Positions 1 to 64,000 of a stretch of 64,000 nt of DNA are shown here, piece by piece. The position numbers were made by a program, and so were the translations under genes. The stretch spans positions 1 through 64,000 of the forward strand of contig JASKOT010000041.1 of assembly GCA_032158125.1 (NCBI GenBank), in the 5' to 3' direction. Origin of the DNA: Papiliotrema nemorosa (taxonomy: Eukaryota; Basidiomycota; Tremellomycetes; Tremellales; Rhynchogastremaceae). Each line of letters starts with the position of its first letter. The stretch's first letter is position 1. The notes under the pieces are model-generated. The model searched no databases, was not told the DNA's origin, and saw nothing but the letters and a program-made list of their open reading frames with translations.

Positions 1-293
1 AATGTACCAGAGGAATAGTTGCTAGGTCTCATGCATGTGAAGTTATGAGCATCGACGATCTAGGCTGATGTGATTGAAAGGTGTCCGACTGGGCGGAGAT
101 GTCCGAGATCTCCGTGGGTACGAGTACGTCGTGTGCTTACCTTATTAGGAGTACACGATGTACAGCATGCGTCAAGATTAGAAAAAATACTGGAAGAGGA
201 CAAGCATACATAGATAAGCAGAATCTACATCTAAATCAAACTTCCGGCTGTACAGTATGAAAATGGGAAAAAGTGTGTCCAACGGAACCGTCT

Positions 294-2337
294 CTACACC
301 TTGTAAGGAGCGGGCGATACGCCCTCCAGAAGCGCTTTGATCCTCAAAGCTAGTCTCTTCGAATGATACCGGGACAGAGGCAGATATCCTACCATCATCC
401 AGAGATTCGGAACGCCCGACTCTTTGTACGCAGACTTCAACTCTCCCTCCTCGTCGATCCCCCAGATGGGTCCGCATTTGCTGGCAATCTGATCGCCGAG
501 GGTGTTCCGGACCGAGTCAATGGTGTTCGAGAAACCTGTTGCAAAGATGATCAGGTCGAAATGATCTTCGCGGCCACCTGAAAGGATCACCTTGTCTTCG
601 GTGAAACGCTCAATGTAACCTTGTTCCACCTTGATCTTTCCCTGTATGATTTGTTCACATGCGCCAGCCTCGAAATAGAAACCCCCATTTCGAGTCTGGC
701 CCAGTGTCCCATTACCGGTTCCGCGTTGTCCGCGCCAGGTTTTGAAACCTTTAGCATGGAGACCATCGAGCAGAGGTTTATCGAGATCTTCGAGGACTTT
801 GGCGTTTCTCCTTCCGAGTTCCTCGCTCGGTCCAACGGGCATGGCGTGCGCAAGCCTATCTTGCTCCTCAAGATCCGGTCGAACGCCATCCTTGGGCTCA
901 TACGCTCCTATAGCTCTCGGGACAGAATGGGTGAGCGACATAACATATGCCGGAGATCGCTGTAAAATGGTCACATCAATGTCCCGTCTGGCACAATCGT
1001 ATGCGGTGTCAAAGCCAGATGATGAGGTTCCGACGACCAAGACCCGCTTGCCGACCCAATCTCGAGAACTGTCATGCGCAGTCGAATGCCGGTAGACTCC
1101 AGCCTTCCACTCGGTCATCCCAGGAATGACGGGAGTCATCGGGACACCGCATAGAGAAGTTGCCATGATCTGCCGTTGGTAAGCGCGATTAGGATCGTTG
1201 CAGAGCCCTACGCACGACGTGCTTTGGGTGCAGTACCCTATCTTCTTTTCCGCCTTTTCTTATCACGACTGTCCACTTGCCCGTCGCGTCTTGTTCGGCT
1301 TTGACGACATTCGACTGGGTCCAAATGGCCAATTCCATGGCAGACGCATACCATTCCATAAAGATGCCGAGCTTTTGAGCCGGAGTGTATGTGGGCCACT
1401 TGTCTGGGAAGGGAAAGTAGGCAAAGTGATCCGCCCAGTGAGGGAAGTGCAGCGAGAGGTACTCGTAGCGATCTCTCCAGATCTCTCCGATGCGAGCGCC
1501 CCGTTCGATAATGAGGTTCTTGACGCCAAGCGCTTTCAGCCTGGCTGCGATCTGCAGCCCACTGTCGCATCAGCAGGCATTCCGTTGAAGCACACACTTT
1601 TGACCACCTCCAATAATGAGAACTTCCGGGACGATCTCGTCATCTTCTTTGGCACGAGAGGTTTCCCAGCTTACAGGTCCGGTCATATGGCCATCCGCCG
1701 GGGGCAATTCGGGGAATTGCAACAGCGATTCGATCACCGTATGAAAAGTCCAAAGACGCCAACCATCCTGGGTGAGAACAGCATGCGCGACGGCCGAAGC
1801 GTTGACCAGAGGAGTGTCAAAGGAGATCACGAATTGGAGGTAGGCAAGATCGGGATAGGGTCTCTGGATGTTTGGTAAAGGCTTCAAGAGTTTGAAATTG
1901 GTAGCTTTGGTCGAAGGAAGGAGATCGCGAGCGGCACGGGTGATGTTCTCCCGGAAGTTGAACGTGCGGTAGTCCCAGGTGAAAGCCAGCTTGTCCCGCC
2001 AAATACCTGGCACTTAGTCGATTTCTGGGGAGAGTATGAGAGGAAACTGACCATAGTCAACAAAGAGATCAGCGAAACCCTGCGCGTCACCAGCACCGAG
2101 GGTCCGAGACAGCTCGTCGATCAAAAGCTGTGCTTCGTGTTGGGCATCGACATCTGCAGGTACGTCTCTTCCCAGAAACTCCAAGGTCGGGAGCTGGTGG
2201 TTGTATTTGAAGTCGTACATGTAATTGTCGGCAAGAGGAGGCTTGACTTCGAGTTCGACATGACCCTCCACAATCTTTGCTTTTAGGTCAGCGATGTGCA
2301 CCTCAGGATTGGCATCGAGAACAGCGGTAGGCGACAT
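294..2337 (-). CDS. FAD-dependent flavin-containing monooxygenase with NTF2-like N-terminus
   Basis: Predicted NADPH/FAD monooxygenase of 638 aa in four exons (2337-2052, 2006-1598, 1561-1216, 1169-294). Exon joins keep frame and restore family motifs. Residues 1-200 look like an NTF2/SnoaL-type fold, an extension seen in many fungal members. The FAD-binding glycine motif LIIGGGQNGLQIAARLK (about residues 225-241) is itself split by a 36-nt intron. The NADPH-binding motif VVGTSSSGFDTAYD lies near residue 394, followed by the family's ATGF-type motif (IIFATGFSNTIDSV). The start at 2337 (MSPTAVLDANPE) was chosen over an in-frame upstream Met because the upstream codons read like a 5' leader. 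Substrate cannot be read from sequence; Baeyer-Villiger or N/S-oxygenation are both possible. It lies head-to-tail with the Zn2Cys6 gene at 2937-6078. Confidence 0.88.
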
Positions 2338-2936
2338 GTCGTGTGGTTTGTGGGAGACGTTGTTAATACAAGGGCGACGGCCATCTTCACTTTTATACTC
2401 ATCCCACCTCTCTTTCGTCCGCTCGATGCGATGGAGCAACAGAATGAGGTAGAGTCGGGAATAACGGAGGTCCCGCTTAGCTCCGAGGGAACGGATTTAC
2501 AGGTGTGAGCGCCTTGCACAGCAATCCGAAGACGAGAAAATCGACCGACACTGGACAGTGAGCCTAGACTTGCTTCGGGCTCCGATCGCTCTGTCTTAGT
2601 TATGGGAACAACGGGACGGTCTGGACTCATGTGAGCCCGCAATCACGACTACTCAACAATTGAATGTCACGCACACCCTCCTCACTATAGCAGCTCGGAA
2701 ACGGCGAGATCGATTAGGCGGGCCGCTCTGAGAAAGCCGCTTTGGAGAAAATCGCGTCATGAACCGTACAATAAGGAAGCGTAGCGCTGAATCATTGTCG
2801 GTTCCAGGCGTGGCAGGGAGCCCAGTCCGTATTGTAAGTTTCGTGTGTCAAGGTCACAACAATCATGATTAGATCTGACATGAAGCTACTTGAAGCATTT
2901 ATCATTGTATTGTGCGGAAATATAACACCTTTATCT
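2338..2936. other. Intergenic region upstream of the monooxygenase
   Basis: This 599-bp gap holds the promoter of the minus-strand monooxygenase and the 3' flank of the next gene. I see no convincing ORF, RNA gene or repeat. A short ORF at 2283-2642 on the minus strand is an out-of-frame shadow of the first exon and leader. Confidence 0.6.
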
Positions 2937-5900
2937 TCACTCATTCGTCTCGGTATTGTCCAAATCCCACCAGTTGACACCCTAGTCTCAGCGCTGTTTA
3001 CGATAAGACTCACGATGGAGTTGTCCCACATATCGGTGCTCGGCATGTCCTGCATCATCATTGGATCCCAGAAATTGCGCAGCATGCTGTCTGTTTCCCC
3101 AGCAGGCTCATGAGAGGCTTCCGAAACCTGCGCGAAGCCAAACGACGAATCGAGGCTGCCTATTCCGAGCTGCTGCTGCAGAGCCAGAGACATGTTGAGC
3201 GTCGTATTGGGCGAAGGCGTTTCCTGCAAGGGGTTAGACGGCGACGCCGACATTATCGTTGTCGCTTTGTGCGGGCCGTGCTTATCAGCGCGTTGGATTA
3301 ATCTTGTTCGCCAGCCGATCAGTTCTGCGTCCTCATCTTCTGAGGTATCGTCTCCCGTTCCTGTTCCCGTGCCAAGCTCTCCTGAGACGGCCTTGCTCAT
3401 CTTCGCCTGAGCTCGAGACCTCAATCGTATCAACCACCCCAGATTCTTGAGCAGCCGCGGCGATGAACCTCCTTGTGACACCGCCACGTGTAAATTGATG
3501 GCAGTATCAACCAGCGACAAAGCGAAAGCAGCCAACGGATTTCGAGGTTTACGCAGTATCAGAGTGCCCATCATAATGCCACAGTTGAAGACATGATACT
3601 GACAGGTCAAAAAGAGGTCTGGGAGCATACTCGACTCACCCAGATATACCAATGGCGAGAACTGACGTTGGGATTGATTGCGTGAAGTTTCAACGCAACA
3701 TTGATGATGACCTGCTGTTAGATCGCATATGGCATGACCTGATCCGCCCACGTTGCATCGCTCGACCACAGCAAGATAAGAAACCGCGAATTGCGATTTG
3801 CTGGGGTCCGGTACATCTTCTTGAAGGGCTTTGGCGTAGTACGGTCGGTGAAGAAATAGCAACGTTTCGCAGACATTGATAGCCAGTGTACACTGTTGAA
3901 AGCAGAGAGCCAGGTTGCGAGTAGGTATCTCTGGGCTTTCCTGTATGGCTAGCGACTGTTCCGGGTATAGAGATGGCAGGGCAAGTAAGGCTGGCCGACA
4001 GCGCATTTGAAAAGGCACTAAGCGTTCGAAGGTGCATCTAATTCGTCAGATCATTCGATTTCCCCAGCTTACACAGAGTTATGCAGTTCTAAAATCGTCT
4101 CGTATGATGGCGCTTGAACCTTCATTGAATGATCCAGGATCCTGCGAGTCACCTACAGTATTGATATGAGGTTTTGTCGACCTACTGTCCCGAGATCTGG
4201 CACAGCTCGAATTTCAGCCGTGAGAACCCTTTCCATCCATCTCGAGATAATGCGTCTTGAGGCATCAAGGCGTCGATATGATCGGGCCTGATGGAATTTG
4301 GGCGAGAAAAACAATTTGCCTGAAAGATGTCGGCAGCATGACTCTCCCAAAAGGTCCTTCGGCGATCTTCCACTACGTCTTGAGGAAGATTCCACCGCTC
4401 CCCATCACGGTGCAGACCCATCTGCGATCAGAATCACGAATGCTTGGCGGACCTACACCCTGAATGAGCCTCATAGCAAGACCCCACAGTGGCCATGCGG
4501 AATCTCCGTTCCGCCCTCGCTCTGTTGCCCTTTTCTCAGTGTCACGACCCAGAGAATATACTCACAGATGGTAATGCGCCATAATGTGAAGCGTCTGTAT
4601 TGTCGTCAAGGAGCTATTGGTCATAAAGTCCGTCTTGGCCAAAGCACTCTTTGACAGTAAGGCGTACTCCTCAGCCACAGGATCGTTCGGAGGCAGTTCC
4701 AAATTGTGCAGAGCGCCAAATGCCATGATGATGAACAGCAGGGCGAGTTCCTGAACATCCACTCGCACGGCGGAACCTTGGATTTCCCTTGCAGCTTTGT
4801 ACATCCGGTCAAATTTTGGCTGAAAAGAGCTTCGAGGTGCAATATCGAAACTTCATTTAGTTCAGAGCAGGTGTTAGCGACTCACTGCCAAGCAAAGTAG
4901 CGATAGTATGAGTCGACCATGACTTGAGCCTCGTCCATTGGTGGCAGCTGCTGCAGGAGTGCCTTTGTTCGAAGAGAAACGGAGGTCCCGGTGAACGGGA
5001 ACAACACGTCTCGGCGGGGATCTTGAGGCTGTGCTGTAGCGTCTGTCCGTTCTGGTGAAGGCCATCGAGAAGGTTCTGGGGATTCTGAGAGATCTTTCGA
5101 TTCTTGCTATCCATCAGATCACGGGCGGGAAGGGTCACCCACGTCTCGAAGCCACTCGCTGGCGGCAGTAGGTCCCAGGTACTTTGAGCGGCCGCCTTGA
5201 CCCAGTACGAGTGTTCCAAAGCTGGGATCATCCGGGGCTTGAAGCATATTTGATCCACCGACGGTCTGGGTCACGGCATTGTCGGAAAAATCGAAAGGTG
5301 CAGGTAGCTCGGATGTGCCGACAGAATTTGGATTAATGGCATCGAAGAATGGAACGTCATCATTCGATTCTACTATCTGCCCGGTGGGCAAGGGTCGGGG
5401 CTCATCCCTGGCCGATGAAGAGTGCAGTGGACCAACCGTCGAACGCGAAGAAGAAATAGTTTGCCGATCAAGGTCCACTCTCCTTTCGCTCGCTCTTAGT
5501 CTATTTACTTCCTGTTCCTGGCCGCGATGCTCGGAGACTGGTAGCGTTATCCCATGTTGAGACATTACGCCTTCGAGAACCTCAAGGCGCTTTTGTAGCG
5601 CGGCCGAGGTGGGGTCACTGGGATATCAGAAGCCGTCTGGCGAGGTGTATTTATGAGACGCACGTCTGACGGACGCGTGGGTGTTCTGGACACAGATCTG
5701 CACAAGACCTTCGGATGCAGCTTGAGCAAGGGACTAGGTTGTGTCATCATCATGCACAGACGACATCATACCTTGACGATCACACTTGAGCTTCAATCGC
5801 CGACATTCCGCACAGCTAAATTGTTGGCGCTGTTTCCGCTTCTTCTTCGGATGCTGGCCGGTGCCAGAGGTCTGAAGGGAGGAGGGCCGTGGTTAGATGG

Positions 5901-6078
5901 TTTAGAAGAGGGGAACGGACGGATATGAGACGCGAGGGAGGTTGGGAAGGTTGGACGGATGCACATGTGCGATCAGCACCTACACGCTTGCACGATTGGG
6001 CTCGGTACTCACCCCTGTTGCATTTTCCGATACCTCAGAAGATTTCGACCTATGATTCGATCCTATCGTTGCGGACAT
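2937..6078 (-). CDS. Zn2Cys6 transcription factor with fungal-specific TF domain (first)
   Basis: Nuclear DNA-binding regulator, 861 aa in 13 exons: 6078-6013, 5871-5772, 5733-5664, 5617-5143, 5106-4886, 4850-4566, 4529-4457, 4421-4186, 4141-4073, 4037-3752, 3714-3640, 3598-3014, 2981-2937. A KKKRK basic patch (31-35) precedes a GAL4-type cluster with Cys at 42, 45, 52, 58, 61 and 70. A short linker follows (LEVLEGVMSQ), then the fungal_trans middle homology region with the signature MGLHRDGERWNL and an RRRTFWES motif. Most introns are 32-45 nt. The exon ending at 4457 uses donor GTAGGT; a donor two bases away would break frame. It faces the TIM-barrel enzyme at 6559 across 480 bp, so it may regulate that gene, the transporter beyond it and the monooxygenase; this is inference from position only. 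Confidence 0.88.
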
Positions 6079-6470
6079 TGCGGATCTGGTCGAATTTGCG
6101 CGACCTGCAGGAATCGGAGTAGCGAGAGATGACAGCGATGAAGTGTCGGTCGGTCAGACTTTGGATTTCTCCGACATCGGCGATATTCCTCCAGGAGGGA
6201 TTCGTGGCAGGATGCATTCGAGCCTTTTGCACCATGCATGGTTGTACTCAGTGAGCAAAATGACCATGTCAGACTTGTACTCTAATGCTGCTGCATCTGA
6301 TCACACGAGGGGTCCTCTGTGATAGCATCCCAGTACTGCCAGTACTGCTGATGTCCCCGACGGTCGAGACCTGTGTCACTAAAGTCCTAGAGAAACCGAG
6401 TCATCGGCGGCGAGAAGTGTCGGACATAGCGGACAAGATATCCCCGACCGTTTCTGGATGTGCTCGATAG

Positions 6471-6478
6471 TATATAAT
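6471..6478 (+). promoter_or_regulatory. Probable TATA box
   Basis: TATATAAT lies 81 bp upstream of the start codon at 6559, inside the 480-bp region shared by the divergent Zn2Cys6 gene (start 6078) and the TIM-barrel enzyme. Spacing fits a fungal core promoter. No regulator half-sites were assigned with confidence. Confidence 0.5.
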
Positions 6479-6558
6479 GAGCATTATCCAGCGGCAGGTA
6501 GCCCGCCGACTCGAGTAAGCTAGAAGATCTGCCAACCATCGACCAACTTTCACTCAGA

Positions 6559-7851
6559 ATGACCGTCATCCCAAGCTCTCGTCGATATGGTGTTGCCGCG
6601 GCTTCGCTGGGTATGCACCCCTCTCATACCCTCGAGGCGAAATTCGACGCTCTTCATAAAGCTGGGATCAAATACGCAGAGCTTGGTTTCGAGGGGTATA
6701 TGACCTGGGTGAGACAGCAAGATCCTGCTTTGTGAGTGGTCTGCCGTATAAGTCAGTGATCGTTGACGATATAGACCAGCTTCAACCGCTCCTCCAGCTT
6801 GGAGCGAAGGGGGTGAGCCTGATCCTTCCGATGACGTGCTCTGGAAGGCTCTCCATGACAATGTAAAGGGTATCAGAGCCTTAGCGAGCAAGTACGGCGT
6901 AAAGATCTCGGTCCTCCAACCACTCAACCAATTTGAAGGATGGCCAGCAGGTAGCAACCGTGGAGAATGGACGCGAAGAAAAGCGGAAAAGTGGCTACCT
7001 CTATGCTCCGCTCTGGGTGTGGAGTTTTTACAAGTGCGTCATTTTGAGAAATGCGGTGTCCGCCCGGCGCTCATGAGGTCTGACGAATAGGTCGGATCTA
7101 ACGATCAACCAGATGCCGTTGCGCCTCTGGAAAAATACGCCGAAGACCTTCATTGGCTTGCAGATCTCGCAGCCCAGCAGAACCCTCCAGTAAAGATCGC
7201 CTACGAATCTTGGTGCTTTTCGCAGCACGTCAATAGCTGGGAACAAACATGGGACATCGTCAAGGCTGGGGTACGAGTCATTATCTTAAGTTCATCATCA
7301 CAATGCTGACGCCCGCGCAGGATCACCCAAACCTAGGTCTATGCTTGGACGTGGCTCATTTCCCCCTGGCCCCTCAATACGGGTTCGACCCTCTAACTGG
7401 GACCGGATTCAGCGACGATCAATTCGAAGCATGCATGCAGCGAATCAGAGCAGTGCCGGCGGAGAAGATATTCTACGTCGAGCTTGCCGATGTGGTCAAG
7501 CCTACGACCCCGTTGGGACAAGGAAGTCTCTTCGACGAATGGAGAGATGAAAACAAACCGACTCGTGGTGACCGTTTCACATGGGCTGTATGCGGTCGAC
7601 CAGTGCCACTGGTAGGCCGTGATGCGGGCAGAGGTGAGGAGATTGGAGGCGCTAGAGTCATTGAAGCGGTGCAAGCCATTTTAGCAACTGGATTCGACGG
7701 TGAGTTGGTATTGTAGACGAAGCTGACAGCAGGACTATTCATGTACGAGCAGTTTGAGGCCCAGTTTCAAGCAGGTGAAGACGCAACAATTCCTGAACGA
7801 TATGCCTCGGCTTGTGCGAAGTCTTGGACTTTGCTCAACAAAGCTTTGTAG
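6559..7851 (+). CDS. TIM-barrel sugar phosphate isomerase/epimerase (3-dehydroshikimate dehydratase-like)
   Basis: Predicted 369-aa AP_endonuc_2/xylose-isomerase-like TIM-barrel enzyme. Five exons: 6559-6731, 6775-7033, 7091-7270, 7321-7699, 7733-7851. Visible family features are the opening strand VAAASLGMHPSHTLEAK, AGIKYAELGFEGY, VKIAYESWCFS, GLCLDVAHFPLAP (metal-ligand Asp/His region) and EKIFYVELADV with an acidic ligand, ending with a C-terminal FMYEQFEAQF helix. In fungi this fold includes QutC/QA-4 3-dehydroshikimate dehydratase and several uncharacterised epimerases; which one this is cannot be decided by eye. It is directly followed on the same strand by a sugar-porter MFS transporter and shares a promoter region with a Zn2Cys6 regulator, consistent with a catabolic role for a sugar acid, polyol or quinate-type compound. 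Confidence 0.82.
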
Positions 7852-8348
7852 TGATGCAGTTTTGTAGAGTATATGCATAGTGTGTCACTCGGCAATCTCA
7901 GTTCCACACATTATCGGACGATTCACTGGAGTTTCGACGGTATAAATCACCAGCTAAGCCCCTTCACTCTCGAGTCCTCAAGTGCATGCGAGCAGGCACC
8001 GTCTGAGCGAGGTTGCGACTTCGTCTCCTCATGGTCGGCGATACTTCGCATGATCCGGAAAGTGAAGGCAACGGCGCGTCCAACCTGGCGTAGCCAGATC
8101 ATTGGCAATCGGATGCTACGGAAGAACTGCCTCGGACGAGACGGAAATCAAGGAGGCAAGGAAGATATCCCCTTGAAATCCGATGAGGTCGACCTTCCTC
8201 CGTTTTTCCCGATATCGGCAATGCATTCGAGAGACAGCTGACCTTTGATGGTATCAGCGTTGGAACGTACACCTCGACGTATAAAAGCCGCGGCCCCAGA
8301 GGGTTCCCCACAAGCCTCGAACCACAAAGGAAATCAAGAACAGCCACA
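7852..8348. other. Intergenic region between TIM-barrel enzyme and transporter
   Basis: This 497-bp gap contains the 3' end of the TIM-barrel gene and the transporter promoter with a TATA box at 8280. An ORF at 7873-8241 has no recognisable family features and is not called. Confidence 0.6.
8280..8287 (+). promoter_or_regulatory. Probable TATA box of the MFS sugar transporter
   Basis: TATAAAAG lies 69 bp upstream of the transporter start codon at 8349; it is a near-consensus sequence at a normal distance. Confidence 0.55.
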
Positions 8349-10246
8349 ATGAGCGCCCACGACAAAATTACCCCAGTCAGCCTTGAAAACAACCTAGAGA
8401 ATTCTTTGGGTAACGATGACAAGGCCGACGTGGTGCGCGTCGAGGACACTTACAAGTCGCGAGATCTCATCATTGTGAGCTCTCATATGTGGGAATGTTG
8501 CCCGAGCTGACATCGATCTCAGGACGAAAACTTAGTTCGGGCCGAAAATGAAGACAAAATCACCCCGTATTTCATGTTCCTCATCAGTATTGCCGCCGTT
8601 GCAGGTTTCTTATTCGGTTATGGTGAGTTTGAGAAGCCGAAATTGCGCTTTGACATTACTGATACGCATCAAGACACTGCCATCATCGGATCAGCACTTC
8701 CAATGGTCGGTACTGATCTTGGACATACCTTGACGGCTTCGGAATCTGAAATCATCACGGCCGGTACCACTATTGGGGCCATTTTCGGCGCTGCCATCCT
8801 CGGTACACTCGCAGACAAAATAGGTCGTAAATGGGCCATGGGAGTCTCTGATGTATTTTTCACAGTCGGAGCCATCATTCTCGCCGCCAGTGTCAATGTC
8901 GGTATGGCTGTCTTTGCTCGAATCATTCTCGGTGTCGGTGTCGGCGGTGCAGCTGTCATTGGTCCTCTGTACATTGCTGAGCTCGCTCCGACTGCTTTGC
9001 GAGGCCGTAAGTCAGCTTCTAGTCATTATAGCGCTGTTTTCTGATCAGACAGGTTGCATCGGAACCTGCGCGTTTTTCATCCCCTTCGGTCAGGTCATTG
9101 CCAGTGCTCTTGGTGCGGTTTTCGAATCCTTCGTCCCGCACCACATCGGATGGCGAGTATTATTTGCCTTGGGTGTGGTCCCATCCATCGTACAAGCTGG
9201 ACTACTGCACTGGCTGCCAGAATCCCCCCGAGTCCTTATCCTGCGAGGCAAAGCGCAGGAGGCACGTAACGTCTACGCTTTGATCTACAAAGACGCTACC
9301 GACGAAGTGATAGACTTCAAACTTCGAGTCACGGCATCATATGTCGAAGCGACGACCGCTTTACAAAGAGAATTCAGCCTTGGACAGCGAATCCGGAAAT
9401 ACTGGAGCCACAAGCCATATCGAAGGGCCATCATCGCCGTTTCGGGCGTTCAAGCATTCGGACAATTGACTGGTTTCAACACCCTCCTCTACTACTCTGG
9501 CACGATCTTCGGCCTTCTCGGTCTCAAGAACGCTTCTGCTGCTGGACTCATTCCTTCTGGGGGGAACGCTTTGTGCGTGTTCCTCGCTATGAGCAACGTC
9601 GATAGAATCGGTCGTCGAAGGCTCCTTGTCTGGGCGATACCGGGAATGATTGTGGGTCTCGTCTGGGCTGCGGTTACTTTCTATGGTGAGAGATCGGCTT
9701 GGAGTGCAAGACACGGTCCCGCTGACGCTTCTTAGTGCTTTCCAAGCCAACCGGTGGTCGATTGATCGAAGGTTACGACTACCCCAAAGGTCTAGTTGGA
9801 AGCATCTTGGCTGCCATATTGCTCTTCACCGTCTCTTTTGGCTTCACCTACTCGCACGTCGTTTGGTACCAATCCGAGTTTCTCGCCCTCGAAATTCGAG
9901 CCGCAGGTTCGAGCATTGCTACGTGCTGCTGCTGGCTCGCCAACCTCGTCGTTTCGGTCGTGTACCTCACCCAGCTCGAGTCGATGGGCGCGCACGGTAC
10001 ATACGGTATGTATGCGGGATTCATCCTGCTGGGGTATATATTTGTCCTGTTTTGTTATCCCGAGACCAGTGAGTCAGCTTCTGCGCCAACCCGATGATCG
10101 CTGACAACATCACAGAGGGTCTTTCGATTGACGAAACGGTATCCATATTCGAAGACGGCTACGGCGTGAAAAAGGCTGCACAAATGCTCAAAGAGAAGCA
10201 GCAAGTTCAGAAACAGTTGGCTGAAGAGAGGAATGCGGCCATTTAA
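8349..10246 (+). CDS. MFS sugar transporter (sugar porter family)
   Basis: Plasma-membrane proton-coupled sugar or polyol (possibly quinate) transporter, 551 aa, about 12 membrane segments. Six exons: 8349-8474, 8523-8622, 8674-9006, 9053-9685, 9736-10068, 10116-10246. The sugar-porter signatures are complete: GFLFGYDTA in TM1, LADKIGRKW between TM2 and TM3, PLYIAELAPTALRGR, PESPRVLILRGK at the end of TM6, the central loop, VDRIGRRRL, and PETKGLSIDE after TM12. The N-terminus is a roughly 60-residue acidic cytoplasmic tail. The open reading frames that overlap it are interrupted by the true introns. It follows the TIM-barrel enzyme on the same strand by 497 bp, suggesting that it imports that enzyme's substrate or a precursor. 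Substrate class is inferred from family only. Confidence 0.92.
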
Positions 10247-10859
10247 CCTCGCTTCCTTGTCGTTGTGCAGTCCACGAGCCATTGCATAGAAAGGACAGAA
10301 CTCTTTATATTACATCTAAAGACGGACAGATCCATAGGGTGCCTACCTTTCGTGCTTAAATTCATGCATCCGATTTTGGCTCACTTGCGATACGGTCTCT
10401 GGCTTGCTGAAGCATCAACAACAGGGATTGATCATCGAGTGAAAACTCGGTCCGGTGTAATGCAAAACTTCTTTTGCCCCGGCGACATTACCCTTGTGCC
10501 TTGGCTTGCATTTCCCCAGCCATCCAAACGGGTCATATCCAAGCGTATGATCGGGTCCGAGGATCTGGTCGTAAGCGCTTACCGGTACTCCAAGAATACA
10601 GGAACAAACTGTACGGGGATGCCAAACAGGAATTCGCCAACTCACGAGACATCTCGTTTGTGCCTGAGCAAATGATCCTCCGCCTCCGATTTCGACGGAC
10701 GGTTCGAGCGTCCATGTAACAATCGGACTCTGCCTGTCGAGGCGCTCGGGCTATTGAACCTTCGAAACAACACTGCCAAGTGTTGATAGACAAACAACAA
10801 ATGCAATATATAAGAGGATGACTCCCCCTCGTACGTGATGTTTGCCCATCTGACCCAGC
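10247..10859. other. Intergenic region before the first secreted paralogue
   Basis: 613 bp with no supported gene. It contains the transporter 3' flank and the secreted-protein promoter (TATA at 10807). Short ORFs on both strands here lack family motifs and splice partners. Confidence 0.6.
10807..10814 (+). promoter_or_regulatory. Probable TATA box of secreted paralogue 1
   Basis: TATATAAG lies 53 bp upstream of the start codon at 10860, in the context CAATATATAAGAGG. A related CAATATAAG stands at 15795-15803 in the unexplained region downstream of the second paralogue. Confidence 0.5.
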
Positions 10860-12939
10860 ATGCGGGTATTCTCAATGTTCACTCACCTTGCTCTGCTCGG
10901 CGGACTAGCGACGTCTGCCGTTGCGTTGCCCAGTCCGACTGCTGGAGTTGGAGTACAGGGGGCATCCCATGAAGCGAACACAAATGCAGAGCGGATCGCA
11001 GGGGGTCTCAAAGGTGTATTGAAGCCGAAACGATTATTCGACCCGTCCAAGCCGAGGGGTATGTATACGTGAAAAATAGCAAAACTGACGATAGCGCTTC
11101 AACCTCGTGCATCTTCCATCACTGTACCTCCCGACTCGATCCAGATCGCTGCGGGCCCGACCGGACCTCCGAGCAGGAAACGGGATGCGGTGTTTGGGGG
11201 GTTTGGCGTTGATTCGGATGGTGCTGTGATTTACACCACCGAAGGTGATCGATTTGCGGTTTTCGAATTTGCAAACGATGCAAAGTCGGCTTTGCAATGG
11301 ATCGCTACGACTACCGAAGGGGACTTTACAGCTGGACAGGCGTATCCCATTTACGCCATAGCTGACGGGTGAGTTCCAACTTGTGCGGTATGGCTGACTG
11401 GCAGTGGAATCTACTATGTCAGAGCGGGAACACCTCCTTCCGAAGCCATCACTACCATCTTTGGCAATGTGCGTTTCTTGGGTGACCTCAATCCGATTCT
11501 CCCTTTCCCTGGACAATCTTCTACCCAACAATTTTTATGGATCACAGACGCATCTACCGGCGAGCTCATCCTTTCCCCTGACCTAGCGACCGCTTCGACA
11601 GCCACGGAAGGACAGGCGAGTGTTCTTCTGGTACAATATTACACGTATGGGAGTACACCGTCCTTGAGTGCTGCGCAAACCAATGCCGCGCAGGGAACCA
11701 ACTTGGTCAATCCTTTATATCTTTATGCCCGAGACGTAGCTGGAACTCGCGGTGGTTACGTCTATCGAGTGGCCACTCAGAGCCTATTTACATACGGTGG
11801 TACAACCGTAAGGATTATTTGTGGTCCTCATCGCTCACTGGTAGTCTGGTACAGTCTTCTATGCTCCAGCCTTAGGCAACGGTGGAGCATCACAACTCTA
11901 CACCACTGGTCAAGCCTGGAATGGACAAGCCGAGCTCTACGCCATCGTTGGCACTTCTACAACATCCGGGTTGGTTCCACCTAAACGGATGCTAGGCTGA
12001 TGACTAGACGATACGGACTCACCGCTCAACTCTCTACGGGCACCAACACAACCGGGATTATCGGATTCAACATCCCTTCCACCATTTCTGGCATCATTGA
12101 CGCTTCAACGGCTGCCAATTCTCACTTACAACTATTCGGCACGAACAGCGGCAGCACCTTCTTCGTGGCGTGCGATGCAGCAGCCGACTGCGGTGCCGAT
12201 CCATCGGGCATGTATCCAGTATGCTTGGAAAGTGTGCCCGTTGGCGGCTCGGCCTACTTGTGCGATCAACAAGCCGTTGAAAAGTTTTCTACTCTATATA
12301 CCGGCAAAAGCTCACTCTATGTATACGACCCATCCTCACCCAGCGGGTCTACGACAGGATACGTTGGAATCGATAACTCGAACAGTGTCAGAGAAGCAGG
12401 CGTATCCATCTATCCGGTAAGTGTGAATCCAGCTCACAAGAGCTGAGCTCACCGTAGACGCCGGAAGCTGGAGACTATGTGTATTTCGACCCGGCCACAA
12501 GTGGACAACAGATTCAACGGCTATACTCTGTAACGACCAAATCTTACTATACTTTCGGTATGGGGTAAGCCCGGATTCCAGCAGCAAGTGAACCAACGCT
12601 CATGGAAGAAACAACAATATTGGCGCCACACAGCTCCAACCAGATGGGACATTCTATGATCGTCAATCCCAGTTTAATCTGCCCCCCGACCCGAGTCAAG
12701 GTGGTCTTGTGACTGCCGTACCCGCCCCTTACCTCGGAGTCTCTTCCACATCGTGGCAGTTCTACGCTGGGACACCTTACGGCTCTCCATTGCTATTCGC
12801 CTGTGCTAACAGTTCGTGCGAGTACTCGTATGCCAAGAACGTAAACCCCGTTTGTGTCGAAATCGTACCTGCGGGAGGAGCACCTGGTGCTTGTGCGGCC
12901 GCCTCGGCTGCTGGGGAGACATTTAATCCTTATGCCTGA
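10860..12939 (+). CDS. Secreted protein of unknown function, tandem paralogue 1
   Basis: Predicted extracellular protein of 615 aa that I do not recognise. Seven exons: 10860-11058, 11095-11368, 11405-11807, 11845-11969, 12008-12416, 12458-12564, 12609-12939. A signal peptide is clear: MRVFSMFTHL, a hydrophobic core, then AVA-like cleavage near residue 23. A propeptide-like segment follows with dibasic Kex2-type sites (LKPKR near 60 and SRKRD near 95). The mature part is Gly/Ser/Thr-rich and predicted beta-rich. Two C-terminal segments resemble each other: QLFGTNSGSTFFVACDAAAD...PVCLESVPVGG and QFYAGTPYGSPLLFACANSS...PVCVEIVPAGG. Both carry the pattern C..C, then PVC-E--P-GG, then C, suggesting a repeated disulphide-stabilised domain. 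The neighbouring gene at 13412 is a paralogue with identical intron positions and phases. Confidence 0.85.
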
Positions 12940-13411
12940 GGTAAACATTGGGGGTTGTCTGTGAACGATCAATCGTCTACAATTCTTCAGCTCTTCAGTT
13001 ATGCATTTTGGGTCTTATGCCATCAGAAAAGCAATGGGCACCTTGCATGGCCCATCGTCTCCTCGGAGGCATGTGTCACTATGTACATGTACGGTAGATC
13101 CGTCGAAATCGGTAGCATGGTGCCGTCAACACGGGCTAATTTCCATACAGCCTATTCGGCAGCGCAAATCATCCGGGACATTTGATTCTACTGCCGGGAC
13201 ATCTCAACTTCACCTGCCTGTCTGTCAACGTAAATCAACGTAAATCAGTCGAGGGGCGTTTTCAGTTCCGACAAATGCAGTTTGTTCTGTTGTGTTGACT
13301 TGGAGCTGAACGGATAGCTGTTGACGTGCATAAAGAGTTGCTTCGTACCAAAAAAGGGGCAGTCTCAACTTCATCTGACAATACTATAATCGCCCAGAGT
13401 CATCGTATAAG
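12940..13411. other. Spacer between the two secreted paralogues
   Basis: 472 bp with no gene. At about 13223-13247 there is a small direct repeat in which TCAACGTAAA occurs twice. AT-rich ACTATAAT stands about 28 bp before the second paralogue's start. Confidence 0.55.
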
Positions 13412-15527
13412 ATGCGAGTGGGATCCCTGTGGACTCACTGCGCAACCATCAGTGCTCTTCTGACGACTGCTTTTGCCCTTCCTGGACCCACTGGAACCCG
13501 TACAAAATCGAAGAGTGTCGAAGGAGAGGCTTCTACGAATGGAGAGAGGCTAGCGGGAGGTTTGAGAGGCCTGCTCAAGCCCAAACGCTTGTTCGATCCT
13601 ACCGCACCGAGACGTGAGTGGGGTTTCTGGGGTCCCGATATTGACCAATAGCCCTGGTGCCCCGTGCATCGTCAATCACTGTTCCTTCCGACGCTATCCA
13701 AATCGCCGCAGGTCCACCGACGGGTCCAACAGTTAAGAAACGAGATGGAAACTTGGGAGGGTTCAGCGTGGATTCCGAGGGGTACTTGACATACACCACG
13801 GACAGCAGTGATTTTGCTGCGTTTGAGTTTACGGATGATTCCAAAATGGCCCTGCAATGGGTCTCGACGATCAGCTCGGCAGATCTGACTCTGGGACAGG
13901 TTTACCCAATCTACGCAATGGCATCTGGGTCAGTGGACAACGATACAGTATCCGCAATGTGGTCATTCATTGTTGATCAACAGGGATATTTATTATGTGA
14001 AAGCTGGTACTCCACCTACGGACGCTATAACGCAAATCTTTAGCACGAAGCGGTACGACGGAGACTTGAATCCTGTCTTATTGGTCCCCGGAGGCAGCAC
14101 ATCACAGCAGTTCCAATGGATCAGTGAGCCGAATGGAGATATCATCCTGGCAACCGACGCAGCTACCGCCTCGGCGACTACGGGCAACCAGGATTCTGTG
14201 CTGCTGGTGCAATATTTTGCCTACGGCAGTACTCCCTCAATTTCTGCAGCTCAGGCGAGCTTTGCTCAGGGAACTTTGCTGGTTAATCCTCTCTACCTCT
14301 ACGCCCGAGACCCAACGGGGAGATTCGGCGGCTGGCTGGGAGACAGAGGCTTTGACAACTTCTTTCCTTATTACGATGTTTCGGTAAGTCATTCATTGGT
14401 CGAAGGAAGATATGGCTCATACCTGTTGAGTTGCGCACAACGTTCTACGCACCGGCTTTGGGCAGCAGCAGTATAGTACAGCTATACTACGTGGATACAG
14501 ACTCCTTTGGACAGCCTCGAACGTGGGCACTGACAGAGTCGTCCCCATCCATCGGGTAAGCGTTCGTGATGAGACAAAAAACTCATTCTCAGGGCATATG
14601 TTATCGGAGCTCAGGTATCAAGCGGCTCTAATACGACTGGCATTGCCAATTTCAACATTCCATCTTCTCTATCCGGTCTCGTCACCGCATCGACTCCAGC
14701 CAGTGCCGCATCTCCCTTTTACGGCCACAACAATGGAGACCAATTCCTCAGAACGTGCGATACGCCCGCCCATTGTTCTGTATTGCCGGGGTTGCTATCT
14801 CTATGTGTCGAGGTGGTTCAAATCACAGGCCAACCGACTGTCTGCGATCTAGAGGCGAGACAGAACTTCTTCTCCAAATACTACGCAAAAAGCTCGCTTC
14901 ATATCTTTGATCCATCCGCCCCGGACGGCCCGACTACAGGTTACCTGGGTTTCGACACCTCGGTCATGTACTCGGCTAACGTAGAGATATACCCGGTAAG
15001 ATCTAGATGCAGTGGGGTGGGTCTGGAGCTGACTGAAGACTCCCGACGCCGGCTCTTACGTGTACCTAGATTCTGCTGTTCAAGGACAACCTACTCAACA
15101 CCTCTATTCACTATCAGATCGATCCGTGTATTATACTTATGGCGTGGGGTAAGTAAAGTATTGGGCATGAAACGAGTCCGCTCATGACAGCGCCAACCAG
15201 GTCTTTGTCGGGCAGCTAGAATATGGCGGATCTTTCTCCCCGGTGCAAACCGCATTCAACCTTCCTGCCGATCCTCAAAAAGGCGGTGGTAGCATCATCA
15301 CGGTTGTTCCTCCCGCATACCCAGGGACATCCGACAAATCTTGGCAATTCTACGTAGGCACTTTGAATGGCGCCCAGATGGTCTTGTCGTGTGCCGACAC
15401 TTCGTGCTCCGGTATAGGCGCAACGGCTGTGCGCCCTCTTTGCCTGGAGATTGTTCCATACGGCTGGAACCCCACGGCTTGCGCAGCGGCTTCGGCAGCG
15501 GGACAGACATTCAACCCATATGACTAG
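13412..15527 (+). CDS. Secreted protein of unknown function, tandem paralogue 2
   Basis: Predicted extracellular 617-aa protein, paralogue of the gene at 10860. Seven exons: 13412-13613, 13652-13928, 13984-14383, 14431-14555, 14593-14995, 15039-15148, 15191-15527. Exon lengths are nearly the same as in paralogue 1 (202/277/400/125/403/110/337 versus 199/274/403/125/409/107/331 nt), with all intron phases conserved. It has a signal peptide ending near FALPGPTG, the shared LLKPKRLFDP segment with a dibasic site, RASSITVPSDAIQIAAGP, a second dibasic site (VKKRD), and the shared IYYVKAGTPPTDAI and QWISEPNGDII blocks. The C-terminus keeps the Cys pattern and ends AAGQTFNPYD. Divergence is spread evenly, so both copies look functional. 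Function is unknown; a cell-surface or secreted structural or defence role is possible but unsupported. Confidence 0.85.
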
Positions 15528-16526
15528 GTGTAACAGCATCAAGCCAGAGGATCTGAGCTAAGCATTGAATCCGACGATGAGCATGTCGTAAATATTATGA
15601 ATTTTGGGCTTTATGCGAGCGATTTCAGTACCCGGACCTGCAGACCTGAGCCTCATGTCCGCCGTTTGTCTCAGATCTTCCCGCTCATCGACATAGTTGA
15701 GTGAGTGTGCCTCGAAGCTGAGTTCTATTATCGCTGAAGGACTTGTGGCCTCCTGGACAGCTCAAAGGGCCTGCATCTGCAAAGCTCCAAAGCCAATATA
15801 AGTGGAGAGGGTGGTGGCGAACAGTCAATTCTCATATCTGGTCCCGCATTTTTGACCAAACTTTCAATTTCGTTCGACTTGTTGTTCAATCATCTTTCTA
15901 TCCCAACGTCCAGGATTCACAATCACTTCACATAGGAGCACACAACATTGCAGGATACGAATATGCTGACCATCATACAGCAACGCAGCTGCCACCTGAT
16001 GTACTTGACTCATCGCTCACCATCCACCTCCATCTCCCTTTCTTTCTGTACTTTACACGGCTCCATCTGCTCGTCCTTGCCTCAACCCCCGCATTGACGA
16101 TTCCTGAATGGGCCAATAACAACTCTTGCTTCGCTCAGAAGCAAGAAGCTTCATCTCTCCGGACTGTGTACACGCATGGGATGGATCAAGGGATGAGGTG
16201 TTCTCTTAGGGTTTGTGTTTTTCTCTGGGTGTTTTTGGCGCATCGAGGAAGTTTTTGCAGATCTGGGGAATACAACTATAGCCATTTTAATGTACACACA
16301 TGCATGTCGATTGTATCAGATTGTCTTCTACCTCTGCGCTCCCGATTGCGCGGGTATTTGGCAGTGACTGTGGTCCCCTTCATCGTTCAAAGAGTCTTGA
16401 GGGATCCTCATAAGGAGTGATTACGTAATCATACACGATGATGTCGGTCTACCATCGCCTGTGTCAAAGCATCTATGTCGTTTACTAGATATCACGGACG
16501 ACCACACTTTGTCAGCACCTTTACTC
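15528..16526. other. 1-kb region without a supported gene
   Basis: I cannot assign a gene here. CAATATAAGTGG at 15795-15806 resembles the TATA context of secreted paralogue 1 and is followed by a pyrimidine-rich leader-like stretch, so transcription is possible. A plus-strand ORF (15743-16420, 225 codons) starts before that element, shows no signal peptide, domain or splice logic, and is not called. A noncoding transcript or a multi-exon small gene is possible. Confidence 0.4.
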
Positions 16527-17888
16527 ATGACACAGCCACAGTATCACAGGGGAGAGAACATGATAGCCCGTCCAGGGGAAGAACTGAGCCAACTGTGGAC
16601 GCTCGTCACCGAACTCACCGGTACGCGATCCCTTTCGCCCTCTTCCCTATAGACTGATGAATGCCAGAACAGCTGGCGGCGAATCAAGCCATGGTGAAGC
16701 AGCTGAAGGAGAGATCGGAGAACGTAAAAGGCCAAGCGGCACATGCTGGTGCCGGCTTCCCGTTACGTCGATTCAACCTGGACATCTCGGACGGTTCGTG
16801 CTTTGCTCTAATCATTCACAAAGATTTGTGATCTGACAATATAGAGGAATTCCAAACAGAGATCGAGAGGTTTGCGTCGCACCTGGTCTTGGAGAATCAA
16901 CAGCTTCAGCATGAGAATAAACAGCTGAATGGACTGTTGAAAGAGTACGAGACGACGTTGGAGCAGGTCATGGGGAAGTTTAGAGGTGTCGCCGTGAGCA
17001 TCAAAGTGTGCGGCCCAGAGTTGAAGACTGACATGGCAGCATGCATCCCAACAGCACGATTTATCGCTTCACTCTTACTACTCCTCGCTACTGCAAACTA
17101 TGCAAACGGCACACTCTTCCGCACATCTACACGACAACACTTCCCTTACCCTCCTCCTCACCCGACTATCCACCCTACTCCGATCGGCACTACGTTCTCT
17201 AGGCGGCGAAGAGCCCGATGTAGATCTCTCCACATTACTCAATCTCGACTTTCCAGCTATGAATGGGACGTCTGACGATTCGGGTAGTGCCCCGCCATCA
17301 CCTACGAAATCCATCTCTTCGGGCAAGAAATCGTCATCCTCAGGCGGGAAGAAGTCAGTCATCCAACGTGCTCCACCTAGACAACCACGATTTCCAGGTT
17401 TCGCCCCTGGCTCAAGCGGTGGATACGCAGGGACAAACGGGCAGGGTGATTGGGCATTAGAGCGAGAGATGGAGATATTACGCCTGGAGGAGGAGAATGA
17501 TGCGTTGAGGGAGTTGCTAGCGATCGCAGAGGAGAGTCCGGCTGCTCAAGCGGTAGAAGAGGAGATCAAAGAAGCCGTAACGCCGCCTAGCCCGACGATG
17601 GAAGGGCAAGGAAGGAGGAAGAGTAGTTTGACAGTGGAAGAGTTATCCGCTGGAGCTGAAATGGAAGAGGCGGAAAAGGAACGAGCTGTCGAAGCTGGTC
17701 TGGTGGACAAAGAGGGTAACTTGTTAGCTCGCAATGGGGGAGAAGGGGAGGGCGAACCGGGAACGGGTCTTGGGGGAGGGAACGGGATTGGACAGGGGAA
17801 CCAACGACCCGTCTTGGAGGATGGGGCGCTGGGCATCACGGCTCGCGTCTCCCCAGAGCATGCTATAGATGATGCGGTGGAACTGTGA
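16527..17888 (+). CDS. Coiled-coil protein, SIKE/FGFR1OP2-like (possible STRIPAK subunit)
   Basis: Predicted 405-aa protein in four exons: 16527-16620, 16668-16793, 16845-16993, 17040-17888. Residues about 75-125 form a heptad-rich coiled coil (ENQQLQHENKQLNGLLKEYE, then LEQVMGKFRGVAHASQQHD). This resembles the LLxEY-x-LExVMxKFR core of the SIKE/FGFR1OP2 family, which in filamentous fungi includes the STRIPAK component SCI1. A second coiled coil lies near WALEREMEILRLEEENDALR. The tail is acidic and Gly/Ser/Pro-rich, probably disordered. The start at 16527 (MTQPQYHRG) is the first in-frame ATG of the first coding exon. The family call rests on visual similarity of one motif; it could be an unrelated coiled-coil protein. 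Confidence 0.7.
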
Positions 17889-18238
17889 TGGACTGGGTTG
17901 GAAAGAAGAGCTTGAAGAGGGGACAGACCCCACTGCCATCTGTGGCAAAGACAATGTAGCGAGGAGTGATGAGAGGGCGGAGTTGGGAACCCTCGAGAGA
18001 TCGAGTTTGAACGATAACGACAATGACCATGACACGAGCTTCTCTATATGACTTTCTATGCAGTACTATACTATCACTATCCTACCAGATGCTCGACTCT
18101 CATGGTCGGGGTTAGCTATAGGGGTGACCGAGGATGAGCTCGGTCATCGCCGATACGATTCCCTTTTGACGTCACTGTAAATCATCTACTGGGTTATCCC
18201 TTCTCCTGCTCCTCGATACTTGCATCCTTCACAACAAC
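17889..18238. other. Short intergenic region
   Basis: 350 bp between two plus-strand genes. It contains no supported feature. Confidence 0.5.
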
Positions 18239-18907
18239 ATGTCTCTATCAGGATCCACGTCGGAGAGTGAGCGGAGAGACGCTTCAGAAGCGAGATGTCA
18301 CACTGACAATCACAGGCTACGCGAAAACGGGAGACGCCGCTTTGAGGGTGAACGACGCCCAAGGTCCCGATCCCACCCCGTGAGTTTGACAGAAGATGAT
18401 CCATTGTACTGGGAATCGCTGACTGTCCCATAGTGAGAACCCAGGAGGAGTGAGTTATTACGTTTGGCTCTAATGGCGAGCTTATGATAGGTGTTCCCTC
18501 AAGCCTCGGGAGGATCTGCTCAGCCTGGTACCATGCCTGGGTCAGGCGCCCCTGAGACTGGCGGAGATGTGAGGTCGATCTTTGGCAACGTGAGTTCTAG
18601 ATTTTCCTCCCTCCCGACGCATGTCTTTCTGATACTGCTGCACGTATGGAGGCTGACTACTTAGCCCGAGGTGTTCAAAGACACCATCGGAAAGTTGTCA
18701 ACCACCATCACAGAGACCATCCACGCTATCGACCAAGAATCCGCTTCGGGTCTAGGCACCAAGGCCAAAGCCTTGAAGAAACGACTTGAAGAGATACAAG
18801 CTGAAGTGGACGGGTGGAGAATCGGCAAGGGGCTAGATGTGGGTGAAGAACAGAATGATGAGGTCGAGAGACCTTCCGGCGATGCTGGGGGATTGTACAA
18901 GGATTAG
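18239..18907 (+). CDS. Small conserved-looking protein of unknown function, five exons
   Basis: Predicted 149-aa soluble protein that I do not recognise. Exons 18239-18266, 18316-18379, 18434-18449, 18491-18589 and 18665-18907 join in frame; exon 3 is only 16 nt. The N-terminal 70 residues are Gly/Pro/Ser-rich (for example DAQGPDPTPENPGG). The C-terminal half is helical and charged (VFKDTIGKLSTTITETIHAI, then TKAKALKKRLEEIQAEVDGW) and probably forms a coiled coil. Splice signals are canonical (GTGAG at every donor), and the short exons would not be maintained without coding constraint. No signal peptide or membrane segment is visible. Confidence 0.68.
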
Positions 18908-19553
18908 ACCAGGATCTGGATTAGATAGCAGGAAAAGAAGGAAGCCAAAGACCAACATGTGTACGTGTTGGTCTGATCTAAGATTGCTGAAAGTAGATTG
19001 CCTTGATGTTGACTTGAATGACATGACCTCCTCACGTGGATTTTGCAGCTGGTCCAAGTAGGTGGGTGGCCTAGATTCATTTTACCCGTCGATCCCCGAA
19101 CGGTCGGGACATTTCCAACGCGCTCTTTCTCATGTCTCGCTGATCATCTCCATCAAGCCTGCTTTGTCAAGCCACTTTCTGAGCAGACTGCTCGACATGT
19201 TTTCCATCCTCGTCGGGATTTCGATCTCGCCCAAGGCGTGTCAACCAAACAAGATGCCACTACTAGAGCTGTTTGGAGAGGTGGATGATAGCGCTAACTA
19301 CTACTCGTGTCTCCATTCGTACTCTTCTCTTTCTCTCTCCCCTTGTTAATTCTTCGAGATAGTCTGATTGTTCGTCGTCTCTCGGCCTTCCTCTTCGCCC
19401 TTGTGGCCCTTGCTTGTTCGCTTTTTACATTCCCGACTCTTTTCCGAGTCGGTCCCCGTTCTCGCTGGTCGATTCTGCTTCGGACAAATATCTCTGGGCC
19501 GCAGGTAGGACTCCGTCGTACAAGGTTGCGCTGACACCCAAGCCCACGACATC
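18908..19553. other. Promoter region of the Axl2-like gene
   Basis: 646 bp, increasingly pyrimidine-rich toward the start codon at 19554, typical of a fungal leader. No ORF with family features was found. Confidence 0.5.
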
Positions 19554-22500
19554 ATGCTTTCAGGAGTGGTTTATCCTATCATTCTCCTTTTGCCCCTTGT
19601 TCTTGGAGGCACAATCCCCCTACCTCCCATCCGACTCTCCCATCCTCTGGCGCATCAACTGGTCCCTGCCGCTCGAGTCAAACAGCTATTCACATGGACC
19701 TTGGCTCCAGACACATTCACCGCCACGTCGTCTTCTACCCCTCTTGTCTATTCCACACCTAACCTTCCCGCTTGGCTTACATTCGATCTCCCTTCAAGAA
19801 CGATCTCTGGTAGTCCCACGGAACAGGATGTGGGACTGTACAACATCGCAGTGACAGCTACTCTGCCTTCCCAAGATCCCTCTGACGTTTCTGGCGCTCG
19901 ATCTCTGTCCGACTCTATCACACTTGTCGTGACTGATCGACAATCGTCTATCCGTCTCAACGATCCCATAGCCAATCAACTATCCCACTCGACATCAATA
20001 AACTCGGCCTTTCCCTATGGCCCCACATCACAGCATTATCCCGGGGTGAGAGTCCCACCCAACTGGTCTTTCTCTTTGGGTTTTGAGACAGACACGTTCG
20101 TAGCCAATACCAAGGTCTTTTACACCGCTACACTAGCCGACGGATCCCCACTACCAGATTGGTTGGACTTCAACAACAACACAGTGACTATAGACGGGGT
20201 CACACCCAATCCAAAGGTCTCGCCTTCTACGTGGAAGATTGCCATTTCTGGATCAGATACATGGGGATACCAAGATTTGACGGAATATTTCAATTTGACC
20301 ATCGCCGCACATGATTTGGCGGAAGCCCCAGGGAGGCAAACTATCAATGTGACGACGGGCAACTTTCTTTCGACACCTTTAGATCCGACGGGATTGTTCT
20401 TGTTGGATGGTGAACCGATCAAGAAGGAAGATGTGGCTAGTCTGCATGTGGATAATGGGAATATGGACTGGGTAAAGTATACAAAGGATAATTCGAGTGT
20501 GAATGGGATTCCACCTTCTACGCTGGATAGAACGACGGGAGAGCTGGCAATCACGATAAAAGACGTATATGGCGATTCGCTCAACTCTACTCTACCCATC
20601 GCCTTCTTCCCTTCTGCATTCACCTCGACGACCCTCGGACCGATCATTGTGAATATAAGCGAAACGATCGATATCCCCCTCGCGCAATTCTTCTCCAATG
20701 CCTCAACCGCTTCACTGAATGTGACTACCTCGTATGACCAAAACGACGCCGATACCTGGTTGGTGTTTCGGAGTGAAAATTTCACATTGGGCGGGCTCGT
20801 ACCCCGAGATGCGAGCTATGACAAGGTCAACATTCAGCTCTCCGCGGAAGATGGAACAACCCACGCATTGTCACATGCAATTCTCACTTTGACCCTTGCG
20901 TCCAACGGCGTGCCGACCCGAGCTCATCGAGGTTTATCCACAGCTACAAAAGCCGCCATTGGATCCATCGCCACGCTGGTCGGAGCTTTATGTCTCCTGT
21001 GCCTCTTATTGCTCTGTTGTCGACGACGGAAAAACCAAACTCGCGAGGTGACTTCCAGTCAAGGCGATCTGAACGGATATGGGGAGGAGTATAAGTGGGA
21101 AGAAGAAGAGAGTAAAGAGTATGTCCATCCGGAGACTCCAGCAATGGACCATTCAGCCACCATGGGCGACCCACCTTCCGTCGAGGGGCTCGTGGCGAAA
21201 CCTCAAGTCGTGCGTGATATCAAGCAGGATAGTCCGTCGACAAGTATGAGGGAGAAGACTGTGACGGCGAGGATCATGGCCAAGAATCCATTTGCGAAAT
21301 CTGGTCGGAAAGTCATACCTAAGATTTCCAACCCTATCATCATGCCCAGTTTCTCCAATGCGGCATTTCAAGCTCAACTTGCCGCTGCGGTAGATTCGGC
21401 GGGGATAGTCAAGCGACAATCGACGTATCATCCAGACCAGTCGAGATCTTCTACCGATACGCGATCTGAATTCTCCAACGAACACTATCACGGTAGTTCC
21501 GACATTCATTCGGGTGGTAGTCCTAGGACGGGATCTGGGTCTGGTACGGGGACGATTTCAGGAACGGATAGTCAGTTCAACGGACATACCGGATCAAGCA
21601 GAGCAAGTTGGGAATCTGAACCTCCGTTCGTGTGGACCAGCGCGGATACACCTGGGAGAATGGAAGCGGGGACGAGTAGTGGAATGTCGGAATCTGTACC
21701 TCAATCCGTGGACACTCACGAGTCGAGCAGCGATCACGCGTCCGGTGAGAAGGGACCTTATGGTTTATCAGGTGGCGGTATCGGTGTACCCGTCCAACGG
21801 TCCGATTTCAGACCTTCCCCGCCTACCCTCGTGCGACCTTACACCCCTACTCCGCTTGCCCCGCAAAGTGGCCACTCGACACCTCAAGGACCACATGTCG
21901 ATTCTCCAAGTGCGGAGGAGATCTCCATAGACAACATCCATTTCCCGACCGACAGCGATATAGCCCATACGGAAGCGTCCTCTGAACATGGCGAGGCAAT
22001 CATCACTACTGCCTCGAGGGTCGATGCGAGGCGTACGTTGGATTCTCCACATTCGACGAGTTCGCCAAGGAGCAGTACGACTGAAAAGCCGTCCCCTGGT
22101 TCTTTGGGGGGTCATTTTAGCCCGATCATCGGTGGTGTAGGTGGACCAATGACGACTCATTCTAGGCTGGTATCGTTTGGGAAGAAACGGGAAGTCCAAC
22201 TGGAACATCCAGGCGAGGTTGGACCTGTTGGCGCGGGAAACAGAAACACGAGTCAGACGGCAGTAGTGCAACAGTCGAGGTCGGGCGCGACGACTGTCGC
22301 CAGCGCAAGTGGGCCCACTGTGGGTGGTGGTGGGATTCCCCATGTTCGATCTGGATCTATCCATTCTCCCGCTTCGTTCAAGTCGAGTCAGAGTAACCTG
22401 TCGACAGAATCGACACCTCGAGATACAAGGCGGAGAATGGTTCCGGATTCACCCCTACCCACAGCTGCTACTGCAAGTTCTTCACGCAAGTTGAATGGAC

Positions 22501-23062
22501 CGAAACAACACTCAAGGACGTATTCTCAATCTCGATCTCAAACGAGATCCCCTACCCCGCCATCTTCTTTACCGAGTTTACCGGCACTGCCAAGTCTCCC
22601 AGCTGTCCCTTCGCCTTTGAACCAACAGAGAATTTTACTCGGTGTAGCTGAACCGTTCCATTTCTACCCGCCACTGAGCATCTCGCCTTCCAACTCGGCC
22701 ACTTCTACAGTCTCGTCCAATTCCACATCTCAAGGAGGAACGACGTATGTTGCCCTGGTGGAATCTCGTCCGAAGAGTGGACAAGAATCTCAATCTCGAC
22801 TAGCCAAACAGGGAGGAAAAGGGGACGTAGAGGTGGAGGAGGATGACATTGGGGGAGAGTTACCTCCTTGGTTGCATTTTGAGGATATGGAACTGTGGGG
22901 TGTGCCGGGAGAGACGGACAGAGGGGTATGGAACGTGAGGATAGTGGAAAGGAGGAAAGGGGGTGAGAAGGTAGTGGGACGATTTGCACTCGAGGTGAGT
23001 GAATCCATTACACCACAATGCTAAATCATGACGCTGATGTCTAGGTCGTAGGGAGATCTTAG
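19554..23062 (+). CDS. AXL2: Axl2-like cadherin-fold (CADG) plasma-membrane protein
   Basis: Type I membrane protein of 1152 aa, predicted to mark the bud site or septin region like Axl2/Bud10. Two exons: 19554-22994 and 23045-23062; the last exon adds only VVGRS. It has a signal peptide (residues 1-18), then dystroglycan-type cadherin-like repeats with the signature LPAWLTFD...GSPTEQDVGLYNIAV (about 75-105) and PLPDWLDFNNNTVTIDG (about 198). Many N-glycosylation sequons follow. One transmembrane helix lies at about 463-488 (AAIGSIATLVGALCLLCLLL), ending in a CCRRRK stop-transfer. The roughly 660-residue cytoplasmic tail is Ser/Thr/Pro-rich and disordered, except for a C-terminal segment that resembles half a CADG repeat. 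The gene meets MET30 tail to tail. Confidence 0.82.
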
Positions 23063-23553
23063 GCAGAAGTATGCGGAAGCAAGATAGAAGATAAATTACA
23101 TACAAACAGTAGAGTCTAAACAAGGTCAAGGTCAAATGAAGCAGTCAAGCCCTGTGCTGCACGACATAAGTCGGATCAGGGGATCCAAGATACTGCAGTG
23201 TACATTGACGCTCTGACCCTAACGTGCCAGACCAGACTCTTGGCGATACTCACTTCTCCACACCCTCTGCTCGCTCACTTGCCAAGCCTAGCCGCAACTT
23301 GAGTCTGGTCAAAACTCAAGATGTGATGTATTCACATGTCATGCTATATACAACTGAAAGTGGGCTAAACATGTGCCGTCATTTCTACGTCCTCGTGCCA
23401 TTCGTCGGCTTCCCCAAGATTCACAATTTGAGCATCAAGACTCAAATTTATCGAAGAATTCGCTTTCATATGCCTATCCACGTTGTGACGGTTCCGTATC
23501 GTCATTGTCATTATTCATCCTTCGTCGCTGATTTTAATGTCAGGTCTCGTGCT
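23063..23553. other. Convergent 3' intergenic region
   Basis: 491 bp between the 3' ends of the Axl2-like gene and MET30. No supported gene; the 124-codon plus-strand ORF at 23224-23598 overlaps the MET30 terminus and has no family features. Confidence 0.5.
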
Positions 23554-26255
23554 TCACAAGACCTGAGATTGGCCCGGGGTCTGCAGCGGGCGTTGTGAGT
23601 GAGATAGAGGTTGAGGTGTAGGCGTGTTTCCCTCCATATTGTCCAAGCAGGCCGTCACTGACGGTCCAAAGTTCCATATCATCACATCCCCATCGTCTAT
23701 CATAAGCTCCCTCCTCATGACGACGACGACTATGGACTCACCGGATCCAGAGACAATCATATCGTCGCTGAGTTGCAGCGAAGTGACTGCGCCTCGATGT
23801 CCGACCAGTGTCTGTTCGCAATTTCCCGACTCTCGATCCCAAACTTTGATCGTTCGATCTGATGTTAGCGCGCACTCTAGCCCAAGACGGTACAGTAACC
23901 CACCATGAGAGGCAGAAGCCATTCTCAACGCGTCCATGTCGACCCCCCAAACACCTTCAATATGACCAAACAAGGTCTGCTGTTCTTCCCCAGTGTCCAC
24001 ATCCCAAAGTTTGATCGTCCCGTCCAAACTACCCGTAGCTAGGATAGCCTTTTTCTGCCTCGCCTCGACCTCGTCTGTCGCCTTTTTCGCCTTTTTCTTC
24101 GCGTCCTCCGTGGCGTGCACAAAGACTTTGGGCTGTACGCGACTAGGCCCCTCCTGAACTATATGTGCGTGTGGCTCGTAGTCCACATGAGCGTGCGAAG
24201 GGGGTGAAGAAGGCGTGTGGATGTTGTTGGCGGGCATGAACACACTTCCATTCGGGCCTGGAGGTGAGATGGCTCGTTTTCGCATGATCCGTTGATGTTC
24301 TTTCTCTGCGATTTCCGATTCCGTCATGTCGACCATGAGAAGTTTTATACTTTGAATCTGGGCTTTATGACCTTCAAACGTTCGGATACAAGTCTCCGTG
24401 GCGAGATCCCAAAGCTTAATCGTACCGTCGTCACTGCCTGAAAAGAGCATCGCACCAGGGTCGAGATCGGGCTTCTTGTCCTTCTCATTGGGGTTTTTGT
24501 TCGACGATGCACCTGGGGCAGGGGAGCTGGCACCTCGAGATTTGGTGAATGCCGGCATAATGGTCGGATCCATATCTCCCGGAGACGTCTTTCCGTCCCA
24601 GAGAAGAACAGAATTGACCCAATCTTCGTGTCCGCGAAGAGTAATCTTGTTACCTGTTCTAAAGTTCCAAACGTTGATTGTACTGTCCGCCGAACCCGTA
24701 GCGAGGAGGTAACCATTATAGTTGAGCGAGACGACTCCGTCCGTGTGACCTTCCAAGACTCGCAAACACTCTCCTGCTCGCCAGTTCCACATTCGGACAG
24801 TGCCGTCCATTGAGCCGGTGAACAAAAGCATCTGGTCAAAGTGCAGCGCTCGGACTGCTCGGGTGTGTCCGGTGAGAGATCGGATGAGTGCGCCAGTGTC
24901 GAGATTCCAAACTCGAACGGTGCGATCGTATGAACCGGTGATGAGGACGGGGTAGGAAGGGTTGGTGAGCGAGGTGTGGTATTGCAAGCACATGACTCCG
25001 TCCTTGTGGCCCTACAATGTCAGAACACACAAGTGGTAAGGATGCTGCTACTCACCTTGAGAGTCTTGGTCTGACATCTACCCTTTCTCCAGTTTCTCTC
25101 CACGACCAGTCTCTCGCAATACACCGTCTTCCAAGGTCGGGTCAACCTGACCTCACTCCCATCTTCCGCTTTGACCACTGCCTCGCTCTCTGAATCACTC
25201 CCACTCTCCAATTTCGATCGCTTCAAAGGTCCAGCCACCGAGATCGCCGGTGAGCTCGGGACCGACCTCTTTGTCCCCATATTCCAGCTCAACGATGCTG
25301 CCGAGTCGCACACTTTTCTCGCGTTGAAGATTTCTGCAATTTGACTTGGAGCTTTCCCGCCCAATGCTTCAACTCGCGTGACCACCTTTGTCGCTTCGTG
25401 TCCGTGGTGTGAATGCCCATCGTGGGAATGATCGTGGTGTCCTATACCCACTGCAGCAGCAGGACTCCTATCTTTCAATTCGACTTTAAGTCTCCTCCTT
25501 TCGAGTAAAGGCAATCCCCATCCACATTTTTCACACTTTCGGTCGATATGTTGACCGCACATTCTTCTCCAGAGCAAATCATCATCCGCCAAGGCTTTCC
25601 AAGATTTGTTGACCTGTGCCGCCCGACCGAGCGAGATGGCGTCGAGATACCCAAGGATACGAAGGTTGACCTCACGGGGGAGGAGAGAGAAAGGGTCTAT
25701 ACGGATAATCTGGTTGAGCGAGTCTGACAAGTGGGACAGTTGGGAGCTATGATCAGTACAAGGTGGGGAGGAAAATCCAACCGGTGAGGTACTTACAAAC
25801 AGCACATGGTGAGTATACCCTCCAATATCAACTTTCGTTTCGCATGCTGCGCGTTGGAAAAGGTTGACCAGAGGTGGGTGATCGCCGATCGTTCGCTCAA
25901 CGGGAGGCTGTCCAGGCTCTGCAACAAATCAGTGGGTGGTGGGGTGTGGGCTAGAGGACAGACGCACTTTTTGCAGCTTGGCATTGATATTCTGATTTGC
26001 CATCTGTTTATGCCTGACACATAACTTTCTCCCTCCTCGAGTCGGCACCACATCCAGGTGATCTTCCTCATCTTGATGGTGATTGTGCACTGCAGGACCG
26101 GTTGAAGGTCCAGCGAGGGGCATCTCGGCCATATCCGGCGACAAGAGATCCGAGTGGTCAAAATCGTCTGTCGAGGTCAAGATGTGCGAATGAGGTGGAC
26201 GACTGTGGAGTTTACTGGATCCAGGTAGATCAAGAGGTGATAGAGGCTTGATCAT
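23554..26255 (-). CDS. MET30: F-box/WD40 protein Met30 (SCF ubiquitin-ligase substrate receptor)
   Basis: Substrate adaptor of an SCF E3 ligase that controls sulphur-amino-acid regulators and heavy-metal responses in yeasts. 822 aa, six exons: 26255-25968, 25918-25797, 25746-25056, 25011-23904, 23858-23742, 23696-23554. The F-box at about 150-200 (FSLLPREVNLRILGYLDAIS) is followed by the Met30-specific HIDRKCEKCGWGLPLL. A histidine-rich insert at about 240-254 comes next, then a GHKDGV start and seven WD40 repeats with WD-like ends (VRVWN, VRMWN, INVWN, IKLWD, IKLWD, IKVWD, VMIWN). The fourth and fifth blades are separated by a long charged linker. The start at 26255 was preferred to an in-frame upstream TTG or leader; the N-terminal 60 residues are uncertain. 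It is divergent from the small gene at 26865. Confidence 0.92.
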
Positions 26256-26864
26256 GTTGTCAAGAAGAGGGGTCGGTCGTCGCTGTGTGGGGCGTGGTCG
26301 AAGGGGGGGTGTATCTATTTGGAATAAAAGTTGTCGGGGGGCGGTCCAACCCGGGATCAAAGGAGCGATAATAATCTCGTGGTCCGGATCTTGTGACTGC
26401 GATTCGACAACGTTCTGAGGAAGTACAGCACAAGAAAAGATCTTGCTCTAGTGTACAAGATTCAATGAGGTCCGAGAAGAGTATGGATGCAAAGGTGGAT
26501 CAGTCATCCCAGTCCAGTGCCCATAGGCTGTTGATCACCACCTCGCTCGCCATCAGTTTGCCACCCAACCTTTTAAGTCGCCACCCACCCAAAGTGATTC
26601 GGAGAAGCACCCACCATAGCACGACATGATCGCCCTCGACGAGCATCTCCATACCACTGATACCACTGATCATGATGTGATGGGGCTATCTGGGAATACA
26701 AGGTTCTTGCGGATGTGCAAGCGTTCGTAGAATCTCTGCTGTCGATAGCGCTCTTAGCAGCCGACTTTGACGATATGGAGTAGTGCACTTCTTCCGATAT
26801 TTATCCGTATCTCTCGAGGATCACTTCAGCTATCCATGACCTCTGCAGTACTCGCATTCTCATT
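26256..26864. other. Divergent promoter region MET30 / small gene
   Basis: 609 bp between divergent start codons. No supported ORF or RNA gene. A tract near 26570-26600 repeats CCACCCA-like units (GTCGCCACCCACCC) without clear meaning. Confidence 0.5.
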
Positions 26865-27194
26865 ATGACTTCGGGGATAAGTCCACGCAGTGCAGACATC
26901 GCCCATGACCTGAAAGTACTCCAGAGGATAGATTCAGCGACTCTCAAATCGCTCGCTCCAACATTATCCAAACCTACCTCGACCGCGTCTGCTTCGGATC
27001 TCCTGGACACCTTCACCCCCGGTTCCACAGACCTCGAGGCTTCGCAAGGGCTGATCAAGAGCTATGTGAGGGATATGAAGACGGATGTGCTGAGTGGTGA
27101 CCGGACTCTGGAGGAAGGACTCGCACAGAGGATCGATCAAGTGAGAGAAAAAGGAGGTGGAATCCAGGCGGCTCTTGGGGACGTGACCGTGTGA
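26865..27194 (+). CDS. Small intronless protein of unknown function
   Basis: Predicted 109-aa soluble, mostly helical protein that I do not recognise. It begins MTSGISPRSADIAHDLKVLQ and contains heptad-like stretches (LKVLQRIDSATLKSLAPTL, then ASQGLIKSYVRDMKTDVL, and EGLAQRIDQVREKGGGIQ), suggesting a helical bundle or coiled-coil adaptor. There is no signal peptide. It is one of only two intronless models in an otherwise intron-rich window. Coding potential is supported by amphipathic periodicity and codon choice like that of neighbours, not by a family match. Confidence 0.55.
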   Translation: MTSGISPRSADIAHDLKVLQRIDSATLKSLAPTLSKPTSTASASDLLDTFTPGSTDLEASQGLIKSYVRDMKTDVLSGDRTLEEGLAQRIDQVREKGGGIQAALGDVTV

Positions 27195-27468
27195 AGACCC
27201 GACACCATGACGACCTGAGTGAGTTGTGGATGATTGAGATCAAGTGATTACGCTGAGCGCCAGATACATCTTCGCCGTCGCCGCCGAGCCGGAACGATAC
27301 ACAATGCCCTTTTACGAATCCATCGACGACATTCATGCAATTATATGCTTGTGAAGAGAAGTTGGAGCCGAGAGTTCCACTCGAGCGTATGCTTGTGATT
27401 CTGATATTATATATACAACAAAGCCCCGGTCTCCACTTGACTCCTCATCCGATGTTCGGGACTCAAGA

Positions 27469-28064
27469 CTACTTCTTCCCCTTCTTCTTCTTCTTTCCAC
27501 CTGCACTCTTTGCCGGAGTGGAACTCCCAACAGCTGCCTTATCCGTCCCTGCGCCGACTGCCCCAGCTCCAGTCATCGGATCGTCCTCCTCTGCCAGACC
27601 TGGTGTTCCTGCACGAACAGATTCCGACCCTAAAAGACGAGCTTTGGGCTTTGTATTGGACATTTGAGCTAATAGTCGGAGATTGAGCGCTTCGAATCGG
27701 TTGAGAATGATGGAAGAGAACGTCTTGTACATTATGCACTGATATGAGCATCGTCCCATAAAAGACGTATATCCTGGATGACTTTCGGATGATGCGCACA
27801 ATATCACGAACGACTTGACTCACCTTGACATCATCGGTGACTTTGAGAATCAATTGTCCAGTCTTCGGAATGAATTTGATGGTATACCGTGTCTGATCGT
27901 CAGCACATACGAACACTATACCGACCAGCGAGATATACCCTCTTCGGCGCCCTCGCATACAGCTCAGTCGTTGCCTGTCTATTAGCATGCCCAGAAACCC
28001 TGTTCACCGCCTATAAACGACACCTCACCGTTTCGAACGCTGACCAGTCACGTATGTACACCAT
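27469..28064 (-). CDS. SRP21: Signal recognition particle 9/21-kDa subunit
   Basis: RNA-binding Alu-domain subunit of the signal recognition particle, involved in elongation arrest during co-translational ER targeting. 136 aa, four exons: 28064-28029, 27974-27939, 27892-27824, 27738-27469. The join gives MVYIRDWSAFETATTELYAR, then APKRTRYTIKFIPKTGQLIL, then KVTDDVKCIMYKTFSS, which tracks the SRP9 fold (WxxF, LYxxxP, alternating strand KVTDD, then YKT). The C-terminal tail is Ala/Gly-rich and ends in a lysine run (GGKKKKKGKK), as in fungal SRP21-type proteins. Two coding exons are only 36 nt. The gene is divergent from MOB2 (340 bp between starts). Confidence 0.9.
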
Positions 28065-28404
28065 TGTGTGGCTGGTTTGGTGTTTCGTGCAGCCTATTGA
28101 AGGATGCTATGGGTTGTATAGAGCGACATGGGTGATGCAGGAAGTGTGCGGTGAAATTTGGTTCCGCTTCCCCCCTCTCCACGTGGCTCTCTGATCGACG
28201 CGCCTGGCTACACCCACCCATGGGCATCGCGCTCAACGTCGAACACATTATTCATACATTGCACTCGATCAGTCAGCTGGCCTGCCTTGAGAAAGGAAGA
28301 GAGAGAGAGCGAAAGATCAAGAGGAACGTGTTCAGCAATCGCAAGCTTCTGTTCTGGAAAGAGAGAAATTTATTCGCAACACCAACGCATGATCACGGAC
28401 CACC
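28065..28404. other. Divergent promoter region SRP21 / MOB2
   Basis: 340 bp between the two start codons. Short plus-strand ORFs here are shadows in the leader of MOB2. No other feature seen. Confidence 0.5.
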
Positions 28405-29340
28405 ATGTCTGGTTTCCTCAACTCCATAGGGTGAGCAGCACGACACGACCTCAGACCTGACCCCTAGTCGTCTGCGTGCACCCAAACGGTCCCCTCTCCC
28501 AAACGCGCCCGGATCAAACGGTCAAGGATACTTTGAACCCCTCCCTTCTCCCGGTGCAGAGTTCACGGGAAACCCACCCTCGCCCACCGGTCCTAAACCG
28601 TTATACCTCTGTCAGCCATTCGTCAAAGCCGCTTTGGTCAAAGGGTCTTTCAAGACCATCGTCGCTCCCCCGAAGTATGTCGACGTGAACGAATGGGTCG
28701 CTGTCAATTGTGCGTATATACGGAAGGGGAGGGTATAGGTAAGGTGCTGATGATAGTGTTCGACTTTTACCATAATCTCAACCACTTTTACGGCGCATTG
28801 ACAGATTTCTGTACACTTCAGAACTGTCCCTCCATGTCTGCCGGCCCGACGTTAGTTGTCAATTTTTATACATCTGGGGTCTCGAGCTCACAACCAGACT
28901 CAACTTCCTTTGGCCTGATCAGAACCAACGGCTGGTCTCGCTCCCTGCGCCTACTTATATCGACTTTGTAATGTCGTGGCTCCAGAAACTCCTAGACGAC
29001 GAGAGTGTTTTCCCCACAAAATCAGGTATCCGCCCTCATCCCACACTTGACCATTGGCTCACGTCCAGGGCGAGAATTCCCAAACTCATTCGCATATACC
29101 GCCAAGCACATTTACAAACACCTCTTTAGGATCTTCGCCCATATATACCATCAACATTTCGAACAGATCCTCCATCTCTCCATCGAGGCGCACTTCAATT
29201 CCCTCTTTGCGCATTTCCTAGCCTTTGGCAAGGAATTTGACCTGCTAGCTATGAAGGATCTGATGACGCCTCAAGGCTTGGGTCAGGGTGTCGCGGAGCT
29301 GAGCGAGCGATGGAGAGAGATGGGCATTCTGGAATCGTAG
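28405..29340 (+). CDS. MOB2: Mob2 kinase activator (RAM/MOR pathway)
   Basis: Regulatory partner of the NDR kinase Cbk1/Orb6, acting in polarised growth and cell separation. 253 aa in five exons: 28405-28430, 28468-28709, 28757-28850, 28898-29025, 29069-29340. Mob-family features: the FDFYHNLNHFYGALTDFC and CPSMSAGP blocks (Zn-binding Cys), PAPTYIDFVMSWLQ, and RIFAHIYHQHFEQI with Zn-binding His. The extended YLCQPFVKAALVKGSFKTIV and PKYVDVNEWVAVN N-terminal block and the C-terminal LSIEAHFNSLFAHFLAF match Mob2 rather than Mob1. The third intron uses donor GTTAGT and removes an alternative open stretch. The protein starts with a short variable region. Confidence 0.92.
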
Positions 29341-29519
29341 ACAGGGTGTGTGGTACCGGGGAAGACTTATTGACATGGAAGGGGGAGCAAGAAAGCTCAT
29401 CTAGAGCACTGAAAGATCCTGTATAGTATGTCATGGTGTATTATGAGGTATTTATCACGAAAGATGAGCTATGCAGATGATGACGGTCCCGCCCATTGAT
29501 CCTTTCTTTTTCATTCAAA

Positions 29520-31598
29520 TTAAGGTTCAAAGACGCTACCGCCCGTATCGTACTTTCTCGTATCAGACTCTGCTTGCCATCCACCTTTGCCTCCAAACGT
29601 GATGACGCAAGGGGTACTGCGATTCGCTAAGGTTATCAGTTTGACTGGCTTCCATAGACATTAGGAAAGAGATATGCTCACTGTCGACCCATTCAATGAC
29701 ATGGCCTTTCGACCGCAAGCCCTCAGCCACTTGATCCGAAAATCCATCTATCGTTTGACCTCGCCATTCGGACGATCGCTCAATTTGCGTCATGTTGGGC
29801 AGAATCTGGTTGTGCAGTCGATTCGCTCTGAGTGATTCTTTCGCCAGCATGCCATGATCCTGGGTTATTAAGATCTGACCATTGACAATTTGACAATGTT
29901 GATGACTCACAATGACATTCCTGATCACTTGAACATTGGCGGAAATGATCGTACTGCCCCCGGCAGCTCCTCCAGCCATGATGACCTTTCCACCTTCCCC
30001 TTCCACGATATACGGGCAGCTAGACGATAATGGTCGCTTCCCTCCTTGTACTGCGATTTGAGCTCACACACACACTCACATCCTTGGAAGAGACGAGGGA
30101 TGGCGACGGGGCACTCACCGTAATTTGCCGGAGAAGGCTCGTAGCCCGTAGCGTTTGGTCGACCTTTTACCGAGAAATCATCCATGGAATCGTTCAAGAT
30201 GAATCCGAATCCGGGCACCATGATCCTGCTTCCCCAATTCAAGCCTACGGTGGTAGTGATAGAGACGACTAGACCCGATCCGTCCGCAACGGTGATATTT
30301 GACGTTCCGTTGTCGTCCTTCACCTCGATCCTAGGGCGCAGTTCAGCTTTGTGCCAGGTTTGATGTGCTCAACATCTTGAGACTCACCCTGGCTGCTGAT
30401 AGTAGCTAGGAGGGAAGGTCTTGTCCCTTGACAGCATTTTCGATCTCGAGGCAATGAACTGCTCGGAAGTCCATTCCTTCTCCTTTGCTTTCACTTCAGG
30501 CACAAAGGTCGGATCACCCAATTCAGCTCGCAGACCGTATGCCAGCTGATTGAGTGAGCTCCGACCCCCCTACTATAGACTTTCAGACTCACTCGTAGAG
30601 ATTCAGTGACGAGGTGATATTCATCGACCGATCCCTGTTTGGCGGGCGGTACCGAATCCAGCATACTCAACGCCGAGAGAAAGACTGATCCAGACGCAGG
30701 GGCAGGTACCGTCCATACTGTCTGACCTCTGAACTGTCCTTTGACAGGCTCACACCACTTTGGACGATATTCTGACGATGAGACCTTGTCTCATTTGACC
30801 CGTCTGCTGGCGCTCACCTGCTAGATCCGTCAATTCCATGAGACCGCCTCGATCTTTGACCACCTCGACGATACCCTCCGCTATGGCACCTTGATAGAAT
30901 GCCTCGGCACCCTGCTCTGCCAGTATCGAGAGGGTGCGCGCAAAGTCCGATCGTCTGTAGATCGCCCCCAGGGGTAAGGCTTTTCCGTCTTTGAATAACG
31001 AATGGAATTCCGGGTCAGACTCGTACCAGCTCCCTTTCAACTCCTCCGATCCATCAGGAATATCTCGCAGAGTAAACTGCCCATCAGTACAGTGTCCCTT
31101 CATAAAGCCAACGCTTACAGAGCGAAAATCACCTCCTATGGGGAAACCATCCCTTGCCAGTTGGATGCTCGGGTTCAACAGATCCGCCCATGGCAACCTC
31201 CCATATCTACTATGCAACTCCCCCAAACCCCTCATTTGACCAGGCACAGCCACTGCAGATCCTCCCACTGCTGTACTGGCGCCTTTCTGATACCATTCCA
31301 TAGTCACCGCTTTCTACATGGTCACCACTCATCCAAAGTGAGAGTGAGCACGGGTCCAACTTACAGGCGCTTCATGTCGGAAATTCAAAGCATTGTACGT
31401 CCCATCACTCTCTCTGATGATGGCGAACCCTCCCCCTCCTAGATCCGAGTGATAGGGACATAACGTGTTGACAGCTATGATGGTAGCTACGATTGCGTCT
31501 ACGGCGTTTCCCCCAGCTTTGAGAATGTCTGTACCGATTTCCGAAGCGCGTCGATGTTCGCTGGCTACCGCTCCTCCTAATATGCACTGTACGGTCAT
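29520..31598 (-). CDS. ECM38: Gamma-glutamyltranspeptidase
   Basis: Hydrolyses or transfers the gamma-glutamyl group of glutathione and related peptides; N-terminal-nucleophile enzyme that self-cleaves. 572 aa in eight exons: 31598-31365, 31313-30818, 30771-30593, 30545-30388, 30330-30119, 30050-29911, 29874-29682, 29626-29520. Landmarks: the EIGTDILKAGGNAVDAIVA block, SDLGGGGFAIIRE, FRHEAP (substrate carboxylate Arg), the autoprocessing Thr near residue 365 in DNGTSNITVADGSG, GLNWGSRIMVPGFGFILND, and AGGAAGGSTIISANVQV near the end. No obvious signal peptide is seen with this start, so localisation is open. An alternative upstream exon (31706-31692, MACCK) could be spliced to 31586 in the same frame. 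Divergent from the dehydrogenase at 31947. Confidence 0.9.
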
Positions 31599-31946
31599 GT
31601 GTCAAAGATATTCCCCTCGGTAGATGGCTCCGCTTGGGCAGATATTCGAGGTTATGAGGGAGTTATAATGCATGCTTGAACTTGCTCACACTTTACAGCA
31701 AGCCATGGTGTCAATAGCCGAGTCGGAGATGAGCGATGGAGAGATACGGCACCTCCGACACATCGGAGCAGTAGCTGATCAAACGGACATTCAGACTGAT
31801 AACGAGAGACAGCACATGCCTGCCGTCTTTTCCAGGAAGCTCCCCAGTCATAGGCTTTCAGTGGGTCTACTTGACACCTTGACTTACCCCCGTATAGTCT
31901 TCTTACATCTTACAGGAATCTCGTCTGCAATCTCTCTGTTCACAAG

Positions 31947-33301
31947 ATGCCAATCGCCACGGTCAAACGAAGAATCTTAGGCGTGGGACCAGCCCAAGGA
32001 GCATTGACAGAGTTCAAACAGCTATGTATAGACTACGATGTGCACATGATCGAACGTGGACCAAGGGACAGAGTGAGCTGGGCCGCTTCCTCTTTGAGCA
32101 CCTTGTCCATCTGATCACCAGGTTCAAGCGGATTTCAAACGCATGTGCGAGGAAGAAGGACCGTTTGAAGCAGCTTTCATCTTGTTCGCAAATGGCACTT
32201 ATGGACCTATGGACCAAGATCTCCTAGGGTGTCTTTGGCAGAACGGCAATAGTCAGTATAGCCTCCCTGTGCGATTCACCGTCCATTTGCGGAATCCTAT
32301 AGGCGCAGTTGATGTCAATCGAAGACTGACCATAGATGTCGCATGTTTCGCGCAGTGCGGGGCAGGATACGACAATGTTCACGTTCCAGTCTTCACCGAG
32401 AACAATTGTTACTTCACCAATACTCCCGATGCGGTGACGAGCTCCACCGCGGATTTTACAGTATTACTCCTCTTGTCAGCTCTGAGAGGTTCAACGTATT
32501 GCGAGAGGGTCGCAGCGAGTGGATTGTGGCATAAGGGTTTGGAACTGACCACTGATCCGGAAGGGTTGACATTGGGTATGTCGTGCTCCCCCTCCTTCCA
32601 CAGAAGCTGTAAAGATTTTATGTCCCGTCAGACAAGGTTAAGAGGCAAATCAATGACTCAATTTCAGGTGTCTTTGGGATGGGAAGAATCGGCAAGGATT
32701 TTGCACGGAAGATGAAAGCCTTTGGGATGAACATCATCTATAATACGCGAACACGATTACCGGCCGAGGACGAAGCTCGACTGAGTGTCACTTACGCTAC
32801 GAAAGAACAATTGGTCTCGACTGCAGATGTCATCTGTTGTCTCTGCCCAGGGACCAAAGAGACGTATCATCTCCTTGACCAGAAAGAGTTTGATGCAATG
32901 AAAGGTGATTGGTCTTACCCCTCCATCACTCACGGAAGCGATTGGGAAGTGAGCTGACCGACAGATGGAGTATTCATCATCAATTCATCTAGAGGCTCTG
33001 TTATCAATACCACCGCGCTCATAGGAGCTCTTCAAAATGGAAAGGTCAAGAGAGCAGGTTTGGATGTGGTGGAGGGTGAGCCGAAGATCCCGCAAGAATT
33101 ACTCGACGATCCAAGAGTCACCATGACACCTCGTAGGCCGTCGATCTGCTTCGTCATGTCATTAACAAAGGTGACTGACCCCCAGATGTCGCCGCATATA
33201 CACTAGGAACAATAATCAGAGGGGAACAGGCGGCCTTCGCCAATGTCCGAGCTTTCTTGGAGAAAGGCAGCCCGGTATCCCCGGTAAACGGACCATTTTG
33301 A
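31947..33301 (+). CDS. D-isomer-specific 2-hydroxyacid dehydrogenase (glyoxylate/hydroxypyruvate reductase type)
   Basis: NAD(P)H-dependent interconversion of 2-oxo acids and D-2-hydroxy acids, cytosolic or mitochondrial. 338 aa in six exons: 31947-32072, 32122-32251, 32336-32575, 32668-32904, 32965-33132, 33186-33301. The Rossmann motif GVFGMGRIGKDFARKM lies in the central domain. The catalytic triad residues are visible as Arg in INSSRGSVINT, Glu in LDVVEGEP and His in MTPHVAAYTLG. The substrate loop FAQCGAGYDN is typical of GRHPR-like enzymes. It ends PVNGPF, as in many fungal members. Its neighbours are a Zn2Cys6 gene 90 bp downstream (convergent) and gamma-glutamyltranspeptidase upstream (divergent). 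Confidence 0.92.
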
Positions 33302-33391
33302 CCTACAAATGGCACTCCTTCATAGACTTTCCAGACACACCACGCCCTTGCACCAGATATGTATACATATGAGCAAACTCCCAAAGACGTC

Positions 33392-36300
33392 TTACGACAA
33401 TGGCGTGGTATCGGGCGACATGTCGAGTCCTAGATTGACCAAAAACGCCTCAAAGTCAAACTCTGGTCCGGGAACCGCCACACTCTGATCGCCCCAATTC
33501 AAACCATTCAAATTCAAACCATTCAGCATCTGCCCTTCTATCAAAGATAACGTCGAGCCAGAATCCATTATAGTCGAGGTGGCGGATAGTGAGCCGGGAA
33601 CAACTGCCAGGTCTGTGTTGCCCTCTTTACCGAACGACGCAGAAGGCGAGATGTCGAAGAGGTTTTGTAGTGCCGAATAGTCAATCGATGACACGGCCTG
33701 AGGATCCGTCGTATGCGATGTCTGCGCCTGAGATATTCCGGCAGTCGCTGATGAAAGGACGCTCTCATGATCTCCGATACTGGATGAATCACGTGCAGCC
33801 GAGCGGGAATGCGCGCTCATGGGCAGGGCCGCAGTATGTTCAATCCTGATTGGCGATATGCCTTGACTCGGTTCCCTCGTTCCACCGATCATCGCTAGAT
33901 CCTCCTCGTCGGCCGGTACCGCTTTGCCTGCATTGACATAGATTCTCTCGGCGTTTTTCAACAGGCGCTCAACTTTACTCTGTGCACGTGAGTCTTGGCC
34001 CAAGACAAAGCTCGGGAGTGGAATAATGTTGGCCGGGTGACTCACCAGCTCATCAGGCTTGTTTCCATCTTCGAAAAGCTTCACTCCTTGTTGCAAGGCA
34101 GTCAGAGAGGACGAAGCCATGAGCGATCCCGGGGCTCGTATAACCGCCGAGGCGAGGCACGCACACGCTGAGAAGGAGTGCACCTGTCGAATGAGCTGAC
34201 CCTTCCATGACACAAAGGTCTAAGAAGACTCACCAAGAACATCCATCGTCGACGACAGATCTCAGGGTCTATAGTAGCCAGTTGACGGACAATGTTCAGG
34301 AGAGATTTGCTAGCTTCCAGACAACCGACATAGCTCGGACTAAACAGTCAATTCACGTGTCAGAAGCGAGGTGCGGAAGACTGACCTATATTTGCTGTGA
34401 AGGGGCTCGTCAGGTCGATCCAAGAGAGCTTTGGCGAACCACCCTCGATGGAGAAACATACACCCGACATTCTCCTTCTCAGCTCGATAATTCGCTTTCT
34501 GTACAATGTTCACTCACGAGATGATTATGTATCGTCAACCGTTGTATGGATCGACGCTTGTGCAAAGTCGCATCCGAAAATTGTTGAGCGCTAGAAGGTC
34601 ATTTGGGGTCCAAGAGAACAAAGATGCTCGTACTGCTTGATCTGATCCGGCAAACCATGTTGGACTGTATATTAGTACCAAACACCAATGCGATATATCG
34701 CACATTTTCTAATCTCCCTATCAAGCTGCAGAATGGTGGAATACGTCGAAGGCTTGAGCTTGGATTGTTCCTCGTTGATCCTTGCAAAGTGCCTTGTCAT
34801 CCGATACTGCACTGTCTTCAGCTCTTGGGTATAATACTGCATGTCCGACTGACCCTTGTATCATGATCTGAAGAACCTCAGTCACTGTGGGTCGCGTCAG
34901 AAGAATAGGACTTACAGTAATCTCCATTGGAAGGGATCTCCGGATAGAGCACATCAAAAGCGTGTGCTGCCAACACTATAGGTAAGCAGATCCTTGATTG
35001 ACAGACCGGCTCGAAAATCAAGCTCACTCTGCGGCCGGCCCATCGATAATGATATGGTGGTGTCAAAAGCATATAGCTATGTTTCAGCTCCCAGCGACGG
35101 ATATCTCTTACCTCCCAGAAGATGCGCCGTCTCTGCTGGATTCCCGCAGGCGAGAACCCATAATGAGAGGGGTCGCGATGCAGACCCAGAGCTTGGACTA
35201 CCCTCATCCCCATCCCCAAGAGCTGCCAGGTCGATTGGCTGCATGAGACCATCTTTCCGGCATTCGTGAGCCAGTTGACCAGCACGTGTATCGCTTGAAC
35301 ATCTATCATTCCATCAATGGTGCCACCTGGCAGGGACTCATGAGTCGGCAACTCACAGATGAGAGAGTTGGACGAATCGAGAGACAAACACGCTCTGCCA
35401 AGAGCAAAGTAGTCTCGTGCGTAAGAGTTGTCTTTGAACCTTCAGCCTTCAAGTCTGAGAAGAGCAAGTCATCTTACGAGCCGCGCCGTTGGATTGCAGA
35501 GGGTCAAACATTGCTCCTACGGCCAAGACCAAGAAGAACAAGGCCAAGATTTGTGCTTCAGGGGGTGAAACCGTATAACAGTGGTGTACGATATCCTGGT
35601 GAAAAGCCTCTCTGTTGAGCATGTTAGTACCCCAAGCGACATTCTTTCAATCAGTATTTATTCCGCTGGGAACTCACCTCGAAATAACTATCACACAGTC
35701 GGAATGCTTCTTGAGGTACGGGGAGGTACCTCGCCAAGTCGACCAAAGTCTTACTCAGCCTCATCGCTGAATCTCTCTCGAAAACGAAAGATTGGATCCA
35801 TCCTGGACGAAAAGGAAATGGGGCATGATTTGAGTCGGATATCCTAGCATCTTCCTGCTCTTGATCCGACTACATTGTCAGATGTTGATTGACGTGGAGG
35901 AGTAGCACCAACGACGAGAAAGACACTCGAGGCATTACCATAGAATTGCGTCACTCCTGGCCTTGCAGGATCAATCCTCAGGTGGCCTAAACGGCTCGAG
36001 GTGCTTTCTTCCTTCGAGTTGACAAGTTCCAACCGTCCTGCTTGATCCACTCTGTCAAAATCGACGAGTCCTTCAACCTCACCGTTATCCCCTTCCGAGG
36101 CTCCGGCCATGTCACAGGGCCCTTTGTCGTGCGCGCTGTCGTGCTCGCTGTCTGAAGCATGGCTGCCTGAGATCCCATCCTCGGGCAGGGAAATGTCCAG
36201 ACGGGTATGAGAGGGAGGATGATGGGTGACGGGGTCCAAAGACCCGGTAACTTTTCGAAGAGCTGACTCTAATTCTGATATACGGTCATGGAGTGCCTAG

Positions 36301-36735
36301 TGTGACTTGGTGCTCTCCGTGAGCTATAAGAAGGGGTACTCACCTCCGTACTGTCTAGAATCAACCTTCTTATCAGTTTCTATAGCCCGCTACGTATCCC
36401 CTTGCGCATCGATCGGACGAGGGGTCAAACTCACTTTCGTCCTCGGATGGTCTTTAACGCTCCATTTGGACAGATCGATTCCGTTCCTCTCCTCTTACAA
36501 TTGACACAAGGAAAATTTTGATCGCACCTGAGGCATCAACAGCGCCGTCTTGTGAGCGGATAGCGGCTCACTTGAGCTTTAACCTGCGACATTCGGCGCC
36601 TGGTATCAGCTTGTTCTGAAACGGAGGAGACTCACAGGATTTAGCCTTGCTGGTGAGCGGACTTCGGCGTTTCGCTATCGGTTCTTCGTCCGACTCAAGT
36701 CTTCTCCCCACAGCGTTGGACTTTGAGAAGCTCAT
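33392..36735 (-). CDS. Zn2Cys6 transcription factor with fungal-specific TF domain (second; two microexons)
   Basis: Nuclear regulator, 853 aa in 18 exons: 36735-36636, 36599-36572, 36527-36435, 36350-36344, 36296-35913, 35869-35678, 35607-35478, 35431-35112, 35076-35007, 34975-34916, 34884-34877, 34848-34704, 34664-34634, 34590-34518, 34474-34386, 34339-34234, 34183-34046, 33979-33392. The GAL4-type cluster spans Cys34, 37, 44, 50, 53, 62 and is itself split by two introns. A short coiled coil follows (ALHDRISELESALRKV), then the fungal_trans region with GMRVVQALGLHRD, RRRIFWE and FDTTISLSMGRPQSEL, then a disordered C-terminus with an NGLNLNGLNWG repeat. Frame demands a 7-nt exon (36344-36350) and, most simply, an 8-nt exon (34877-34884). 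It sits between the dehydrogenase and the aldolase and may control the organic-acid genes. Confidence 0.83.
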
Positions 36736-36993
36736 GACACAGTTGCAGTCGTCTACAAGGACATGCGTTGTGCTAAAGGCGGTCTCGTCTCGAGGTTGAG
36801 CGGCTAGGGAGCCGTATCTATGGGCTCATCGGACTCGGCCGTGACTCGCACCTATCCACCCAAACTCATTCCCGCAGTCAGAGATAGGCGATATGCATAT
36901 AGTAAACATCAAGTAGCATCCTCTCGCCGAGAATACATCCTGTAGTCGATATGCTGGATAAGGTGTGCTGATAGGATACAGGGTGACTATGAA

Positions 36994-38122
36994 TTACAAA
37001 ATGGAGGAGAACTGCTTGCCTTGGGCATTCATTGCTCCGATCAGCATGGTAAGATCCCTCGAAGCCATGGCAAAGCTGCAGAGTGAGTACACTGCCATCC
37101 GAGACTGGAAGTGTATCTCACCGGATACAAGAGTACTTCTTGACTAGATCTTCCAGGACATCAGGGCGAGGTTCCAACCCTCCCAACCCGACGAAGACTC
37201 GTCTACCATTGATACTGGCACTCTCGGCGGCTTTTGCAATTTTATCAACGGTAGATCGGAATAGCTCCGAGTCATATTGACCAGGTATACCGAGTCTGAT
37301 ATCGTCAATACCGAACACTGCGAGGACGTGGAGGTGACTTGCTCCATACATAAATCAGCACAACCGATGAACAGTGCATCGATCCCTGCTACCGCTGCGA
37401 TAGCCCTGAAGATAAGCCACAAAGTGTTCATCAGAAGACGTTGCTTACTCGACATTTGAGACGCCTTCTTCTGTCTCAATCATGGGCATGATCAGGATAG
37501 AGTCATTCACAACTTGAGTGATGGGTCCAAACCCTACAGATGTCTGATATTGCGTCACGGCCGTGAACATGGTCACAGATCGATGTCCCTTGATGTCAGT
37601 GATCTCACTTTGATCTAATACACTGGCCCAGGTGCTCACCAAAGGAGGGAATTTTGATGCGCCGACACATAGCTTGGCCTGCTCTACGGTGTTCACATGA
37701 GGTACGATGACACATTGAGCGCCCGAGTCCAGACTCCTCGATATCCATTCAGCCGCACAGGTTGGCACAACAACAGTCGGTGTGATCCTCTTGGTCAGCT
37801 TGAGCTGGAAACGGAGGACTTACCCAACATTCAGACAGCCAACAGCAATATCTTTCATACTTTCCATACCCATGGCCATGTGCTCCAGGTTCATCAACAG
37901 AGCTGTATATCCCGCCCGTTTCGCAATCAAAGGCATCTCGGTAGAGAAGGCGATACGCATCCCGAACGAGAATGCCAACTTGTCAGCGAGCATCGTTTCT
38001 TTGACAGTGTTGGGACGGCAAACTTCTCTAGCAGCCGCCAGTTGAGCCGGCTCGATCGTCGTCTTCTTTGCATTCGCATGGCCATTGGCATTGACAATGT
38101 GGTGTCCATTTTCGACCGCCAT
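36994..38122 (-). CDS. HpcH/HpaI-type class II aldolase
   Basis: Metal-dependent aldolase that makes or cleaves 4-hydroxy-2-oxo acids to pyruvate plus an aldehyde (2,4-dihydroxyhept-2-ene-1,7-dioate aldolase family). 301 aa in six exons: 38122-37824, 37787-37640, 37588-37449, 37405-37343, 37295-37122, 37075-36994. Landmarks: MNLEHMAMGMESMK, ITPTVVVPTCAAEWISR, GAQCVIVPHVNTVEQAK, KFPPLGHRSVTMFTA, the metal-ligand Glu in METEEGVSN-like IETEEGVSN, and Asp in FIGCADLCMELGIPG. The intron at 37296-37342 has a GCAAGT donor (GC-AG type); GT-AG alternatives break the frame. It is divergent from the Dal5-type permease (497 bp between starts) and lies 258 bp from the start of the Zn2Cys6 gene. Confidence 0.88.
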
Positions 38123-38619
38123 ATTGCAGAGTCTTTCGATATGGCTGAGATCTGTAGAGTAGAATGCTTTGTATGGTATGATGGGCGTTCTTTACACACG
38201 ACCTATATGAAGTGCAATGGTCGAACCCCCTAGACGAGGTCGCGATCTTTCGTACTGGACCGCCTTGGAGTCACGGACGCGACAGATACGATTCATTGCC
38301 GACTCACGGAGCTCGGTCGTTCCATACACACAGTCCCTCCTTTGTCGGACGACTGAGATACGCAGCGAGAGTGCGAGAAATCATTGGTTCCTCGCCGCCT
38401 GCACCTGGACCCCCTGCGGATAAGCAAACGAGACGTCGGACTTGAATCATTCCCGATTCCCTCCATTCCGCTTCAACTCCGATCCATATCTCCCCCTCTC
38501 CGTCTTTCCAAACATACCGTACACCTGCTCTATCTTACTCTTACAAGCCTTAACATGCGTATAAATTACTCACCCCCGATCTACTGATCTTTGAGCTTCT
38601 ATCGCTTAATCGTCACACC
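38123..38619. other. Divergent promoter region aldolase / permease
   Basis: 497 bp between divergent starts, with a TATA box on the permease side (38560) and a pyrimidine-rich leader. Overlapping ORFs near 37697-38445 are shadows. Shared regulation of the two genes is likely by layout. Confidence 0.55.
38560..38567 (+). promoter_or_regulatory. Probable TATA box of the anion permease
   Basis: TATAAATT lies 60 bp upstream of the permease start codon at 38620; near-consensus and well spaced. Confidence 0.5.
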
Positions 38620-40668
38620 ATGGAGTCTGCTCCCAAGACTCAAAGCACCGTTGTCGTCCAACCGGGTGAAACGGTCTACGATCCAAACTATGTTCCTGAA
38701 AAAGTTTCTTTCGGGAAGAAGCTCTTGTATCATCTTTGGGATTCCGATCAACATCTCAAGAGTCCAGAGGTGAGCTCGCACAAGCTGAGGCACCATCAGG
38801 ATATTGATTATATGTAGGAACGTCGGCTCATCCGGAAACTCGATTTTGGAATTCTGATCTGCGCTACTCTGGGTTGGGTAAGTAACAAGCTTCATCTACG
38901 TGGCATGACCGCCGACATTGCTCCAGTGGATCAAATATGTTGATCAGAGCAATATCGTCAATGCCTGTAAGTGCCATGACTGACACTCGAATCGACATTG
39001 ACGAGGAGATGTCACTGGGATGAAAGAAGACCTCAGGATGCACGGCAACGAATATACCGTCTGTCTCAGTGAGCTACTCGTTGATTTTGCTTCATTCCAT
39101 CTGGTTGACACTAAGTGATGTACACTATCGGTTTCGCCATCATGCAGATCCCAGCCAATATGATCGCTCTAAAGGTCCGACCTCGATATTGTATAATGGC
39201 GTGCGAACTAGGCTGGACTGCCTTCACTTTCGCCCAAGCAGCCGCCAAGACGCCTCAACAGATGTACGTTTTCCGATTCTTTGTCGGCCTACTGGAGAGT
39301 GGTTTCTCGCCCATTATCATCTTCCTCCTTGGATCTTGGTACAATAAGAAGGAATTGGCGAAACGGATCGCGATCTGGCATATCACTGGGTTTTTCGGTT
39401 CGGCGACCTCGGGTTTTCTCACTGCTGGTATACAACGTACACTGGATGGTCATGCCGGTTTAGCAGGTTGGCGATGGTTGTATATCAGTGTGTTGATTCG
39501 CGTGGGGCAAAGCAGTAGCTGACGAGTGACAGTCTGCGGTTGCATGTCTCTGCCTGTAGCGGTTTCCGTATATTTTCTACTACCCGATTATCCTCATAAT
39601 ACGACAGCTTGGTATATCACCGAGGCGGACAAACAGATGGCTTTGGATAGAGCAGCAAACAACGGTAGAGTCAACGTCACCGGTAAACTCAACCTCGCGT
39701 TGGTCAAACGCATGTTTGGAAATTGGCGTTGGTATGTCCTCGTCGCCATGTACATCTTCGTGAGTCTATCAACCTCTTCGAAGATCGGAGGGATTTCGCC
39801 TTACTCGAAAAATTCTGACCATGCAGTATGGGAACTCTTGTCAGGCGAACAGTTACTTTGCCATTTATCTCAAATCGAACGGTTACTCGGCAACTCAGCG
39901 AAATGTCATCCCAGCGTGTGCCAATCTCGTTTCGATGGTCACAGATTTCGCCTGGGGATTTTTCAGTGATCTGACCGGAAGTCGATTCTGGTGGATGGTA
40001 GGACCTCTGGTGAGCCAAGACACTTGAGCCTTGCAGATTGCCATTATTGACACATCTAGAGCTGCACAACCGTGATCGGAGCTTCCATCTTAACCGCTTG
40101 GCCGGCCAATGACACTGCAAGAGTCGTCGCTTTCTTCCTGGTATCCGGCGGGTATGTGACAGCGGTCACCTGGACGTGGGCCAACGAGGTGATTAAACCT
40201 GTCCTCTCCTATGTTTGTGCGCGCGTTTGGCTTATAGATCAGATCAACAAGGGCAACGCCGAGGAACGTGCCTTGACTATCTCCAGTATGAATGGAATCT
40301 TCTACGCCACGAGTAAGCCATCGCGAATTGTCCTGGACAAGCCCGCTTACCCTCAGACTCTTTCCTTCCTATATTGATCTTCCCCCAAACGATGGCTCCG
40401 AAATTCGAGAGAGGATTCCCCTCAATCTTGTCCTTTGCGTTGATGGCTATCCTACTTGTCTGTGTGTATCGCTGTCTTTGGAATCTCTAATGAAAACGAT
40501 GAGCTGACCACAGGCCTCACGCAGTACCTTCATCAGCGGGAGCTCCGTCAGGAGGTCAGAGTGCAGGAGACCATTCATATGGAACAAGGTAGCGAAGTCA
40601 AAGAGAAGGACGATGTGGACGGAGAAGCCGTTGTGGCTGTAGTCAACTCTGGTCCCACCCTGTCGTGA
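38620..40668 (+). CDS. MFS anion:cation symporter, Dal5/allantoate permease type
   Basis: Plasma-membrane importer of an organic anion, 516 aa with about 12 membrane segments, in eleven exons: 38620-38769, 38818-38877, 38927-38966, 39009-39068, 39116-39487, 39533-39759, 39827-40009, 40060-40188, 40243-40312, 40357-40461, 40514-40668. Signature features of the fungal ACS family: RKLDFGILICATLGWWIKYV followed by DQSNIVNAYV in TM1, GFAIMQIPANMIALKVRPR, FRFFVGLLESGFSPIIIF, WYNKKELAKRIAIWH, GWRWLYI before the central loop, and LPDYPHNTTAWYITE. Substrates of the family include allantoate, ureidosuccinate, nicotinate, pantothenate and tartrate-like acids, so the true substrate is open. The acidic C-terminus is typical. 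It is paired head to head with the aldolase and lies tail to tail with the isocitrate-lyase homologue. Confidence 0.9.
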
Positions 40669-41070
40669 GGCTGCCAACCCTCTCAAACGGCGAGCGAGTG
40701 GCGATGCCGAGTAGAAGTGGGAGCGATGAGCTGATTTGAATTGTAAACCGGGAAGGGACTTCATGAATTACGATTTAGAATCTGGTATATAAAATACAAG
40801 AAGCGGCCAATACATGCATGTTGAGGCTAAGTAGAAATTAAGTGATCCTTCATATTGGAAGGAGTGTTGGCCACAGCGCAATATCTCAGTTGCAATGGAG
40901 AGGATCTGAAGGACGGAAGGTGAGGTGACTTGACGGGCTGTCACAATGACTCCATATGCCTTGAATATGGATGTTCAGATCTAAAACTCGTCAGTGCACC
41001 TAGAGCCAAAGAGAGCTTCATCGGAATGATCAGATGCATGTGTAGGCTAGAAACAGGACAACTAATTACT
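40669..41070. other. Convergent 3' intergenic region
   Basis: 402 bp between the permease and the isocitrate-lyase-like gene, AT-richer than the coding flanks. No feature seen. Confidence 0.5.
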
Positions 41071-42786
41071 CTAATAACCGTCTCCAATAGCCTCTGAAGC
41101 AGCATCACTCAATTGACCCATCGTCTTGTTCCAGACTTCAGGTGAATCCTGCGGAGACAATTCGGCAGGTCTCGAGAACTCCTGAATATATCCCAAGATC
41201 CCCTTTTCTTTCACTGTTCGAGCTAATTTCTCCCCCGCATAGGTCCAGGAAGTGATTCCGGCTCCAGGCATAAATGTCCACGTATACTTGAGTCTATCGA
41301 ATAGCGCCGGCAGCTTTCTCGCTTCTTCATCCCTGGAACCTGCTTATCAGATTTGGAGCATCGGGAGAACAGCTTCTAGGCTTACCATCGGCAGGGAACG
41401 TTCCGGTCATGTTGTAGCCCGTCCATCTTCCTGGTAATTCTCTTTGCATCAACTCTGAAAATTTGATCGCCTTTTCTTCATTGTGCAAAGTCATATTCAT
41501 CCATGATACGTCGATCACATGGCTCGCGGCGATGCACCTTTCCGCAGCGGACTCAGGACACCCTCTGAAAAGGTAAAACCCAGCCGAACATCGAGCGGCA
41601 TCTCCACTCCAGTAGAAGCTGGGAGCAAGCTTTGCCGCCACTCGAAGTGCGGATGAGATGTTCATTTTGGCTGTCTTGGCTTCAAATTCGGGGTACAGCT
41701 CGCGATGAGCCGACTGAAATGCCTCATCGAGTGTCATCAGCTTCGCCGAGGCTTTCCAGGAGGCTCGAGAAGGAGAGTCGGTCAGTGAAGCGTAGTCTTG
41801 GGCTTGTTCCATCGACGCTCCAAGGATATACGGACGATCTCGATAATCGATAGCATCGGTGATTCGTGTAGAAGAAGCCCCTACAGTACGGTAGATGAGC
41901 ATCATCTCCGATCTGCATCGATTAGCCCATTTCGAATCACACAGGAGATATCGACATACCCCATGAGATCAAGCTGATATCGTGCGGCTATGAGACGGCG
42001 TATCGCCTCACACGTCGGCGTGATGATCCATCCTTCTCCATCTTTCCCGTCGAATCGCTTGGTGCCAGACAACAAATCATCGAGATGGATTCCCGCCACG
42101 CCGCTCTGTACGAAAAGCTTGACAAGCTTCATGATCGCTGTCGTCTGACCGTGCCTGTAGTTAGTGACGACACACAGAAAACATCGGACGATGAGGTCAA
42201 TCGTCGCTTACCCGGAATCGGCATCCGCAATTATAGGCAGCAGGAGTCTCTCCCCATTCCCTGGCTTATGGAAGTCTGCCATACGAGCTTGCAGTAGCTG
42301 AGCCCTGTTGAGTCTCTGTACCTGTTACGAAGGTCTCAGCGGGCCATCTTTGGTGTAGCAACCCCATCCCACCTCATTCGGGACCGAGTCATATGGATAG
42401 TCCGCAAGATCGACTCCCGGATCCGTGATACTGCTTTTGGCAACATGGCTTCCAGAGACATAAGCGCACTCTGTCCAGAGGCATTAGCGCTCTGATCTCC
42501 ATATCAGAACGCGTGACTCACCATAGCCTGCTTCTGCCATTCTTTGCAAGCTGACGACATCCGGTACAGCATAAGTCATGCAAGCCGTGCCTGCTGAATG
42601 GTGGGCTGTAAACGCCTTTCGCAGTTTTAAAGCCATCGCATTGCCTAGCGTGTTCTCAGGAAACATGTCTCGCAGACGGATCACGCTGGCCGCCGAGTAG
42701 GGTCTGCGCAAGTGTTTCTGTGTCTCTGAATTCCACCATTCTTCAAGCGATCGAGGTGATTTCCAGTTCGACAGGTCGGTGGTCAT
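41071..42786 (-). CDS. Isocitrate lyase-superfamily protein lacking the KKCGH catalytic motif
   Basis: 487-aa member of the isocitrate/methylisocitrate lyase (PEP mutase) superfamily in six exons: 42786-42522, 42470-42373, 42321-42212, 42154-41960, 41912-41386, 41339-41071. The overall ICL framework is retained: ECAYVSGSH (YVSGWQ-like), DLADYPYDSVPNEVQRLNRA, the Mg-site strand LLLPIIADADSGHGQTTA, GVAGIHLDDLLSGTK, and a C-terminal MPGAGITSWTYAGEKLAR. However, the catalytic loop reads KRFDG (residues 190-194) instead of KKCGH, so the catalytic Cys is replaced by Phe; the downstream ARTDSE is replaced by YRTVGA. It is also about 60 residues shorter than eukaryotic ICL. True ICL activity is therefore unlikely; another C-C lyase or hydrolase reaction, or a regulatory role, is inferred. 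Confidence 0.85.
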
Positions 42787-43143
42787 TTTCAATGCGATTG
42801 TTGATGTTTCTAGGTGCAGAGCTTCCCCAGGCCTGCATGATCCGAGTGTATATCAGTGTATTGGTCAGTCTTATCATGCTCATGCCGCCAAAAGCACCGT
42901 TCGGATGCGTCGTGATTCAAAGTCCGATTCATCGGCGTTGAAGTGGAGACGACGATTTTCGGACATACCCGATCGAGGGCTACTCGGTTGACGCTTCCGT
43001 CAAGCTCACCACCGGACAGTCCGCCACGCTTCGGTCACGAGTAATGAGACACGATGATCATCGAGCGATATGGCAGTTGCGATAAGGTGAGATTTGTCAA
43101 TGATGCTCCGAGGACGATATTTCGTGTGATGCCATCTAGCAGT
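42787..43143. other. Promoter region of the isocitrate-lyase-like gene
   Basis: 357 bp between that gene's start and the 3' end of the PIG-S gene. No supported feature; short ORFs on both strands are shadows. Confidence 0.5.
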
Positions 43144-45489
43144 CTACTGTGCAGCTCCCGATCGCCGCGAGCGCAATACCCTCGGCTCATCGAAAGACAC
43201 AACATCTGCAGCAACGTGCACTACTTCATCCGGTCTCGACCCAGATGTGTCCGGCTTCTTGCTCGCAATGGCGACAGTTTGAGCACCACGTTGACGCCTC
43301 TTCCTCCACGCCAGAAGCTCCTTGATCAGACCGACCACAATTGGCAATGCCACTGGCGCGAAAAGAGGGGTGTAGACAGCAAACTTGTGCTCATCCGGCT
43401 ATATCGCTTAGCTGTTTCGTGTTTATGCAAGCTGTGAACGACTCACAAAGTATAGCAAACCCATCATGGATGGGTCGAAGAAAGCTTCATTGGCTAGTGC
43501 CACAGCATCTCGAGACAAAATGAAAGCTTCGCGGACATCTGTCGCTTGGTCCATCTGAGGTATCAGCGATGTCTCATCAGGAGCATATGGGACAGAGAGC
43601 TCCTCACCTCCTCAAGTCGGTCTACCGCGCCTAAGACCTTGTCCCTGACACCCGCTTCCACCTTCATCTCCGAAATCTTCTTCACCAGCCTCACAATACC
43701 AGCAAGAGTCTTACGAGCTTCGTCAGAATTCTCCTTGGTCCGAATCCTCAGGACCTGCTCCACCTGCCAAGGGCTAACGGGTGGGATGAAGGGGTCTTCC
43801 GGGACATTGGGGGACATGGTAAGTGATGGTCCAACGAAAGAGGGCTGTGAGGGAAGAGCAAGTAGCGAGTAGAGATGTTGGGTGAACAAGTGGAATGATC
43901 CGGCGAGGGCGTCAAGAGGTAGATGATATGCTGTTACAGGAACGGGAGCAGATGGAGGTGGATTGACAATGGCTACAGAACCGTATTGGGGTATGAGGAA
44001 TGAGTCTGATGTGTCTGTAATGTCAGTCGTCAGTCGTGGCAAAGCTGGTCGACGGTCAGCCTCACCTGGGAGATCGATTCTCATAGGGCGATGCAGGGCC
44101 GAGGGGACAAATAACAAGAAACGCAATACCGGATTGTTGGTGCTTCCCGAGTCTAATGGTCAGCCTCCACCACGGCACGTGATGCGGAGCTCACCCAGAG
44201 ACCACCTCTCGGAATTGACAAAGATCTTGGTTTCCTCCTCGGAGATCTTCCATACATTATCCGATGGCAGACCCAGGACGTCCTTGACAATCTTGACAGA
44301 ATCGTCATCTTCTGCCACACGATGACCTAAGAGCTCGACTGGGTCCGCACGCGGTGGTGGAAGTGAGCCTGAGATGGGTTCGAAGGTTAGCGGCGCGTGA
44401 TGTAAGATCTGAGATTCGATTGAGAAGTCGAAAATGTCCTTGAGAGGTTCAAGGTGAGGTGTGATATGGCCTGAAGTCAGCCAGCGGCAGCAACCTATTC
44501 GCGTGAATGCGTACGAGCGATGGCTCGTTCGATCTCCCAATTGCGAACGTGACCTCCTAGACTTGCGTCCTCGTTTAGTAGCACAAAGCTGAGAGTGACG
44601 TTCGGGCTGTATTTCAAGGCTCGATGAGGAATGTCGGGGATGAGAATATGAGGAGGGAATAAGAGTCGTATAGCTTTGTCTATCGTCATGACATAATGTT
44701 CTAATCTCATGAGCTCCCTGACGACGAACTTCGACCTACTCATCAAGAGCTGAGTGCCCATCAAGCTAGGGTGAACAGATATCACCAAAGTCCCAGGTTG
44801 TATACCACTCGTTATCAAGCCTTTCTCTTCTGCTTGGATATAAGACCGAAGCGGAAGTGACGAGTTGGCACGGTCGGTATGCCGTATGTGTACTCTCAAC
44901 GAATGATCGTGCTTCACATCTTTACTCAGCACGACTCGAGTGGAATGGGAAGGAACGCACTTTGCGGACGTCCAATCTTGATATCCCATAAACGTTTCGC
45001 CCTCGTGGCAGCAGGTTGTTGACCTAGAAACCCATCCGCAGCTTTTGTAATCTCCTTGACTAAAGCTGCGAGAACATCATCATGCTCAAAGACCGCTTTG
45101 CCGGGTGGAGGTGTTGGGAAAGCAGCCGTATCAGCCGTGAGCCATATTGTGGTCCGGGGACTATTATACTGCGTTATGAGCACGAGTTTGGCGGCAGATG
45201 ATTGTCCTACCTCTGCTCCCTCCAGTGCCTGTATACGCCCTGTGGGTAGGGGTAGTCTCACTATCGACGTGGTGTAATACCAGAAAGGAAGCGCGACCAA
45301 CAATAACAGAGGGAAGGACAGCACGGTCAAGATTCGGGATTGATGAGAGGGGTTGAGCCGGGCTGTTAGGGCTTGAGCGTCGACATTGTCGTCCGACTCG
45401 TCTTGTCTGTCGTTCATCCTTGCATCCTGGTCTCCCGTCGATATCGTTATAGTCGTCGACACCATCAGAACGGGTGTCTGGGTGGACAT
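43144..45489 (-). CDS. GPI17: GPI transamidase subunit PIG-S (Gpi17)
   Basis: ER membrane component of the transamidase that attaches GPI anchors to proteins. 688 aa with this start, seven exons: 45489-44961, 44919-44515, 44470-44195, 44152-44066, 44014-43608, 43554-43447, 43398-43144. N-terminal membrane anchor ILTVLSFPLLLLVALPFWYY followed by the family's TTSIVRLPLP; large luminal domain with WEIERAIARHITPHLEPLKD, FSIESQILHHAPL, FLIPQYGSVAIVNPP and the WQVEQVLRIRTKEN region; C-terminal ALANEAFFDPSMMGLLYF then a second membrane helix (LFAPVALPIVVGLIKEL) and a basic cytosolic tail. Start choice is uncertain: Met at 45417 (MNDRQDE) is equally plausible. Divergent from TEL1. Confidence 0.9.
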
Positions 45490-45820
45490 CGGTCGAATAG
45501 GCGCGTCAAACAGCACATCTGCGCAGAGATAGGCGCACCATCTACCGGTTGACGCGACTGGAGATGTTGATTTCCTGGCAACCTGTTCGACAACATGTGC
45601 TCTCAGCTCACATCGAAGCGGACGACAGCGTTCGATCAGTCCGATTCAAATTAGATGTGAGTGTGAATCAGACAGATCGTTATTGATGTGAAGCCTGTTG
45701 ACCTGTCTGAACCCAGATCAAAAAGCACAACCTGCCCGAAATCACCCACTCCCGGGGAACTGCCCGTCTACCTAGGCGGAGCAGGTGACCCTCGACCCAC
45801 CTTTCCTCCTCCTTGCGGAC
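45490..45820. other. Divergent promoter region GPI17 / TEL1
   Basis: 331 bp between the two start codons; no other feature recognised. Confidence 0.5.
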
Positions 45821-48800
45821 ATGTCTCGCTCTTCAGTGGCTGGGTTGCATTCGGCTCTACGTCTATACGAATCAGACAAGATCAAAGAACGGACCGAAGG
45901 TCAATCCAAGCTTCGGGACATCTTCTCAAACCGAGATAACCTCTTGATCTTCCAGGATTCCGCTAGTGGAAGTGGGGGAGCAGGATGGGTGGCCTTCTTC
46001 CAATGTCTTTTTCAAGTGGTCGTACTGGAGAAAAAGGCGTTGTTGAGGAAATCAGCGACTTCACAAGGTATGTCACAACGCCCCTTTGGCTGACGGTATA
46101 GCGGAGAAACGATTGGCCGACTCGATTTCGCTAGTCCGGTGGATGGCGGAGAAATCGGTCCATATGATATCGAGGAAACCATTACAGGCTTTGGTAACTC
46201 ACATGACCTCTCTTCTCGTCTTTGCCGGGAGGATCTTCCCTCCCGCTTCCCTGGATTACGCCAAAGCTCTGCGTACCCTGCTTTCTTATCCGCCCCATCT
46301 TGAAAACCTCGACCTAGAAGCGTGGAAAGTCCTCACAGGAGTCTGCTGGTCTGCAATCTTGGGTGAAGAGGTGTCTATCGAGGATGGATGGGATGATGAA
46401 CAGCGGGATGAGCTAGAGGAAGACGAAGAAATCGGAAATGGTGGAATGCCGGCGAGCACTCAGGCCGTCGCAAGTTTCGCCAAGGGCAGATCATCGGTGA
46501 CTCAAGCTACAACAGAGCTCGCGCTACTCATCCCAATCCTTCTCTCCAGTACCGCCGCACCACTCGTCCACCCTCTCCCTGTGACCGGTTCCTACCACTA
46601 CGAGCCCAGTCTGGGTCTTTCCATCTTGCTCAAAACTCAGCGCTTCTTCACCCTTTACCCGCTGGAGACTTCTTCACACCTTCCCATCCTACGGTCAATG
46701 AACATCGTACTGGCTGCGTTGGAGCTCAATTGTCGAGACGATTTTATCGCTGGTGGGGCCAAGCTTCTACCTTCCTTGGTCGATCTATGGTCAGCAAAGA
46801 ACAAGGCGATAAGAGAACAGGTCCTCATCGCATTGAGAATGATCTTACCCTTTCTCACGCACAAAATAGCACAGGATAAGGACAAAACGGGAACGACCAG
46901 AGCAGCTGCAGAGAGGGTGATGGATATGTTACCAAAGGAAACAGTCATGAAGTCCGGGTTCACTCCCCTTGATCCTGGTGTCTTAAGGCTCCGACTGGTG
47001 GAAGCTGGCACAAGTAATCAGGAGGACAATATAAAGCCTTTCGAGACACGGGCTTTCACTGTGAGCTGGCATAATACAAGCACGAAGCTGATCAGCAGGC
47101 CGGGCATGATTTCGACCATGAGAGCGCTCTCAGGTGGACGTCGATGGAGCTGTATGCTGAGATCTGCTTCTTTGTAAGTCTTCTCCCATCGGCAATCGCA
47201 ACCAGGCTCACCTTTGTAGTTATACCAAAGTCACGCGTCAACGCTTCCCAACACTCCCGGTCGAGACTCTACCCAAGCCGCCAAAAGGCGCAAACTCAGC
47301 GACGCCTTATCCTCCCTCACCCATGCGACGACTTTTGGTCCGACACTCGCCCGAGTGCACGCACTACAGGTGTTGATCTTCGTTATCAACCGACGTTGGA
47401 ATGATATCCACCTCGCAGGATGGACGGACATTCTTCAGAACATAATTGCTATACTGGACGAAGAAGATCATACGCTGCAGACCTGGGCGTTTCTTGCTAT
47501 CTCGGTGATGGCAACGATGTCTTCCACCAATACGCCGACTCCTAGCAGCTCCTCCTCGGCGCCTTCTGCACACGCCCTTCGCCGCAATGTTGGTGACGAC
47601 TTTGCCAAAGCTTGGTCATACAGTATGCGCAAAATTACGCTCGCTTCTTTGTCTCGATCAGCATGTCACGCCGCGTTCAGTTTACTGCAACATGGCCAAG
47701 TCGACCTAACGTCGGCAGTCCGTGATCTTGGAAGCCTACTGCAATCAATGGATATACAAGGGCCATCGTATCCACACGACTCTGTGTGCGCCCTTGTAAG
47801 TCAAGCGATCCGCCTCGCCCGTCAAGACGTCCGGCTGTACGCGATGAATCTAGAAGACAAAGTTGTTTCGTGGCTGTCCAAGTGGACAGCGATTGAGGGA
47901 ACACGAGGTAGAAATCGGCTGGATCAACATTCGCCCTCGGACCTCTTGCAACTTATTTGCGAAATCCTCCATTATCCCACGCTACCTTTTCATTCGCCCT
48001 CTACCACTGATTTTCTTCCCGATTGCGCCATTGTTGAACGCGTTCTTGACCAGTCACGCACAATGCCTATCCGTCAATTCACTTTGTTTGGAAACATCGT
48101 AAAGGTCAACGCGACGGCGAAGTCAAGGGCTACTTGTTCGATGTCCACGGTAATCGAGCACGAGTCGGGGTTCTTGCGGGGACGTCCACAGCGCATTGCA
48201 AATATTATCAAAGACCTTATTGATGCCTTTGGGCGAGATTGGCCTTCCGCTCAGTCTGGATCCGAGGCGAGACCTGCCATTCCTCCGGATCGGTGTCGAC
48301 GCACTATCGATATGATCGTTCTAGCTTACGCCTTCAATGCCACGCTGCAGTTGAATGGAGTCCGAGCGGATGCAGATTGCGTGCAGGCCGCTTCGTCGTT
48401 GTTGGAACGAGTCACCCCCTCGATAATTTTACCGGCATACGATATACCATCTCAGCATCTGATATGGGGAGGATTACAACCTCTCATCGGGTCTTCCTCT
48501 GAACGAATCGATCTTTGGCCGGTGCTGCTCAAGCCAAACTCTCAATCCGGTATCCGGCAGGATCTGCTGCCTCGAGTAGATGTCGATGAGGACGAAGGTG
48601 ATGAGCCGCTGGGGCTGCAAGATGCTCTAGTGACGACTATTTGGAATTTTGACACCACAAAGGCTACACTCAAAGCCCTTTTCGGGCCTTGCCTTAAGGT
48701 TTTCGCTGGATCGGAATCGGCTACCCCTGTCACATCCTCTCCATATGCCCCGACCCAGGGTATTCAGGAAGACGACGATGATTTTGGCGAGATCCGGACC

Positions 48801-51800
48801 GCCGAAAGCGATGCCATGCCCATTAGTAAAGAGGCTATCGAATGCCAGCGAACAACTCGATTATTATTGGCGTCGCTGGCAGATTTTCGCCTGAAGGGTT
48901 CGATGTTTCTCTCTCCCAATCGCCCTCCATCGAAAGACACAGCTTTGATCAATGCGTTTTTATCTGCCGAGGGACCTCGAATGACTCAACTCGGCTCGGT
49001 GTTATGCGATGCCGTTCAAGCTGGGACGCTACGTCTTAACGTCGAGGCTGTAGATTTCATCCTGTCGACCCTGGAGGAAATGCTGGCATCATACGCTTAC
49101 GCTCGAGATGAAGCTTCTTTGCAGTTAACTTTGTCCTTCATGACTGCGTCGGCCCCCATTTGGCTTTCCCCAGACAATGCAAACATCGACCTCGCCGATC
49201 GCGTGATTCACTTGGCCAAGTTTCTCCATCTCAAAATGTTGAAAGGGCAGCTGCCTTCGTGGAAAGTAAGACTTGCCCTGCTCAGGTTCGTGGACGAATA
49301 TCTGGATTATGAACCGGAACAAACAGCTTGGCTTCGAGGAGGGGAGAGTATGGAGGTTGACGGCGCAGCCAACGCTGCGGTGGATATTATATCGGGAGCC
49401 CTGGTGGACAACGACATTAGATTGCGATTTCGAGCTGCCACTTCGACCGCTGGACTTCTCTACCTTTCCAGCATTCCCTTCGATCAACATCTTCCCTTCT
49501 ACCACGACACTGTCAATGCCCTGCCACGAGAACCGAGACACTGGGATTCGTTTGTCACCGACATTCTGTGGAAACTCAATTGCTGTATCACCAGTCCTCA
49601 ACTTCGTGCGGCAACAATCTACCACTTGTATGAAGTTCCTCCGGCCACTTCGGACTACAATCATCACCTCCAAGTTGGATTGGAGACGGTTTCTACACGA
49701 CTCGGGCTGGACGGCATCGCGCCGCTGTTACTCGCATACGCGCCACTAATCATATCGAGCCAGATTGTCACTTCCCAGTCGCCCATGCGGGTCCCTCATC
49801 GGCTATATGGCTTCCCAACGCGGCGACTCTTTGCTGTCAACATTCTCGACGCAGCGGGATCCTCAATCTTACTGGCCATGTTAGCGGAGAAGGTCAGGAA
49901 CGGCGAGGGTTCGAAGCAATACTATGGGTCCGCCGAGACCTTGACGGCGTTGTGCGGCGCGGCTGGGGGAGGTCAAGGAGACATCGTGGTTCGACATCTG
50001 GCTGCAACTGCCGCAAGAGCAATCAGCGATCCACATTCTCCGTTGGTGCCCAATCCCGAAGATTATGATCGAGCGAAGGCTTTCACTATGCTTTCTTCTC
50101 TGCCTGGACTACGGCCGAAAGAGCGGGCTCTAAAGAAATCTTCCAGTAAGTGTACGAACATCCTCGTACTAACTACAGGCCAAAGCGCGAGTTCGAAGGG
50201 CATTGAAGGACTCCCTACGGTACCTGAAGAAGTTACAACTCACCTCTTCGCGTTGCTCGACCTCAGCTCGTCCGATGAGGAGGTCATTGCCACGTTAGAC
50301 GCCAGAGACGGCAAGGCGAAGATCGGGACGAGGACTTACGGAGCTATCATGGCTTCAGAAGTTATCATGATTGCTTCCGCTCCGGCTCTTACCCCGACTG
50401 CCAGTGTCGAAGACGTTCTCGATGGTCTTGCCTTTCTCAATCAGACCTATCCCTCCATGTCATCCGCCAAAGTCCTCTTTAATACCCTCTCAAGATTGTT
50501 CAACCAGATTAACGAGGATTTTCTGGTCAGCGAACAATATCGACACTTGCGAGGAATCGCGCTGGCCCTCTCGTTGTATGCGAGCAATATGACTCATCCA
50601 GCGATCCTCGGACTATTCTTACGGGAAACAATACCTCTTTTGAAACTCGTCGACACCGCCCCAATCGCACTCGCCATGCTCCGCTGGGGATTCGACCGAA
50701 TCCCGGAAGCCGCGAAAGCGCCAGACGATATCGAGCAGCTCGTCATAGGACTCGGTATGATCAGCAGCGTACTATCTGCTCAGGCTCATGAGACACCAAT
50801 CGTCGGTCAATTCAATGCATGGATAGCGGACAGCTGTGGTGCTTGGCATCAAGTCGACTCGATGCGAGGTCCGCTCAGCATCGCAAAGACCGTTTGGGAC
50901 AGACATCTAGCCGATTGCATAGAGAATATCGAACAGCCAACTTTCACTCAACTATGCGAATCGACCAAGACGCTCAACGGAATCGATACGCTGCCCTTAT
51001 GTCACGCCATGATCAAAGCGTTGCCCGATCAGCCGCATTCTCGATCAAAAGATCTACAAGTTTTTCAAGAAGATGCTTTCTGGAAGATCAAGGACAATCT
51101 ACCCCAGGGCGACCGGAACGATATCGACGTTTCAGCATTCCTCGACCTGCTCTACGCTGGTCATGGTCAGATCCACCCTCCTCACCTGAATTCACCTCAA
51201 ATGGATATTCAGACCGACCGCTTGGCGCCGCTCAAGACACGCCTGAAAGAAGATGCCGGACCTTATATCAGAGCTGCCTTGGTCGATCGGATTGTATCTC
51301 TCACGAGGATATCAGAGTACAAAGCTCGGCACACAGCCATGGAAGTCCTACAAGGGCTGCTCCCGTATGTCAAAGATGAAAAGACTGGATCGCTCGTCCC
51401 GCCAGCCACGAAGGATTTGCTGGCTTTGCTGAATCCCGTCACTCCTCCTTCGACGACTTTCGCCAAAATCGCATTCTCCACATTGATCGAAGATTCGTCC
51501 TGGATCCAGCGGTCCAGAGATGCAGCAACATGGACCGCCGATCTCGCGACCTTTCTCTGCTCATCCCTCTCTATTTCGCAATCTTTCTACTCGATCATTC
51601 CATCCCTCTTCGAAACCATAACTCCCGCCGCTCGTGATCTCCTCCCTTACCTTGTGCAAGCGTCTCTATCGAATGTCAACCTTGCGGAAAAGGATGCCGT
51701 GCCAGAATGTTATCAACCCCTCTCGCAGTATCTGATGCAGGTTTTGCAATACCCCGCGGTTCCGGTCGATACGTTACGAGTCATTGTCGACATTGTCCTT

Positions 51801-54800
51801 CACCTACGCAACTATTCACCTCCGTATCGACAAGATGAGCTCGGTCATGAAGAATGGCTCGAAGTGGACTACTTGAGACTCAGTCAAGCAGCGTTGAAAT
51901 GCGGGTCATACGCTACCTCTCTGATGTTCCTCGAGCTAGTCAGAAGCGATCGAGCGAAAAACCTTCGAGCAGTCGACCTGTATGATGCACGGGTTCAAGA
52001 GGTAAGGGCGGACATTTGCATTCACTAATCGAGACAGATCATGTATGAAGCGTACAGCAATGTTGAGGATCCCGACGGCTTTTACGGTATCAAGACCCAG
52101 GACGCATGGGGAGCATTGGACAAGCGACTTCGTCACGAGGGAGATCATTGGAGATCCTTCGGAATCCACAGCGCGACCCTAGAAGCTGGCTCGACCGATC
52201 CCAACACCACGACATCGACATCTTTCGGGGTCATGCGAGACCTACACAATTTGGGTCTTGATAGAGTGGGCAATGCGATGTTTGCAGCCATGCGCAGTAC
52301 ATCAGACGGGACTTCTACTGAGCTTTCCGAGCCCCTTTTGTTCGAACTCGCCTGGCGAACAAGCGATTGGGATCTGCCGATCAAGGTCGATGGCCTATCG
52401 TCACCGCAATCTCTCCTGTATTCATCATTACGTGCCGTTCATCGCGAGAGAGATCTAGTCGTCGCTCGGAAAACGGTATCTACCGCGCTCAATCTGAATA
52501 TCGGGAGTATGCTGGACAGCGGCGCGGAGAAGATTACACAGCTCAAGAACACTGTCACGGACCTCTTGTGTTTGCACGAAATCCAGCGGTGGCTTGATCC
52601 GTCCTTCCAGCAGGATTTAGAAGCTCGGGATGTTGACTACCCCTCGGTACGGCGATTCACATCACTCGACTCGGCATTCGTCTTCGGTGATGCGGAAAAG
52701 ATTATTTCTACACGACGATCTCTCCTCTCGGCTGCCCGAGAGCGCGAGTCGCAGAATCTGTTTGGAGATCTGGGATCTCCCCGCATGGATTTTCTAACCT
52801 TGCTGGAGTCCCGATGCCTGCTCCGACTGGGCGAGATTGCTCGGGGCGAAGGCAACACCCAAGCCTCAATCAATGCCTTGTGTGCTCTCAAGAGACTCAA
52901 TCTCAATCCATCGGATGAGGTGGAGGATGAATTTGGTCAAGTCCTGTGGGCTCAAGGGGAACATATTCTCGCCATCAGACATCTGGAGACTCGGGTTAAA
53001 GTATTGAAGGCATCCAAAGCAAAGTCAGGGAGTAAGATGGCCGTCTTGCTAAGTCGGATGGTATGCCCTCCCATGATCCTTAAGACCAAAGCTGATGGTT
53101 AGGCAAATTGGACATCGCGAGCCAAACTTCGGGCTCCGCAAGAGATAGCCAACCTGTTCGAAGAGGCCGTCAAGCTTTCTCAAGCATTCAAGCTGTCTGC
53201 CACGGAGCTCGGACGACTGTATCACGATTATGCCATCTTTGCCGACCAACATCAAGCTGCATTAAGGAAATCTCCAGAATTAGAACGTCTAAACAACTTT
53301 CGAGAGCGGCGAGAGGCAGAACGAAGCGGCACTCATTCGACTTCGTCTAGAAAGTCTGCGAAAAGCTCGGTACGGACACAGGCGACCGACAAGCTTGAAA
53401 AGGAAGTTAGGGAGGACGAAGAAGCTCTCAGTGCTCTTCTCGAAGAGACTTCATCCTACGCTCGGACGGCACTCAAGATGTACGCTTTGTCTCTCGCGTC
53501 TTCGGACGAGTTTGATGATTCGACCACTCGAATGTGCTCACTCTGGCTGGAGCATGACGACGATGATCAAATCAACAAGGAATTCAGAGACCCACTCGCG
53601 CAAATACCGTCTTACAAGTTTATCTTCCTCTCCCCGCAATTGGCCGCCCGACTCGATAGGCCCAAGTCGCCTGCGTTCTTCAACAATGCTCTCAACGGCC
53701 TTGTCCTCAGAATCAGTCGAGAACACCCTTTCCACATCCTCTATCAAGTCATCACTCTGGCGGATGGCTTGTCATCACTCAGCGCGTCGAGACGAACATC
53801 GGAAGCCGGCTCAGAGGGACGTGGTCCGGCTGCGGCGGCCATCTTGGCCCATATTGCCGGCAGCAAAGACACGAAAGACGCTCTGGCTCAGAGTGCAAGT
53901 ACCGACATGCAGCAGCTAGCTACGGCAGCTACGACATGGTGTCTATCCCGAAATGACGAGGAAGAGAGAGCGAGCATCGGTAAAGCCCTCGCTGTGCCGG
54001 TTAATTGTCCTCTCAGGCTGTTGTCAACGAAAATGACCATCCCCGTCGCTACTGCTGCTGTCCCCGTTGATCCCCTAGGTCGGTACAAGGATATTCCGAC
54101 ATTGTTCCGGTATCGCACATCCTACACGATCCTGGGTGGGATCCATAGGCCCAAACGAATGCAAGTGTATGATTCGGTAGGGACGACATACAAGGAGCTA
54201 TTCAAGGGGGATGACGAGTTGAGGCAAGATGCGGTGATGGAACAGGTGTTTGAAATGTCAAACAAGCTCTTGACGAGGGATAGGCGGACGAAAGCGAGGG
54301 ATCTGAGGTTTAGGACTTACAAGGTCATACCGCTAGCTAGGAAGACGGGTATCATGGAGTTTGTGGGGAATAGTCAAGCCATTGGCGATTGGCTCAAACC
54401 CGCACATACGAGGTGAGCCATCAAGACTGTGACACAAGGAGCTGACGCCAGATACGGCAAGATCAATGGGGATCTACCGCCTGAAGAGTTTCGCAAAAAG
54501 CTGTCACCCTTGCAAGAAAAAGAAAAGACGTGGAATCAGCTACCCGCCTTGTTTACCGATCTTCAGAGTAAATTCCGTCCCGTCCTCCGTCACTTTTTCA
54601 CGGAAAAACATCGAGATCCAATGGGTTGGTTCACCATGCGATTGAAGTATACTCGATCGGTAGCTGTTACGTCTATGGTCGGATGGGTGTTGGGAATAGG
54701 AGATCGACATTGCTCCAATATTCTCATCGACCAGATGTCGGGAGAATTGGTGCATATCGATTTTGGTATCGTTTTCGAGGACGTAAGTCGCAGCACGGCC

Positions 54801-55290
54801 GCCAGGAAGGGATAGTCTGACCGCCAGGGCCGATCATTGCGTATACCGGAAAAAGTGCCGTTCAGATTGACCAATGATCTGGTCGATGGGTTTGGCTTGA
54901 CTGGGGTAGACGGAACTTTCCGTCAATGCTCCGAACATACTCTGCGGGTCTTGCGAGAGTCCTCCAAATTGATCATGACTGTTTTAGAGGTCTTCAAGCA
55001 TGATCCATTATATGCTTGGTGAGCCCAACGATTTATCCTTGCTCGGCAGAAAGGCTGATGTCAGGGATGCCGACCCAGAAAAGATGCAAAGAGCACAAGG
55101 CGGTGGGCGTGTTGCTGCGGGTGCGACTTCTGTCACGGCAGTAGAGAAAGCCGATAGGATCTTATCAAAGATTCAAGGTAAACTGCGGGACGATCTGAGT
55201 GTGGAGTACACGGTCAATCAGTTGATTCAAGAGGCGAGGGATGTGGAGAATCTGGCAAAGATTTTTGTCGGGTGGCAGCCTTGGTTCTAG
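45821..55290 (+). CDS. TEL1: PI3K-like checkpoint kinase Tel1/ATM
   Basis: Nuclear protein kinase activated at DNA double-strand breaks and telomeres. 3037 aa, close to human ATM, in ten exons: 45821-46067, 46102-47060, 47096-47173, 47220-50145, 50179-52001, 52038-53060, 53103-54412, 54452-54782, 54828-55018, 55065-55290. The N-terminus carries the TAN-type segment ([20 protein letters not shown]), then long HEAT-like repeats and a FAT region. The kinase spans about 2660-2950: [14 protein letters not shown], catalytic loop [11 protein letters not shown], activation segment [10 protein letters not shown], then [19 protein letters not shown], which is ATM/Tel1-type rather than Mec1-type. The FATC tail ends [10 protein letters not shown]. 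The intron at 50146-50178 is only 33 nt and a multiple of three, so its retention would not break the frame. Codon use is uniform along the gene. Confidence 0.95.
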
Positions 55291-56061
55291 GCTATGCCGG
55301 TGATATCGAGGCTGAGACGGTGATGACCTGGACGCAGACTTTATACAGTGGAGGAAAGTGTGGTCTGGTCTGTTGGATGAATAACGACCACTAATGCATT
55401 ACATGATCATACCGGCGCGTATGTATGGTCAGACCAGCGATTGCTTACGGTCCTCCCGCTACGCGGTCTTTTCACGATCACACAAACTCTCATGAGTGTT
55501 GAATTTGGCCTGACCGGTCACATATCCGGCGCATGGCGCTCGTAATGGCCTTTAAATCTATGGTCTACGCGTTCTTGTTGATGACAGAGCAGAGGGCCGG
55601 GAAGAAGAAACAAGTCGAGATAGTCTTGAGAGAGTTATGGTCACGCAAGCAGCACGAGGAGATATGTGAGTGTAGTATCACTCGGGTTCGTCGAGTTAAG
55701 GACGTGATCCGTGAGGGTATACCCGGTGGACCATGAATCGTTCTATTGTTGGGCTGGTAGCAAAGTGTTTGACCTGTTCATCTCATGTGCGGTTGGCATG
55801 GGGATGCTGAAGGAGAGCACACACATTCATCGCACGCTCTTCTTAAAACGCCAATGCGGGCAATCTCTTGTACAAGTTTGTGCACGGGTCTGTCTTGGCT
55901 TGGAATGACTTTTGGGGTAGCAACCTTTGTACAATGCCATCCTTTCAAGACAGAAGCTGTACTTGATCTGCGAGTCGTTGTTGGTTGTCATATAACCGAC
56001 ACTCACAGGATGGGCCGTTTGACTCTTTCTCTCGCCTTGCACTTGCGACAAATAAGCAGAC
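55291..56061. other. 771-bp region without a supported gene
   Basis: Between TEL1 and the intronless gene at 56062. Short ORFs on both strands lack family features. It probably contains the TEL1 3' UTR and the next promoter. I see no tRNA cloverleaf or repeat by eye. Confidence 0.45.
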
Positions 56062-56829
56062 ATGACCTCGAGACTTGACTCGGATTATCGCTCCTCGCGT
56101 GATGGCAGTATCTCTGATGAAGAGGTCTCAGGGGAGCTGGACTCGCCAATGGGTTCACAACAAGTGAGCGAAGATCGGGATGCACTGGACCCCCCGAATG
56201 ATGAAGAAGCGAGCCAACCCATCTCCGCAGAGAATGTAGCCCGTCTCTCCGAATTCACCGAGAGTCTAAGAGATATGTGCTCAAGATTCTACTATCAGAC
56301 CGTCATTGAAAAGCAGAATGGTCGGGCCACCGGCACTGAGGCCAAGTCACTTGGTTCGATCACTGCTCCGGTTCAGTGGGAGGTCGACGAACGGCCAAAC
56401 GTCCTTGACTTGATCTGGGTAGAGTATGGACAAAGTACGGACCGAGAAGGGGAAGATAGGGATCGCGGCTATCAAGCTATTGTAAAGTTTGAACGGGGGA
56501 ACAACACGACAGTTGGCTCGACCCAAGCGAGCGTGACGAATCCCACAGTGCTGCGGGATTTGCTCTTCCCTGTGGAAGGGGCGAAACAACCTGCCCCGCC
56601 TGCCCCTGTGACCGAGTCTGATTTTGATGGCTTGTCAAGCTTCACTCAAGTTGTCACCCCTCAAGACGGCTCGAAAGCCGAGGTGTCATGGGACAGAAGC
56701 TTTGATCGTGTTCGCGTCAAGATGTTTGCTCCCTCACCGACTGATGCCGTCGAAAAATCCACCGTTGGTGCATTTTCTGCCGGTGCAGAGCAGACTGCCA
56801 GAGATGAGGTACAGATTGAGGCTAAGTGA
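56062..56829 (+). CDS. Intronless hypothetical protein
   Basis: Predicted 255-aa soluble acidic protein that I do not recognise. The N-terminal 75 residues are acidic and Ser-rich, likely disordered (SRDGSISDEEVSGELDSP). A more ordered middle follows: ENVARLSEFTESLRDMCSRF, QWEVDERPNVLDLIWVEYG, YQAIVKFERGN, then FDRVRVKMFAPSP. No signal peptide, membrane segment or known motif is visible. An uninterrupted 768-nt frame is unusual next to the intron-rich neighbours. That could mean a retrocopied or fast-evolving gene, or simply a short lineage-specific gene. Support is ORF length and protein-like composition only. Confidence 0.55.
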   Translation: MTSRLDSDYRSSRDGSISDEEVSGELDSPMGSQQVSEDRDALDPPNDEEASQPISAENVARLSEFTESLRDMCSRFYYQTVIEKQNGRATGTEAKSLGSITAPVQWEVDERPNVLDLIWVEYGQSTDREGEDRDRGYQAIVKFERGNNTTVGSTQASVTNPTVLRDLLFPVEGAKQPAPPAPVTESDFDGLSSFTQVVTPQDGSKAEVSWDRSFDRVRVKMFAPSPTDAVEKSTVGAFSAGAEQTARDEVQIEAK

Positions 56830-57104
56830 AGATACATATGTTGCTGATACCGAGACGACCTTGATCTGATATGTGAGCGCAATGAGATCGCGGTGTGTAT
56901 AGATTCTTCATATATGATGATTTGAATCTCGACAAGACCCTCCTTTGAGCAGTGTTAGTGGAGCCTAACTTTTTCACACAAACATCCTCGTCCTGTGTTC
57001 TTGTCCAAACAAGTTTGAAAAGCCATCACATACAAGTTGCCATCTAAAACACGTGTCCCGTTGACCAAACGTCCAAATGACGACTCCACCTCGACGCTCA
57101 TCCT

Positions 57105-57690
57105 CTACGCCTCGATCTTCTTCAAGTTGGGATGCAGACCCGGTTCACACTTGATCACTCGTTCCACAATCTTCTTGATGACCTCATCTTTGTTCTGTTT
57201 GATGGCCTTTTCGATATCTGCCAATTGCGTCTTGGTAGATTGGTCGATGGTCGATTGCGAGGTGGACTTGTTGCTCGAGTTCTGAGTCTCAGCATGGTAT
57301 CCGTAGTACAACACTCCAGTAATCTTAGAAGTCGTAGAAGTGGACGCAATGAACGATGGAGCAAGATGCGAGAGGACAATTCCACTCACCTCTGATTCAA
57401 ACTTCTTAAACTCCTCATCCTTCTTTGCCTTGTACGCCTCGATCTCCTTGGCAGCCTCGCTCCTCGCGTCTTTCAGCTTCTGCACTCGGTCTGACCATTA
57501 GCATCTGTTATATAGTGTGACTTCTGATGGACCGGCGCGACCGGTCTAGTTGTGCCGATCACGGTGACTCACATTGTCGAGCCTTCTGAACGACCTTGGC
57601 GGCTTCTTTCTCCGCTTCGAGCAGAGTCTGGATACCTTGAGAGTTTGCGGCCTGGCTTTTAGCTGGTCCCAATGCGTGTGACCTCACCAT
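57105..57690 (-). CDS. VMA10: V-type proton ATPase subunit G
   Basis: Peripheral-stalk subunit of the vacuolar H+-ATPase. 119 aa in four exons: 57690-57688 (the ATG only), 57651-57573, 57490-57390, 57281-57105. The join gives MAANSQGIQTLLEAEKEAAK, then VVQKARQYRVQKLKDARSEA, then AKEIEAYKAKKDEEFKKFES, the highly conserved N-terminal helix of subunit G. The first intron (36 nt) directly follows the start codon; reading through it stays in frame but would insert twelve residues absent from the family (VRSHALGPAKSQ). The third acceptor is ambiguous by six bases (57287 or 57281). The C-terminal half is the usual less conserved helix ending NLKKIEA. Confidence 0.9.
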
Positions 57691-58071
57691 TGTGCTGAAT
57701 GCTAGAGATGGATGAAGAAAGGAGTCGAGGTGAGAGACGAGATGAGGGTATGACGGGAACGGCTCGAGACAGGAGGACACGTGGCGATCACGTGGGGGCT
57801 TCCCCCCCTTCTACTTGACTGAACAACCTTGCTCAAGGCAGCTCATCGCCCAGCCTATGCATGCATGAGCTGCTCACAAGATACCCTTCTGTCTACGTAT
57901 ATATATTATCTGCTGCATGCATGGCGAGAGTGAGCCTTACTTGAGGTGCAGGGTGGTAGGTAAGACGGGATCAAAATTGTCTGTCCAAGTGACGCCCCTC
58001 GTACTTGTCCTTTCTCGCTCAGAGTGACACCTTCGACCTATACCCTCAACCCTCAACCGCACACCAGGGCC
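57691..58071. other. Divergent promoter region VMA10 / PTA1
   Basis: 381 bp between the divergent start codons. No other feature recognised. Confidence 0.5.
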
Positions 58072-61000
58072 ATGTCGTTGTACGCAGACGAGGATCTGGG
58101 TCAGCCGTCCTCGGCGTCGTCGTACATCCAAGCGTCGTCCTCGACCGCCGCGGCACCATCCACCCTAGACCCCGTCAATGCGTTTGCGACAGCCGCTTCT
58201 CTCCCTGCCGAATCGCCAGAACAAGCAGCGGCATTCACAGTCGCGTCAGAGCGATTCGAGCAGCATCCAGAGAGACTGCCTGAGCTATGTGCGAGTTTGC
58301 TGCAGATGACGGCAGAGGGAGGGGAGAGCTTGTTGAGAAGTTGGAGTTTGGACATGGTCGCTCTGGCAGTGGGCAGGAGTAGTCTACAAGTCGACGTCAA
58401 GAGCACAAGTGGGTTTGCATCGTTGACATGGAGAATAGAGCTTATATCCAGTTGCACAGCAAAGTCTGGATGCATTGAACAGGCTGTTACATACTGGCGG
58501 TGTATCAACCATCAAAGCTGTCATTCCTATTTTCTCGACCATCCACGCGATCCTCTTCCGTATTTTGTGAGTATACCACATACCGTACTTCTTTTCAGAG
58601 AGTCAGTTCAGCTGATACACTGGTAGAGCTACATCCAGACCCCCTCAACAGATATACGATGCGTTCCGATCATCCAAGTTGAAGATCCTATCCTTCGTAC
58701 TCGACCCAAATGCGCAACCTCAAAACAGAGGTGTCAAAGCTGCAGCTTGGAAATTCCTTCAAAAGGTACTCCTGGCGGGAACAAGGGCGCCAGCGGCCGA
58801 TCCAAGGGTGAGTATCGTCTCGCTTGAACCCTATATGATCGGGAATAGCATTGAAAAGGCACTGACTACCAGTTGCAACGAGGAAATGCGATTGCACAGG
58901 ATGTCTCCATCGCCATGATCAACCCCAATGGCGTTTTGAATGCCGCAGAATTGGAAGAAGAAGCCAAGCTGCTACAAACGCAACTTGTCACTCAGATGTT
59001 CTCCTCATCGTGTGTACCGGCTACTACACTCGCAAACGCAGAATTACGCTGACGCTCAGTGACCCAGCGGTGATCCAACCTATATTTCACACCATTCCAA
59101 TCCTGTGCAAAAGCCGACCTCATCTTGCTGCACTGCTTGTCCCGTCCATGTCTGCATGGACACCAGCAGCACTTGAAGCTAGTGGCCGACCAGCGATGCA
59201 GGTTCGGGCAGTGGAGAAGACATTACGTCTGGTCATGGTTCACCTCGCGAGGTAAGAGAATCTGATTCTACTTGAAACGCCTCACTGATTGACAGGACCT
59301 CTTCATTGGTCAACTTTCATGCGCAATTGAATGAAGCACTCATACGGCAAAAACAACGCATAGACGCCGCCTGGACTGTCGAAGTCGAGGAAAGAGCCGC
59401 CCGGAAAATGCAAGCTCAGGCTAGGCTCACTGTACGTCCCGTCCAGGTGCATACTGTCTCTGTACCGGGGGGCGCCAAGCATACGCTCGAGCCGGAATCT
59501 AGTGCAGATGGGGCAAAGAGGGCCAAGCTGGAAGCGGAGGGTTCTGGTTGGACAAAAGGCCCAGAGGTGGACATTTCGGCTGCACCAATGCAGCTGGTGG
59601 TACAAGGGGCGATCGATGGCCTAAGGAGCATACATCAGGACCGCCTGAAAGAAGTCATCCTGGTGAGTTGTGTGGTTTGATACTGAAGTTGACAACAGGC
59701 GGCGAAACAGGCTATATCTGACGACACGCCGCAGGCGATATGTCTTCTCGCGCCGTTACTGGGTGTGAGCAAAGGGCAGCCAATCAAGCAGGATCCCGAG
59801 GCAGATGATGAGATTCTTAATCCGCTGGATATGGACATGGACGACGAGGATCTTCTGGTAAGGCGATTCGGTTACCGAATCTAAGCTAATCGCAGCTTGC
59901 CGATACGTTGCCGGAAGAAGAGGAAGACGAAGCTATAACAGTCACCGAATTCCACCTTCCCCCTCCTGGTCCGTTAGAAGCCTCAGAAAAGGAAGAATTG
60001 GTTACGAGTGCGTTGTCTAGGATATGTCTGTCTGGAGACGAATTGGCCGGTTTACCCAATATCGACGTGAAAGATGGAGTGGCGCTAGCTGTGCAGCCAA
60101 AGGAAGCTTGGATGTTGCTGATGGCGCGACTGGCGACGAGAGGCGTGGGCAAAAGGAAAGCTGTTTCAGACTATATCAGCGCCGACTTTTCCAACCGGTG
60201 AATATTGATTCGTTTAAAGCGATTGGATGAGGTTGGTGGGCAAAAGGCACTAACGTAGCAGATCCAAATTCGCTGCAGTATGGCTGAACGAGGAGTGGTA
60301 TTCGGATCTGCTCAATAAGACATCGCATTACCCTACTCATCTCGACACTGTTTTAGCCGCGCTTATTGCTACGGTCGATGCCAAGGACCGCTCCCTATCC
60401 ACATTCCTTACTCTTTTGCCCGAAATCACACCCTCAGTCATCTCCACCCTCACTACCCTTTGCCTCGAGCCAGAACGAGGTATCGTTGGTTTCATCGCGC
60501 TTCGGGAATTGATCGAAACTAGACCGCCTGTACGACAGGTCGCACTCGGCAAATTGCTCGAACTGTGTACGCATCCAGACAGAAAGATTCGATATCCCGC
60601 TATCAGGACGGTCAATCGATGGGTACCAGACTCCCCCATGGCTGAACCGACCATCGCTTATGCCCTTGGTATCATGCGCTGTCTGATCCCGTCAACCTTT
60701 GAGATGCCGATCAGTGATGGGGACGGTGTGAAGATGGATCAAAATGAAACAATCAAGGCTGAAGACGGTGCCGAACGTGCCAAGCCCGTCTTGAGCGCCT
60801 CTCGATCCACCTCTCCATTCGTCAACGAAGTCAACGAGGACACTGTGCAACAGCACGTCGAACTTGCATTTGCGCTATCTCGTAAGAAGCAAGAACTTCT
60901 CACCGACATCTTTGCACTATACCCTTCTCTCGAACCGCCCATCACAGATGCCGTGGAATCGCTGCTCACTCCACTTATACAGTCTTTGGGTCCTTCCGCC

Positions 61001-61898
61001 AAATTGCTCGACGTGCTCCGGCATTTCCCAGAAGGGGCCGACAAACTCGCTCTGCGGGTTGTACAAATCCTCAGCAGCGAAGGTGCTTCTGTCGTTCTCG
61101 TGAACCTGATCAAGGGGTTGATGAGCGAACGAGAGCTCGATCCGAAGTTTATCATCCCAATCATCGGAGAGCTCGACAAGGTGAGTTTATTTGATACCCT
61201 CAGTGTGTCGCTCGCTAATCTCCAGGCCGAGATCGAAAAGCAAATCCCGAGGATCGTCTCGTTGCTCGGAACATCAGAGTCGAGAGATCTCGTCAGGACG
61301 GCGTTTGCTGCGGCGTTGCAGAAGCTTACTCCGGCCGACTTGCTTGTGTCGCTGCATGACGAAGAGTCTGGTCGAAAGGCCACCATCGAAGGTGAGTCTC
61401 CATCTCTATCCATCGAGACGAGCATTTTGTCCTGACGTCTTAGCCATTGGGATCTGTTTCTCCATGACTACAGTCTTCCGATCCGACGTCCTCGCTACTT
61501 CCCTGAGCAGGATCACGGACTTGCCTACCCTTCCTGTTGTGTTCCTCCGGACGACCATTCAAGCGGTATCGACCTACAAATCCCTCATTCCGTTCATTGC
61601 CAATAATATCATGCCCAAGCTCATCGTAAAAAAGGTATACGACAACCCCCCACTGTGGGATGGGTTTGTGCGACTGGCAAAGATGATTGCCCCTGCTAGT
61701 TTTGGAAGTTTGCTGCAGTTGCCCAAAGAGTGGTTGAGGGATGTGTTAGTCAAACAGCCGGGAATCAAACAAGGTTTGAAGACTCATCTGGAGAGTAAAG
61801 GCATGTTGAAAGATGATGTCGCCGAGGTAAGTGTGCTTATTTGCGTTTGTCTTGGTCGCTGAACAGTGCAGCTCTTTGGCGAGGCCCACAGCGCATAG
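58072..61898 (+). CDS. PTA1: Symplekin/Pta1, pre-mRNA 3'-end processing scaffold
   Basis: Scaffold of the cleavage and polyadenylation factor, nuclear. 1094 aa in twelve exons: 58072-58408, 58452-58566, 58627-58807, 58873-59009, 59060-59251, 59296-59662, 59699-59857, 59896-60197, 60262-61180, 61226-61391, 61444-61826, 61872-61898. The N-terminal HEAT region contains ATSRPPQQIYDAFRSSKLKI and KAAAWKFLQKVLLAGTR, as in symplekin. The acidic middle linker (DMDMDDEDLL, LPEEEEDEAITVTEF) is followed by the symplekin C-terminal domain with RTTIQAVSTYKSLIPFIANN, PPLWDGFVRLAKMIAP and LPKEWLRDVLVKQPGIK. The final 27-nt exon (LFGEAHSA) is the least certain part. Sequence features are those of the family; length is normal. 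Confidence 0.92.
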
Positions 61899-62451
61899 GG
61901 TGGATTCGTGTAGCGCGGTTCATTGAATTTTCACAACGACGAACACAGACAAAGTGAATGGCGGTTCGATACAGGCGTGAATCTAGCAGAGAAGGCCTCG
62001 TTCAACTCATCGGAATGACGGGCAGCAAGGTGTACGACTTGGAAGTATAAATGACCATCATGTATGTATGCATCAGGAAGATATGCCAGCCGGTGAGCCA
62101 AACCCCCGGGGAGATTATCGGACGGACCTTTACCGGGGTACTGTTTTGGCGGACATTTGCGGCCTGTTTACAAGAGACAGTTGCGGACTAGAGCTGTGAA
62201 GTCAGATTCTCCTGGCCAAAATCAGAACATGAGCGAGCGGTGCTATGTGAGGTATGCATTGGACGAGACTGGCAGATTTTTTCCGTTCCTTACTGATTGA
62301 CCGACTAACTACTCGTGAAATGAAAGTGAAGAAACTTGACACTCGTTACATCCTTCCGTCCATCTTACCAAGACCCAAAAGAACCATTCAATGTCCATAC
62401 TTCATCCTTGCTAAAAGTTCAACTCCGCAGCCATGCGCCCAAGACCTATTC
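61899..62451. other. Convergent 3' intergenic region
   Basis: 553 bp between PTA1 and the polyol dehydrogenase. No supported gene; the 147-codon plus-strand ORF starting at 62254 is mainly antisense to the last dehydrogenase exon. Confidence 0.5.
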
Positions 62452-64000
62452 CTAGTCCTGAATTTGAACTTTGATAGCTCCCTGCGAAGGGTCTGCGGCG
62501 ACGTGGAAAGCGTCGACTGCGTCTTTGAGGGCGAATCGGTGGGTGACGAGTGGTTTGAGGTTTATCAGACCCCCAGCAACGAGTCGAAGGGCTTTAGGGT
62601 ACTGTGTGTCAGCTTACTACTCCGGATCGTATCAAAGGTAGACGGCAGAGTGGAACATGTGGGATGTTACGAGCGGGGTGTCATGTTGCGATGCTAATGT
62701 AGGGGTGAGGTAGAATAGAGCGACGTACTTGGTTGCAGTATCGGTATTGGAATTGAAGGTCAATCTCGTTGGCTGAGCAGTATCCGAATGGGTACTGACC
62801 CATCAGCCTCATGTGCATTGTACTCTGTGCTGGGCAGCTTACCGCTTGTTCAGTCGGTCCTACACCAATCACAAACACCTTTCCACCGAAGGATACCGAC
62901 TTTTCATCAGCTCTACGTCGAGAAATGCCAGGATGTGCTCACGTAGATGGCGGCCCGGATGGAACTTTCGAAACCTGTACACTCCAACGCAACCCTAGGC
63001 ATCATCCCCACTGCTTGTTTAATCTTCTCAGCGTTGGTCTCCGGGGAATCTTGTCGTTGGAGGAGGATAGTCCGGACTGTCGGAACGAGGGTTTTGGCGA
63101 ATTCAAGTCGGGATTCCACGAGGTCGGTGATGGCTATAGGGGTACATCCAGCCGCATGCGCAGCGAGGAGTGTGACGAGACCGATGGGTCCTGCTCCGCT
63201 GGATGTCAGCGGGTGTTCAGCGCGATCTCAACCCGCGTCAAGAGACGTACCAAATGACAATTGGGTCACCGAGGGAAACGCCAGCTCGCTCGATGCCCGC
63301 CAGAGCCACTGCCAAAGGCTCACATACTGATCCTTCCTCGTATGACACATTGTCGGGGAGTTTATGCAACCATCCAGCGGGATGAGCGTGGAATCGGGTA
63401 AGAGTACCGTGGTATGGCGGAGTAGAGAAGAATACCACCCGTGGGCCTGGATGTCAGCACAACCCAGGAATTGCCAGCTCAGCACTCCACTTACAAGCAT
63501 TGTATCGACCTGTTCGACAAGCATCACAATCGGGCATGGAGCATGGGACTCCAGCTTCGATAGCGACTCTATCTCCAACCTTGAAATTCTTGACATCCGG
63601 GCCAACCTCGATGATCTCTCCGGCAGACTCGTGTCCTGCTCCAGTGGTATCCCGCACAATCATGGTAGGGCCAATCTGTCCGTGTTTCCAGAAATGCACA
63701 TCGGACCTGCCTGTCAACGCCGCCTCTAGTCCTTTTCAGATGGCTCGCAGCGCTTTCGCTGCTTTCGCTGTGCCGCGCACGTTGGACCGTTGGACTTACC
63801 CGCAGATACCGGTCGCTCTTACATGCACCACACATTCCCCCGGACCAGCTTTCGGCACCGGTTTCTTGATCATGGTCACCTCGTGTTTCTCATTATAAGC
63901 ACACGCCAGATTGATCTTTCCATCTTCCAATGTGGATTTATCTGAAGAGGGGAGTACGGCGAATTCAGGATGGGTCAATACGACTTTGGGGTCGTAGTGA
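62452..64000 (-). CDS. LAD1: Zinc polyol dehydrogenase, L-arabinitol 4-dehydrogenase/xylitol dehydrogenase type (5' end outside window)
   Basis: NAD-dependent medium-chain dehydrogenase of pentitol catabolism; cytosolic. Eight exons are visible: 64000-63800 (open at the edge), 63706-63495, 63446-63251, 63198-62943, 62899-62843, 62794-62729, 62601-62452. The catalytic-zinc site is in [15 protein letters not shown] and GAGHESAGE; structural-zinc cysteines lie in [18 protein letters not shown], with two extra residues between the first two Cys compared with typical LAD. The Rossmann motif is [13 protein letters not shown]; the C-terminal [16 protein letters not shown] and [15 protein letters not shown] with GAIKVQIQ are characteristic of LAD/sorbitol dehydrogenase. 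The frame runs to the window edge with no initiator Met, so the start lies beyond. LAD is favoured over XDH or SDH by eye only; substrate not proven. (Seven exons are listed; the first may have further exons outside.). Confidence 0.88.

Follow-up and report, generated by a model that had tools for sequence, protein, structure and literature searches.

In bacteria, permeases of the ACS family partner aldolases of the HpcH/HpaI family in the HpaX-HpaI, GarP-GarL(-GarR) and RhmT-RhmA operons, and the gar operon includes a reductase (GarR) for the product of the aldolase. The structures of Escherichia coli HpaI carry the PDB entries 4b5s, 4b5w (titled R70A) and 4b5x (titled D42A). In the fungal studies PMC13158570 and PMC9699597, the catabolic step of an HpcH-family enzyme is that of the L-rhamnose (LRA) pathway; its last step is catalyzed in Aspergillus nidulans by the HpcH-family L-KDR aldolase lraD/AN9425 (PMC9699597). 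Furthermore, in PMC8147782, an HpcH/HpaI-family gene stands beside an efflux pump in a putative biosynthetic cluster of Epichloe (NEA12_g03979-g03986).

The locus reported here lies in the window, i.e., the whole 64,000-nucleotide stretch of Papiliotrema nemorosa DNA that was analyzed, which is part of contig C41 in a genome of 19.2 Mb and 68 contigs; the closest named relatives of its aldolase and isocitrate-lyase-like protein indicate a tremellomycete. Like the bacterial HpaX-HpaI, GarP-GarL and RhmT-RhmA pairs, it has an ACS-type acid permease beside an HpcH/HpaI aldolase; instead of the GarR of the gar operon, it has a D-2-hydroxyacid dehydrogenase. Unlike in the bacterial operons, the fungal genes are spliced, all their NCBIfam scores are far below the equivalog cut-offs, the aldolase has no equivalents of the Arg70 and Asp42 residues of HpaI, and the profile search of the contig returned no dehydratase match, either of the ILVD/EDD or of the enolase type. 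Similarly to the fungal LRA cluster with TRC1/RhaR and LraD, as depicted in PMC5674754 and PMC9699597, the locus combines an HpcH-family aldolase with a Zn2Cys6 factor, a possible regulator; it differs from that cluster by the missing enolase-type match on the contig and by its other type of permease.

Table 1. Features of the locus, in their order along the window (positions of the window).
Feature	Position	Strand	Gene model	Basis
D-2-hydroxyacid dehydrogenase, glyoxylate-reductase-like, probable member	31947..33301	+	349 aa, 6 exons	Pfam, nearest solved relative
Zn2Cys6 transcription factor, possible regulator	33392..36735	-	about 862 aa, internal splicing uncertain	Pfam
HpcH/HpaI-type aldolase, N78/V106 subfamily, core member	36994..38122	-	301 aa, 6 exons	orthologues, linkage
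Aldolase exons	37824-38122, 37640-37787, 37449-37588, 37343-37405, 37122-37295, 36994-37075	-		
Divergent promoter region, aldolase/permease, 497 bp	38123..38619	no strand		
Dal5/Liz1/ACS-type MFS permease, core member, ascomycete affinity	38620..40668	+	516 aa, 11 exons	
Cys-less isocitrate-lyase-like (ICL-like) protein, neighbour, probably outside the unit	41071..42786	-	487 aa, 6 exons	

The five families that the preliminary description had placed here are all present, the outermost gene ends being 31947 and 42786, with Pfam matches above the cut-offs: 2-Hacid_dh_C (176.5 bits) for the dehydrogenase; Zn_clus (25.9 bits) and Fungal_trans (26 bits) for the Zn2Cys6 gene; HpcH_HpaI (54.8 bits, scored on a 323-aa model that retained a 51-nt intron and contained one splicing error) for the aldolase; MFS_1 (115.2 bits) for the permease; and ICL (252 bits) for the isocitrate-lyase-like protein. 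The gap shared by the aldolase and the permease is exactly 497 bp, as had been stated. The aldolase model of Table 1, built with the orthologues, agrees with them and has five introns, one of which is GC-AG. This GC-AG intron spans 47 nt (37296-37342) and a GT-AG intron spans merely 36 nt (37788-37823); such short, odd introns may escape gene finders. The locus is flanked by Mob1 on the left (ORF 28996-29337) and PIG-S on the right (ORFs 43566-45645), and the GC content stays at 0.49-0.53 all along, without a step where the cluster lies. A gamma-glutamyltranspeptidase gene (29563-31601) adjoins the dehydrogenase gene in divergent orientation, and could be part of an accessory stretch.

The aldolase scores above the PF03328 cut-off and has the TIM-barrel fold of the solved members, as a class II enzyme does. 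We delimited its subfamily by the rank of the matches (P0081-P0146, together with the window; rows from the 120 listed of 179 matches). Like E. coli HpaI (4b5s), whose fold it shares, the subfamily keeps the metal ligands (E187 in 66/66 and D213 in 61/61 of the rows with a residue) and the catalytic His (H81, 66/66). Unlike HpaI, it has Val106 at the place of Arg70 (V 61, A 2 and R 1 in 64 subfamily rows), where 53/54 other relatives, and the aldolase paralogues of this genome in all six stretches covering the site, have Arg; and it has N78 at the place of Asp42 (Asn in 66/66 subfamily rows, Asp in 49/52 other relatives). The subfamily has also gained two conserved arginines, Arg69 (62/66 rows) and Arg281 (61/61 rows with a residue), the latter place being occupied by Arg in only 1/53 other relatives. 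According to PMC8560999, Arg70 of HpaI matters for substrate specificity, for cleavage and for the stabilization of the enolate. In the model of an orthologue, residues 106 and 281 correspond to 87 and 262. These terminate strand 83-87, the third of the barrel, and strand 255-262, the eighth, where the active site of barrels of this kind opens. From this model, we infer that Arg281 may stand in for Arg70. More tentatively, as a reading less likely than not, we consider that the move of the substrate-binding Arg from the end of strand 3 to that of strand 8, together with the Asp42 to Asn change, could have created a new lyase chemistry, in a permease-aldolase island crossing phyla, with comparable dehydrogenase sets assembled several times in one genome. 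The production of pyruvate plus an aldehyde, attributed to this enzyme in the preliminary description, is weaker than stated, in that the arginine serving it in HpaI is replaced; with both Arg70 (Val in 61/64) and Asp42 (Asn in 66/66) substituted, the activity of an ordinary pyruvate aldolase cannot be taken for granted.

The association of the aldolase with the permease extends well beyond this strain. Orthologues were taken from the protein searches, for the aldolase among 120 listed of 179 matches and for the permease, at 55% identity or more, among 120 listed of 365, and a common contig was deduced from equal lengths of the contigs carrying both matches, not from gene positions. Among the matches listed, orthologues of both occur in 23 organisms, and 19 of these have them on contigs of equal length, whereas a random placement of the permease in an assumed 40-Mb genome would yield 0.6 matches. 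The shortest common contigs measure 42, 53, 60 and 75 kb, and in Pseudocercospora eumusae the two locus tags are three apart (AC578_5481 and AC578_5484). We take equal lengths to reflect close linkage. The four organisms with unequal contigs are Colletotrichum fioriniae, C. noveboracense, Fusarium fujikuroi and Seiridium cardinale, for which the two matches possibly come from different assemblies. Permease paralogues below 55% identity are on the contig of the aldolase in 0/11 organisms among the matches listed. This 55% line was chosen after the lists had been seen; without it, the contigs match in 19 of the 30 organisms with both kinds of rows, again among the matches listed. The lists omit environmental rows and aldolase matches below P0146; they include permease rows below 55% solely for organisms that also have an aldolase row; and they leave out two permease rows above 55%, P0262 (Fusarium graminearum) and P0266 (Stachybotrys chartarum), two organisms already in the permease list and absent from the aldolase list. 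The 19 linked organisms, which we class as Sordariomycetes, Leotiomycetes, Dothideomycetes and Agaricomycetes, range from Mycena to Colletotrichum. Consequently, the absence of synteny outside this strain, named in the preliminary description as a refutation, does not apply to these two genes, and their status as a conserved pair across fungi is well supported. We found no description of this pair in the open-access literature.

The permease is of the Dal5/Liz1 ACS type, as judged from its MFS_1 match and its nearest named relatives; many of the top named matches, among those listed, are called pantothenate transporter liz1. In NCBIfam, its highest scores are with families of acid transporters, each below the cut-off, such as the D-galactonate transporter subfamily (137.7 bits for a cut-off of 395). 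In the permease tree, the window protein groups with 22 ascomycete sequences (support 100/100), and its joining with the six agaricomycete orthologues in one clade is rejected (p 4e-6). Moreover, among the 120 listed of 365 matches, the Tremellales that hold the aldolase have solely permease paralogues (43-45% identity), on other contigs and outside the orthologue clade. Both the ascomycete grouping and this rejection point to a horizontal transfer of the permease gene between the Ascomycota and this lineage, the direction of which would be a guess. In the aldolase tree, the window belongs to a starred set of six sequences, together with four from Tremellales and one environmental row; this set lies inside a clade with Ascomycota, and three other Tremellales stand apart. 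Neither a Tremellales clade (p 0.13) nor a basidiomycete clade (p 0.077) is rejected for the aldolase and, because of the latter, the transfer of the whole pair, and not just of the permease, is a possibility only.

The dehydrogenase has the glyoxylate reductase 3wnv as its best solved relative, and it keeps the Arg, Glu and His used by enzymes of the glyoxylate-reductase type. HpcH matches exceed the Pfam cut-off at 12 loci of the genome (two weak loci excluded), four of which have a 2-hydroxyacid dehydrogenase within 10 kb. These same four loci also have a window-like permease (25-30% identical to that of the window at the other three), and three of them have a Zn2Cys6 gene (the window's own, which the Zn2Cys6 search had missed, being entered by hand). 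Two loci, C16:333375-340858 (333-341 kb) and C9:489205-495123 (489-495 kb), gather an HpcH aldolase, a 2-hydroxyacid dehydrogenase, a window-like permease and a Zn2Cys6 gene within about 8 kb; C9:37-45 kb has the same set, without the Zn2Cys6 match only. With the window excluded, the dehydrogenase and the permease meet beside HpcH at 3/11 loci, a count reached in 0/20000 random placements, which assume no general clustering of such families, and at 0/16 control loci, namely 4 MR_MLE, 3 ILVD and 9 sugar-transporter loci (scored out of 317 candidates), where the permease alone and the Zn2Cys6 gene alone each occur at 1/16. For single families, with the permease match C5:30431 excluded from the counts, a permease is near HpcH at 5/12 loci and a dehydrogenase at 4/12, each count being reached by 1/20000 placements. 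Zn2Cys6 genes are near 4/12 loci (3/11 without the window), and Zn_clus genes adjoin the HpcH loci at C16, C9:493k and C7:719k; as 150 and 747 of the 20000 placements, respectively, reach these counts, this association is weak. None of these sets is a recent copy: identity with the aldolase paralogues is about 30-39% over their longer stretches, and for two dehydrogenases out of the three at the other loci there is no match to that of the window at 1e-3. Among the loci retrieved, the nearest relative of the window's dehydrogenase is a tandem array at C4:101608-105528, apparently of three 2-hydroxyacid dehydrogenase genes. Since these families also come together at three other aldolase loci, the membership of the window's dehydrogenase in the unit is favored, and we regard it as likely, no more. 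The proposal that both the dehydrogenase and the Zn2Cys6 gene are members is thus kept in part: their families recur at other aldolase loci of the genome, but the Zn2Cys6 association is weak and the dehydrogenases are dissimilar. A shared CGG half-site motif, suggested as a check of common regulation, was not found in the promoters: pairs of half-sites occur with many spacings in every upstream region examined, and the shared word CCGAGTCNG, the sole candidate tested, occurs five times in the window, a number reached by 12/100 shuffles.

The isocitrate-lyase-like protein shares the fold of, and about 30% identity with, the fungal isocitrate and 2-methylisocitrate lyases, and the predicted model of its orthologue P0005 (pLDDT 84) matches isocitrate lyases in fold, a match that is uninformative as to function. 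The alteration of its catalytic loop had been noticed correctly: the loop reads KRFDG, versus KKCGH in the other ICL of the genome (on C19), which also retains YVSGW and SPSFNW. Unlike fungal isocitrate lyase, all 14 rows of its clade (the window and P0001-P0013) have lost the Cys and His of the loop, the Trp of YVSGW, the second Glu and the serines of SPSFNW, the column of the Cys (0/14) holding His 8, Phe 4 and Thr 2 times; and the window protein scores 230.5 bits against TIGR01346, below the NCBIfam cut-off of 275.9. Its closest relatives, from a search that scored 7998 candidates, are 35-53% identical (one is a fragment) and come from Kwoniella, Cryptococcus sp. DSM 104549, Saitozyma podzolica and one other source. 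Kwoniella newhampshirensis has two copies of this Cys/His-less homologue. By its sequence, it is no isocitrate lyase but a conserved protein whose function would have changed.

From these lines of evidence, we propose that the core of the locus is a two-gene catabolic unit that moved among fungi, in which the adjoining Zn2Cys6 factor and the dehydrogenase are probably comprised here, with the isocitrate-lyase-like gene as a bystander; we hold this account to be probable. The ACS-family (Dal5/Liz1-type) permease would import an organic acid. By splitting this acid, or a close derivative of it, the HpcH/HpaI-type lyase, a metal-dependent enzyme of class II, would yield a 2-oxo acid and an aldehyde; the dehydrogenase, probably part of the unit in this fungus, would then reduce the 2-oxo product, and the Zn2Cys6 factor is probably part of the unit as well. 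The substrate class, the lyase chemistry and the roles of the dehydrogenase and regulator are what we infer. That all five genes, including the isocitrate-lyase homologue, form one organic-acid pathway, as first described, seems improbable to us, even though the genes are adjacent, their families all act on 2-oxo or 2-hydroxy acids or serve in import, and the conservation of the ICL-like clade in Tremellales indicates a protein that is probably functional. One 1.36-Mb contig of Kwoniella newhampshirensis carries both an ICL-like gene and a permease paralogue of 45% identity, which argues weakly in the same direction. However, the ICL-like gene and the aldolase are on different contigs, of unequal lengths, in 4/4 species that have both (0/4 the same), and the named matches of the ICL-like clade are from Tremellales only, whereas the aldolase-permease linkage spans Ascomycota and Agaricomycetes. 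The ICL-like gene is therefore left out of the unit, probably as a bystander, and of the single five-gene acid cluster with its own regulator there stands the linked aldolase-permease pair, with the dehydrogenase and the Zn2Cys6 gene accepted with reserve.

A narrower account, in which only the aldolase and the permease belong together and the dehydrogenase and the regulator adjoin them by chance in an accessory-rich region, is rather unlikely in our view. Linkage elsewhere is demonstrated for the aldolase-permease pair alone, the affinity of the window's dehydrogenase to the C4 array and the two unmatched dehydrogenases of the other aldolase loci agree with chance neighbourhood, and more genes resembling permeases occur on the contig, at 75 and 87 kb; yet at three more aldolase loci of the genome the two families are again found together, which argues against it. 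It is very improbable that the locus encodes the L-rhamnose pathway, with which it has in common the enzyme family and a Zn2Cys6 factor (PMC9699597). The enolase-type L-rhamnonate dehydratase required by an LRA cluster has no match on C41, the MR_MLE dehydratase matches being on C26, C12 and C7, and we rejected this assignment; in addition, no match named Aspergillus is found among the aldolase matches listed (120 of 179, many without names), and the Pfam match of the permease is to MFS_1 and not to the sugar porters.

Thus, of five neighbours of similar chemistry, probably only a part travels as a unit. The pairing of a permease with a lyase whose catalytic Arg is replaced offers a defined handle to seek another carbon source of fungi and, within the well-studied family of the aldolase, an altered specificity.
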